Shown here: piece by piece, positions 1-60,643 of the stretch | How positions within the stretch are numbered: position 1 is the stretch's first letter | Layout: each line of letters starts with the position of its first letter | Source: Cochliopodium minus | Lineage: Eukaryota; Discosea; Himatismenida; Cochliopodiidae | Direction: 5' to 3' | DNA length: 60,643 bases | NCBI GenBank assembly: GCA_024220525.1 | Contig: JAMYWO010000023.1 | Span: 177,444 to 238,086, forward strand | Made by a program: the position numbers and the translations under genes | The notes under the pieces: generated by a model | What the model saw: the letters and a program-made list of their open reading frames with translations, nothing else | The model's database searches: none | Told to the model about the DNA's origin: nothing

Positions 1-96
1 TTTTTATTTTTATTTTTATTTTTATTTTTATTTTTATTTTTATTTTTATTTTTATTTTTATTTTTATTTTTATTAATTTCATTTATTTTTTATTTT
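1..96. repeat. TTTTTA-type low-complexity tract
   Basis: A short-period T-rich repeat (units of TTTTTA or TTTTTTA) fills the left edge. It lies inside what should be the first intron of the Arf-like gene. Similar tracts recur in introns throughout the window. Confidence 0.9.
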
Positions 97-116
97 TTTA
101 TTTTTATATTTTGTAG

Positions 117-923
<807 letters not shown>

Positions 924-1026
924 TTTTTATTAAATATCAAATTTAAATTAAAATTTATTATTTTTTAAATTTATTATTTATTATTTAATTTTACTTTTTT
1001 TTTTTGAATATTTTTTTTGATAAAAA

Positions 1027-2881
1027 TCAATTTGTTAATTTATTGATAGACAAAGATTCTTCATCATCATCACTATCATAATCAACTAACCCAAGCAAAT
1101 TAGAAAACTCCTCAGTAGCCCTCTGTCTAACCTTCTTCTGCTTGGAAATGCAACTCTCACATTTGACAACATAATCCCGGAAATCCCTGTAAAACTCATT
1201 CAAAAGAGATAAATTCTCCTCCTGTCTCTCCTCATTAAACACAACAAACTCATCCAAAAATTTTTTCTTAGAATTCTCAAAAAAATTTTTTTTTTGATCA
1301 ACAAAACCCTCCATTTCGGAGAATTTCAAATCAGATGCCGCCAAAAAAGAATTGCTACTTTTCCTTTGTTTCATCTGATTAAAACTCGAGATAGAACTGT
1401 CATAAAGAAGCCTGCTTTCATCGTATTGGTAGTAAATGTCAAAGAGAGACTTGAGCTTCTCGTTACGGAGGGACTGGTTGCGCGTTTTCATGGGGAGAAG
1501 CTTCTCGGAGAAGGTGGAATTTTCTGTGCCTAGTTCTTTGTTGAGTTCTCCAAATCCATTAAGTTTGTCTCCCAACAAGTCTTTTTCTTGTGTATTTGAA
1601 ATCTTTTAAAAAAAAAATTTTTATTTTCATTTTTATTTTTTATTTTTTATTTTTTATTTTTTTTATTTTTTTATTTTTTTGTTTTTTTATTTTTTTATTT
1701 TTTTTAGTGATGTCCAAAAATATTACAACAGTTTAAATTTTGTTAGTAAAAATATTATATCCGCTAACAAAGTTGTAATATTTGGACATGTCTATACATT
1801 TTTATTTTTTATTTTTTTTATTTTTTTATTTTTTTGTTATTTTATTTTTTTATTTTTTTTATTTTTTTTATTTTTTTATTTTTATTTTTTTTTATTTTTT
1901 TTATTTTTTTATTTTTTTATTTTTTCATTTTTTTTTATTTTTTTATTTTTTTATTTTTTTATTTTTTTATTAAATTTTGATTCAATTAATTATTTTTCAA
2001 TTTTCCAATATTTTTTATTTTTTTTATTTACTTTAATGAGTAATTCACCTAGGAGTTTTTGAACTTTTCCAATATTTTCAAAGTCATGTCTCATATTTTC
2101 ATGTATTTGAGAAATGGTCTGGAGATTTTCGTCTATCTCTTTCATTTTGTTGAATTTATGTTTTACATTTTCGTCTATTTTTACATTACTCTTTTTTTAA
2201 AGTAAAAATTATTCAAAAAAATAAAAAAAATAATTGTTTAAAAGTAAAAAAAAAGAAAAAAAAAAGAAAAAAAAAAATATTTTAAAAGTAAATTATTAAT
2301 CAAAAAAATAATAGTCAAGTGAAAAAATAATTGAAGAAAAGTGAGTGAGGCAAATATTTTATCAAATGAAAAAATAAAAGAAAATTTAATTTAATTGTAA
2401 TGTTATGAGGAAATAAAAAATTTATGAAAATTCAATGTTTAAAAGATGAAATATGTGGATATATTAACAATTATATTTTATGTGGTCTTTTCTTCTTTTC
2501 ATTCAAAAATATTATTAATTATAAAATCCACTATATATTTTCTTCTTCAACAACATTGACCCATATATTTATATAATAAGAATGATCCCCATTAAAATGA
2601 ATCTATAATAGTTGGAATATGAATATATGGCCTGGATTTATTTTTACTTCAGAAAATATCTTCTCCTTGAATCTCAAATTGCCTATCTTAATTTTGGAGA
2701 AGAGATTATTGCTGAAATTGGTGAGTTTGGCAAAGATATTTTCATTCTCTTTGACTTTATTTTTATCCGTCAAAATCTGTGTTTCTATACTTTCTTTGTC
2801 ATCATCTATATCCTCTTTATTATCTTTGATATGGTTGTGCTGAATGATATCTTCATTTTCTTCCCTTTCATTATCCATCAT
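1027..2881 (-). CDS. coiled-coil protein, possibly BAR/sorting-nexin-like
   Basis: Three exons are proposed on the minus strand: about 2881-2646 (starts MMDNEREEN, acidic), about 2184-2033, and about 1614-1027. Donor and acceptor signals (GTAAAAATA, GTAAATAA, AAAG) keep frame. The product, about 320 residues, is rich in Lys, Glu, Asn and Phe with long heptad-like helices and no membrane segment. The C-terminal half has the cadence of a sorting-nexin BAR domain (aromatic and acidic helices ending in LLNEFYRDFRDYVVKCES) and finishes with an acidic DSDDDEES tail. This is a weak resemblance, not a motif match, and no PX domain was found in this gene. The intron between exons 2 and 3 carries a hairpin element at 1710-1789. 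The first exon assignment is the least certain part, because its intron would be about 460 nt. Confidence 0.5.
1710..1789. repeat. 80-nt imperfect hairpin element, copy 1
   Basis: Inverted arms ATGTCCAAA.. and ..TTTGGACAT enclose a second inner stem, TTGTTAG/CTAACAA, with a conserved unpaired AGTTTAAATT between them. A related copy with matching changes in both arms lies at 45816-45894. Both sit inside introns, but here the host gene is on the opposite strand, so the element looks mobile (MITE-like) rather than a required intron structure. No coding capacity. Confidence 0.75.
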
Positions 2882-3171
2882 ACCTTACAAATATTTTTTT
2901 TTATATTTTTTATTTATTTTTTTAAAGGAGGATGTTTTCTCAAAGCAAAAATAGTAATGATATGTTTAATGGTTTGGAACTTCAGATGTTTTCTTTGATT
3001 TTTGCTTATTTTGATAAATAGTGAAAATGAAGCTTTTTTTTAATTGAAAATAATGTAAATTAAAAATTTAAGCGAAAATACAAAGAAAATAGAAAAACAA
3101 AATTTCTCTTTTATCTTTCATCATCACAAAGAATCTTGAACATCTTTAAATTTAATTTTTTTTTTTAAAAA

Positions 3172-3821
3172 TTAAAAAGAAAATTTATTCAAAAGATCTT
3201 CGCTCATTGGAAGTATCAAGTTGTGGAGGGTATCTTTGTCTGGTATGAAAAGTTTTTCAAGATCAAGTTGCTTAGAATCCAAAAGATCAATTCTTTTAGG
3301 AACGAAAATCTGCTGAAGAATGAAATCTAAGTTATTACAACCATTCGCACCATGTTGTTCTACTCCCAATCGAGCTTAAACATAGTTTTGCTTTTCAAAA
3401 AAATTTAAAAACGAATAAAAAATTTTATTACAAAGTCAAAAGGGCAACTAAAAGCATCTTTTTCATGAGGCATTTCAATTCCAAAAGAATTTCTTAATTA
3501 AAGAATTTTAAATTTTAAAAAAAATTTTTTTTTTTTTAATTTATACCTCCAAGCAAAATATCCTTCATTCCATTTTTCATTATGAGAAGACTTTATTTCG
3601 TTGAGTATAATCATTACAACCTCTTCTTTCTTTCCTTTATTAATTAAACCATGGTTCTCTAAAAATCCGATAAAACACAGTTGTATTCTACTTGCATCAT
3701 ATTCTTCACTAAAAAAAAATACATTTAAAAATTCAAAAAATTAATCCAAAAATAATTTTAAAATAAATTAAAATAAATCCAAATTTTACCTCCAATTTCC
3801 GTTATCCCCTTTTTGTTTCAT
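3172..3821 (-). CDS. small hypothetical protein, spliced
   Basis: No family recognised. Proposed exons: 3821-3790 (starts MKQKGDNG), 3708-3547, 3492 to about 3432 (or further), and a last exon ending at 3172 with the C-terminus LLNKFSF. The first two junctions (TGGAG|GTA..TTTAG and TGGAG|GTA..TTAAG) are clean and in frame. The third junction only works with a GTTTTT donor and a 38-nt intron, or the gene is damaged there. The predicted protein, about 150 residues, has no signal peptide, membrane segment or repeat. A candidate upstream exon reading ISPVDIAGNNNCE lies near 3855-3970 but could not be joined in frame. Confidence 0.4.
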
Positions 3822-4258
3822 TCTTTGTTGGACCTATTTTTATTTCGATCATCTCAATATCCTCCCCAACATTCTTGTCTCACATTCACAATTGTTATTT
3901 CCAGCAATATCCACAGGTGATATCCCAATTAAAAATTCTCCCAATTGAATCATGCAATAATATTTCGACATATCAAATGAAGTGGATAAATAAATTTAGG
4001 AAAAAAGCATATTAATCCTTTCCTCAATTAAGTGCAAATCAATAGATTGTAACAAAAGATTGCTTCATCATCCACAAGATCTAAAGATATCATTCAATTT
4101 CAAACAAAGAAATATCAGAAATTTAAGATAGAGATCTGATAAGTAAAGTTTTTTGAGTCTTACAATGTGGCATACTCTCCTTTTTGAATATTCTGTGATT
4201 AAAAAATAAAATAAAAAAAATAAGAGGAAAAAAGAATTCTTTTTTAAATTTTTATTCT
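3822..4258. other. intergenic region with possible remnant exon
   Basis: About 440 bases between the minus-strand hypothetical gene and the RCC1 gene. The minus strand holds a short open stretch near 3855-3970 (ISPVDIAGNNNCE) that may be a lost or unrecognised first exon of the hypothetical gene. The rest is AT-rich, without a clear promoter element. Confidence 0.4.
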
Positions 4259-6566
4259 ATGTCATTTGGATCTCATAGTATAATTTATTTGGGTAATAGA
4301 AGTTTAATAGATAATTGATGGAATATATTTGTTACAAATTCTTATTCATAAAGATAATGGAGATTTATTGGCATGTGGTAAATTAAAAGTGATCTACTGA
4401 GATAATAATAAATCAACATTACCATAACATTACAGGATGGAACAATAAAGGTGAATATATTTTTATATTTTTTTTATTCAGTGAATAAAAGAATATTAAT
4501 ACAAATTTGCTCCACAATAGGTCAATTGGGTTTGAAAGATAAAACAAATAGATCAGAATTGGTCTTCATGAAAAACGAATTAGACATAGATATGCTAGCA
4601 TGTTCTTTCGATACAACATTTCTTCTCAAATGTAAAAAAAGCAAAAAAAAAAAAAAAGTTAACTTTAATGAAAATTTTTTAATTCTTTAAATAGCAAATG
4701 GAAAATTATATGGTGTTGGTTCAAGTGAATACGGTATTTAAAATTATATATATTATTTTTTTCTTTTAAAATTATTTGTTTCAAAAAAAAAAAAGGGCAA
4801 ATGGGAACGGGAAATTTTGATTTTAGTCTAGAGTTTCAATTGATTTTGGAGGAAGTTTCGGATATATATTGCGGATACAGATTTGTTATAACCAAAATGA
4901 GTATAACATTTTTTTTTTTTTGTAAACATAATAAAATAAATGATAATAATAGGAGATGGATCTGTAAAGAGTTTTGGTAAATTAAATTTAATTTTATTTT
5001 AAAATTTTATTTTTTCTTTTTTTTTTGATTTTATTTTTTCAATAAAATTTAGGAAGAAATGATGTTGGACAACTGGGAATAAATACGACGAATCATACTA
5101 ACATTCCTAAACAAGTTTTTGGTCCAGAGGACAAAATAAAAGTTATTTCTTGCGGAGGAACTCACACTGTTTTTTTAAAAGAAAAAGGAGATGTTGTGGT
5201 TTGTGGGTAAAATAAAAAAAAAAAAAAAATAATGAAAAATATAAAAAATAATAATGAAAAATATAAAAAAAAAAAAAAAAAAAAATGTTATGAATAATAT
5301 TTTATTATTATTTAAAGGTGGAACTCTTTTGGACAACTCGGTTTTTCAAAAAAAAAAAAATTATTATTTTTGAAAATTTTTTATATCATTTTTTTTTTTA
5401 TTCATAAGGTACTGGTGATACAATCAATGTCAACTCCCCACGTTTTTTGATGAACGATACTGATATTGTTAATATTTTTTGTGGAGGAAATTATACTTTT
5501 ATTTTGAAAAGTAAAAAAAAAAATATTATTTTATTTTACATTTTTTTAATTATTTTTATTCATTTCATTTTTTAATTGCTTTTATTTATTATTATTTATT
5601 TTTCATTGATTATATTTTTTTAATAATTTTTCTAAAGAAACACAATTGATTGGGTTTGGAGAGAATAAGTGGGGACAACTTGCTCTTCCAGAAGTCGAAA
5701 AACAATTAGAACATACTGTCATTTTGAGAAACCACCAAATAAGGCAAAAAAAATAAAAAAATAATTGAAAAAATAAAAAAATAAAAATAAATGAAAAATA
5801 AAAATGATAAAAAAAATAAAAAAATAAAATAATATAATTAAAAAAATAAATAAATTGAAAATAATAAACAAAAAATTATTTTTTTAATTTTTTTAGAATG
5901 ATTTCTTGTGGCGGAGGTAAAAAATAAAAAATAAGTCTCTCCTCAATTTTTTTCAAATTTTTTTTTAGGACATACCTTGATGTTACAAAAAAATGGAGAT
6001 CTGCTTGTTTGTGGTAAAAATGATAAAGGACAGTTGGGTCTTGGACATACAAAGAACCAATCTACTCTCCAATTACTGATGGTAGATGTTGACATCATTT
6101 CCACAGGTGATGCTCACTCATATGTCATTCAAAGTAAAATTTCAACTTTATTTTTAAATTTTTTAATTTATTCAATTTTTTCAATTTTTAAATTTATTTT
6201 TGTGAACTATTTATAAATTTATTTTCTTAAAAAATGCTCAAAAAAAAAAAATTAGGATCATCTAAGAACAACGAAAAAGTTTTTGTATTCGGAGATGGAA
6301 GTGGAGGCCGGTTGGGAGTAAAAATCTCAGAAGAACAACCCTATGTTACCAAACCCACCCTCCTCGACATCTACACTAACATCAAGCTCTTGCCAAAGAT
6401 TAGACGTCATATGTTTGGTTGGACTCCTGATGATCATCTCTACTTCAAATCTGATTTTCAAAATCAGGTTTTGTATTTGCTTTTGTTTTTGAAGTATAAC
6501 TTCAAGATCACCAATTTGAAGATTCCCAAGTTTATTATTTATGAAATTATAAAAAAGATTGATTGA
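4259..6566 (+). CDS. RCC1-repeat protein with F-box-like C-terminus
   Basis: Fourteen exons restore a continuous 410-residue frame: 4259-4292, 4354-4377, 4436-4450, 4521-4631, 4695-4733, 4796-4900, 4953-4976, 5053-5206, 5318-5340, 5409-5510, 5638-5743, 5897-5916, 5969-6133 and 6256-6566. Repeats follow the RCC1 beta-propeller pattern (NGDLLACGWNNKGQLGL, DVGQLGI, CGGTHTVFL, ENKWGQLAL, CGGGHTLML, NDKGQLGLG). The start at 4259 gives MSFGSHSII, the expected opening blade strand. Several exons are only 15-24 nt. One intron (5744-5896) begins with GC rather than GT, and one (5341-5408) with GTTTTT. The last 35 residues leave the propeller and end LKIPKFIIYEIIKKID, resembling the C-terminal module of the neighbouring ankyrin protein and of the ThuA-like protein. 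RCC1-type propellers serve as interaction platforms or GEFs; which applies here cannot be told. Confidence 0.85.
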
Positions 6567-6733
6567 AATTTAAAAATAATAATAAAATTCAAAAAAATTT
6601 GAATTGTATCCGAAAATTTATCTTTTTGATCTCCATAAATCAAACTATTTCAAACATTTGATGATTTTTAATTGAGTTTATTTCGAAAATAATCCTATGA
6701 TGTTCAAAAAACAAAAATTGAATTAAAAAAAAA

Positions 6734-9700
6734 ATGATAAATGAAAGATATCTTCAAAGTTTGATTGATGATTTTTATTATGATGATTATGATCATTATC
6801 AAAATGAATATGATAGTTTTGAAATGGCTATAGAAGAAATTGAAATAATAGATAAAATGGAAGAAGAGGATTTTATAGAAGAATATGGGTATGATGATTC
6901 AGATAAGCCAATGATTTGCTTTGAAATTGCCCAGAAAATGATAGAAAATAAAATCAATTTGAATATCAGCCAAAAATTATATGGAATCCCCATTCTCAAT
7001 GTATGTAAAAATGAAAAGAAAGATTTATTTGAGATTTTGAGGTTGTTGATCGAAAATAATTGTGATATAAATTTAAAAGATATCAATAATAATTCTCCTC
7101 TTCATATATTGGCCGAAAATAAATCAATCAAGATTGATATTATAAAATATATGATTGAAAACAATAGTTATTTGGATCAGTTTGAAAAAAACAAAGATGG
7201 ATGCACTCCATTACATCTTATCTGTGATAATCAATCCATTTCAGAAGAAATTATTCAATATTTGATCGAAAATAAAAGCACTGTGAATGCATTGGACAAG
7301 GAAGAAAGAACTCCTCTTGACATTTATTCTCAAAACGAAAACTTTTGTCACAAACCAAAAATAGTTGATCATTTATCTAAAAATAACCTTTTTTTAGAAG
7401 CACCATTTATAATTGCTTGTAAATACATCAACAAAAAATTTTTTACCCCCTTGGATGTGATAAAAATTTTGATTGAAAATAAATGTGATTTGAATTTATC
7501 AACCAAAAAAAAATATCCTTTCCACTTCATAAGTAAACTTGAAAACATTTCTGAAATACAAGATTATGCCATGAAAAATGGAGAATTTGATCTAACAGAA
7601 GGTATTAATTTATTTTTATTTTCATTTAATTATTTTTAAATATTTTTCTGATTTAATTTTTAGATTTTATTTTTGTTATTTTCCATTAATTTTATTTTTT
7701 AATAAAAAAGAAATTATCCAAAGTTTCACTCCCTTTCATTTTGTTTGTCTAGACCAAGATGTAAAAACGCAAGTCATCAAACTTTTGGTTGAAAAAGGAG
7801 CAAAATTGGATCTCAATAATCCATTAGGCTATTCTCCTCTCCACATGATATTTAACAACATCGATTTTCATTACAATAACGTTTTGTTTATGTTTGAAAA
7901 TAATAGCAATATTCACCCACTTGATGTAAACTTCCCTTTCTATACTTCTGAGAATGAAATCAAATCTGGAAATTCAATTATTAACTTTGAAGAATCAAGG
8001 GATTGGGTAAATAGCCAAGAATTTAAAGAACAGAAATTTATTGAAGAATGTTCCCACGAGCCCGTAGTTGAATTATCCAAAAAACGAATTCTGTCTCAAA
8101 TCTTTTCAATATATACTCCAAACTATACATACAAAGACATTCTCTATGAACCTGTCAATTTAATACCTTTAACTCTACATATTGTGAAGGAAATGGTTAA
8201 AAACAAAGTCAATTTGAATTTTAGAGACAAGATACACGGGTTTCCCATTCACAACGTTTGCAAAAATGACAATGAAAATTCTTTACAGATTTTGAAGGTA
8301 AAAGAAAAAAAATTTTTATTTATTTTTTTCATTTTTTTCATTTTTTTTATTAAAAAGATTTTGGTTGAAAATAATTGTGATTTAAACAAAAAAAATTTCT
8401 ACAATAATTCTCCTCTTCACATTATTGCCCAAAAAAAAAAATTCAACATTGATTTCATAAAATATATGATTGAAAACAATAGTTATATTGACCAATTTGC
8501 AAAAAATAGAGATGGAGAAACTCCTTTCCATATTTTTTGTGACAACGAAGATTGTCCTCCTCAAATAATAAATTATTTCATTGAATTGAAAAGTGATTTG
8601 AATGATATTGATTGTTTCGGATATACTCCTCTTCATTGTGTTTGTAGTAGAAAAAACATGCTGCCTACTGGTTTAATCTACAAAATGATAGAAAATAAAG
8701 CGGGAATTAACTTTGAAAATTTTTCACCTCTTCATTTATTGTTTCTCAACAAAAATGTATCTTTAAAAGTTGTGAAATGTTTAGTCGAAAGTAAAGCAGA
8801 TTTAACTTTTAATTACCAAATTGATAATGACTACACTGCTCTTCATCTTGCTTGTTCCAATGAATGCATATCTGAAGAAATCATCCAATATTTAATTGAA
8901 AATAAATGTAGTGTGAATGCCAAGGGTAATAATAATAAAACCCCTCTAAGAATTTACTCTCAAAATAGAATTGAAATTAATTTGAAAATCATCGAACTTT
9001 TGTCCATGAGTGTCTTTGAACTGGAAGAGGAAAGAGCATCTAAAGAAAATTCTTTTTTCAGCCTATTTGAAGAAAAAAATCCAAATTTAAATTCAATAAA
9101 ATCATTGATTGAAAATAAAGCAAATTTAAATATGACAAATTCAGAGATGAAAACTCCTCTTCACATAATTTTAAAAAACAAAACACAAAGTTTAGATTTG
9201 ATAAAATTAATGATTGAAAATAAAAGTTATCTGAATAGTATTGATGATTTAGAGAATATTCCTCTTCATTATGCTTGTGACAATAAGAATATAGATTTTG
9301 AAATAATAAAATGTTTGGTTGAGAACAAAAGTGATGTGAATCTTAGAGCTCGTTTAAAACTGAAAAAACGGGAATTACAAACACCTCTTGAGTATGCATG
9401 TTTAAAGATTTCTAATTGCGAAATTTTAAAGTATTTAGTTGATGCTAAATCATTTATTGATTCCTCAATAGTCATCAAATGGTTTAAAGGTTATGGTAGA
9501 AATGATAATGCTAATTTTATTGGGAGATTGTTCTATTGTTTGATGAGTGGAGGTTTGAATTTGAAGAGTCTCGATGGAAGAATAGATCATATTGTTTTTG
9601 AAGATATTTACAATAGGTATCAGAAATGTAAATTGTGGTCCTTTGAAACACATAAATTCTTTACAAATTTCGTTCAATACAAAATATTCAATTTCATTGT

Positions 9701-10178
9701 TTGTGTCAAATTTCTGTCAAAGAAAACGAGAAAAATATTTCCAAGACCTGTCATTTACATCATCATCAATTTTTTTATCAAACACCTCGTCTCTTCAGAT
9801 ACAAACGAATATTTTAATGAAAATGAAAATCAAATTGACCTTGGAAACGATTACCCTCATTACAACTTTCTTGAATTTGAAGATCAGAACAACTATTTTG
9901 AAATAGAAGAACAAAATCATTCCCCTGATTACATTTACAACGAACAAGACTTTAACACTGATCAATACCAAGAGGAAATCTATGATAATGGTGGGCACTT
10001 TGACAATGATGATATTGAAGTTTTTTCTGAGAATGATCAAAAGATTGATGAAGAACAGTTCGATGAAATTGAAGAATTTTCTGAGGATCAATGTGAAATC
10101 AACATTAAGAAAAGAAAACATGAATTAGATTTCGACAATCAATCTCCTGATTCAAATAACAAAAAATATAAAAAATGA
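6734..10178 (+). CDS. large ankyrin-repeat protein with acidic tail
   Basis: Exons 6734-7601, 7753-8297 and 8358-10178 give 1077 residues in frame. The protein is mostly ankyrin repeats of about 33 residues with the recurring core (TPLHxxCxN...IIxxLIENKxDxN). The consensus 'LIENK' is shared with the two ankyrin genes at 20-23 kb, indicating a local family. After the repeats comes a module ending FPRPVIYIIINFFIK, similar to the C-termini of the RCC1 and ThuA proteins, then a roughly 110-residue tail rich in Asp, Glu, Asn and Tyr with a basic cluster (KKRKHEL, NNKKYKK) that could act as a nuclear signal. There is no signal peptide or membrane segment. Ankyrin plus an F-box-like end would suggest a substrate adaptor for ubiquitin ligation; that is inference. 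Confidence 0.85.
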
Positions 10179-10294
10179 TTAAATAAAGAATTTTTTCATC
10201 AATCATCTTGATAAATGTTATCAAAGAATTTCAAATCATTTGTGACATCTTTCTTCTTTTTTTTTTTGAATATTCCAAAGAAATATAAAAAAAA

Positions 10295-11286
10295 ATGAAA
10301 ATCACTTTGTTAGTAGTTTTATTTTCTGTTCTTTATCTCTCTGCTGCTCAAGTAGCACCACCTCTTTATCTATCCAACTATCTCAATAATCCAACATTGG
10401 GAAGACAATTATCCCGTGTAAATCTTACAGGATTGGGAGAATCTTATTCTGGGTAAATAAAATTGAAAAGAAATACAAATATAATGTTCATTTGATAGAA
10501 TATTCCTTTGCTTTTTTATAACGAAAAAAAATTAAAAGAATCAATTAAATAATAATTTAAATCCTCACTTTATAAAGAAATGATGCCATGTCCATGCTTT
10601 TAAAGTGTTAATATGGAGTATTAATGTATAAAGCAAAATATAAATTTTTAAAATTTTTGTGGAATATTCCCCAATTTATCTCCCTTTTAAATATCTCATA
10701 TCTACCTCAATATCCTCAAATAAAAAATCTTTTTTTTTCACTGACAAAAAAAAATAAAAGATATTTCACAGTAAATCCAAAGACAGACAGCAACATGTTC
10801 TTCTGGTTCCTCCCTGCACAAAATGGAAATACAAGCGCTCCATTATTGTTGTGGTTGGTAAGACAATTCTTTTTATAAAAAAACCCTCCTCCTTCCCTTT
10901 AATCTCTCAACCTTTTTAATTTTTTATTTAGAGTGGAGGACCTGGTTTTTCTTCGTTGTATGGTTTGTTTTACGAAAATGGTCCTGTATCTGGTAAAATA
11001 AAAAATTTTTTAAAAAAAATTAAACCAGACAACAAATTATTCTAATATTTTCATATTCCTTTATTAATTTAATTAATTTTTGTTTATTTTACTAAATTAA
11101 TTTTATTTAATTTTTATTCATTTTATTTAATATTTTTTGTATTGAATTTTTCTTAATTTAATTCTGGGTTTTTAGTTTCTGAACAATTCACTTTGGTTCC
11201 AAGAAACACCACATGGAACAAAGAGTTCAACATCATTTACATTGATAATCCAATTGGTGCAGGTTTCTCATACACCAATACCTCTG
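10295..11286 (+). pseudogene. truncated serine carboxypeptidase (S10 family)
   Basis: Exons 10295 to about 10453, 10761-10857, 10932-10992 and 11176-11286 encode the N-terminal part of an S10 peptidase. There is a signal peptide (MKITLLVVLFSVLYLSAA), then YFTVNPKTDSNMFFWF, the family core LLLWLSGGPGFSSL (family usually GGPGCSS, here Phe for Cys), ENGPVS, and IIYIDNPIGAGFSYT. The last exon ends in a normal GTAAAAA donor, but nothing downstream continues the protein. The GESYAG Ser region, the Asp and the His of the triad are absent. Instead the antisense YeeE/YedE half-gene begins within about 70 bases. The gene is therefore cut at its 3' side by a rearrangement, or the assembly is chimeric. 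The surviving exons have no internal stops, so the break looks recent. Confidence 0.8.
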
Positions 11287-11327
11287 GTAAAAATATATTT
11301 TTTAATTTAAATTATTTTTCAATTTTT

Positions 11328-12097
11328 TTAATTTAATTTTAATTTAATTTTAATTTTTTTATTTTTTACTCCTATTAAATATTTATCATTTTCACTGTTT
11401 CTTTTTTTTGTTCTTCTGTAGTGATTGATGTACCATCCCAATACCATTGAAATGGTGGTGTTGATAGCATGGTTGTTTCCCATGAAAGAATTGATTACAG
11501 AAGGTCCAGGGCAATACAATGATCTGTTAAAACAAATTTCAAAAAAAAGTAAAATTAAAATGTCTGACACCACTCTTACAATCCCCTTTTTTAAAAAAAA
11601 AAATTCAATTTAAAATTTCTCTTTGAAATAAATTATTTTTATTATTATTACCATCCAATTCCAAATAATACACTTCCCAATACAAGATCCTGATCTATAA
11701 TTGATCAGATAGAAAATTTAAATTTTTTATTTAAAATTAAATACTTATTTTTTTTTCACCCAGATTTGATGATGTGGGGATGTTGAATTTATCTTCGAAC
11801 AAAGGTCTGTCCCCTTTCAAAAAATTGAAGAAGATGAGATTTGGCAACAGAGCAAATGATAGTGCGAATAATAAAGAGAAATCATAGGAAGATGATCCAA
11901 ATTTGGATATATTGAAGAAATTCAATGATCTGGAAGTATTCTATACGTCATCATTTGAAATATATTTTCCTGAATAAAAAAAAAAAAGCAGAAAAAATTA
12001 TTTTTTATTATTTTTTTACCACCATGCCCGAATATGAGATTCCAACAGCCATTGTGAAAGCAATAATGGGAACTAAAATTTTAATAACTGGTTTCAT
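11328..12097 (-). CDS. YeeE/YedE-type sulfur transporter, CPGP half (DUF6691-like)
   Basis: Five exons on the minus strand keep one frame: 12097-12020 (starts MKPVIKILVPIIAF), 11940-11760, 11694-11652, a 6-nt microexon 11585-11580, and 11523-11328; 167 residues. Diagnostic motifs appear in family order: SGMV, a D-F-S-L membrane helix, PLFEDKFNIPTSSN, then [17 protein letters not shown], which needs the microexon to supply the Gly-Leu and give the right spacing before CPGP. Several hydrophobic helices fit an inner-membrane-type transporter. In bacteria this family moves thiosulfate or other sulfur compounds with a GCTSGHG partner half. Near-identical DNA (321 bases, five substitutions) recurs at the right edge, where the gene continues into that partner half. 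Here the homology stops abruptly, so this copy is probably a 3'-truncated duplicate. Confidence 0.75.
11351..11671. repeat. segmental duplication, copy B of 60325-60643
   Basis: About 320 bases nearly identical to the last 319 bases of the window: five substitutions plus a small length change in a T/A run. It covers the 3' exons and introns of a YeeE/YedE gene on the minus strand. The homology begins in a T-rich tract just past the truncated carboxypeptidase gene. The true right end of the match cannot be seen because the other copy runs off the window. Confidence 0.9.
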
Positions 12098-12211
12098 TTT
12101 TTTTTTTTAAATAAAGAAAAGTGAAAATAAATAAAAAAATTAAAAAAAGGTACAAGATAGGATTGAAATTAATTTAAAACAAAAAAACAAAATCTAAATT
12201 CAAAATAATTT

Positions 12212-14147
12212 TTATTTATCTTCAGTGTTAGATTCGGGATTTTTGAATTCAAGATACATGTGTTCATCAAAGAATGGAAAGCAAGGGAAAGAAGTATCTT
12301 GAAAAAACAAAATGAAAAATGAATAAAAATTCATGTTTTTAAAAAAAGATATTTTACTTCCAGAATTTAACAAAGACAAGTAAAAATAAATCTTTCCAGG
12401 AATTCCTTTTTTAAAATAAAAAATTTAAAAATAGTATAATTTTTTTAATTTACCTTCGAATAAACCAACAGTGTCTTGGGGTTTTTGGGAGAGGTTGTTG
12501 TAATAATCTTTAGGAGAAAAATCGTCATTGACAACAGACTTTTCGGAGTTTACAAATCTCCAAAACTGGTGGAACATTTCGAGGTACTTTGAATTTCCCG
12601 TTCTCTTGTAATTTGTCAAAAAAACGAAAGAATTACCAAACACTCCTTTTATAAGAAATAGATAATAAAAAATAAAAAATAAAAATGTTTGTTACCATGA
12701 CAAAGAGCTAAATATTGGTTTTGATAAGAAATAAAATAGTTTTTATCTTTAAAAATCTCACATAATCCTTTTTTTAATATCCCTTTTTGCCAAGTGACCC
12801 CCAAATACTCTTCGCAACTCTTCTCCATCTTCTTTTGGAATCGAGGATTATCTGAAAAAACTTCTGCAGCTTTAGAATAAACCAAAGTAATACCAGGAGC
12901 TATAAAATGAATAATTAAAAAATGATTTTAAAAAAATAGTAAATTTTTTACACCCATGACAAAATTCGTTTACACAGTAATTTATTTTAGTAGAGTATTG
13001 GATAGGAAACTCTCCATTTTTTGTTAGAGTTATGGACATTGTTTTGAGGGAGTTTCTTATGATTTTGGATTCCCCTTTAGAAAGAAGATCTTTGAATAAA
13101 AGTATGGAATAGATAATCCCATATGAACCACTAAAAAAAATCATCAGATTTTTAGTTTTATAACAAAATTTTTTACTGTGCTGCTCCTATGTAATCTCTA
13201 TTAACCCATTTCCATGATAAAGGTAAATTTGTCTTCGAGCTTTCTTTTCCTAAAAATAGAAAAAATCATTAAAAAAAATTTCAAAAAAAATATATTAATT
13301 TATTTAACCTTTTTTAATTAAAAAAGAAATAATTTTATTTATTTTTATATTAGGAACAATTTCTTCTTTCAACAAATTTCTAAGCACTTTTATTCCAATT
13401 AAAAACCCAGCAGTTCCTAAATAATAAATCATTTATAAACTAATAATACAATAATAATTTTTTTTATACCATACAATACTTCATGTTCATTGTCTTGCAA
13501 GTCTTCTTCGCTTTCAACAAAAAGTTTAACGTATTTTTTGACACTTTCTTTGTCATTTTTTTCATGATAAATCAGGACAGCTACCAAATAGATTCCACAA
13601 CTTTAAAGTTGAAAGTTTATAAATCTTTAAAATTTTTTTCAAATTTTACTTTCCTCCCAACAATCCCGGATAATCATGTTCTTTTCTTTGTAAAAATTTT
13701 AAAAGCGGAAATCTTTTATAAATTTCAGAAAAACTTACTTTCCGTATTTTTCCATTGCGATTGAGAGATAATTTTCTGAGTTTTTGAGATATTTTTCATC
13801 TTTGTAATATTGATATAATTTTAAATAGATGAATCTATTATTTAAATCAGACATTAAATTGATTTTAAAGATAATAGATTCATTTTATATTACGCAACAC
13901 CTGTAATTCCATCTGAAATATTGAAAAGGGAAGATTTTATTTATAAAAAATATCAAATTTCTTTACCATAAACATTGAAACTCATTTTTTGAATGATTTG
14001 AGGTATCAAATTTTCCAATTCTTTGATATCTTTTTCTATATTCTCTTCTATTATTTTTATTTCTTCGATTGACAACTTTATATTGCCTTCCAAATCCATA
14101 TTGTTTATAAAATTCAAGCTATGCAAAACATCTTCTTCACTATTCAT
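12212..14147 (-). CDS. LanC-like protein (LANCL family)
   Basis: About twelve short exons on the minus strand. Start at 14147 (MNSEEDVLHSLNF), stop at 12212. Family landmarks occur in order: DGITGVAFIYLKLYQ, a CGIYLVAVLIYH segment, EVLYGTAGFLIG, KESSKTNLPLSW, YIGAAHSGSYGIIY, FCHGAPG, WQKGILKKGLCE, LCHGVFGNSFVFL and LFEGIPG. The two CHG motifs match the zinc-binding Cys and Cys-His of LANCL1/2, so the metal site looks intact. Eukaryotic LANCL proteins are cytosolic and are reported to join glutathione to dehydroalanine and dehydrobutyrine residues; no lanthipeptide precursor gene is seen nearby. It diverges from the NAT10 gene across 198 bases. The very short exons make the exact boundaries of some introns uncertain. 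Confidence 0.85.
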
Positions 14148-14345
14148 TTATATCAAAGATTTGATCAATATAAAGGTTTCAAAAATCTTACAAATAATTT
14201 TTTTTTTTAATTATCCCAAGTATTTTCAACCATAATCAATTCAAAATATTGATGTTTAATCATCTAATTCTGTAAAAGAAAGAAATAGATTGATTGTCAA
14301 TGGTTTTTAATTATTTTTGAGAAAAAAACAAAAAAAAAAAAAAAA
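14148..14345. promoter_or_regulatory. divergent promoter region, LANCL / NAT10
   Basis: 198 AT-rich bases separate two divergent start codons. It must hold both promoters and ends in an A-rich leader directly before the NAT10 ATG. No specific transcription-factor motif could be identified. Confidence 0.4.
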
Positions 14346-17300
14346 ATGAGCACAGTGAAAAAGAAAGTAGATAATCGTATCAAGAAACATATTGAAAATG
14401 GTGTAATATTGGGTCATAGAAGTTTTTTTGTAATAGTGGGAGATAACGGAAAGGATCAGGTGAATAAAAAAAATTTTTTAAAAAAATTTTGATAATTAAT
14501 CAAGAATCATCAAAAATTCAATTGCTCTCAAAAAGGTAATGAATCTTCATTACATGTTATCCAAAACAGTAGTAAAAGCAAGACCATCCATACTTTGGTG
14601 TTATAAAGATTCATTGGGATTTTCAAGGTAAAAAAAAAAATGAAAGAAAATTGTGAGAATATCATTATATAATCAAAGGAGATTGAAAAAATAAGCAATC
14701 ATATGATTATAAATTAAATATATTCAAAGAATTACATCATTAACCTCGATTTATTAATATTTAAACTTATTTCATAAAGTAACAAAAAGAAGAGAATGCA
14801 AAACATGAAAAAGAAAAAAAGTAAGGGATTGTTGGATACAAACTCTGAAAACGCATTCGAGCTTTTCATCTCATCCACAAACATAAGATTCACATTTTAC
14901 AGGGAGACACACAAGATCTTGGGTAACACCTTTGGAATGTGCGTGTTGCAAGACTTTGAAGCTCTCACACCCAACTTGCTAGCTAGAACAATTGAAACAG
15001 TAGAAGGAGGAGGATTGATTGTTTTATTATTAAAATCACTCAACTCTTTGAAACAATTGTACACCATGACTATGGTAAATTTAAATATGTTTTTTAAAAA
15101 TGATCTTGAATATAACTTTCTTTCTATCCATTAATAATGAAGCAGAAAATTTTAAACTTTCTTATATTTAGGATGTCCACTCCAGATTTCGTACTTCTTC
15201 TCACCAAGAAGTAACAGGAAGATTCAACGAAAGATTCATTCTCTCCCTTGGAACATGTTCCAGATGTTTAGTAGTGGATGATGAATTAAATATTTTACCT
15301 ATTTCCACTCATGCAAATATGATAAAGTCAATACAAAAACCAGAATCAGGGAGTGTATTTGAAAGAGAACTTGATGACTTGAAAAATAATTTGAAGGACA
15401 GCGAAATCATCGGAAATATCATCAACAACACCAAGACTTTGGATCAAGCCAAATCTTTGCTTGTATTCTTTGAAGCAATTTCCGAGAAGACCCTCAGAAC
15501 TACTGTTGCTTTGACTGCCTCTAGAGGTAGAGGAAAATCCGCTACTATGGGTATTTTTTATTTTATTTATTTTTCGTTTTTGGGTTTTTAAAAAATGATG
15601 ATTTTGAAAATAACTTTCGTTCTACCTATTAATAATGAAGGAGAAAATTTTTTCACTGATTTTAAAAATAAAATATTCATTTATTTATTTACTATTTTTA
15701 TTTATATTTATTTTTATCTAAATTTTTTTATTTCTAAAAGGTATGGCAATTGGGGCAGCTGTTGCATTGGGATACAGTAACATTTTTGTTACTTCTCCAT
15801 CCCCCGAAAATTTAAAAACTCTTTTCGAATTTGTGTTCAAGACATTCGATGCACTCGGAATGAAAGAACACACTGACTATGAGCTCATCGAGTCTACTAA
15901 CCCCGAATTCGAAAAGTGCGTCGTAAGAGTTAACATTTTCCATACACACAGACAAACTATCCAATACATTCAACCTACCGACTACGAAAGAATTTCACAA
16001 GCAGGTAATCTATCTTTTTTATTATATTTTTGATTTTTGATTTTTTAAAAATGATGATTTTGAAAATAACTTTCGTTCTACCTATTAATAATGAAGGAGA
16101 AAATTTTTCACTGATTTTAAAAATCAAAATATTAATTTTGTTTCCATTATTTTTATTTCTTATCATATTTTTTCTTTTTAAAATTGTTTTTTTTTGGAAA
16201 GAACTCGTTGTTGTGGACGAGGCTGCGGCCATCCCATTAGTGCACGTAAGAAGACTTTTCGGACCACACTTGCTCTTTCTCTCTTCCACCGTCAATGGGT
16301 ACGAAGGTACAGGCAGATCACTCTCTTTGAAGCTCATCAAGAACTTGCGTGACCAACAAAAGTTCCAAGGAGAACAAACTACCACTACAGGTGGAAGGGT
16401 TTTGAAAGAACTCACTTTGGACGAGCCTATTCGTTACTTTAAAGGAGATCCTGTCGAGGAATGGCTTAATAAGTTGTTGTGTTTGGATGCTGTTGTTCCT
16501 ACTGTTAAGACTGGTTGTCCGCATCCTTCTCAATGTAACTTGTAAATAATTTTTCATAAATAATTTGAANNNNNNNNNNNNNNNNNNNNNNNNNNNNNNN
16601 NNNNNNNNNNNNNNNNNNNNNNNNNNNNNNNNNNNNNNNNNNNNNNNNNNNNNNNNNNNNNNNNNNNNNTTTTTATTAAAGGTACTATGTTAATAAAGAC
16701 GCTCTTTTCTCTTACCACGATGTTTCAGAATCTCTTTTACAAAAAATCATGGCTCTCTTCGTAACATCTCACTACAAAAACACTCCCAATGATCTAATGT
16801 AAATAATTTTAAAACATTTTAAATTAAAGAATAAAACATTAATAAAATATCATCCAAAAATAATCCAAAATAAAAATAAAATATCATCAATTAAAAATTC
16901 AATTATTTTAAATAGGTTGATCAGTGATGCCCCTTCTCATCACATCTTCGTTTTGTTGGGACCTGTAAATGAAAAATCCACCAAACTCCCAGAAATTTTG
17001 TGCGCGATGCAAGTCAGTTTGGAGGGAGGCATCAGCAAGGACAGCATCAAGCAGACTTTGGGTCTTGGAATAAAGGCTGCTGGTGATTTGATTCCTTGGA
17101 CTGTATCCAGGCAATATCAAGATCACGAATTTGCTTCTCTATCTGGTAAAAAAAAAATTACTAATTTATTAACTATTATTTTTATTTTATTTATTATTCT
17201 ATTTTATTCTTTTTATTCTTTTAAATTTTGACTTTTTTAAAAATATGATGATTTTGAAAATGACTTTCGTTCTACCTATTAATAATGAAGGAGAAATTTT

Positions 17301-19933
17301 TTCACTGATTTTTAACAATCAAAAATGAATTATTACTCGATTTTAATACTTATTTTTATTTATTTTTTTTACTTATTTTATTTTTATTTTTTTTATTTTT
17401 ATTATTATTTTACAAGGTGCAAGAATCGTAAGAATAGCAACACATCCAGATTACCAAAAAATGGGTTACGGAAGCAGATGTCTCGAGCTCTTGACCCAAT
17501 ACTACGAAGGCAAATTCTACGATCCAAGCATCGTAGAAGAAAAGGAAATGGAAGACGAAGAAAATGTCGTCAACTACTCTGAAAAAAACTCCCTTTTGCA
17601 CGAGAAAATTCAGCCCAGAAAGATCAAGAAATCTCTCTTGACTTCTTTGGAGGAGAGAAAGCCAGAGGAGTTGCATTATATTGGAACAAGTTTTGGCGTT
17701 ACCATAGGCAAAAAAAAAAAAATTCTAATTTTTTCGAATTATTTTAATTATTTATTTTTATTTTTATTTTTATTTTTATTTTTATTTTGATTATTTTGAT
17801 TTTTATTTTTATTTTTATTTTTATTTTTATTTTGATTATTTTAGATTTGTTCAACTTTTGGCAAAAAAACAGTTTTTTGCCCGTTCACATTTCTTTGACA
17901 GCTGTAAATTCAAATTTTCATTTCATTATGTTCTTATTCATTTTTTTGTTTTTAATTTTTTTATTTTTAAAAATGATGATTTTGAAAATGACTTTCGTTC
18001 TACCTATTAATAATGAAGGAGAAATTTTTTCACTGATTTTAAATTCATTAATGAATTATTTTTTTTTGTTAATTAATATATTTTTTTATTTATTTTTGAT
18101 TTTGATTTTTATTTTTTTATTTTAATTTTTTTAATTTATTTTTTAAATAGAACGACATAACAGGAGAATTTTCAACAATCATGTTAAAATTGTTGGACAA
18201 AGAAAACAGCACACTCGAAATCGACAAAACATGGATCACCTCTTTCTCCGAAGACTTCAAAAACAGAATGTTGAGCTTGTACGCCCGCCAGTTCAGAGAG
18301 TTCAAATCCAACTTGTGTCTCTCCATGCTCAACTACTCCAAAATGAGCAACGAAATCAAAGAAGGAAAGCAAAACAAGGATAATCTCATAAAATATGACG
18401 ATTTGACAAAACACTTTTCTGAATACGATCTCAAAAGGTATTTTTTTATTTGATTTTTCTACCTTAGTTTCATTTTATGTTTTTTAATTTTTTCAAATCT
18501 ATTTTATTATTTTTTTATTATTTTTATTTTTTTTATTATTTTTATTTTTCTTATTTATTTTTTGATTTTTTAAAAAATATGATGATTTTGAAAATGACTT
18601 TCGTTCTACCTATTAATAATGAAGGAGAAATTTTTTCACTGATTTTGAAAATCAAAAAAGATTATTTTTCATTTTTTTTCTCATTTTTTTTTTATTTTAT
18701 TTTTTTAAAAATTTTTTTTTTTGTAAATTTAATTTTCTTTTTTTATTAAATTTAATTTTTTGAAAAAAGGTTGTCATCCTATACAAAGAACTTGGTTGAG
18801 TACACAATAATACTGGACATAGTACCTACTTTGGCAAACTTATACTTCCGTTACAAATTTGATTTCTTGCTCAACATCTCACAAGCCTGCATCTTGGCTG
18901 GAATGGGACTTCAAAGAAAAACTGTTGAGGGTAATTTAATTTTTTTTTTTTCATTATTGTTAATTTATATTCACTTTTTGATTTTTTTAAAAATTTTTTT
19001 ATAATATTTATTAATTTTTATTTTTCATTTTATTTATTGTTTATTTTTATTCATTTTTGATTTATTTTTCATTTTTATTTTATTTTTATTTTTATTTTAT
19101 TTATTTTGTTAGAGGTCGCTTCGGAGTTAAGCATGCAAGTGAGCCAGGTCTTGGGTCTCTTCAGCCGTATCCTCAGAAAATTTGCCAGCTACATTGACAA
19201 GCTCCACGAAGACGACGTAGCTAAAAGCATCCCTGAATTGTCTGGTGGTGGTAATCACTCCTTTTGATTTATTTTTTTTATTTTTATTTTTTTATTATTT
19301 TTACTTTTTTATTTTTAAAAATGATGATTTTGAAAATAACTTTCGTTCTACCTATTAATAATGAAGGAGAAATTTTTTCACTGATATTAAAATACAAAAA
19401 AAAAATTTAAAATTATTTTAAATCATTTTTTATTATTTTTTTTTTTATTTTTTTTATTTTCATTTTTTTTTTGTTCAAAAGATAAATTGATGTTGCCCAT
19501 TGACAAGTCTTTAAACGATGAGTTGGAAGAGACCGCACAAAATCTCGAAAAGAAGAAAAAGAGCAAAGAAGATCAAAACCCTCTCATCTCTTACTTTCTC
19601 AACGAAGAAGGTAAAATTTTTTTCAATTTTTTTTTTATTTTTTAAAAAACTTTTTTTTATTTTTAATATTTTATTTATTAAATTTTAAAAAACTTTTTAG
19701 GTTATACTATTAATGACAGTGATAGAGATTGGGACAATGCTTTGAAGACTGTCACTGAAGGAAACATTCCTAATTCCATCAGCATCAAAAAGAAACACAA
19801 TCCAAAGGGTTCAAACAACAGCAACAAAAACAACAAAGGATCCACCCCTAATAACCAGAAAAACAAGAGAAATTCCACACACAAAAGTCCCAAAAATCTT
19901 AACAGCAACCAAAAGAAAAGAAAATTCAAATGA
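14346..19933 (+). CDS. NAT10: RNA cytidine acetyltransferase, NAT10/Kre33 type
   Basis: Fifteen exons give about 1043 residues (human NAT10 has 1025). Visible landmarks: N-terminal KKVDNRIKKHIENGV; Walker A in ASRGRGKSA; VVVDEAAAIP (helicase motif II); CPHPSQCNLYYVNKDALFSY; a GNAT acetyl-CoA loop in RIATHPDYQKMGYGSR; GDLIPWTV; NFWQKNSFLPVHIS; and a basic, Asn-rich C-tail for nucleolar targeting. Kre33/NAT10 makes N4-acetylcytidine in 18S rRNA and tRNA, using box C/D snoRNAs as rRNA adaptors. Exon ends: 14459, 14627, 15074, 15550, 16004, 16541, then 16682-16798, 16916-17145, 17417-17707, 17845-17903 and 18151-18437, and further exons from 18769, 19112, 19482 and about 19700. The intron at 17708-17844 starts with GC. 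The scaffold gap falls within an intron, so no coding is lost. Six introns hold intact-looking copies of one C/D snoRNA and a seventh holds a decayed copy. Confidence 0.95.
15091..15163 (+). ncRNA. decayed copy of the intronic C/D snoRNA
   Basis: Lies in the intron 15075-15171 of the NAT10 gene. It aligns along its length with the six other copies (ATTAATAATGAAG core retained), but the C box reads ATGATCT, the guide has CTTTCTTTCT for CTTTCGTTCT, and no CTGA D box remains. It is most simply a snoRNA pseudogene. Confidence 0.75.
15585..15668 (+). ncRNA. intronic box C/D snoRNA, copy 1 (18S guide)
   Basis: Sits in the NAT10 intron 15551-15740. C box ATGATGA at 15595-15601, D box CTGA at 15656-15659, 9-bp terminal stem TTTTTAAAA/TTTTAAAAA just outside the boxes. 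The guide TAACTTTCGTTCT (15611-15623) is fully complementary to the conserved 18S rRNA segment AGAACGAAAGTTA and is followed by a weak D'-like CTAC and C'-like ATGAAGG. Expected role: 2'-O-methylation guide, released from the debranched intron. Confidence 0.85.
16041..16124 (+). ncRNA. intronic box C/D snoRNA, copy 2 (18S guide)
   Basis: In NAT10 intron 16005-16201. C box 16051-16057, D box 16111-16114, terminal stem TTTTTTAAAA/TTTTAAAAAT. Same guide as copy 1 (16067-16079), fully complementary to AGAACGAAAGTTA of 18S rRNA. Confidence 0.85.
16570..16669. other. 100-N scaffold gap inside a NAT10 intron
   Basis: The flanking exons join as ..CNL|YYVN.., as expected for the family, so the gap lies in intron 16542-16681. 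Neighbouring introns carry repeated snoRNAs, so an unresolved extra copy could be the reason for the gap; that is inference. Confidence 0.95.
17235..17318 (+). ncRNA. intronic box C/D snoRNA, copy 3 (18S guide)
   Basis: In NAT10 intron 17146-17416. C box 17245-17251, D box 17305-17308. The guide reads TGACTTTCGTTCT: the one change from copy 1 (A to G) leaves a G-U pair with the 18S target. Terminal stem imperfect but present. Confidence 0.85.
17962..18045 (+). ncRNA. intronic box C/D snoRNA, copy 4 (18S guide)
   Basis: In NAT10 intron 17904-18150. C box 17973-17979, D box 18033-18036, guide TGACTTTCGTTCT as in copies 3 and 5. Terminal stem TTTTTAAAA with TTTTAAATT. Confidence 0.85.
18566..18653 (+). 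ncRNA. intronic box C/D snoRNA, copy 5 (18S guide)
   Basis: In NAT10 intron 18438-18768. C box 18579-18585, D box 18639-18642, guide TGACTTTCGTTCT. The outer sequences GATTTTTT and TTTTGAAAATC form a terminal stem. Confidence 0.85.
19310..19394 (+). ncRNA. intronic box C/D snoRNA, copy 6 (18S guide)
   Basis: In NAT10 intron 19251-19481. C box 19321-19327, D box 19381-19384, guide TAACTTTCGTTCT as in copies 1 and 2. The 3' side of the terminal stem (TATTAAAATA) is weaker than in the other copies. Confidence 0.8.
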
Positions 19934-19966
19934 AGATAATAAAAAAAATAATTAAAATTTAATTTA

Positions 19967-21791
19967 TTAAAAAAATTTAAATTTGCTGAACTTTTTGAAA
20001 AAAGTTTCGATCTCCATTCCCTTTAAATTCTTTATTCTCAAAGATAAAGTTTGATTATCTTTTGCCCAATCCAATGGAGAAGTTCCAGAATAACTCAAAA
20101 TGTTTGGATTAGCACCATTCTCCAACATAAATTGAATTATATCAACACTAACATCTTTTAATGAACAAGCGAAATGAAAAGGAGTGTGGTTTTTATTGTT
20201 TTGTTTGTTCATATCTCCTTTGTGTTGAAGAAAAAACTTTATGACATCCAATGATATTTTCTTTTTGTTGACACAAAAGTTGTGAAGAAGAGATAAACCA
20301 TCACTTAATGAAGTGTTGATATCCACTTTGTATTCCATGAAAATCTCTACATCACGAAGAATAATGTTATTTCGGTTCAAATAATTCAAAAAAGGAGAAG
20401 CTTTCGATAAATTATCAATCAAATTTGGATCTGCATTGTTCTGGAGAGCAAATTTGATCATTTCAATACCAAAATGGTTGTTTTTAGTGATAACATGAAA
20501 GGCAGACTCAGAATCACCGCACCTAGCATTAAAACTTGCATTTTTATGTACCAAATACTTTAGAAATTCAAAATCCATAAAACTATCGGAACATAGATAA
20601 TGGAATGGAGTTGCTTTGGTATATCCTTCAGCGACCAAATTCAAATCTGCTTTATGCTCAAGAAACAATTCTATTGTTTTTTTATCTCGATAGTAACCAT
20701 GACTTACCAAGTGAAAGGGATTCCGTTTGTCTTTTATATTTTGGAGATTGGGATCGCAATTACTTCTTAACAAGTACTCGCAACCTTTTATTTTGTCTAT
20801 GGTTGTATTCAAATAACAATATTGGTACAAAACTCCTTCATTATTATGATTTTTTGCATTCACATCCATTTTACTATTAAAAAAATTTGCAATTAAAAAA
20901 AAATCCTTTAATTTGGATTTCCAATAAAAACTTGAAAAAGTGTCTTACCTCTCAATCAACAACTTCATGATTTCGAATTCTTTTGCCCTTGTACACGAAA
21001 ATATTTTTGGATTATTCAAATCCGCTTTGTTCTCAATCAAAAGCTGGACATGCTCCTTTGTAAATTTATTATTGGAAAGGGCAAATTCAAAAACAGAATT
21101 GGAAATCCCCTCGTTCATAATATCTTGGTAGCTCTGTATTCTGTTCAGAAAATAATCGAATACTTTCACTGGCATTTGTTTTTTATCGTATTTGCAAAAA
21201 TGATGGATTGGAGTAAGTCCATAAATACCTGATTGCAAACATATTTTTTTTAATCAATTTTTAATTCAAGTAATTTAACTTGATCCTCTTATGAGTATTT
21301 TTATATTATTTTTTATATTTTTTTTTACTTTTTAATATCTTCAATTCCATTCCATCAAGCAATTCCATGTTCTTTTGATGAGTCAAGAAATCATATTCTT
21401 CCAATAATTTCATTTCATTTTCTGATGTTTGGTTTTAAAAAACAAATCCTCATTTAATATGAATTAATTCAATATATATTTTTTTTTTTTTACCAATCCT
21501 CACAATTTCTATGGAGGGTCTATTTATCCCTTTTTCAACCAGATAATCTTTATATGTAATAAATCTCTTCCATATCTTGTTTAAAAATTATTTTTATATT
21601 TATATTTCATCAAACACTAAATTTCATTTTGTAAGATTGGCCTAATTTACCTGATCCTTTTTGATTGTTTTGTTCCAATGTTTATTTAAACGAGCCAATT
21701 TCCCAAGATCAGGAATTTGCAAGAAAGAAGATAAATAGATACAAAGAGGTATTATCAATTTTCCCAATCCTTGATCATTCTCATCATCCAT
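19967..21791 (-). CDS. F-box-like/ankyrin protein, paralog 2
   Basis: Reads on the minus strand from 21791 (MDDENDQGLGKLIIPLCIYL), through small exons (..IWKRFITYKDYLVEKG, then a short exon near 21330-21430), an exon around 21238-20945, and a long last exon about 20879-19967. The N-terminal 60 residues have the F-box cadence (hydrophobic helix, IPDLGKLARLNKHWN, then IWKRF). Eight or more ankyrin repeats follow (LIENKADLN, TPFHFACSLKDVSVDIIQF). It ends GMEIETFFKKFSKFKFF. The gene directly upstream (21871-23269) is a paralog with the same architecture and tail. F-box/ankyrin proteins usually recruit substrates to SCF ubiquitin ligases; that role is inferred only from architecture. The alternative start at 21833 is less likely, because the paralog begins with the same MDD. 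Confidence 0.75.
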
Positions 21792-21870
21792 TTCTATCTT
21801 CAAAATAAAAAATCCTGAAAAGATTAAGATCAAGTTTTTTAATTTATTTTTTTGATTATTTTAATTTTGA

Positions 21871-23269
21871 TTATTTTAATTTGTTGTATTTTTTGAAAAA
21901 ACTCTCAACATCCATTCCCTTTGTATTCTTTATTCTTGAGGACAACTCGGGATTAGTTTTTGCCCAATGTAAAGGAGAACTTCTGTTGTTATTCGAAATG
22001 AATGGATTAGCACCATTCTCCAACATAAACTGAATGATTTCGACATCAATATCTTTGAGTGAACAAGCGAAATGAAAAGGAGTGCAACCAGTGTGATTTT
22101 GTTTATTGATGTCACCTTTATTTTGAAGAAAAAACTTAATGACATCCAATGATATTTTCTTTATGTTTGAACAAAAGTTATGAAAAATGGAAAAGCCATA
22201 ATTAGATGAAACATTTAGATCCGCTTTGTATTCTACGAACAACTTTACAACATCCAATCCAACATTTTTATCGTTAACAACGAAACTGAAGGGAGTTCTT
22301 TTTTCGTTACAAGGATGATTAGGATCAAGTTTCTTTTGAAGTAAATATTCATAGCATTGATACAAATTTTCTCCGAAACTGTTTTCGCAAAATTTGTACA
22401 AAATGCTTCCTCCACTTTTAGTATCCTTCGCATTCAAATCTGCTTTGTTTTCTATCAAAAATTTCATTGTTTCAAAGTTATTGGAAGTAATGCATCCAAA
22501 TATTGGAGGTATTTCATCCTTTTCCGTTGCGTTGATGTTTGCTTTCTTATCGACTAAATATTGAATCTTTTTCAGCTTAAATTTTTTATTGGATACTGCT
22601 CTATGCAGTACACTTGATCCCAACCTGCAATCATTCACGTTTGCTTTGTTATCCAGTAAATATTCGAAAACTTTTTTCTTGACTTTTTTCTTTTCAAATG
22701 CACAAGCAACCAGTATTGGAGTTAATCTAAAATGATCTTTTTTTTTTTTTTTTGTGAATTTAAATTTTTTGTTTTTCTTTTTTACTTGTTATTGTTCCTA
22801 ATTCTGACTCCAACAAAAAAAGATTGTTAGGATATGCTTTGAATTCAAAATCCAACAACAATGGCATTTCAAATTTTTCTGTTTCATCATCATTGTGAAT
22901 TAATAATCCGTTTTAAAAAAAAAAAAAATTTATATTTTTAAATTTACCTATCTTCACAATTTCAATTGATGGTCTATCTATTCCTCTTTGGTTGATATAA
23001 TCTTTATATCTTATAAATCTATCCCATATCTGAACAGATAAAATATTATTATTTTTCATAAAGCAAATTATGTCAAATTTCGTAAATTTATGGATGATAA
23101 CAGTTTGAATGATTGTTTAATTTACCTGATTACTTTTGATTATTTTATTCCAATGTTTATTTAAAAGGGACAATCTTCCTATTATTGGAATATCAGAGAA
23201 ACTACATATGTAAATGCAAAGAGGTTTAATCAAAAAAGCAAATCCTCCCTCATTATGATTATCATCCAT
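21871..23269 (-). CDS. F-box-like/ankyrin protein, paralog 1
   Basis: Exons on the minus strand: 23269 to about 23127 (MDDNHNEGGFAFLIKPLCIY), about 23034-22947 (IWDRFIRYKDYINQRG), about 22887-22790 (starts after GAAACAG), and about 22741-21871. The F-box-like N-terminus (IPIIGRLSLLNKHWNK) is followed by seven or more ankyrin repeats (HRAVSNKKF.., LIENKADLNAKD, TPFHFACSLKDIDVEIIQF), ending GMDVESFFKKYNKLK. Intron positions match the downstream paralog, so the pair is a tandem duplication. Repeat consensus 'LIENKADLN' and codon use match the ankyrin gene at 6.7-10.2 kb. There is no signal peptide or membrane segment. Confidence 0.75.
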
Positions 23270-23549
23270 ACTCTATATTATAAATCTTAAAAGGTGAACT
23301 TAAAAATACCTTTTTTTTTTTTTAATTGAACTTGTTAGTAGAAACCACTCATCAAAAAAGAAAAACCATTCAAATATTGACATTAATCTCAGATTCAAAT
23401 TGTTCAGAAAATTTCAGATTGATTTAGTTTTCAAGTACCAATTCCTCATTTTAATATAAAAAAAAATTAAAAAATAAAAAAATTCAAATTGTTTTTTTTT
23501 TTTTGAACTTTCCCAAACAAATATTCAATAAAGGAATTAAGAGAAAGGA

Positions 23550-25324
23550 ATGAATGGAAAGAATATATTGTTATTAATACTCATTTATCTCAACATGTTA
23601 TGCCAAGGGATGAAATATAGGATCAATGGGGATAGAACTGAATTTGAATTGGAATCATATCCCTTCGAAGGCAACAAAATCAAGAAAATACCTGATGATT
23701 TTAAGGGGTTACTATTTCCTTTAACTTTGGATTTTTATAAGGGATCATTATCAAGTATACAAACCTGCAAAAATGTCAATAATACATTGGTAGAGCTATT
23801 TCATGCTAAATTTTAATTTTTTTTTTTTTCAAAATTTCAAATCACATAGTTAATGGGAAATATCGCTTTGGTGGGAATAGGAAATAGGTAAATCAATTTG
23901 ATTTTAGTTCGTATAATAAATAAAGTATCAGAAATTATTAATTAAAAATTAAATATTTTAAAAAAAATTTTTAAAAAATAAATTATATTAATTTTTTAAG
24001 ATGCCCCATTGAAAGGCATGTTGAAATAGCTCAACAAGCAGGAGCTGTCGGGGCTGTAATAATTGGAACATGGAGCACTTGTAACTTTAGAGATCAGTAT
24101 AATGCAAAATACAAAAATAACATCCCAGCAATTTGTATTGATGTAGATAACAAAAGTAAAAAATAAATAATATTTTAAGAATTAATAATTACCAATAAAA
24201 AATTTTTGAAAAGATCTGAATCTTTTGATTTTCAGAATGTTTAATAATACAGTAATTGTTAATTTTAATTCGACTACAAACCCTGCAAGAAGAATAAATA
24301 GAGGAGAAGTTGTTTTTTCTCAGATATTTTTCATAGGATCCTTCGCTGCTCTTATCATTTTCAACTCAAAAACCATACTAGATTCTCTTAAAAGAGAAAA
24401 AGATTACATCACTTTTTCAAAAATAATATTGTCGTTAGTTTTATTTAGTAAAAAAAAAAAAAAATTAATTTTATCATTTATTTTTTAATTCTAGCTGATA
24501 TATTTTCATTAATTCTTTTCGTTGACCCTAATGGACATTATCCCGTTTATAAAAACTATCAGTTTTTCGTAGTATTGCCTATAATGTCTAACATTCCTGC
24601 CTTCACAGTGCTCATTCTAGTCAGTTTCTACTTCCTCAAAGTCATTTTGAAAACAAACACAAAGATAAATAAATATATGAAAATATTTTATTTAATTGGT
24701 TTTTTAATGTGGTAAAATTGAGAATATTTTCAAATAAATCTGAATACTTTAATTTTATTAACAAATTTTTTAAGGGCATTAGAAACAATTTCTTACATTA
24801 CAACACTTTCTTTCCTCTGTGTCTGGGAACTTCAATTAACTAGTCTCATTCTTGCTACGAAAATTATAACGGTGATTGTGTTCGGTATAGACTTTCTAAT
24901 ATTCATTGCAAGATCAATCTTTGTTATAAGAACACTCACTTATTTCTCAAGCTCGGAAGAAGACCAAAAAAAGAGGAAAAAACTAAGTTTTTTAAGATTT
25001 TGGATATTGGTTGGTAAAATGAAAATATTGAAACTTAATTACAATTTTTTGTTTTTATTTTGTTTTAAAATTTCTGATTTTCAATTTATTTTCAATTAGT
25101 GGTATTTGGGATTTTCTTTGCACTAATTTCAGCAGTAATGTACGCAGCAGGATATGAAAGTAAAAAAAGTTTTTAAACAAAAAGTTTTAAATTTTATATG
25201 AATTATTATTTTAGAAAGCCCACAAGGTTACATGCTTTCAACCATTTTAAGGTATTTTGGATACACTGTATCCTCATTAGGATTAATTTTTCTTTTTGGA
25301 CCTCACAGCTCAGAAAAAAAATGA
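23550..25324 (+). CDS. PA-domain seven-transmembrane protein
   Basis: Start at 23550 gives a signal peptide (MNGKNILLLILIYLNMLCQG). The ectodomain contains a protease-associated (PA) fold signature across three exons: LMGNIALVGIGNR, CPIERHVEIAQQAGAVGAVI, NNIPAICIDV. About seven hydrophobic segments follow, split over exons (VVFSQIFFIGSFAALIIF; ADIFSLILFVDPNGH; FFVVLPIMSNIPAF; ALETISYITTLSFLCVW; TVIVFGIDFLIFIA; VVFGIFFALISAVMYAAGY; STILRYFGYTVSSLGLIFLF). Exons are joined by small GT..AG introns, ending at 25324. The membrane part recalls the THH1/TOM1/TOM3 and GPR137 class (DPxGxxP between helices), but I am not sure. Likely a plasma-membrane or endolysosomal receptor-like protein. The EGF-7TM protein at 50.7 kb has the same overall plan. 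Confidence 0.65.
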
Positions 25325-25441
25325 AAAAAAATGTTTTTTTAAAAAAAATGTAAAAATAAATAATAGTTAATTTTTCAAGATTTATTTGATTTTTATGAGA
25401 GAATTTTTCTTTTTCTATTATTTTTATTTTATTTTACTTTT

Positions 25442-25978
25442 TTAGTTATTTTTTTCTATCTTCACAATTTGCCTTTTTTGTACAATATATTTGTTGTCTA
25501 ATTCTACTTCAAATTTTCTCTTTCTCTTCAACACAGATTCCCATACCTTTATGTCTACTTGCAAATCATATTTCTTGATGCTGGTAATCTCATCTACTGC
25601 TTTGATGTATTCCTCTTTTTCTTTCTTTATGGAGTTTACATTTCTGATTTGTTGTTGGTTGTTCTGAATTAAATAAAAAATTAATATTCAATATTTTATG
25701 TAAAAAAAAAAAATTATATTTACATTCCATAAATTATTGAGGTCATTCAATGTCCTATCCGATCTTTCTTTTGTCCTGTTCGCTTTGGATTCAATCACTT
25801 GGAGATATTCTTGGGATTTCTGTACCAATCCAGTTATGGTGCTGTATACCTTCTCTATATTCTCTTTATTGTTGTTATTGATCATATCTGGCAATAATTT
25901 GACGAGATTATCTATAGAATTCAAACAATCATTGACCTTTTTGATAGATTTGTTCTCCACTGTAAGATTCTCCTTCAT
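25442..25978 (-). CDS. small coiled-coil protein
   Basis: Two exons, 25978 to about 25722 and about 25665-25442, give about 160 residues. The sequence is almost all charged helix (KENIEKVYSTITGLVQKSQ; KKEKEEYIKAVDEITSI) with no Pro-rich or membrane region. Length and composition resemble small subunits of tethering or BLOC/BORC-type complexes, but no family motif is recognised. Convergent with the PA-7TM gene, 117 bases away. Confidence 0.5.
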
Positions 25979-26240
25979 TTTTTTGTTTATATTTTATAAT
26001 TTTTATTTTAATATTTATATTGAGGGATTCAAATTGGAAACTAGAGAATTCTCACACTTTATATTTCCATTATTCTTGAAGGAATGTAATTTGGAATATT
26101 CAAATAAAATAATTAAAAGCAAAAAAAAACTAATAAAGAAAGTTTTCAAAATCATGCCTTTGGTTTATCAAGTGATTTAATCAAACAAAAAAATTCTATA
26201 ATAATGACAAATTTGGATGTTCAGAAAATGGATGGCCGCA

Positions 26241-27960
26241 TTAGTTGCGAAAACCTCCCATGGTGTTGTTTCCATTTGGATTGAATCCAAGATTAGGATT
26301 ATAATACACGGGTTGGTTGCTGTTATTTTTTAAAGAAAAGATGAGAAGAGGAATGATTAAAGTGGATATATTGAATAATCAATCCAAATCAAATGATAAT
26401 GAATGTAATGATGAGATATTGATTATATTGATGAAATTGATATAGTGGATCAAAAATATATTTCAAAAAAGTTTTTTTTTACCCTAAATTATTTCCGTTA
26501 ATGTTTCCAGAAGTAACATAATTTTGATTTTGATAGCCGACATTCATATTGACATTGACATTGGGATTGATCATGGGGCGGATGTTATAATTAGGCTTGT
26601 TCTGGATTTGTTGTTGCTGCATAGAGTTCATGGGGGTCATCAAATTCAACTGAGGTTGAGATTGAGGAGTGATGGGCTTGGCATACAAAGAAAGGAGCTG
26701 ATCCTTGGAGATGGAGGAATTGTTCTGTTGAACAGGAGCCAACAAAGGATTAACCGGTTGGTTCTGTTGTTGCTGTTGTTGAAATAATAATTGTTGTTGT
26801 TGCAATTGTTGTTGCTGTTGGAATAATAATTGCTGTTGTTGATTATTTTGTTGCTGTTGATTATTTTGTTGTTGTTGAAATAATTGCTTTTGATTGAAAA
26901 AAAAAAATTAGTGTCAAAAAAAGGGAATACAATGTATCTTTTTGAATTGATTAATCAAAGTAAAGATATAATGTTGATATGAAAAAAAATTTCATAATAA
27001 TAATCAAATTTATAGGAAATTTTTACATTATTTTGAAATGATTGTTGTTGATTGCTTTGTTGTTGTTGGAATGGATTGGTGTTTGGATTGGTGTTATGTT
27101 GCACATTGAGGAAGCTGAGGAGAGTCTCTTGTTGTTGTGGTTGTTGTTGTACTTGAGGTTGAGAATGTGTTCTATTTACTTGCACGTTTTGTTGAACATT
27201 ATTGATCTTGTTTGGAGTAGTTTGGTTGTGTTGAGGTGATTTTTGATTATCAGATTTCTAAATTGGAGTTTATTTAATTTGGTGGATAATAGTATATTTC
27301 AAATTGGTCGAATTTGTAACCAATATTAATAATAATACAAAGAATTATATATGGTAGTTTTCTATTTACCTTTCTCAACCATTTTTTTCTTTCATATTTG
27401 TCTCTTATAAATTGTTCCATTTCACTATAAAAAACATATTATTTTGAGTATCAAATATATTTAAGGGATGATTATATTTTCAAAATTTATTAAATTTCTT
27501 ACTAATCATCTGATGATAATGGTCTTGAATGTTCAGGCAAATTATGTTCATACATTCTTTTTGCCCTTGCATTCCCTATTTTCTTAAATTGCTAAATAAT
27601 TATTGTAAGAAAAATATTAAAGAGGAAATTAAAAATTTTTTGAAAGCGAAATATACATCCACTTGATCTCTTGTCCATTTATCCAATGTGATACTTTTTA
27701 CTTTTGAAATATGGGTTCCTGATATAAAATAAAATATTATAAAATAAATTTTTTTATTTTCAACGATGATATATTAAATTTGAACAATGGAACTCACCCA
27801 TCTTTCTATGAATTCCAGAACATCTTATACATACAAATATTCCAAGATTTGTGGAGCACCATCTTGGCCCTCTTGCACCACAATCAGCACAGCTTTTATT
27901 CTCTTCCATATCGCACATTCTCTCCAAGTTCTCCTTTTGATATTCCTCATCTTTGGACAT
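26241..27960 (-). CDS. ArfGAP, SMAP-like, with Gln-rich tail
   Basis: Starts [11 protein letters not shown] at 27960. The ArfGAP zinc finger is complete: [31 protein letters not shown], then, in the next exon, [19 protein letters not shown] with the conserved GIFVC..RxSGIHR arginine-finger context. A following exon gives [15 protein letters not shown], typical of SMAP/stromal-membrane ArfGAPs. The C-terminal half is a low-complexity Gln/Asn tail (runs of Q3-Q7) with NPLLAP and DQLLSLY segments that may act as clathrin-type binding motifs. It should stimulate GTP hydrolysis by Arf at endosome or Golgi membranes. The window also encodes an Arf-like GTPase at its left end, but that one lacks the catalytic Gln. 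Confidence 0.9.
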
Positions 27961-28175
27961 TTTAAGTTAAATTTATGTTATTTAAAAATTCCCTTTCTAT
28001 TTTTTTTTTTTTTTTTTTTTTGAAAATATTTATGAAAATAAACTGTTATTTGAATGATGAAAATAGATTTTCAAATAACCCAAATCAAGCTTGGAATTTC
28101 TTTAATTTTTGTCTTGAATTAATTTTAACTTTTAATTTTTTCAAAATATAAAAAATTAAAAATGAAAAAAAAAAT

Positions 28176-29534
28176 TTAGTTTTTAATAGAATAGTTGATA
28201 ATGATATATACAATAGGACGAGGCAACTTCCCATATTTTCTCCTAACAAAACAAAAGTAAAATCAATCATAAGTAAAAAAGGTAAATATTTACCTAGATC
28301 TCAAAGCATAAAGGGCACGGATAAAACTTTCGATCATTTCTCTTTTAGGTTTTGAAAAAAGTCTGTGAAGTTCTATTATTAAAAAAAATGTAAATGAAGG
28401 GGAAAAAAAAAAAGATTAATAAAAATACCTTCCGACCAATCTTTATTTGCTATCAAATTAAAGAATCAATATTTAAAGATAAAAAAATTAATAAAATAAA
28501 TAAATTATGAAAAATAAAAAAGAAAAAATTATTTTACACATCTTGCAATACCAAACTGCATTGTAAAAAAGCTGGTACGATTCAGTACAAGACCAATGAT
28601 TAAATCCAATCTTAAAAATAGATTATTGTCTCTATCTTATTAATTTATTAAAAAACTTTTTTTTTACACTAACAATCTTTCCGAGCCCAACTGATTTTTC
28701 TGCTCCCAAAATATCTCCGTTGGAATAATAACCTATTTAAATGAATCTACTTGAAAAGCAAAAATTTTTAAAAAATACCAATGACAGTTGAGCCTTTTGT
28801 TAACTTTTTAAAGGAAAGACAATGAGTCTCTTTAAACTGTCCAATACCATTTAAAATTGGATGTTTATTTGGGTTAGACTCAGAAGAAACTATATACTAA
28901 ATTGATTTTAAAAAGAAGTTTAATATATATTTGAAAAATTGTTTCAATCACCTGTCTGTGAGTAAAATGACTTGTTGGTTCTACAGGGTGATCAAACTCT
29001 CCACCAAAGCAATACTTCCCACCAGATTGTTGGGTTGCTTTAAAATATAGATTAATTTTTTTTTTTTGATTGTTTTGATTTTACCTCTACATGCAAGTAA
29101 ACAACCTTTCAATAATTTTGATTATTTTTTTAATTTTTTTTTCTTATTCAAATCCAATTTTATTTTATACCTCCATTCTAATTAATTCCATATTCATTTA
29201 GAAAAAATCTTTCAAAAAAAATAATAATACCTTGACATAATTCATCAAATCCTTTTCCAATTGGGATTTATTTTCCTATATGCAATCAATATTATAAATC
29301 AATTCTTCTAAATAAGCATAATAATACCCAATCATTTACTGTATGACATACTATTACATCATATTTGATTAATTCTTCATATTTGAGTTGATTTTTGTTA
29401 AAATTTATCACTTCGCAATTTTTAGTTGAGAAATGTGAATTAGGGAAAGATTCTTGATAATTATGACCTAAACTATGGAGAATAAGAAATTTAACATTTT
29501 CTTCAATCTCTTCTTTTGTGATCCTATCTCTCAT
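28176..29534 (-). CDS. ThuA-like (class I amidotransferase-fold) protein with F-box-like C-terminus
   Basis: About ten small exons. Start at 29534 (MRDRITKEEIEEN). The body reads as a ThuA/GATase-1-like fold: LILHSLGHNYQ, YDVIVCHTVNDW, DLMNYVKNGGCLLACRATQ, GGKYCFGGEFDHPVEPTSH, NKHPILNGIGQF, GRIVSIGFNHW and FYNAVWYC. The NGG-CLLACR stretch needs a 7-nt microexon, AATGGAG (29171-29177), to keep frame. The last two exons add a separate helical module (REMIESFIRALYALR then YGKLPRPIVYIIINYSIK) that closely resembles the C-termini of the ankyrin and RCC1 proteins. ThuA-fold proteins bind sugars or other small molecules, and several are non-enzymatic; the reaction here is unknown. It diverges from EB1 over 246 bases. 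Confidence 0.65.
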
Positions 29535-29780
29535 TTTTTTTTATTTAAACTTTTATTGCTTTGTTTTAATTATTAAGGAATCATTCCTTTCACAATATTT
29601 AACTATATAGATGAGTTCTTTTAATTTGAAAGTATTATCGGAAAAATTCTCCATTCAAAAATTTATTGCGCAATTTTAATAATTTAAAGCAAAATTCAAC
29701 TGCCTTTTTAAAATAAAATTAAAAAAAATTAAAAGATATATTGAAAAGGAAGCAAGAAGAATATTTTTAAAAAATATATA

Positions 29781-31150
29781 ATGTCTGAAACATTTGGAAT
29801 GATGTCTGGTAAATATATTATTAAAAGAGAAAGATTATAAAGGGTGCATTTTGAGTGAACTTTATAATTTTCTCATATATTGAACAATTTAACATAATAC
29901 CAAGTAATATTTTATTTTATATAAAAGGTGCCTACTTTGTTGGGAGAAAAGAACTATTATCATGGCTTAATGAATTGTTATATTTGAGTTATACAAAGGT
30001 GGAACAATGTGCGAGCGGGGCAGCACATTTGCAAATAATGGATGTAATTCATCCAGGAAAGGTTCCATTGAGCAAAGTTAATTTTAATGGTATAAATTCT
30101 TTACAAAATTAAATATTTGGCCTTAAATATTTGATTGGAAAATAAATTGTATTATATTTGTTCATTCTCTTTATATATCTTATTAATAGGCCAAATATAT
30201 CTTTTATAAAATCCTTTTTTTGATTAATCTAACATAGAACTTTATCAAAAATATGATATGATGAAATTAAGCAACCCAAACCTATGAATTCGTTGAAAAT
30301 TTCAAGATATTGCAAAAGGTTTTCAAATCAGTGGGGTTGGAAAGACAAATAGATGTGCCTAGTCTCATCAGAGCGAAATATCAAGATAATTTGGAATTCT
30401 TGCAATGGATAAAGTGTTACTTTGAAAAATGTGGAGGACCGAGCATAGAATACGATGCAGAAGCAAAAAGAAAAGAAGCTGGTGTATCAGTGAATGTAAA
30501 ATGTGGAGGTAGAGGTTCATCTGGAAAAGTTACCACCCCACCATCAAAGCCATCATCCAGAGATAGATCCATCTCTACTCCGAGTGTAAGACAAACTACT
30601 CCCACTGTTACATCCACTTCATCAAGCAGGACTATTTCCTCTACTCCATCCATACATAAGCCAACCACAACTTCCACCAAACCCACAACTTCCACTACAA
30701 GAACAAGTGTGAGTACAACAAGACCTACAACTTCAACAACTTCCTCATCAAGGTAACATAAATTATTTATTTCAATTATTCTTCAAATTTAATTGTTTAT
30801 TAACGATCATTTTTTTTTAAAGGATTCCTAATTCAAGAAGCACTATTAGCACAAGTATCCCTAAGACTTCATCTAAGAGCACTGAAGAGAAATTAAAAGA
30901 GAAAGAAGAAAAGATCACCAACCTTTCCAATCAATTGAAGGAGCTCAATCTCATTGTTGAAGCATTGGGCAAAGAAAGAGATTTCTATTTCAATAGATTG
31001 AGGAATGTAGAGATCTTCTGTCAAACCTATCCTGAATCTGGAAATGATATTATACAAGATATAGAAAAGATCCTTTATTCAACTGAAGAAAATACTCTCA
31101 AAGTTGATTTCCATGATCAACCCGAAAATAAGGATGATGATACTTTTTAA
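29781..31150 (+). CDS. EB1-family microtubule plus-end tracking protein
   Basis: Exons: 29781 to about 29808, about 29928-30090, about 30277-30753 and about 30822-31150. The N-terminal CH domain is clear: GRKELLSWLNELL, TKVEQCASGAAHLQIMD, NFKILQKVFKSVG, KYQDNLEFLQWIKCYF. A Ser/Thr/Pro-rich basic linker follows, then the EBH coiled coil (KERDFYFNRLRNVEIFCQ, DIEKILYST). The acidic tail ends DDDTF with a terminal aromatic, comparable to the EEY/F tail that CAP-Gly proteins read. The protein should bind growing microtubule ends. The linker has many ST repeats, likely phospho-regulated. All hallmark residues of the family appear intact. Confidence 0.95.
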
Positions 31151-31462
31151 TTAAAGTATTTATCTCCTATAATAAAATTTGTTTTCATTGTTATTCTGAC
31201 TATTTATATCACAATTCTTTGCTCATATTTTTTTTTTTTTAGAAATAAATATTAACTTGTCCTGAAAAATAAAAAAGAATCTAATTAAGATTGGATAACT
31301 TAAAGTGATTGGTTTCAAATAATTGATAAATAGGAAAAAAATATCAAATATTTCATAAAGTGAAGAGAAAAAATATTTATATTTTTTTTTTTTATTATAT
31401 TTTGAACAAACAAAAAAATTAAAAGGAAAAAAATAAATAATCCTCAAAATAAAAAAGAATTA
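31151..31462. other. intergenic spacer, EB1 to ATAD2-like
   Basis: About 310 AT-rich bases between two genes on the same strand. It must hold the EB1 3' end and the promoter of the next gene. No conserved signal recognised. Confidence 0.5.
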
Positions 31463-34400
31463 ATGGATGATAGTGAGTATAGCGATTATGAAGAAAATAA
31501 TTATAAAAGACCAAGAAGATCAAATAGAAGAAGAAGAGGAAGAAATTCACTCATACAAAAAAAATCAAATTGGGTTTACATTTTTTTTTATTATTTTTCA
31601 ATCTTGATTTGCTTTTTTTGAAAACTAATCATTCCCGAAATTAATTAATAATCTTGAATAAACATTATATTTGGAGATTAAACTCATATTTATGTCATTA
31701 TATTCATATTTTGATTGGATATAAATCGTTATTTTGTCAGTATTTTTTTTAATTTGACTGTTTATTATTTTTCTCTGTTTATAAAATTATATTTTTTAAA
31801 AAAATGTGTATAGATTGAAGATGATGAAGACATAGAATATGAAGAAAGTTTTCAACAAAGTTTTGATGATGAAGAGGATGAGATAAGCGTAGAATTGAAA
31901 CCAAGAAGATCAAAAAGAAATAAAGTAGATGAGAATGTGGAAAATGAAAATAGGAGATATCAGACAAGAACAAGAAGACAAGCAAATAAGAGGGATGATT
32001 TTATAGTATATGATGAAGAAAACGAGGACGATTTCATCAATCAAGAAATAAAGGTTGAAACTTCAAAGAGACCACAAAGAACATCTTCAAGAAGAGGGAA
32101 TAATAATGTATCTTTTGTTCAAGATTTTGAAGAGGAAAAGGAAGAGGTTCCATTGATGGAGGGGGTAAAAGAAGAAGAAGAATATATTCCCAAAAAGGAT
32201 TCTCGTCAGGAGAGAAGGGATAATAGAATTGAGAAAAGGAATGATAATGTAATTGAAAACAATATTAATGGAGAAGAGGTTATAAATGTAAGATTTTTTG
32301 AAGGAAAATGGGAATATTATTTATCTAATTGTTAATCAGAATTTTATATCTCTTCATTATCATCTATTCTTTCCATTTTCATCAACAAATTTTAATTTCA
32401 TCAGAATAATCAACAAAATAACGATATTCCTATCATACCACCATCCAATATACAAATACCCAAAAATATGAAAAAGGATGATGACGAATATACTCCCATG
32501 AGCTCTGAGGAAGAGGAGATCTATCAAATCGAGAAGAGGAACTTTTCTGGAAGGAATACAAGATCCAGAAGGGAAGATAATGACAATGATGAGCCAAGAA
32601 GGAGTGGAAGAACGAAAAAGAATGTCCAAAGATATACTCCCATCAAAAAAACAGGATTGAATCCAAGAATGGGAGGAAATACAAATATCTACAAGGTAAA
32701 ATTCATACGATCGGAACTTTATCAATATAATTCCTTTATTTTACTTTTTCTTTTTGTCTTGATATTTTAAAATAATAGGGATTGACTGATGAACAAATCT
32801 TTGAGATGAAACAAGCAGAGAAGCTTCATTACCAGAAATCTTTAATTGCCCCTGTTAACGGAGAAAACCCATCGAGAGTGCCTTTCAAATCCTCTGCATG
32901 GCAAAAAGCAGATATTGATCCAATGAGCATAGATCAGTCGATTACTTTTGATTCCATTGGTGGCTTGGATCATCACATCAAATCCTTGAAAGAGATGGTT
33001 ATCTTGCCTTTACTTTATCCTGAAGTGTTCAAAAAGTTTTCTTTGTCTCCACCCAAAGGAGGTAACAAACAAACTAATTTTTCCACAAGTTGATTATCCT
33101 AAAAATATTTTTTAAACTACTTTTTAGTTTTATTTTATGGACCTCCAGGTATACAAAATTTGAAATTACGAAAATTTAAAACTTTAAAATTTTATTAAAG
33201 GTACTGGTAAAACTTTAGTGGCAAGAGCTTTGGCTAATTCTTGTTCTCAAGCGGGAAGGAAAGTCAACTTTTTCATGAGAAAGGGAGCGGATTGTTTGTC
33301 CAAATGGGTGGGTGAAGCGGAAAGACAACTGAGGATATTATTCGATCAGGCCTACAGAATGCAGCCGTCCATCATCTTTTTTGACGAAATAGACGGTCTT
33401 GCACCTGTGCGTTCCTCCAAACAAGAACAAATCCATAGTTCGATTGTTTCTACTTTGTTAGCTTTGCTTGATGGTCTTGATGATAGAGGACAAGTTGTTG
33501 TTATTGGTGCTACAAATAGGATAGACAACATTGATCCTGCTTTGAGAAGACCAGGGAGATTTGATCGTGAGTTTCTCTTCAATTTGCCTCCCAAAGAAGC
33601 ACGTAGGGACATTTTGACCATTCACACCAAATCTTGGAACCCTCCTCCATCTGAAAAGATAATCGAGTTTATTTCGGAGAAAACAGTGGGGTATTGTGGT
33701 GCGGATTTGAAGGCTTTGTGTGCAGAGGCTACGCTCAGAGCTCTTAGAAGAATCTATCCTCAAGTTTATTCTTCAAACAGTAAGTTGTTAGTAGACTTGA
33801 AGAAAATATCGATTATTGAAGAAGATTTCCTTCGTGCCACCAAAGAAATTGTTCCTTGCTCTTTCAGATCTTCTGTTGTTAATGTTGCTTCTTTGTCCGA
33901 GGAGTTGAGACCGTTACTCAACCCAGAATTGGACAAGATCATGGAAGTGATCCACAAGATATTTGTTCCGAGAAGTGCCTACAAGTTTGAAAGGAAAGAA
34001 GATAACGATGACAAAGTGGATAATCACGAAACACATGGAAACAAAAAGTTTTTTCTTGGAGATGAGTTTTTACAATTCAAAATTTTCACGCATCGCCCAA
34101 GACTCATCTTGTATGGAAAAGAAGGTTTGGGACAAGGCATCCTTGCATCTGCAATCTTGAACGTTTTGGAGAGGTTTCCCATGTTCTCACTAGACCTGGC
34201 TTCGATCTACATGAACTTATCTTCGCACACACTTGAAGAATGTGTTGTACAAGCTTTCCAAGAAGCCAAGAAGAAATCTCCTTCCATCATTTACATTCCT
34301 AACATTGACAGTTGGTGGGCTGTCGCTTCTTCTTCTCTCAAACTTGTTCTCATCAACTTGTTGAACGATTTGGACCCTTCCATGCCCATCTTCTTGTTTT

Positions 34401-36422
34401 CCACTTGCATTTGCCCCACCTTCAATAGTTTGGACCCTACCCTCCAAAACTTGTTCACTACTGATTATTTGCTTAACAGTCCAACCAAGGAACAAAGGAA
34501 ATCTTTCTTTGACAATCTCTTAAAGATATCTTGTGAACCAATCTATGTCAGGTAAAATTTATTTATTTTTTTATTTTTATTTTTATTTATTTTTTTATTT
34601 TTTATTTTTATTTATTTTTATTTTTTATTTTTTATTTTTATTTTCATTTTTATTTTTCATTTTGATATTTCATTTATTTTCATTCTTTTCAAAGACATAC
34701 TTACAACCCTCCTCCATTACCACTTGCGGAAATAGTTGTTAGCGAAGAGGACAAGAAGAAAGACGAAGAGGAACAGTTAGAACACATCAAGGAGTTCAGG
34801 CTCACTCTCAGGGAGCTCCTCCTTTCTCTCATCAGCAAGAAAAAGTACTACATTTTTATCAGACCTGTTGATCCTTACGATCATCCTACTTACTATGAAG
34901 TTATCAAGAATCCACTTTGTCTCAACATGATGGCAATAAGAATTGAAAATAATAAGTACAGGTAAAAGATTTTTTTTATTTTTTATTTTTTTATTTTTAT
35001 TTTTTAAATATTTCCTTTTTATTTTTTTTTTATTTTTTTTTTTTCATTATTAGATCCCTCCAAGAGTTTTTTGATGACATAAAACTAATTGTGAGCAATG
35101 CACAACTCTTCAACCCCATAGAAGATACCAGCATGATCTACTTCAAAGCTCAATCACTGCTTGAAGACGCAGAAAGCATGATCTCGAAAATGAAAAAGAA
35201 ACTCTCCGTTCAGAAGATGGAGAAGATTATGCAGACAGTAGACTTGAACATCTTGAACCAACTCAAGAATATCAATACGAACAATACTGATTTGAATGTG
35301 AGCGGAGTTAATTTGAATGTGAGCGGGGTTAATTTGGACACAAGTGGGGTTGATTTGGGTAACAACAATGTTAACAATGGTGGTGTTGTTGATGGCACTA
35401 ATAACAGCAATATTGATCCAAATCAATATGATAATATCAACAGGTAAACTTTTTAAATTTCTTTTTTAAATTTTTATTATTTTTAAATTTAAAATTTTAA
35501 ATAAATTTATTTTTAATCAATTTATTTTTCAAAAACGAAGGTTCAATGTTCAACAACAGCCAAATCAATTCCCTTACAACCTTTTGAATACCACAAACAA
35601 CAACTCTTCTGACTCCATCCCTTATAACAATAACAACAATGTAAATAATGTTAATAACAACTTCAACAATGTCAATAATGTCAATAACAACTTTAACAAC
35701 ACAAACTATCCCAANNNNNNNNNNNNNNNNNNNNNNNNNNNNNNNNNNNNNNNNNNNNNNNNNNNNNNNNNNNNNNNNNNNNNNNNNNNNNNNNNNNNNN
35801 NNNNNNNNNNNNNNAACAACAATTTAACCAACAATACCAATGTGAACAACTTACCTAACAGTAACAACACTTACGGAAACAATGTCAATTACATTAACAA
35901 CGACAACATTGTCCAAAACAACCAAGTTTACAGCAACTCCAACACCTTTCAGACAAACAACCAGACATCTGAATTACCCATCTTTCCAAAGTCTTCCAGT
36001 CTCGACTTTATCATCAACAAAGATGATAACAATGTCCCAATCAACAACGACAACAAAGTTAACAACAATGATACTCTTAGTTTGTCCCCAACTAAAGTTG
36101 TCAAAAGTACTCAAAATTCTCCAAAAACAAACAGTGATGTCATAGAAAACAATGGTAAAGATTTTTTCTTTTAATTTTTTTTTCAAATTAAATTTTTTTG
36201 AAAGATATGATTGATGAAAAAGAGGATTTGGAAGTTTTGGTTGACAAAGGTAAGTTGGATCTTCTTAGTGAGACTTTGGTCAACAAAACCAACGATTACT
36301 CTGTCGATTCTTTGCACAATCTTTTCATCATCATCCGAAAGATCATTTACACTTACCAATCTGAAAAGGATAAAACTCAATTGTTGAATGAAATTTCTGA
36401 ATTTATAGATAAAAATTTATAA
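31463..36422 (+). CDS. bromodomain AAA ATPase, ATAD2/Yta7 type
   Basis: N-terminal exons are acidic/basic and intrinsically disordered (EDDEDIEYEE, KPRRSKRNK). The AAA1 module begins ITFDSIGGLDHHIKSLKEM; Walker A is split over three exons (..KGV|LFYGPPG|TGKT, the middle exon 33128-33148 being 21 nt); Walker B is IIFFDEIDGLAP; sensor and Arg fingers are GATNRIDNIDPALRRPGRFDRE. A degenerate second AAA domain follows (LILYGKEGLGQG; no Walker A Lys-Thr), then a bromodomain-like region (LLLSLISKKKYYIFIRPVDP.., YYEVIKNPLCLNMM, FNP). The tail has three NVSGV-type tandem repeats and a long Asn-rich stretch interrupted by a scaffold gap. Yta7/ATAD2 proteins act on histone H3-H4 in chromatin. The bromodomain Asn is seen only as QLFNP. 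Confidence 0.93.
35715..35814. other. 100-N scaffold gap in Asn-rich coding repeat
   Basis: The gap lies inside an AAC/AAT-rich exon of the ATAD2-like gene. Both flanks read in the same frame as poly-Asn. Gap length is nominal, so the real repeat length is unknown. Confidence 0.95.
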
Positions 36423-36479
36423 ATATTAAAGAAAAAAATCTAACTTTATTTAATTTAATTTTTATTTCATTTTTATTTT

Positions 36480-39400
36480 TTAAATGTTGTTTGATTCGTT
36501 CATTATATCTTCTTCTCCAAGTTCATCATCTTCCTCTTCATCACCAAACTTGAAATCATCTTTTGTGACTTCATGAAAAACTTCATCAAGAGCTTTTCAA
36601 AAAAAAATTATTATTTTTTCAGTAATTTTTTTTTTTTTTTTTACATGATAATGATAGTCCAAAATCGTTTAGTAATTGTTCTTTAGAATCCTCAAAAGCT
36701 GCAAAAATACTTTGAAGTGATTGTACTTGTTCAGTGTGCAAGGAATACACCAGAGAAGTGGATGCTTCCCTTATTAACTTGATTAAGGGATTGATTTTAT
36801 GTATTGTTTGTTTAACAATCTTTGTGTTTTTTTCGTTTGAACAAACCAGCTGTAGTTTATAACCAGAACCATATTTATTTTTTAATTCTAAGACAGATCC
36901 AATCCTAAAAAAATAATTTTTTTCTTATTTTTTAAAAACAAAAATTTTTTTTACGCTTTTAGATTTCCATTTGCCATTATTGCTTTAAAAAAATTTTATT
37001 TAAAAACTTTTTCCAAACTATTTTTTAATTATTTACCTGCTTTGTCTGAAAGTCTTTCACATTCTTCAATAGAATGGCTTGTCAATAAAACTATTTTGTC
37101 TTTCTTTATTTCTTCTATCAAAGTCCAAATTTTGCTTCTACCTTTAATAAAAATAAATAATTAAAATTAAATATTAAATAATTTTTTTTTACTTATTGGA
37201 TCTAAAAATGATGTTGGTTCATCTAAAACCAAGAGTTTTGGGTTTCCAATGCAAGAAATAGCAATACTATTTTAAAACATGAAAAAGTTTTGTTGGAAAT
37301 AGATTGGTTTACCTCATTCTTCTTTTCATTCCACCTTTAAAAAATTTTTATTTATTTTATTTCTTTGTTTTTTTATTATTATTTTATTTACCTGAAAAAG
37401 TAGAAATAGGATAATTTTTAACGTGAAGTAAATCAACATGTCTGAGTATTTCGTCGATATCATCCATGATATATTCTGAAGTCACTCCTTTTATTGTTCC
37501 GAATAACAACAAGTGTTGAAATGGCGTCAAATTGGGAAACAGGACATCTTTTTAAAAATATTTTTAATACAATTTAAAAAAAATAAAAAAAAATTACCAT
37601 GTTGTGGACAACTATTAAAAATATATTTTTTTATTATTTTTTATTAATTTTTTATAATTTTTTATAATTTTTTTATTATTATTTTTTTATAATTTTTTTA
37701 CACTCCCACATTTTTTCTTATTTCGCTCATTTGGGAAGATGTGGAAAGGCCAAAAATGAATGCTTCTCCGCTTGTAGCTGTTACAAAAAATAAGATAAAT
37801 TAAAAATGAATTGAAAATTTTTTTACCTTCTTCAACTCCAGTAAGAATGTTTAGAGTTGTACTTTCTTTTTATGTGGAATTAATTTTTAATACTAAAATT
37901 TGAATTAATTATTTTTACTTCCTGCACCATTATGACCTAAAAGATTTTTTTATTTTTATTTTATTTTAAAATCATTTTTCTTTATTTTTTTTATTTATTG
38001 TTTTTTATTATTTTTTATCATTTTTTTTGATTATTTTATTTTTTATTTTTAGTTTTATTATTTTAATATTTTTTTTTATTTTTTTTTTAGTTTTATTTTA
38101 TTATTCATTATTTTTTTTTTCGATATTTTATTTATTTTTATTCTTTATTCTTACCCAACAAACAAAAGACAGTATTGTGCTCAATGTGAAGGCAAAGTTT
38201 ATTCAGTGCAACAATCATATTTTTATTAGAACAACTGTGTTTCTTGTATGTTTTTCTTAAATTCACAATTTGTATTCCCTCTCCTGAGTTTATCATTTCT
38301 AATGTTTCTTTATTAAAACTTTGATTATTTTTATTATTATTTTTTCTATTTTTTTTATTTTATTTTTATTTGTTTTTATTTGATTGATAATTAAACACTA
38401 TTTTTATTTTCAGATTTAATTTCATTTATTTTTATTTATTTTTATTTGATTGATAGATTTATTATTGATTATTTTATTTGTTGATTATTTATTTATTTTT
38501 CTTTTTTTATACTTTCTTTTATTTATTTTTTGATTATATTTTTATTTTTATATTTTTATTATTTTTATTGATTAATATTATTTATTGGTTTTTTAATTTA
38601 TTTTTTTAATTTATTTTTGATTTTTTGTTTTAACCTTTTTCGACAAGAGAAACTTCATTTTCGATTTTAGAGTCTTCTTCGGAGTTGACATCAAAGTTTA
38701 TTTTGACATGTTTTTTTTTGGAATAGTTTGGAAACCAAAATGAAGGCATGAAAGGAAAATACAAAGGCTGTCTTTGTTCAATGACATTATCTATTTTAAA
38801 TGTTTTTTTATTTTTATTTTTATTTTTATTTTTTATTTTTATTTTTATTTTTAAATTCATTTTTCTTATTTATTTTTATTTAAGTATTTCATTTACCTAA
38901 GTACCAAGTCAAAAGAGGAATATTCCGGTGTTCATTATAATACATGATGGATTTGTAAGTTGGGAGCATAACTAAACAATTAAAAAAAAATGTAAATAGG
39001 TTTTTTTAATATTTTTGTTTATTATTTATATTTTTATATATTTTTATATTTTTATTTTTTATTTTATTTTATTTTTATTTTTTATTTTTTATTTTTTATT
39101 TTTTATTTTTTTATTTTTATTTTTTATTTTTTATTTTTATTTATATTTTTTATTTATTATATTTTTATTTATTTTATTTATTTTATTGTTTATTGTTTAT
39201 TGTTTTATTGTTTTATTTATTTTTATTTTTATTTTCATTTTCATTTTTTTATTTTATTTTTTATTTATTTTTTATTTTTTATTTTAATTTTTGGTTTGTT
39301 TCTTTTTTTACCATTCAAATTAGCAATGTATTTTTCTTTGAATAAGTCCGTGAAAGTATACCCAGGCCCTTTGACATAGGCCCCAGCAGAGGCAGAATAA

Positions 39401-41714
39401 ACGTCTGCAGAAAGAGAAGAAATGTCAGCGAAACACTTTGCAAAGTTGAAAGGTGGGTAGAAAATGAATATTTTTCTCCAAATTGGTGAGAACATATCTG
39501 ATAAAATGTAGATTTAAATTTATAACAGAATCAAATTCAATTATTTTTTTATTTTTTTTATTTTTATTTTTTTTATTATTTTATTTATTTTATTTATTTA
39601 TTTTTATTTTTATTTTATAATTTTTATTTTTATTATTTTATTTTTATTATTTATTTTTTAATATTTTATTATTTTATTATTTTATTATTTTCATTATTTT
39701 ATTATTTTTATTTTTTATTTATAATCTTTTATTTTTTAATTTAATTTTTTAATTTATTTTTTGTTGTTTCATATTTTTATTTCTTAATTTTTTTTTTTAC
39801 CAGTGTACCAAAGGTAAATTGCAATAGAACTGAAAATTACCTGGAGCAAAAGACCACAAATGAATATTATAAATCCGATAATATCTTTTATAAAAAATTT
39901 TTTTTTAATTGAATAAAATATTGAATATAAAATTAATTAAATAAAATAATATTAAATTAAAACAAATAAAATTTTAACAATTTTTTTTTTTTTGTTTTTT
40001 TTTACTTGACTGAGAGCTTTTTGGAATGAAAATTGAGACGAACATAGAGAGTGAAATAGTGGAAAGTGAAAAGAAGAAAAACACCAAAAAATTGGCGAAA
40101 AAGTTCGTGTTGGTAAAGTAAACTAAAAATAAAAATAAAAATAAAAAATTTATAAAAATTAAAAATGAACTGAAATTAAAATAAAAATAAAAATAAAATA
40201 AAAAATAGTCAAAAATAAAAATTTAAAACTTATATTTACCAAATCCGAATGCAGCGCCACTAGCAAAGAGAATGAGGATGGCAAGGAAGGAGACAAAAAG
40301 TCCTGTCAAAAGCCAACAAAGCCAGAAGTTTAAATTTGTGAGGCCCATCATTTTGAGGGAGGATCTTATGTGGAGTTCTTTCTCGTTGACGATTTGGTTC
40401 AAAATGAGAATGAAAATGAACATAGGAGGACAATAAAACCAAAATGCCCCTTTATAAAAAAATTATTCAATGAAAAAATTAAAAATTATTAGAAAATTTA
40501 AAATTTAAAATTTAAAAATTAAAAAAATTAGAAAAATTTTAATTAAAATTTAAAATTAAAAAATTAGAATAAATATTAAAAATAACTGACCAGAATTGGT
40601 TACAATGTCATTTGTTAAGAATCTTAAGGAGGGAGTGGGGAACCCTGAAGAATAAGTGTTTATGGATGAAAACGTGTTATTTGTTTTCATTTTGATGAGG
40701 GAGTTGTCTATCGCTACCAACAGAGCTCCCGAAACATCAACAGCTGGAGAAGTTTGTATGGGCCCTTGGTTTTGATAAAAACTAAGACAATAAAGTTAAG
40801 AATTAAAAATTAAAACTTAAAAATAAAAATAAAAAATTAAAAATAAAAATTAACAATTAAAAATAAAAATTAACAATTAAAAATAAAAAATTAAAATATT
40901 AAATTAAAAATTACAATATTACCTATTATTATACATTATTTTATATGAATTTATTTTTGAGTTTGAATCTAAATTAAATAGAATTCCGCTTTGAGTTTTG
41001 TTGGGATTAGCCAATACATAGTCTTGTATTTCTTTGTAGCTGAGCATAGGAGATATGTCTGATGTACTGTTCAAATTTGAAATGGTAAAGTTGTAAGACT
41101 GTGCTAGGATGTTCATTAGCTTGTTTGCTTCATTGTTTTCGTTGATGGTGTAAATTGATTCTACTGCATAAAGAATCGTTTTACAACTTTGACCATTCTA
41201 TTTTTTGAGATTTGTTGAAAAAAATTAGATATTTTTTAAAAAGAGATATTTGAAATCCATAATGATTCATTAAATATTTAAATCTGATTTCCCTTGATAT
41301 ATTTATTCCATTTGAAAGGATTTTTGGTGTAAATTTGAAATTTATAGTTTTAATTTTTTATCATTTACCCATGGCACGCATTTTGGTATTCCTTTGATTG
41401 GTTGTGGTATCAAATATTGTCCTACTCTATTGATTCTGCCGTTATATGCTCTTTGGAGGGTGAATAATAGAAGGATAAAGAAAAACCCTGAGAAAATTTG
41501 GATTAAAGTGCTAATCAAATTGCTTTTCTAAAAGTATCAAATCAATGGTAGGTTATATTAATTATATTAGAGAAAATCCAAATATATTTACGTAATTCCA
41601 AAAATTCTTTTTCATAATCACCACAATCTGTGATTTTGAATACTTTTTCTTTTTTGATTTTGATGGATATATGAGGCTTATATCTTCATCTCCTTTGATA
41701 TCAACCTGTTTCAT
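36480..41714 (-). CDS. ABCA-subfamily ABC half-transporter
   Basis: Some twenty exons on the minus strand. Starts MKQVDIKGDEDISLI at 41714. One transmembrane domain: a first helix (FSGFFFILLLFTLQ), a long lumenal loop, then the ABCA coupling helix NEKELHIRSSLKMMGLTNL and five more helices. One nucleotide-binding domain: HNGAGKSTT (Walker A), CPQHD (Q-loop, on a 14-nt exon 37598-37611), STFSGGMKRRMS (signature, on a 22-nt exon), LLVLDEPTSFLDP (Walker B), LLTSHSIEE (H-loop). It ends in an acidic tail. All ATPase motifs look intact; with one TMD and one NBD it should dimerise. ABCA proteins usually move lipids. Long T-rich introns lie at 37.9-38.6 and 39.0-39.8 kb. Confidence 0.9.
39015..39290. 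repeat. T-rich low-complexity tract in ABCA intron
   Basis: Dense TTTTTA/TTTTTTA repeats with no stops in some frames. Part of an intron of the ABCA gene on the other strand. Comparable tracts lie at 39541-39780 and 45380-45650. Confidence 0.85.
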
Positions 41715-41843
41715 TTTTTTTAAATTTGTCAACTTTTATTAAATCAAAATCCCTTTCAAAGCAAACTATAGGAATAAACAAAATTGTATTCATCTTGAAA
41801 TATAAGATTGGTTTCTTTAACAAAAAAAAAAAAAAAATCGAGA
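41715..41843. promoter_or_regulatory. short divergent promoter, ABCA / CCDC25
   Basis: Only 129 bases separate the two divergent start codons, so both promoters must overlap. The sequence is AT-rich with a poly-A run directly before the CCDC25 start. Confidence 0.4.
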
Positions 41844-42914
41844 ATGGTTTTCATTTATGATTATATGGGATACATGATTTATATGGGTAAAGATAAATAT
41901 GAGAATGAAGAGCTTTTGAAGTATGGTTTGAAAGAAGATGTCTGGTAATCAAATATTATTTTTTCGGTCTTTTATACCCATATTAAACATATTGTACAAC
42001 ATATGCAGGTTTCACGTTGATAATTTATCTTCTGCGCATGTTTATTTGAGATTGCCAAAGGATGAGACCATAGAGGATATAAATCCCAAATTACTGGAGG
42101 AATTATGTCAATTGGTAAAAGCCAATTCGATTGAAGGATGTAAAAAGGATCGAGTAAAATAAATTTTTTTTTTTATATTTCTCATTTTATTCTCAAATAT
42201 CAAAACGAAAATGGAACTCTTGTTAAAATCAAGAATACTTTTTCATGAAAATTTAATTTGAATATAAATGAATTATCCTCAAACAATCATTAATAAACAT
42301 TAATCCATATTTAGAAATTATGCTTTGATAACAATGAAAATTTTTCAAATAATTTGGATCAATTTTTATATCTTAGAGTAAAATACTATATATTTGATCA
42401 TTAGATCCAAATTATCATATTATCATTTGTATATGTTGATCCTATCATTTATCATTTTTACTAACAAATTTTCAATAAAAATAATCTATGATAAAATGAA
42501 TGAATCTTGAATCTTAAATCCTAAATTCAAATTTTTTTAACAAAACAAAAGGTTAGAGTCGTTTACACTCCATTTCCCAATATCAAGAAAACACAAGGAA
42601 TGGACATCGGTTCAGTGAGCTTCTTCGACGACGATCAACTCTACTACGCAAACGCCAACAAAGACAACACCGTACAAAAGAAATTCAAGAAAATTCAGCA
42701 AGAAAAAGACGTATTAGTTATGAAAACTAGTTACGAAGATTATGTCAAAGAAAACAACAAAATTAGTAAGAACAAGAAAGAAAAAGAGAGGCTTCAGGAG
42801 ATCGAGAACAAGAGATCCACTCAGAAGCAAAAGGATTTGAAGGAGTACAAGGACATCTTCAAGAAGGAGGAAATGACTTCTAACAAGGATAACGATGATG
42901 ATGATTTTTGGTAG
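41844..42914 (+). CDS. CCDC25: CCDC25 homolog (NFACT-R domain protein)
   Basis: Exons 41844-41944, 42009-42153 and 42552-42914. The NFACT-R core is strongly conserved: [68 protein letters not shown]. The C-terminal third is a Lys/Glu coiled coil ending NDDDDDFW. The length, about 202 residues, matches human CCDC25 (208). The domain is shared with the ribosome-quality-control factor NEMF/Rqc2; CCDC25 itself is less well understood. The second intron is unusually long (398 nt) and AT-rich, and no RNA gene was recognised in it. Confidence 0.95.
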
Positions 42915-43036
42915 TAATGTTTGTAAAAAGAAAATAAGGTGATAAATAAAATGGTTGAAAGATTTAATAAAAAGGAATTGAATTTATTTATTTTTTATTT
43001 TTTTTTTATAATAAATTTTTAAATTAAAAAAAATTG

Positions 43037-45390
43037 ATGTTCAAAAAATTATTCTCTTCGTGGAAAAATGATAAGGAAGGGAATGGGGAATATCCTTTCA
43101 ATGTCTTATCCTTCCAATATACTGCTTCCAAAAACATGCTGAGTAACTATTTTATAAATTTATTCATTAAAAAAATATCATTTATTTCATCTGAAATCAT
43201 TCTCCCATCATCCATTATGCAACCATAATATAAAGAATTTGTCAAAATTTTTTTTTTTTTTCTAGTGAAAAAGGCAAGGAGATTTATCTTTACAATAGCT
43301 GATAAAACATTTGTTGCAAAGAGGCTTAAGGAGAATGATATCTTCAATATCAGAATACCCAAGGAGCTCTTCACTCAAGATCTTTCTATCAAGGTGAAGA
43401 TAGTGTTCAGGAGCAAGATATTCAGGACATTCTCGGAAACATCCCTCAAAATCGATCAATTGAAGAAGGGATTGGAAAATGTGGTGGAATTACATTTCAA
43501 TCAGGATGAAGGAAAGAAGTTCATAAGTGATTCAAAGGTAAATCAAAAAAAATAAATTGAAGGAAATCAATAATTATTCAAATAGATTTTTTAACACTAT
43601 AATTTGCAAAGTAGATATAAGGATTTTATAAAATAAATGAATGAAAATTTTCATTAATATTTTGCCTTGTATTTAATTTCATAGACAACTATTGAATTAA
43701 ATTCTGCAAATAAATAACTCTTTACAATATTTCAATTTTTCCGAACTTTTTGAAAATTTCTTAACAAATCCTTTTTTATTCTTATAAAAATCAAAGCAAT
43801 TTTACCATTTTTAATGAATAAAATTTATTAAAGGGTCATTTAACAGTATCTTTGATTCCCTTAAACTTTGACAATGTTAAACAAGTGATCCAGAATATTT
43901 TGCCTAACAACGATGTCATCGTTAACGACCAGCCCAAGATCGAGAATAGGAAGATTGATAAAGACAAGAAGAATATTGTAGATATAAAGATTTTAAAATT
44001 GAGAGATTTGCCTCCCAAGAATATTAATCTACCTTTGAAAGATATAAATCCTATTGGGTAATTTTTTTTTAAATAAATTTTATTTATTTTTTATTTATTT
44101 TTAAATTGTTATAAAAGTGAAATTCCTATTCCACAGTTAAAGTCTCACAGTTATGTGGTTGCTTCACTCGAGCCAATAGAAGACAATGAAAAGGGACATA
44201 CTTCTCCTATTTTTGTTTCTCAAGGTTTTCAATTTTTTTTTTTGAGATATTATAAATTATTTTTTTAATTCGTATTTTTTAAATAATTTGATAATTTTTC
44301 ATTTTTCTTTTTTGATCAAATATTTTTAAATTACTTTTTGTTTATTATTAGTTGTCCCTTTTTCGCTGAACCCTAATTTTGCCTCACATTGTAGCTTCTA
44401 TTATGACGATCCATGTAATTACCAAATTTATTTTGAGTTTTATGACCACCACACAGCATACGAAGACTAGTAAAAAAAATTTTTCTTTAAATAAAATTTG
44501 TGAAATAAAAATAAAAGATAAAATATTTGGAAAATATTGAAAGAAATAAATTTAATTTTCAACAAAAAAATGAAATTAAAAAAAGTGTCGGAGAATTGAG
44601 AGTACCATTGACTCGCTTCTTGGAAATCACAGAAGAAGAGAAGCAACATGGAATGTGGTTCAAAATAAAAGACCCCAAAGATCCTAACGTCCCAGGTTTT
44701 CTCCAAGTGCAAGTTGAACTCTCCCACGCTTCTGCCAAACAAGGTCTTTTGGCACATTACGGACATTTGAGTCCTTACTTGCCATTTCGTGTTTCCAACT
44801 GCGACATCTTTTTGATGCACACCCGAAACGATTCTCTTTGTACTTTGATAAATGTTTTGACTTGGTCCAAATGGGATCATGCCGCGTAAATTTTTTTCAA
44901 TGTTTTTTATTCATAATTTATATTTTATTTATTTTTAAATTGATTTATTTATTTTTAAATTGATTTTATTTTTTTCTTCATTTTATTATTTTTTTTTTTT
45001 TAAAGTAGTTTAAAATTTTTTAGTTTTCTTATTTTAAATTATTTTTAGATTATTTAATTTTATTTATTATTTATTGTTTTGTTTTTTGTTTTTAATTTTT
45101 AAAATTTTAATCATTATTTTTTAGAATGTCAATTCGTGTAGATAATGACCCAAAATTGTTTGAAACATTAATACGTAAAACTATTCTTCATTTGAAATTA
45201 TTTGATTTTTATTTTTATCGCTTTTAAAGCAAAGGGAGCTCAAGTTTATGAGTTTGACAGAAGAATAGAATGGTGGACAAGAGATTCAGTGATTGGTGTC
45301 AGAAACATTTCCCTCAAAAAAGAGGAAGAATCTCTCAAAAAACTTTCGGAGTTTGTACAAAAGAATATTGGTATTTTTTATTTAATTATT

Positions 45391-45424
<34 letters not shown>

Positions 45425-45792
45425 AATTATTTTATTTTTTATTTTTTATTTTTTATTTTTTATTTTTTATTTTTTATTTTTTGTTTTATTTTTTATTTTT
45501 TGTTTTATTTTTTATTTTTTATTTTTCATTTTTTGTTTTTTGTTTTTTGTTTTTTGTTTTTTGTTTTTTGTTTTTTGTTTTTTGTTTTTTGTTTTTATTT
45601 TATTTTATTTCAAATTTTTTATTTCAAATTTTTTATTTTAAATTTTAAAAAAGGAACTCCTTATACCCCAAGTAAGAAGAAGGTTTTCAAGGCAGCTTTC
45701 AGGAGAAACAAAATTGATGACAACGCTTCCTATTTCTGCAGTCAGCTCATTTTGTCCGCTTTGAAAGGAGCTGAACTTATCAACGAAAATGT
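43037..45792 (+). CDS. C2-domain protein with YiiX/NlpC-like permuted papain hydrolase domain
   Basis: Starts MFKKLFSSWKNDKEG at 43037. A first C2-like module is spread over exons to about 44060. A second reads NIVDIKILKLRDL, then PFSLNPNF, FEFYDHHTAYEDY|VGELRVPLTRFL, with HGMWFKIKDPKD. The junction 44467|44585 (GACTA..AAAG|T) is needed to complete it, so the open frames either side are one gene. After the C2 comes a permuted papain-like domain: FRVSNCDIFLMHTRND, the catalytic-type His in SKWDHAAMSI, YEFDRRIEWW, and the Cys in NASYFCSQLILSALKG. This order (His before Cys) is that of the YiiX/LRAT-like class. The last clear exon ends ELINEN at about 45790, in a GTGATTT donor. Likely a membrane-recruited lipid or amide hydrolase; substrate unknown. 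How it terminates is unclear (see 46061-47004). Confidence 0.75.
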
Positions 45793-45815
45793 GATTTTTT
45801 ATTTTTTATTTAGAG

Positions 45816-45894
45816 ATGTTCAAAATTTTACAACAGTTTAAATTTTGTTAGTATTTAATTTGTATCGGCTAACAAAGTTGTAAATTTTGGACAT
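45816..45894. repeat. 79-nt imperfect hairpin element, copy 2
   Basis: Same structure as 1710-1789: arms ATGTTCAAA.. and ..TTTGGACAT, inner stem TTGTTAG/CTAACAA, unpaired AGTTTAAATT. The outer arm differs from copy 1 on both sides in ways that keep pairing. It lies between the last hydrolase exon and the UHM exon. Confidence 0.75.
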
Positions 45895-45989
45895 GCCCTT
45901 TTTTTATTTTTTATTTTTTATTTTTTATTTTTTATTTTTTATTAAAATAAAAAATAAAAAATAAACAAATTTTTTATTTTTTATTTCAA

Positions 45990-46020
<31 letters not shown>

Positions 46021-46060
46021 CAAAATTTTTATTTCAAATTTTTTAATTTTTTAATATTAG

Positions 46061-47004
46061 AGAACTTGATTGGAACGAAGAAGATAACAGAGTTCACATT
46101 ATAATGAAGTACATGTTCACATTGATAGAAGCGCAGAAGGGAGGCGAAGATTTCTTCTTTGATCTCAAAAAAGAAATTATAGAAGAACTCAAAGAACTAG
46201 GTCCTGTTGATACTGTCAAAATTTTCGAAAGAAATCCTCAAGGTAAAAACTGATAAAATCAATATTTATTTTTAAAAAATTTTTGTTTATTTTTCAATTT
46301 ATTAAAGATATTTTTATACGTTTTTAATATTAATTTCTTGTTGATAATTTTTTTTGACAATTTTGTTCAATGATATTTTTAATATCTTTTCATTTTAGAA
46401 ATTAATTTCTTTCTAATCATAAAAAAATAATTAATGGCAGAAAAATTTTTTCATAATTTTTTTAATGATATTTTAAATAAAACTTTTATTTTTTATTTCA
46501 TTTTAACCTTTTTAAAAATATTTATTCAATTTCTCTTTTAGGTGTTGTGGCAGTCAAATTTAAATTTCCTCTCACTGCACAAAGGTGTGTTAGAATAATG
46601 AACGGTCGCTTTTTCGGCGGCAGAAAGATAGAAGTGGACTTCTACGATGAGTTCACCAACTACAACGTTGAAGAGACTCCCGAAGAGAAGTTGAAACGCC
46701 AAAAAGAATTTGATTTGTGGATTGGAAATACAACTAATGAGGTAAAAAAAAAAAATTTTATTTTTATTTAATTTTTATTTTATTAATTTTTTATTAATTT
46801 TTTAATTTTTTAATATTTTTATTTTTTTTTTAGATACCACAAAAGAGAGAAACTTCTCAAAAATCAGAAAATATTACACTTGATGATTTGCCCGACCAGA
46901 ACGAAGAAGATGATGAGGACACTTTAGGTCAACTGAAAGGTATTTTGGACGATGATTTCTCCAACTCTAGTTCTAGTGATGACAGCAGCGACGAAGAAAA
47001 ATAA
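46061..47004 (+). CDS. Tat-SF1/Cus2-like UHM domain, N-terminus missing
   Basis: Exons from 46061, about 46542-46740 and about 46834-47004. The sequence follows Tat-SF1 (HTATSF1) from just before its second RRM: ELDW, RVHIIMKYMF, KELGPVDTVKIFERNPQGV, then the UHM signature NGRFFGGRKIEVDF, VEETPEEKLKRQKEFD, and an acidic SSSSDDSSDEEK end. UHMs bind Trp ligands of splicing factors such as SF3B1. The first RRM expected in this family is absent: the region upstream is T-rich intron, the hairpin element and the hydrolase gene. The exon cannot be joined in frame to the hydrolase exon ending ELINEN with the splice sites I see. So it is a truncated gene, an unusual fusion, or an assembly join within T-rich repeat. 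Confidence 0.75.
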
Positions 47005-47085
47005 AAAAAATTCAAAAAAAAAATAAAAATTTTTTTTTTTGAATAAAATATTTAACATTTAATTATTTTTATTTCAAAATATTTT

Positions 47086-47687
47086 TTATTTATTTTTTTG
47101 TTTTTTTGTTGTTGTAGAAGATTTATTAAGAGACAACAAATGTAAGAGATAAAAGAAAGCGAGTACTATATCAGTTATCCCCACCAAAAACATCTCTATT
47201 CTTGCCACTCCACTCAAATATGAATCTAAAATCACAAAAAATATTGATGTTTTTCCAATAACTATCATTTTTTTTTGAAAAGAAAATTAAAACGAAAAAC
47301 AAAAGAAAATATAAACAAATTGGTATAAAATATTTTTAATAAAATGAAATATTCAATTTAATTTTTTTTATTATCTTATTATCTTGAGAAATATTAAAGA
47401 TATGAGAAAAAATTATTTTTACTTCCCACAGTTATAGCTGCCTTGTTATTTGGATTTTGCGAAATGAAGAAATATAAGAATGCATAACCCAATACGAGAA
47501 CATAAACCATTCTCATGAGCACTTCCAAAACGATGGGGTCGCCACATGTGGCGAGATATTTTTCTTCGATGTATAATTTCTTGAAATCTACACCAGGAAG
47601 CAAATGTGGAAAGTAACTGAGTATCAATGATGGCACAGATGCTAGAAAAGCATGTATTGAAGCAAATAGAAAAAATTTGTTAGTCAT
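47086..47687 (-). CDS. small four-helix membrane protein
   Basis: Two exons: 47687 to about 47422 (starts MTNKFFLFASIHAFL) and about 47269-47086. Roughly 150 residues with four hydrophobic segments (FLFASIHAFLASVPSLIL; VLEVLMRMVYVLVLGYAF; TSIFFVILDSYLSG; EMFLVGITDIVLAFFYLL) and a basic C-terminus (STTTKKQKNK). No family is recognised with confidence. The first helix could be a signal anchor. Convergent with the UHM gene, 82 bases away. Confidence 0.6.
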
Positions 47688-49813
47688 TTTTTTTTATTTT
47701 TTCCTTTTCCAAAATTTTTAGAATGTTTTCTCAATCAATTTATCAAGATAATTTTAAAAGGTGGCAGATCAGATAATTCATTTTGTTTTGATTTTAAAAA
47801 AAAATTTCAAATTTAATTTGAGAAATAGGTAATATTTGATATCTCGATTTTTCAATTAAGAACTGAATTGTATTTATGTTTATTTTTATATGATCTCTAT
47901 ATTATATTTTTATTTTGTTATCAATCTATTTCATATTGTTGAAGATATATTATAATAAAGGCTGAATTTAATTCTGCTTTCCAAAATTGATTTTTTCTCT
48001 CAATTATGAATATATTGATCGGAGATTTTTGTTGATTCCTTTCACTATTTTTTTATTTTTTTGATTTTACCAAAAAAATTTTCTCATTTGGTACCAAATA
48101 ATAAGAAAAATTGAAAGCCTTCTTCTCTTCTTCTATAAACATTAATATGTTTCTAATGAAATTTAAAATATATAGTGAAGAAAATTCTCTCCTCAAACAA
48201 AAAAATTCCAATATTATTATATTAAATGAAACATTAAAATAATGTTCTTTATGAGTGTTTACATTGGTGAATGTGAGTTGTTAGAGGAACTTAATTATGA
48301 ATTTTAAAAAATAAAATATTAATATAAATTGAAAATATTTTATTTACAAAAAAAAAGAGTGAATAGGAATATAAGAAGGAAAGAATAAAGAAGAGAAAGG
48401 AAAAGAAAAACTAAAGGGTAGAATATTATGAAATACAAATTATAATTTCAATTTTTTTAAAAAAAAACTTTTTATTTGAAATAAATGAAGTTTTTTGTCC
48501 AAAATGAGAACAAGTAATACAACCATACATTCCTATTATCTCCCTCGTTTAGTTCAATTAATGTAGAATAAAATTTTTTTGTTCCAAAATTGGCTTTGAA
48601 TGAGATGAACCATGGGAATATTTTATTTTATAAGAAAATAACATGTCCTACTTTTGTTTATTTTTTTTTTTAATTTTATTTTTTTCTTGTTTATTTCAAA
48701 CAATAAAAAGTTCGGAACGAACAACTCCTCTTTTCAATATTCCTACATTGAAACTATTTTAAAAATAAACTAAATTCACTGAAATGGTCTATAAATATTA
48801 TTTTATATTTAACATTATATTATATTTGTATAAAAAAATTATTTAATATTAAATAATATTAAATAATAAAAATTCAAATATTATTAAATTGATTTACACA
48901 ATAAACCTGTAAATATTAAGTTTAAAATAATAAAATATATACACTTAACACTATGACCTACCATGGTAGTAATTTTAAATATTCCATTTTAAAACTATTC
49001 AAAACTAAAATTATAACAAGCAAGTTTTTAAAGAAAAAAATTGATTTAATTTGTAAACAAAGATTGTTTATAATTTTAAATTTATAATAGTTCCCATTTT
49101 AATAGATAAAATTTTTATATTTTAAACAAAGTTCAATTTCAATTCTAAATCATCACTTAATTGCCATTAACTAACATCGATATATCTTTTATTTGTTTAT
49201 ATTTGATCATTTTGGATTAGATCTCCTTTAAGATTCTTCGATTTTCTTTGACAAATTATAAAGCAACTAGAATAGACTCTTAAATATTCTATACATTAGA
49301 TGAATCTATTTTCACAAACCCAAAACATTTAATTCTCCAACAATACAATATAAATATATTTTTATATAATTTAATAATGCGGATGAAAATAGAATCCTTT
49401 GAAAAAATCTATTTTTATTAGTTTTTGATTGGATATTTTATCGTATTTTACCTCAATAACCTGATATTCCATCTTTTATGTTATATTGTGATTGAACAGT
49501 GAAAATTTCATTATGAATGGTATTCATTTAATATTCATCTATCATTCTTATTCTTCCTTTCATTTTCTTTCTTGTTCAATGATTAATTATTGTTTTTCTA
49601 ACGTATATTTTTTTTTTTTTTTTTAAAAAGTGAATAAAATGATGTAATGTTCATCAATGTAAATAATTAGGATAATGTGTTTGAGGGGAGGGTATACCAA
49701 TAAAGTTTTTTTTTTCAGTTTTTTTATCAATCACAATAAAGTGGACATTAAAAAAAAAAAGTTTTAATTGAAAATATACAACAAAAATCAAAAGTATTGC
49801 ATCAATGAGTTGA
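47688..49813. other. 2.1-kb region without recognisable genes
   Basis: Very AT-rich on both strands with frequent stops in all six frames. No exon-like conserved motif, tRNA T-loop or C/D box pair was seen. The only local features are short palindromes (GTTCGGAACGAAC near 48710 and CTACCATGGTAG at 48958). It separates two convergent-outward blocks, and could hold unrecognised noncoding RNA or simply be spacer. Confidence 0.6.
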
Positions 49814-50638
49814 TCAGAATTTCAATGGAATTTTGATGAATTCTATTATCTGGTCACTTTTTTGCAAAAGTGGATCGGTGAGTACATTGTGAAGATATAT
49901 CTCCAGTTCTTTTTTACGTAATTCAATGAAATTGGGATCAAGATTACCAAACCTTTTTGATGGAAAAATAATTAAAATGATATTGTTGATTATACTCTTA
50001 CCATCTCTTTTTTGGGAATTCAGGTACTTGCTTTTTTCCATATTCTGCTATCATATGTTTATGCAAGTCGTAGAAATGACTATATCTTCTCCCCAACACT
50101 ATGTTTTTACCATCTTTTAATATTTCAACTATAAAAAGCTATTATTGGTGAATATTTTAGGATAATAGTCAAAATGTAAAAATAAATTACAGTGTATTCC
50201 ATTGATGAATCGATAGTGAATGTATAATTTGATGGTGAAAATGGCATATTCAAAGAAATATCAATGTCCATTTTGCTTTCAATTAAAATAATAATAAATT
50301 GGCTAAAATTAAAACCAAATATATCTACCTATGCTTTCTTATAAATTCAGATGTTCCATTGATAACTGTTTCATGCCTTTAAAGATTAAAATTTTTTTTT
50401 TTATTCTGAATTATTTTTACCTTATTTTGATGTTTATTTCTTCCATAAACTGATTTGAAGAACCAGAATTGATAGTATATCTGATATTATCCATTATTAA
50501 CTCCTCTTCCATCATTTTAAATAAGAATTCTTGAATTTGGCTCCTCTTTTTTTTTATTTCTTTTTTCAAATAAATTGTGAAAAAGGGGAAAGAATTTTTA
50601 ATGTTACCGAAATGGAACATCGTCAATGGGATGGTCAT
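49814..50638 (-). CDS. PX-domain protein
   Basis: Starts MTIPLTMFHFGNIKN at 50638; about six exons, stop at 49814. The C-terminal two-thirds is a PX fold: VEILKDGKNIVLGRRYSHFYDLH (the phosphoinositide-binding RRYS-F motif), MIAEYGKK, VPEFPKK, FGNLDPNFIELRKKELEIYL and LLQKSDQIIEFI. About 230 residues with no BAR domain visible. PX domains bind PI3P on endosomes. The N-terminal part (FLFKMMEEELIMDNIRYTI) is of unknown fold. It diverges from the EGF-7TM gene across only 88 bases. Confidence 0.8.
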
Positions 50639-50726
50639 GTTCAAAAATGTGCTGGCAAAAATATCAAAAAGAAAAATGTAAAAATATGAGCCTTTAATAA
50701 AAAAAAAATTTAAAAAAGATCGAGCA
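50639..50726. promoter_or_regulatory. 88-bp divergent promoter, PX / EGF-7TM
   Basis: The entire space between two divergent start codons is 88 bases, so the two genes share a promoter region. It contains an A-rich run but no motif I can name. Confidence 0.4.
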
Positions 50727-51954
50727 ATGAAAAAGAAGATATTATTTTTTATTGTCATATCATTGATCCATATCTCATATTCAAGTTATATAGAAATAGA
50801 TACAGATCGGATCGCACTAGGAAATTGTTCCACATTGAATTATTGCTTCAACAATGGAATATGCGTAGATGGGAAGTGCGAATGCTATTATCCATCTAAT
50901 GATTTGGACTGCAAGACAAATTATTTCAAACAAAATGAAACAGCAGTAAAAGCATATTTCATCATAAATGGATTATTCTTTGGATTGATTTTGATAGTGG
51001 CATCATTACAATCCATCAGATTCTTTTATTTTACAGGGTATAAAGAAAAATAGAAAGAAAAATAATTTATTAATTATTATTTAGCTGAATTTTTAAAAAT
51101 CCATTTTAATTCAAATAAAATTAAATTCCATTAAAAAGAAAACAAATAACGATACCAAAATTGTTGCATATATTGCTTGTAATAGAGGGTGTTGGAAGAA
51201 TAGTATGGTGTTTTGTAGCATCATCAAATTATGGGAGAAATCTCGAATCTGTAAGAAGAAAAATTATTAAAAAAAAAAAATATAAAAAAGTTGTAAAAAG
51301 GTATCAGAAAATATTCTTAACGGATTTGGGACGTTAATTTGTATGATATGTTATTTATTATCAGTGTTGTTATGGCTGGAAGTATTCAAACAAATGACAA
51401 AGACGGACAACTGTTTCTTGGTGAACTGTAAAAAGATAATATTTACCTTGATATTAGTTTTGACGATTTCGGAGATAACTTTGAGGATTATTTGGAGGAG
51501 ATCTACACGTATGAAGTCTTTGATCATTTCTGCTTATGTCGGCATGGTTTCTTCTTTGGTATTGTTTTGTGGGATTGCTTTTTTGTATTATGGAATTTCG
51601 CTCTATCAAAAATTGATGGAAAACAAGAACAAGAAGAAGGACGAGAGAGAACGTCTCAAAAAGATCAGCTATTACACTTCCGGAACTCTTTTTCTTTCTG
51701 TTTTTGCTTTGATTGTTCTTTGTATCATGATTACTATTGAATTAACTGTTTTTAACTTTCGAAACTGGAATGTTTGGCTTGTTGAGCAGTTTTTCTTTCG
51801 ATTGGTCGAAATCTCTTTTTCTTTGCTCATTTTGATTTGCTTGAGGAAGATCCCTCGTCCCGAAAAGATCTTGAACAGAGATATTCTTCTTCCTTCAGAA
51901 AAAGATCCCATTCTAATGGACAATTCCAATCACAATAATATCAATATCCTTTAA
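50727..51954 (+). CDS. EGF-domain seven-transmembrane protein
   Basis: Starts at 50727 with a signal peptide (MKKKILFFIVISLIHISYSS). One EGF-like module follows: CSTLNYCFNNGICVDGKCEC (the typical six-Cys spacing), CYYPSNDLDC. About seven hydrophobic segments come after (AYFIINGLFFGLILIVASL; LLHILLVIEGVGRIVWCFV; LICMICYLLSVLLWLEVF; KIIFTLILVLTISEI; IISAYVGMVSSLVLFCGIAF; YTSGTLFLSVFALIVLCIMI; LVEISFSLLILICLRKI). The main exons are 50727 to about 51038, about 51138-51241 and about 51301-51954. Plan and spacing parallel the PA-7TM protein at 23.5 kb. Probably a cell-surface receptor-like or adhesion protein; ligand unknown. Confidence 0.7.
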
Positions 51955-52912
51955 TTAATTGTTTTTTCCTTTATGAAAATTCCAAATGTGTTGAAAATTA
52001 AAATTTATTTGTATCATAATCAAAAATAAAAAAGTGTGAAAGGATCCCGACTTATTTTCACTCCAAAACTAGAAATTTTAAGAAAAAAGTTTTTTTCCAT
52101 TTTTGTGAATTTATATTCATAAAATTCTCTTAAATTTGATCCTCGTTTTAAATATCCTTTAAAATTAAAAAAAAAAAATTTGGATATTAATTTCCCTCTA
52201 AATGAATGAAATCCCACCATTCTAAAAATTTAAAATTAAAATTTTGGAAATTGAAATGTATGTTGTGAGATAATAGTATAGATTGAAAAATGCAAAAATT
52301 TTCTTTGAGTGTCTTTTGATTTTGGGTAATTCAATTTTTCAACGAATAACTGGCAGGAAAAAATTAATTAAATATTAACAAAAAACACAAAATAAATTTC
52401 TTTTTTTTTTTTGTAATTCCTCTCTTATACTTGATGATAAAAGACAAAGGGTATATATAAAATAAAAATTAGGTTGAATTTTCCTTAATTTTATCTTTTT
52501 GTTAAAAAGATGAGATCTTAAATTAAAAAAATATTAATTTTTGTAGGGATTAAAAAATCCACAAACATACAAAGGGATAAACTGAAATTAGAAGTTTTGA
52601 CAATGATATAAGCTAATAAAAAGTTAGAAGATTTTTTTTTTTTTTTGCTTCTTAATAATCTTATTTAAAATTTCAGCAAAATTTTTAAAAATCCAAGTGA
52701 AAACCAAAGAAAATAACACTTATCGACAACAAGTTTTAAGTTTGAAGTTTCCCAATCATTTTTTGATGTTGATGAAAAAATAATTTATATTTTTATATTT
52801 TATTTTTAAAAAAATAAAAAAAAAATTTTATAATTAAAAATTATACAAAAAAAAGAAAATTTTATCCATACAAAGTCAATTGGAACAACAAAACAAACAA
52901 TAGAAAGGAAGA
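51955..52912. other. 958-bp intergenic region
   Basis: AT-rich, with no coding exon recognised. It holds the 3' end of the EGF-7TM gene and presumably the promoter and A-rich leader of the homeodomain gene. No repeats or RNA signals seen. Confidence 0.5.
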
Positions 52913-55165
52913 ATGGAGATCAACAAAGAAGTTATTGTTGGAAATAAATTCAATGAGGATTCTTCCAATTTTAAAAATAATAATATAAACCTAATATCCG
53001 ATAAAAGCAAATCACAGCAACAAGAAAATATATATTCAAACAAGAGGAAAAGCAATGAGATGGGAGATGAAAATAATATTCAAGAAATGGATCATCAAGA
53101 TATATATGCAAAGAGAATAAAGCAAAATCAAAATCCATACGAGACAATCGATAGATGGATATCTGATCACAGAAAATTGCCATATCCAACCCACGAACAA
53201 AAATTTGAGATCTTCAAACAAACAAATATGACGATGGAGGAGATATCGAAGAGATTGGAAGAAGTGAGGGAAAATATCTTGATGAAATTGAGAGATAGAT
53301 TTCCAAATGAACTGGATAAGGAGACATCATTGTTGAAAGTGATGAAGGAATCGAATGAATCGTTCTTGAAAAGAATCATGGAGTGTGATGATATATTTGG
53401 GCCCAAATCCACACCTTATGAAAATGAAAATATGACATCTTATCAAAGTGATTTAGAAGATGGAAAAAGATATCATACCATACAATATAACAACAAAAAC
53501 ATTATAAAAGAAATAAAGCCTCCTAAATTAAATTTTCCCTCCATCAATAATAATATCAATGTCGCTCCTCTTGATTCCATCTATCAAAATATCAATACTT
53601 CTACTCCTCCCATAAATAGGCTGAGTGATCCTCTAAAAAAGATTTTGTCTCTAAGAAAAAATATGCCAACAAAAATGGAATTGGGTAATGTCCAACCCAC
53701 GGGAATCAATACCAATTTAAATTCAAATCTTGGTGGAAACATTCTTGTGAATAATTTGATAAACGCCAATATTTCGCCAAGGATCCATTTTCGCAATAAT
53801 GACAACAATATTAATGAAAACAATATGATTCACAATCCTCACTTAAATAATAATAGCATTCCAAACAGGAATATAAATCTAAACACATCCCCAATCAATC
53901 AAACATATAATAACAATACAAATAGTACAATCCAACATGGATTGGAAAGGAAAAATATAAATGACACCACGAACAGCACTCCAGTGAAGAATAATAACTA
54001 TAACATAAATAATAATATCACCATTAATAATACCATAAAACAATCTCCTCATTCTCCGATTACCAATAAAAAGAGAAACTCATTATCATTTAATAATAAT
54101 CATATGGGTATTGGCGGAGGAGGTGGAGGCAACGAACTTCCCAAATTGAATGAGATCATCCACAATATCCCCAATGGATATAGACCAAGTATAAATAAAG
54201 CTACCACATTGAAGCCAACCGAAATCACAAGCATTAACAATTTAAATATTAATAATCTTAATCAGTTCAATCCCTCAAATAAAAAAATTAATAACATTGA
54301 AACAATTCTCAATGAATATAATAATAAAAATAATAATAATAATAGTAGCAGTGATAGTATATCCATCGAAGAAAACAACATCAACAACGAAAATAATAGT
54401 GTAAACAACAATTCCAGTATCAAAAGCATTTTGAACGGTGATATTTCCTATGGAAACGTTCGTAACATTACTCCTGTCGATCAAATCAATTTTTCGAATT
54501 ATAAGTTAAAGGGGTTAAACAACACTCCGGGATTCGAGAACAAAATCATCGTAAAAAAAAAATTTTTATTTTTTTTTTTTACACAAAAAAATTTTTAAAA
54601 TTAAAAATTTGACAGGGTAAAAAAATTTTATTCTTTAAATTTATTATTTTTTTTTATTTTAAACTATTTTTTTTTTAAAGCTATCGTCCCTTTTGGGGAA
54701 GAAGTTAAAATGGTCAAAGATGATAACGGGAACTCCATCATTTTTACTGTAACTGTAACGAGAAAGAGCAAAAATGACTTGACTCAGTCTTACGAGAAAG
54801 GAATATCAATGATGTTGGAGGACAAAGATTCTGATCGGTAAATTCAATATTTTATTTTCATATTTTAATTTTTTTATTTTAATAAATTTTTTTTTATTTT
54901 TTATTTATTTTTATTTATTTCATTTTTTAGAAACATCAAAAACAAATACCCAAAGAACATTTTACTTGTGCTTGAAAAATGGCTGTTAGAAAACAAAGCC
55001 AACCCTTTCCCATCAAAAACAGAAAAAGAAATGTTAGGCGAAATCACAGGCTTATCTCAAACTCAAATCAATAACTGGTTCACCAACACTAGAAGACGTG
55101 CCAAGAACGTTGCTGAGGGAAAGTACAAGAAAAAGAAGAAAAAAGGGGAAGAAGATGATGATTAG
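52913..55165 (+). CDS. TALE homeodomain protein with a degenerate second homeodomain
   Basis: Exons 52913-54550, 54616 (one base), 54681-54837 and 54931-55165 give 676 residues. C-terminal TALE homeodomain: PKNILLVLEKWLLENKANPF, then PSKTEKEMLGEITGLSQTQ, then INNWFTNTRRRAK (W48, N51 and R53 present). The TALE three-residue loop is filled by the NPFPS stretch. Residues about 75-125 match the same fold (YETIDRWISDH, LPYPTHEQKFEIF, MTMEEISKRLEEVREN), but the recognition helix has Arg for W48 and Glu for N51. Between them lies an approximately 300-residue Asn-rich linker with a poly-Gly run. The first exon ends in phase 0 (..ENKII|GTAAAA) and the next long exon starts in phase 1 (CTATCG). The lone G at 54616, flanked by GACAG and GTAAAA, restores the frame. 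A DNA-binding regulator. Confidence 0.85.
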
Positions 55166-55436
55166 TCAAATCCATTATAACCCACGATATTTTTTTTCAA
55201 AAAAAAATTTATTTTGGTGCGAACATTTTTTCCTTCCAATTTTTTTTCCTTTTTTGGACTATTTGATCTTTTTTTTTTCCAAATTTTCAAAAAAAAGGAA
55301 AAAAAAAAAATTTGGAAATATTAATTTATTTTATTAATTTATTTGCAATAAAAAAAATCAAAAAAAAAATATTGTTAATAAAAAGGTTTTTTTTTGAAAA
55401 TAATTTAATTTTTAATAATCTTGGTTAAAATTTTCA

Positions 55437-58400
55437 TTATTTCTGTCTTTTCAACAACATGATTGCTTCGCAATGTTCTGTATGTGGGAACATATCCACA
55501 GAGATAGAAGATACAGGAACAAAATTCTTTCCAGAATACTTTTTCGTTTCTTCCTTGCAAAACAACAAAATGTCGTTCACCATGGACTTTTGGTTACAAG
55601 AAACATAAATCAAATATTCAATAGATTCGAAATCTCTGATCATTCTAACAGCTTTAGGATGTAATCTTTCAAAATTAAATTTTTTTATTTTTTATTATTT
55701 TTTATTTTTTTATTTTTTAAAGATTTTTTACCCACATCTCGGAGGATCTACAATTGCCACAGGTATTTCTTCTTTGAGATTTACATCTCCCAAAACTTTC
55801 TTGAGGGTTTCCTCTGCCTTACCACAATGAAAAACACAGTTTTCAATGTTGTTCATTTTTGCATTCAAATAAGAGTCTTCGACTAAAAAAAAATTAAAAA
55901 AAAAAAAAATAATTAAAAAAAAAAAAAAAAATTAAAAAAAATTAAAAAAAATAAATTTTTTTACCTGCTTCTTTTATCTAGTAAATTTTCATTTTTTTAA
56001 AAAATTTAAAATTTAAAATTAACAGTTTTTGGTTTTTTACAATTTCCACTCCAACAAGTCTTTTGACTTTTTTGATTTGTGACAAAGTCAATCCAATGGT
56101 ACCAGCACTAACAAAAGAAAATTTATTTTATTAATTTTTTTTTGATTTTTTGATTTTTTTTTTGATTTTATTTTTTGATTTTTTTTTTTGATTTTTTTTT
56201 TTATTTTATTGTCTTTATTTTTATTATTTTTAATATTTTTAACATCATTAATTTTTTTACCCTGAAAAAATGTCAAGAAGGACAACTTTTTCTGTTTCTA
56301 CTTTGCAATCATCTAAATAATTCCCAATTTCAGAGTACAACACTTCACATCCTTTGGTGTTTGTTTGGAAAAAAGAGACTGGAGAAATTTGGAATCTAAA
56401 AAAAAAAAATTTTTGATTATTTTTAAATAATATTTAATGCATTTTTTTAATTTTTTTTAAAAAATTTTTTTTAAAAAATTTTTTTTTATTGAATAATTTT
56501 AAATTATTTTTATTTACTTGTATCCAAAGAGATAGTCTATGATGGTTGGAACTCCATGTAAAAGTGTGAGAGGACAGTCAAAACCAGCTACATTAGATAT
56601 TCCTGTGAAATTTTGCCAATAAATTGAAACCACCTAAGAAAAAATTATTTAAAATTATTTTTTATTTTATTTTTGTTTATTTTTGTTTATTTTTATTTAT
56701 TTTTAAATTTTATTTTTATTTATTTTTTATTATTTTTTATTTTTTTACTTTGTGTGACTCTGGTTTTTTTTTCATAACGAAATGTTGAGGGTTTTTGTAG
56801 TCAATGGAAAGGGGATCAATGTTGGCAATGTCTGGAGTTCTCACATCTTGTTCGGAGAGGAGGATTTCAACCACTTCTTTTTTGATTTGTTCCACCTTTG
56901 TTTCTTCTACCCCTGTTTCTTTCACCTTTTATTTTTTAATTTTTTTTATAATTGTATTTTATTTATTTTTATTTTTATTTTTATTATTTATTATTTTTAT
57001 TTTTATCACATTATATTTTAATTTTTATTTTTTATTTTTTATTTTAATTATTTTATTTTTTATTTTTTATTTTTTATTTTTTTATTTTTTATTTTTTATT
57101 TTTTATTTTTTATTTTTTATTTTTTATTTTTTCTTACCTGTATTACTATCATTACGTTTCCTTCAATGGTATTTCTCACCATTAAACTTCTCCAAAAACC
57201 CTCGTTGATGAAGTTGTCATAAGCCTTCAAGTTGTTGTCCACAGTCTTCAACAGGTATTCATTAAGTTGATTCCTTCACAAAAAAAAAAAAATTTTAAAA
57301 AATGTAAAAATAATTAAAAAATAAAAAATAAATTATAAAAAAATAAAAAGTAAATCATTAAAATTAAAATTTAAAAAATGAAAGGAAATAAATGTGTTTT
57401 TTTTTTACCTGATAAACAAGGAACTTTCGCTCATGATGGTACACCAATTAGGGTCTCCAAGAGTGACATTTCCATCCTCAGTTCTAATAAAAAAAATATA
57501 AAAAAAACAAAAAAAAAATACAATAAATTTAAAAAAAAAACATTTATAATAAATAAAAAAACAAAAAAAATTTAATCAATTTAAAAAAAAACATTTAAAA
57601 ATAAATTTAAAAAATAAACAAAATTAAAATTAATAAAAAAATTAAAAAATATACCTTCCTAATCTTCCACCAATACAGATGCTGTTGTTTCGATCATAAC
57701 CAATGGTAAACTGGCATTTGTTACGGTAGTTTTGGGTGAGAGGGCTTTGTTTGATTCCCTTGTATTCGCACAGCAGCTGTTCTTTGTCTTGGAGCGCTTT
57801 GGTCAACCAATCTGGAAATACGTTCTTATGAAAAAATGAAAAAAAAAAATCATATTAAGTAAAAAAAAATATAATGAGAAAAAATGAAAAAATCTGTGAT
57901 TTATAATTTTTTTGATTAATTTCTAATTTAAATATAAATTCAAAAAATTAGATAATTTAAATCAAAAACATAAACAGAATTCAAATCGAAATTTAAAAAA
58001 AATCCATTACAATAATTTTTGGTTAATAAAAATCGTAAAAATAAAATAAAATAAATTAAATTTTCATAAAATAATTTTTAAAAAAATATAAAATTTAATT
58101 TTTACATTTTCCTTTTTCAATCTCAAAGTGATTTCCTTCAAATGTCCCTTCATCTCAGACTCCTTCTCCTGGTACTGCAACTCGAGAGATTTTTTGTAGT
58201 TAGGCATCATTTGATCTCTTAAGTCAAGGGCAGAGTAGTCTATCTTTACTTTCTTTCTCTGTATGTTTGTTTCTGTTGTTTTTTGCTTTTTGGCGTTTCC
58301 CACCCAGAGTTTTTTATTTTTATATTCATGATTTTGCAATGTATTTCTTGCTTTCTCCATGTCTTCGTTATTCTTAATAAATTTTTGAAATGAAATTTTT

Positions 58401-58996
58401 GTTTTTTTATTTTCTTAAATTTTTTAAATTATTTTTGTTTTAATCTATCCAGAATCTTCTTTCCAATTTATAGTAAAAATTTTTATATCACATTTTTACA
58501 ACTTTATAAATTCGAGGAATTTATTGAATTTAATTCTTCACAGAAACATTTGTTGTTATTTTTTTGATTACTTGAAAAATTGTTCAAATCAAATTTATAA
58601 GCAAATATATTGCATTTCTATCATTAAAATTTGATTGATAAAAAAATACTATAAAATATTCTGATATTTTTCTTATTTATTTCTTACAGCAAATGAAATG
58701 AATGCAAATGTTGTTCCTCCAGGTTTATCGGCAGATTTGACGGATAATCCCAGATTTTTCTCAAGATATTCCTTAAAGCCATTTGATTTGGTGGATTTAG
58801 GAAGATTCTTGATGAACAATTTATAGGTGACAGGAACATTATTATTGTTGGGAGTTTCATTAATGCTATCTATATCCCTCTTATTGGTTTTATTATTCTC
58901 ATCGTTAATATTGATTTCATTGTTTGGATTCATTGTGTTCAAATCTTCTTTATTGTTTGATGGATCATTCTCAATTTTTATTACTTCTTCAATCAT
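55437..58996 (-). CDS. TRMT2A: tRNA (uracil-5)-methyltransferase, TRMT2A type
   Basis: Starts MIEEVIKIEND at 58996. An N-terminal RRM as in TRMT2A: YKLFIKNLPKS, TTFAFISFA|NNEDMEKARNTLQNHEYKN. Then the TrmA/RlmD catalytic part: NYRNKCQFTIGYD, TGISNV, FQISPVSFFQTNT, LLDIFSGAGTIGL (SAM loop), GKAEETLRKVL, VAIVDPPRCGLHPKA, YVSCNQ (nucleophile Cys) and DMFPHTEHCEAIMLLKR. About eleven exons, stop at 55437. It should make m5U54 in tRNA (and U429 in cytosolic rRNA in mammals). The intron 58381-58680 (300 nt) is AT-rich with no snoRNA-like boxes. All active-site motifs are present. Confidence 0.93.
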
Positions 58997-59020
58997 TTTT
59001 TATTTTTATTTTTATTTTTT

Positions 59021-59277
59021 TTAAAGGGATTTATTAGCTGAATTATTTTTCAATTCTTTTGATTTCCTTTCAAAAGTAATTTCTTTAAAGATACAACCTT
59101 TAAAAACTTTCATTTTGGATAAGTTTTTATACAATGTTTTTCTAAAATTATTTTCTATTTTGAATTCTTCTTTGTTATCCAATTTATATGATGCTCTTTT
59201 TGTTTTATATGAAATTTCATCAAATAAAAAACAAAAAAACAAAAAAACAAAATATTGATCAATAATTTCAAATCCAT
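59021..59277 (-). CDS. small hypothetical protein
   Basis: Starts MDLKLLINIL at 59277. With a 45-nt GTTTTT..AAAAG intron it joins ASYKLDNKEEFKIENN and ends KSKELKNNSANKSL at 59021, about 67 residues. Unspliced, the same region gives two overlapping frames of 40 and 73 residues, so either a small intron or a T-run length error is needed. No family recognised. It sits between the convergent TRMT2A and YeeE/YedE genes. Confidence 0.35.
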
Positions 59278-59426
59278 ATTTTTCTTGTGATTTCCAAATC
59301 GTAAATAATTTTTGATTGATGAAACTTCCAAAAAGAAATCCAATATCACAATAATTGAAGGAAAGTTATTTTCAAATTCGATGATAAAAAAAAATAAATT
59401 CATTAATTTTTAATATTTATGTTTGA

Positions 59427-60643
59427 TCAGATTTTAGATCCATAATATCCTAAAGAAGACAATAAACTCACAGAAACGATGGTAGATATAAAAAAGGTGA
59501 GGGTAGCAACTTTTTTTAAATAAAAAAAAAAATTAGTTTTTACAATAAATTGAAGAAATATTTAAAAAAATAAGATAAAAAAATTTTTCAAAATATTTTA
59601 AAAAATTGAAAAAAATTTTTTAAAATAATTTCTTTACCCAAAGATCTCGGAGATAAACGACTCATTCCACATACTCCATGGCCTGATGTGCAACCAGAAG
59701 CCATACCAGTACCAAGACCAACCAATAATCCCCTTTTATTCAAAAAAAAGAAATAAAATATGTTAATTTAATTAAAATTAAAATTATGAAATATGAGAAT
59801 TTTATTTTATTTTATTTTACCCTATGAATGGAGAGAAGAATGGTAATACTACGTTGGATGTTGCGAGAGCAGGGTTAGAAAATCTGATGAACAAAGAACC
59901 AATAGCAAATCTTTGTTATAAAAAATAATAATAGAAAATTAAAAGAAAATATAAATTGAAAAATAGAAAATAGAAAGTAGAAAATTTAATCTAATTAAAA
60001 AAAATAAAATGAATTTTTTACCCAATCACAAACAAAATTTTTAGATCTTTTTCAGTTCCATCAGTTGAAAACAAATTTCCAAACATTCCTGACAAACCAA
60101 GAATCCTTCCAATCAACTTCATGAACAAAATGACGGAAGTTCCAATCGTCAATCCTCCGAAAGCGCTCACCAAGTAATTTTGAGGAAGGACACTGAAACG
60201 CAAAGTAACATCGGGTAAAAGATAAAGAAGGAAGAGTAAAGAAATGGCCTAGAAAAAGTTTATTTTTTATTATTTTAATAACATTTAAATTTTTTTTCAA
60301 TTTTTTTATTTTTTTAATTTTTTTAATTTTTTTATTTTTTACTCCTATTAAATATTTATCGTTTTCACTATTTCTTTTTTTTGTTCTTCTGTAGTGATTG
60401 ATATACCATCCCAATACCATTGAAATGGTGGTGTTGATAGCATGGTTGTTTCCCATGAAAGAATTGATTACGGAAGGTCCAGGGCAATACAATGATCTGT
60501 TAAAACAAATTTCAAAAAAAAGTAAAATTAAAATGTCTGACACTACTCTTACAATCCCCTTTTTTTAAAAAAAAATTCAATTTAAAATTTCTCTTTGAAA
60601 TAAATTATTTTTATTATTATTACCATCCAATTCCAAATAATAC
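59427..60643 (-). CDS. fused YeeE/YedE sulfur transporter, CPGP half then GCTSGHG half (5' end off window)
   Basis: On the minus strand from the window edge: LFGIGW, the 6-nt microexon 60558-60553, [17 protein letters not shown] (60496-60343), then 60248-60022 ([33 protein letters not shown]), then exons giving [49 protein letters not shown] and a last helix, with stop at 59427. The 94-nt intron 60249-60342 joins the two halves in phase 0, and the second half has no usable start Met of its own, so a fusion is favoured. In bacterial systems the GCTSGHG half usually comes first or is a separate gene; here the order is reversed. Multiple hydrophobic helices and both Cys motifs are intact. Likely moves a sulfur compound across a membrane. 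Confidence 0.75.
60325..60643. repeat. segmental duplication, copy A of 11351-11671
   Basis: The right-edge 319 bases match 11351-11671 with five substitutions and a change in a T/A run. Four substitutions fall in the SLYCPGP exon and are all synonymous; the fifth is intronic under the microexon model. The match runs off the window. Confidence 0.9.

What the first reader, a model, noticed from the sequence alone, without database searches (positions are those of the whole stretch)
15091..19394. A family of box C/D snoRNAs occupies successive introns of the NAT10/Kre33 gene
Six copies of a roughly 65-nt core (C box ATGATGA to D box CTGA) with flanking terminal stems lie in six different introns, plus a decayed seventh. 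No other gene in the window has them. Copies keep the C box, D box, guide and internal core while flanking intron sequence differs freely, which is what selection on a processed RNA looks like. Copy number this high within one host gene is unusual.
Basis: partly seen in the sequence, partly recalled or inferred. Interest (0 to 1): 0.93.

Follow-up and report, generated by a model that had tools for sequence, protein, structure and literature searches.

The report
Multi-copy U59-like snoRNA in NAT10 introns
Six introns of a ribosome-related gene in an unnamed eukaryote each carry a near-identical copy of what looks like a well-known small RNA that marks where ribosomal RNA gets a methyl group; the same sequence sits in three other genes of that genome, so this is a generous example of a known arrangement.

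Summary
The window carries an intact 15-exon NAT10/Kre33 gene; 6 of its 14 introns (4, 5, 8, 10, 11, 13) hold a near-identical 64-65-nt box C/D unit in sense orientation, and intron 3 a decayed one. The unit has C and D boxes, C', a degenerate D', closing stems (better than shuffles in 8 of 12 genomic copies), and the guide of U59 (human)/snR54 (yeast), which directs 2'-O-methylation of one 18S rRNA adenosine. Rfam aligns snR54 or SNORD59 end to end, but below the curated cut-offs (best 42.9 of 50 bits).

'Only this gene' is true of the window, not of the genome: a pattern search gives 12 intact copies in four host genes, NAT10 (6), zuotin/DNAJC2 (4), threonyl-tRNA synthetase (1) and CCT-gamma (1), all intronic and sense. 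Conservation stops at the closing stem; stem sequences differ by host. This fits duplication in cis plus copying between genes, both described for box C/D snoRNAs.

Expression and this organism's 18S target could not be tested. Real, well supported, a new member of a known kind; moderate interest.

The parts
14346..19933 (+). Host gene: NAT10/Kre33 RNA cytidine acetyltransferase, 15 exons, 14 introns
   Evidence: Spliced ORF of 1042 residues without internal stop; Pfam TmcA_N, NAT10_TcmA_helicase, GNAT_acetyltr_2 and tRNA_bind_2 far over cut-off; homologues of part of it
15091..15160 (+). Decayed copy in intron 3 (15075-15171): C box, guide and D box all altered
   Evidence: Profile match 41.4 bits, E 6.7e-12; sequence
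15595..15659 (+). snoRNA copy 1, C box to D box, intron 4 (15551-15740)
   Evidence: Rfam snosnR54 41.3 bits at 15591-15661
16051..16114 (+). snoRNA copy 2, intron 5 (16005-16201)
   Evidence: snosnR54 38.9 bits
17245..17308 (+). snoRNA copy 3, intron 8 (17146-17416)
   Evidence: SNORD59 29.8 bits
17973..18036 (+). snoRNA copy 4, intron 10 (17904-18150)
   Evidence: SNORD59 31.1 bits
18579..18642 (+). snoRNA copy 5, intron 11 (18438-18769)
   Evidence: SNORD59 29.3 bits
19321..19384 (+). snoRNA copy 6, intron 13 (19251-19481)
   Evidence: SNORD59 30.1 bits; core identical to the copy in the ThrRS gene
15611..15623 (+). D' guide element U(A/G)ACUUUCGUUCU (copy 1; the same element starts at 16067, 17261, 17989, 18595, 19337)
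   Evidence: 11-mer ACTTTCGTTCT in 12 of 12 intact copies; same block in the Rfam snR54 and SNORD59 consensus
15625..15628 (+). Degenerate D' box CCUA (copy 1), at the position of CUGA in Rfam snR54
   Evidence: Alignment
15632..15638 (+). C' box AUAAUGA (copy 1); AUGAUGA in three of four zuotin copies and in the CCT copy
16035..16129 (+). Copy 2 with its closing stem, the best-scoring of the 12: TTTTGATTTTTTAAA / TTTTAAAAATCAAAA
   Evidence: Stem score 11.5, shuffle p 0.0025
16570..16669 (.). Assembly gap of 100 N inside intron 6; a further copy could be hidden here
   Evidence: Read directly

Best explanation
Each unit is an intronic box C/D snoRNA gene of the U59/snR54 kind. The NAT10 pre-mRNA is spliced, the debranched intron is trimmed by exonucleases back to a snoRNP that assembled on the C/D boxes and closing stem, and the ~70-80-nt RNA guides fibrillarin to 2'-O-methylate the adenosine of 18S rRNA that pairs five nucleotides upstream of D' (Am1031 in human, Am975 in yeast in the numbering of PMC3511168). 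The six copies arose by copying from intron to intron inside NAT10, with a separate series in zuotin (4) and single copies in ThrRS and CCT-gamma. Several copies may give more of the RNA per transcript and let single copies decay, as in intron 3. Shown: sequence, boxes, guide, intron position, genome-wide count, where conservation ends, presence of a fibrillarin gene. Inferred: expression, processing, target, methylation, dosage, and the direction of copying.
For: C and D boxes and the 11-nt guide are the same in 12 of 12 intact copies (the copies were collected by that 11-mer, but the similarity searches found the same twelve). Rfam aligns snosnR54 or SNORD59 end to end to 6 of 6 window copies at E 0.0015-0.0072 and to 4 of the 6 other copies at E 0.0076-0.34. 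Identity is 97-98% in the core and, from 40 nt outward, not more than 2 sd above shuffles in NAT10 and zuotin. Closing-stem arms pair better within a host gene (mean score 8.0; own arms 7.4) than swapped between hosts (3.6). The guide duplex with a recalled yeast-like 18S segment is -17.4 to -18.5 kcal/mol for the three intact guide types and -11.6 for the decayed copy; 2000 shuffles of one core gave a mean of -6.7 and a minimum of -15.4. 12 of 12 copies are sense and intronic. A fibrillarin gene is in the same genome, 4 exon matches on C157. U59, AtsnoR59 and snR54 are listed for one and the same 18S site in human, Arabidopsis and yeast (PMC3511168, passage read); Neurospora CD49 guides it with a 13-nt D' element (PMC2780460, passage read).
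Against: No copy reaches the Rfam gathering score (0 hits in the window; best 42.9 against 50), and two of four zuotin copies are not listed even at E<=1. D' is CCUA, two letters off CUGA. Stems are AT-rich: 8 of 12 beat shuffles at p<0.05, four do not (0.0505, 0.065, 0.072, 0.256), the ThrRS 5' arm pairs as well or better with the NAT10 3' arms than with its own, and with only four hosts no test across hosts was run. A box-plus-stem scan recovers only 8 of the 12 copies. The organism's own 18S was not found, so the target is inferred. No RNA data.
Confidence: 0.93

Rival explanations
1. A small intron-borne mobile element or introner-like repeat that happens to resemble a snoRNA; the copies are parasites of introns with no RNA function.
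For: 12 copies in four unrelated genes, one with a 64-nt core identical to a NAT10 copy; the zuotin series changes stepwise, as in repeated copying.
Against: Only 12 intact copies found in 44.65 Mb, all sense and intronic (only four host genes, so orientation alone is weak evidence). Homology stops at the closing stem, not at the splice sites, which an introner would not do. Boxes and guide are kept while the one clearly dead copy has changes in all three. The guide equals that of a snoRNA family known from human, plant and yeast.
Confidence: 0.04
2. The RNAs are functional C/D snoRNAs, but the point of placing them in NAT10 is regulation of NAT10 in cis (for example by competing with splicing), as reported for a snoRNA in NOP56.
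For: NAT10/Kre33 acetylates 18S rRNA with the help of C/D snoRNAs (start of abstract of PMC5464676 seen; passage of PMC7277114); half the intact copies sit in it. Title of a NOP56 cis-regulation paper seen in the reference list of PMC11028025.
Against: The other six copies sit in three genes without such a link; the conserved guide is that of an 18S methylation snoRNA. Alternative splicing was not looked for.
Confidence: 0.08
3. The RNA is an acetylation guide (snR4/snR45/U13-like) for NAT10 itself.
For: Host gene is the 18S acetyltransferase.
Against: The conserved antisense is that of the U59/snR54 methylation guide; the stretch before D varies in length and letters between copies, so no second conserved guide is seen. 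Pairing with the acetylation sites of 18S was not tested.
Confidence: 0.01

Closest known systems
Yeast snR54 (Rfam RF00473) and human SNORD59/U59 (RF00273), clan CL00065
   Same: C, D, D'-guide layout and the guide block ACUUUCGUUCU; matched end to end
   Different: Below both gathering scores; D' is CCUA instead of CUGA; shorter than the 87-position snR54 model; twelve intact copies in this genome
Multi-copy C/D families in different introns of one host gene (human families, PMC8178906; chicken cis-duplications such as GNL3 introns 5, 7 and 9, PMC2653536)
   Same: Same arrangement and inferred duplication in cis
   Different: Six intact copies in one protein gene, more than the single-host chicken examples in the passages read (identity between copies was not compared); different host genes
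Intragenomic snoRNA mobility, 'constrained drift' model (PMC3511168), and snoRNA copying in Plasmodium (PMC2656528)
   Same: A snoRNA found in introns of several unrelated, probably broadly expressed genes
   Different: Here copying between genes and repeated copying within genes are both seen for one RNA; the Plasmodium paper reports mostly single-copy snoRNAs

Membership tests
Box C/D snoRNA | C box RUGAUGA and D box CUGA near the ends | tested here: met
   12 of 12 intact copies
Box C/D snoRNA | Short terminal stem bringing C and D together | tested here: met
   Met clearly in 8 of 12 (p<0.05 against shuffles); the other four have p 0.0505, 0.065, 0.072 and 0.256. Arms score 8.0 within hosts against 3.6 between hosts
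Box C/D snoRNA | Internal C' and D' boxes | tested here: inconclusive
   C' AUAAUGA or AUGAUGA; D' degenerate CCUA
Box C/D snoRNA | Stable nucleolar RNA bound by fibrillarin, Nop56/58, 15.5K | not testable with these tools
   Only a fibrillarin gene shown
U59/snR54 family | D' guide complementary to the 18S stretch AGAACGAAAGU (stretch recalled) | tested here: met
   Guide block identical to the consensus of RF00473 and RF00273; duplex with recalled 18S segments
U59/snR54 family | Rfam gathering score (50 or 45 bits) | tested here: not met
   Best 42.9 (snR54) and 31.1 (SNORD59); hence called U59/snR54-like
U59/snR54 family | Methylation of the cognate adenosine in this organism's 18S | not testable with these tools
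   18S not found (neither with a positive control); the family search RF01960 did not complete
Introner / mobile intron | Homology runs to the splice sites of the introns | tested here: not met
   From 40 nt outward identity is not more than 2 sd above shuffles

The most novel reading that the evidence does not exclude
One ancestral methylation guide is moving through introns of translation-related genes here: a founder enters a new host gene, picks up or evolves a host-specific closing stem, and is then copied serially from intron to intron (in zuotin the order of change would be intron 8, then 6, then 5 and 4). If so, this genome is a natural series for watching snoRNA mobility and concerted change, and NAT10 is tied to a methylation guide for the same 18S rRNA that it acetylates.
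Probability: 0.3. Interest if true: 0.5.

Novelty: new member of a known kind. Interest (0 to 1): 0.36.

Why it matters
It adds a case, from a eukaryote that I could not place, of a deeply conserved methylation guide amplified in introns of genes with roles in ribosome making, translation and folding (roles recalled); snoRNA annotation in protists and some fungi is called incomplete (PMC11028025, passage read). Host-specific stems around an unchanging core separate what selection seems to keep (boxes, guide, pairing) from what drifts, and the four host genes give a test bed for how C/D snoRNAs are copied within and between genes.

Tried and rejected
Mobile intron or introner: rejected because identity ends at the closing stem. 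Other C/D snoRNAs in the window: a box-plus-stem scan of both strands gave four of the six copies and nothing else; in the other loci it gave 3 of 4 zuotin copies, the CCT copy and not the ThrRS copy, so its threshold misses true copies. Second guide before D: rejected, the stretch varies in length and letters. Acetylation guide: disfavoured, not tested by pairing. U14 as a second multi-copy snoRNA in the genome: 3 matches, best E 1.43, none over cut-off; 9 of 14 control genomes ring at that level too. Genome-wide RF00473 search: of 18 listed matches 9 are known copies (6 in C23, 1 in C252, 2 in C263); the other nine are weak (best E 0.039) and were not studied; none is over the cut-off, and 8 of 14 control genomes ring at E<=10. 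One search also listed a fourteenth match on C116 at E 6.66, taken as chance. Public pattern scans gave 15 viral and 55 prokaryote stretches; I take these as chance matches to a loose pattern, but computed no expectation and examined none. An 18S pattern in viral contigs gave 0. Naming the organism: among the 120 best of 7943 CCT-gamma hits the highest identity is 68%; for a part of NAT10 (120 of 1630 hits listed) the nearest are unnamed ENA proteins, 75% over the whole query and 89% over 62% of it. The lineage stays unknown. Possible vestige of a further copy in intron 12 (18977-18993): the 17-mer taken from that place has 6 matches within one mismatch (itself included) against 0.7 expected; two of the six are the 5' flanks of copies 3 and 5, one lies in intron 11, two lie elsewhere in the window; suggestive only.

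Literature: NAT10 as a snoRNA host gene was sought. Of the 23 papers (15 listed) I looked at NAT10 passages in three (PMC8482216, PMC7277114, PMC8176728); there NAT10 appears as an enzyme or in a reference, not as a host. This does not show that no such report exists. No paper was read whole.

Full report
What is there. Six near-identical units lie in the region, with a decayed seventh. I spliced the host gene: 15 exons at 14346-19933 give an open 1042-residue protein with TmcA_N, the NAT10/TmcA helicase, GNAT_acetyltr_2 and tRNA_bind_2 domains, all far above cut-off. It is NAT10/Kre33. The copies are in introns 4, 5, 8, 10, 11 and 13; the decayed one is in intron 3; no copy is seen in introns 1, 2, 6, 7, 9, 12 and 14, but intron 6 contains a 100-N gap. 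In the 12 genomic copies the C box begins 40-197 nt after the 5' splice site and the D box ends 71-146 nt before the 3' splice site.

More than chance. The central 29-mer occurs 6 times in the window and in none of 100 shuffles. A profile made from the 12 genomic copies finds the six (83-87 bits), the decayed one (41 bits, E 6.7e-12), then only E 0.88; the six helped build the profile, the decayed one did not.

What it is. The unit has C AUGAUGA, D CUGA, C' AUAAUGA and a closing stem. At Rfam's curated thresholds nothing is reported. With a permissive search of 4.7 kb all 6 window copies match snosnR54 (38.9 and 41.3 bits, 2 copies) or SNORD59 (29.3-31.1 bits, 4 copies) end to end at E 0.0015-0.0072. 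Elsewhere the ThrRS copy scores 42.9 (E 0.0076), one zuotin copy 39.4 (0.036) and the CCT copy 34.7 (0.28) with snR54, and one zuotin copy 25.5 (0.34) with SNORD59; the other two zuotin copies are not listed at E<=1. The shared block is the guide, ACUUUCGUUCU, the same in 12 of 12 intact copies. Published tables give the target as 18S Am1031 in human and Am975 in Arabidopsis and yeast (PMC3511168, passage), Am971 in Neurospora with 13 paired bases at D' (PMC2780460, passage) and A989 in chicken with ATP5B as host (PMC2653536, passage). In the snR54 alignment the D' box falls on CCUA, which puts the same adenosine five bases upstream of D' (the +5 rule is recalled). With 18S segments written from memory the duplex is -17.4, -17.5 and -18.5 kcal/mol for the three guide types against a yeast-like target, and -15.1, -18.8 and -15.6 against a human-like one; the decayed copy gives -11.6 and -9.3; 2000 shuffles of one core gave a mean of -6.7 and a minimum of -15.4 against the yeast-like target. 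The organism's own 18S was not found by pattern or by a conserved segment (the tool notes that without a positive control such an empty answer shows nothing); the family search did not complete. So the target is inferred from the family.

Beyond the window. In the organism's genome (44.65 Mb, 598 contigs) the pattern C box - guide - D box matches 13 places, of which 12 are this sequence and one is unrelated; the reversed control gave 0. Similarity searches with three queries give the same 12 intact copies, two of them also the decayed one, and one of them a further match at E 6.66; one search gave the 12 alone. The tool calls its counts lower bounds, and gaps may hide copies. Six are in NAT10; four in introns 4, 5, 6 and 8 of a zuotin/DNAJC2 gene (J domain, zuotin homology domain, Myb domains); one in a threonyl-tRNA synthetase intron; one in a CCT-gamma intron. 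All 12 are sense to the host; as there are four hosts, orientation alone is weak evidence.

Selection and history. Cores are 97-100% identical within NAT10, 95-100% within zuotin and 89-92% between CCT and the rest; the ThrRS core equals NAT10 copy 6 letter for letter. Outside the core, identity is raised in the first 25 nt (the stem) and, from 40 nt outward, is not more than 2 sd above shuffles in NAT10 and zuotin. So the introns are not copies of each other; only the RNA unit is. Closing stems differ by host: TTTTTAAAA/TTTTAAAAA-like in NAT10, GAAATAA/TTATTTC in zuotin, TTAAATAATA/TATTATTTAA in CCT. Arms score 8.0 within hosts and 3.6 between hosts, which is what selection on an RNA stem would give. 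Against: four of 12 stems are not better than shuffles at p<0.05; zuotin copy 4 has a letter in its 5' arm (GAAACAA) that breaks the stem of its sisters; and the ThrRS copy has a NAT10-like 5' arm that pairs as well or better with the 3' arms of all six NAT10 copies than with its own, suggesting that it was taken from NAT10 and lost its 3' arm on insertion (inference). In zuotin, copy 4 (intron 8) is nearest to the NAT10 type, copy 3 (intron 6) has two further changes in the core, and copies 1 and 2 (introns 4, 5) one more: a ladder that fits serial copying from 3' to 5', though gene conversion would also do. In NAT10, copies 3, 4 and 5 are identical in the core and copies 1 and 2 differ by one base in length, so neighbours are most alike.

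Mechanism. Best reading: intronic C/D snoRNA released from spliced introns, guiding methylation of one 18S adenosine; several copies may raise dosage and tolerate loss. A fibrillarin gene is present. Expression, processing and methylation are inferred.

Compared with what is known. In human, C/D families mostly have their members in one host gene, explained by recombination in cis, while copying between genes is also known (PMC8178906, abstract and passages). Chicken shows the same, with one family made by both routes (PMC2653536, passages). 'Constrained drift' of snoRNAs among introns of broadly expressed genes is a published model (PMC3511168, abstract and passages). The case is therefore a new member of a known kind: a clean, high-copy example in a eukaryote without a close named relative among the hits listed. 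In Dictyostelium, by contrast, all but one of the C/D genes studied are intergenic (PMC8817022, passages), and in Plasmodium most snoRNAs are single copy (PMC2656528, passages).

Noticed in passing
16570-16669: Assembly gap of exactly 100 N inside NAT10 intron 6; gaps often fall on repeats, so another copy may be hidden.
   Followed up: no
18977-18993: Intron 12 holds TTTGATTTTTTTAAAAA, within one mismatch of the 5' flanks of copies 3 and 5, followed at once by a T run: possible vestige of a deleted copy.
   Followed up: partly
17708-17844: NAT10 intron 9 starts with GC instead of GT (GC-AG intron).
   Followed up: no
7785-10175; 19967-20869 (-); 21871-22638 (-): Reading frames on both sides of NAT10 look like ankyrin-repeat proteins; Pfam confirms ankyrin for the first, the other two were judged by eye.
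   Followed up: partly
33218-34552: AAA ATPase exon (Pfam AAA and AAA_lid_3); looks by eye like ATAD2/Yta7.
   Followed up: partly
L010 4525-4594 (-): The ThrRS copy is identical in its 64-nt core to NAT10 copy 6, but its 3' closing arm differs and pairs less well with its own 5' arm: looks like a recent copy between genes.
   Followed up: partly
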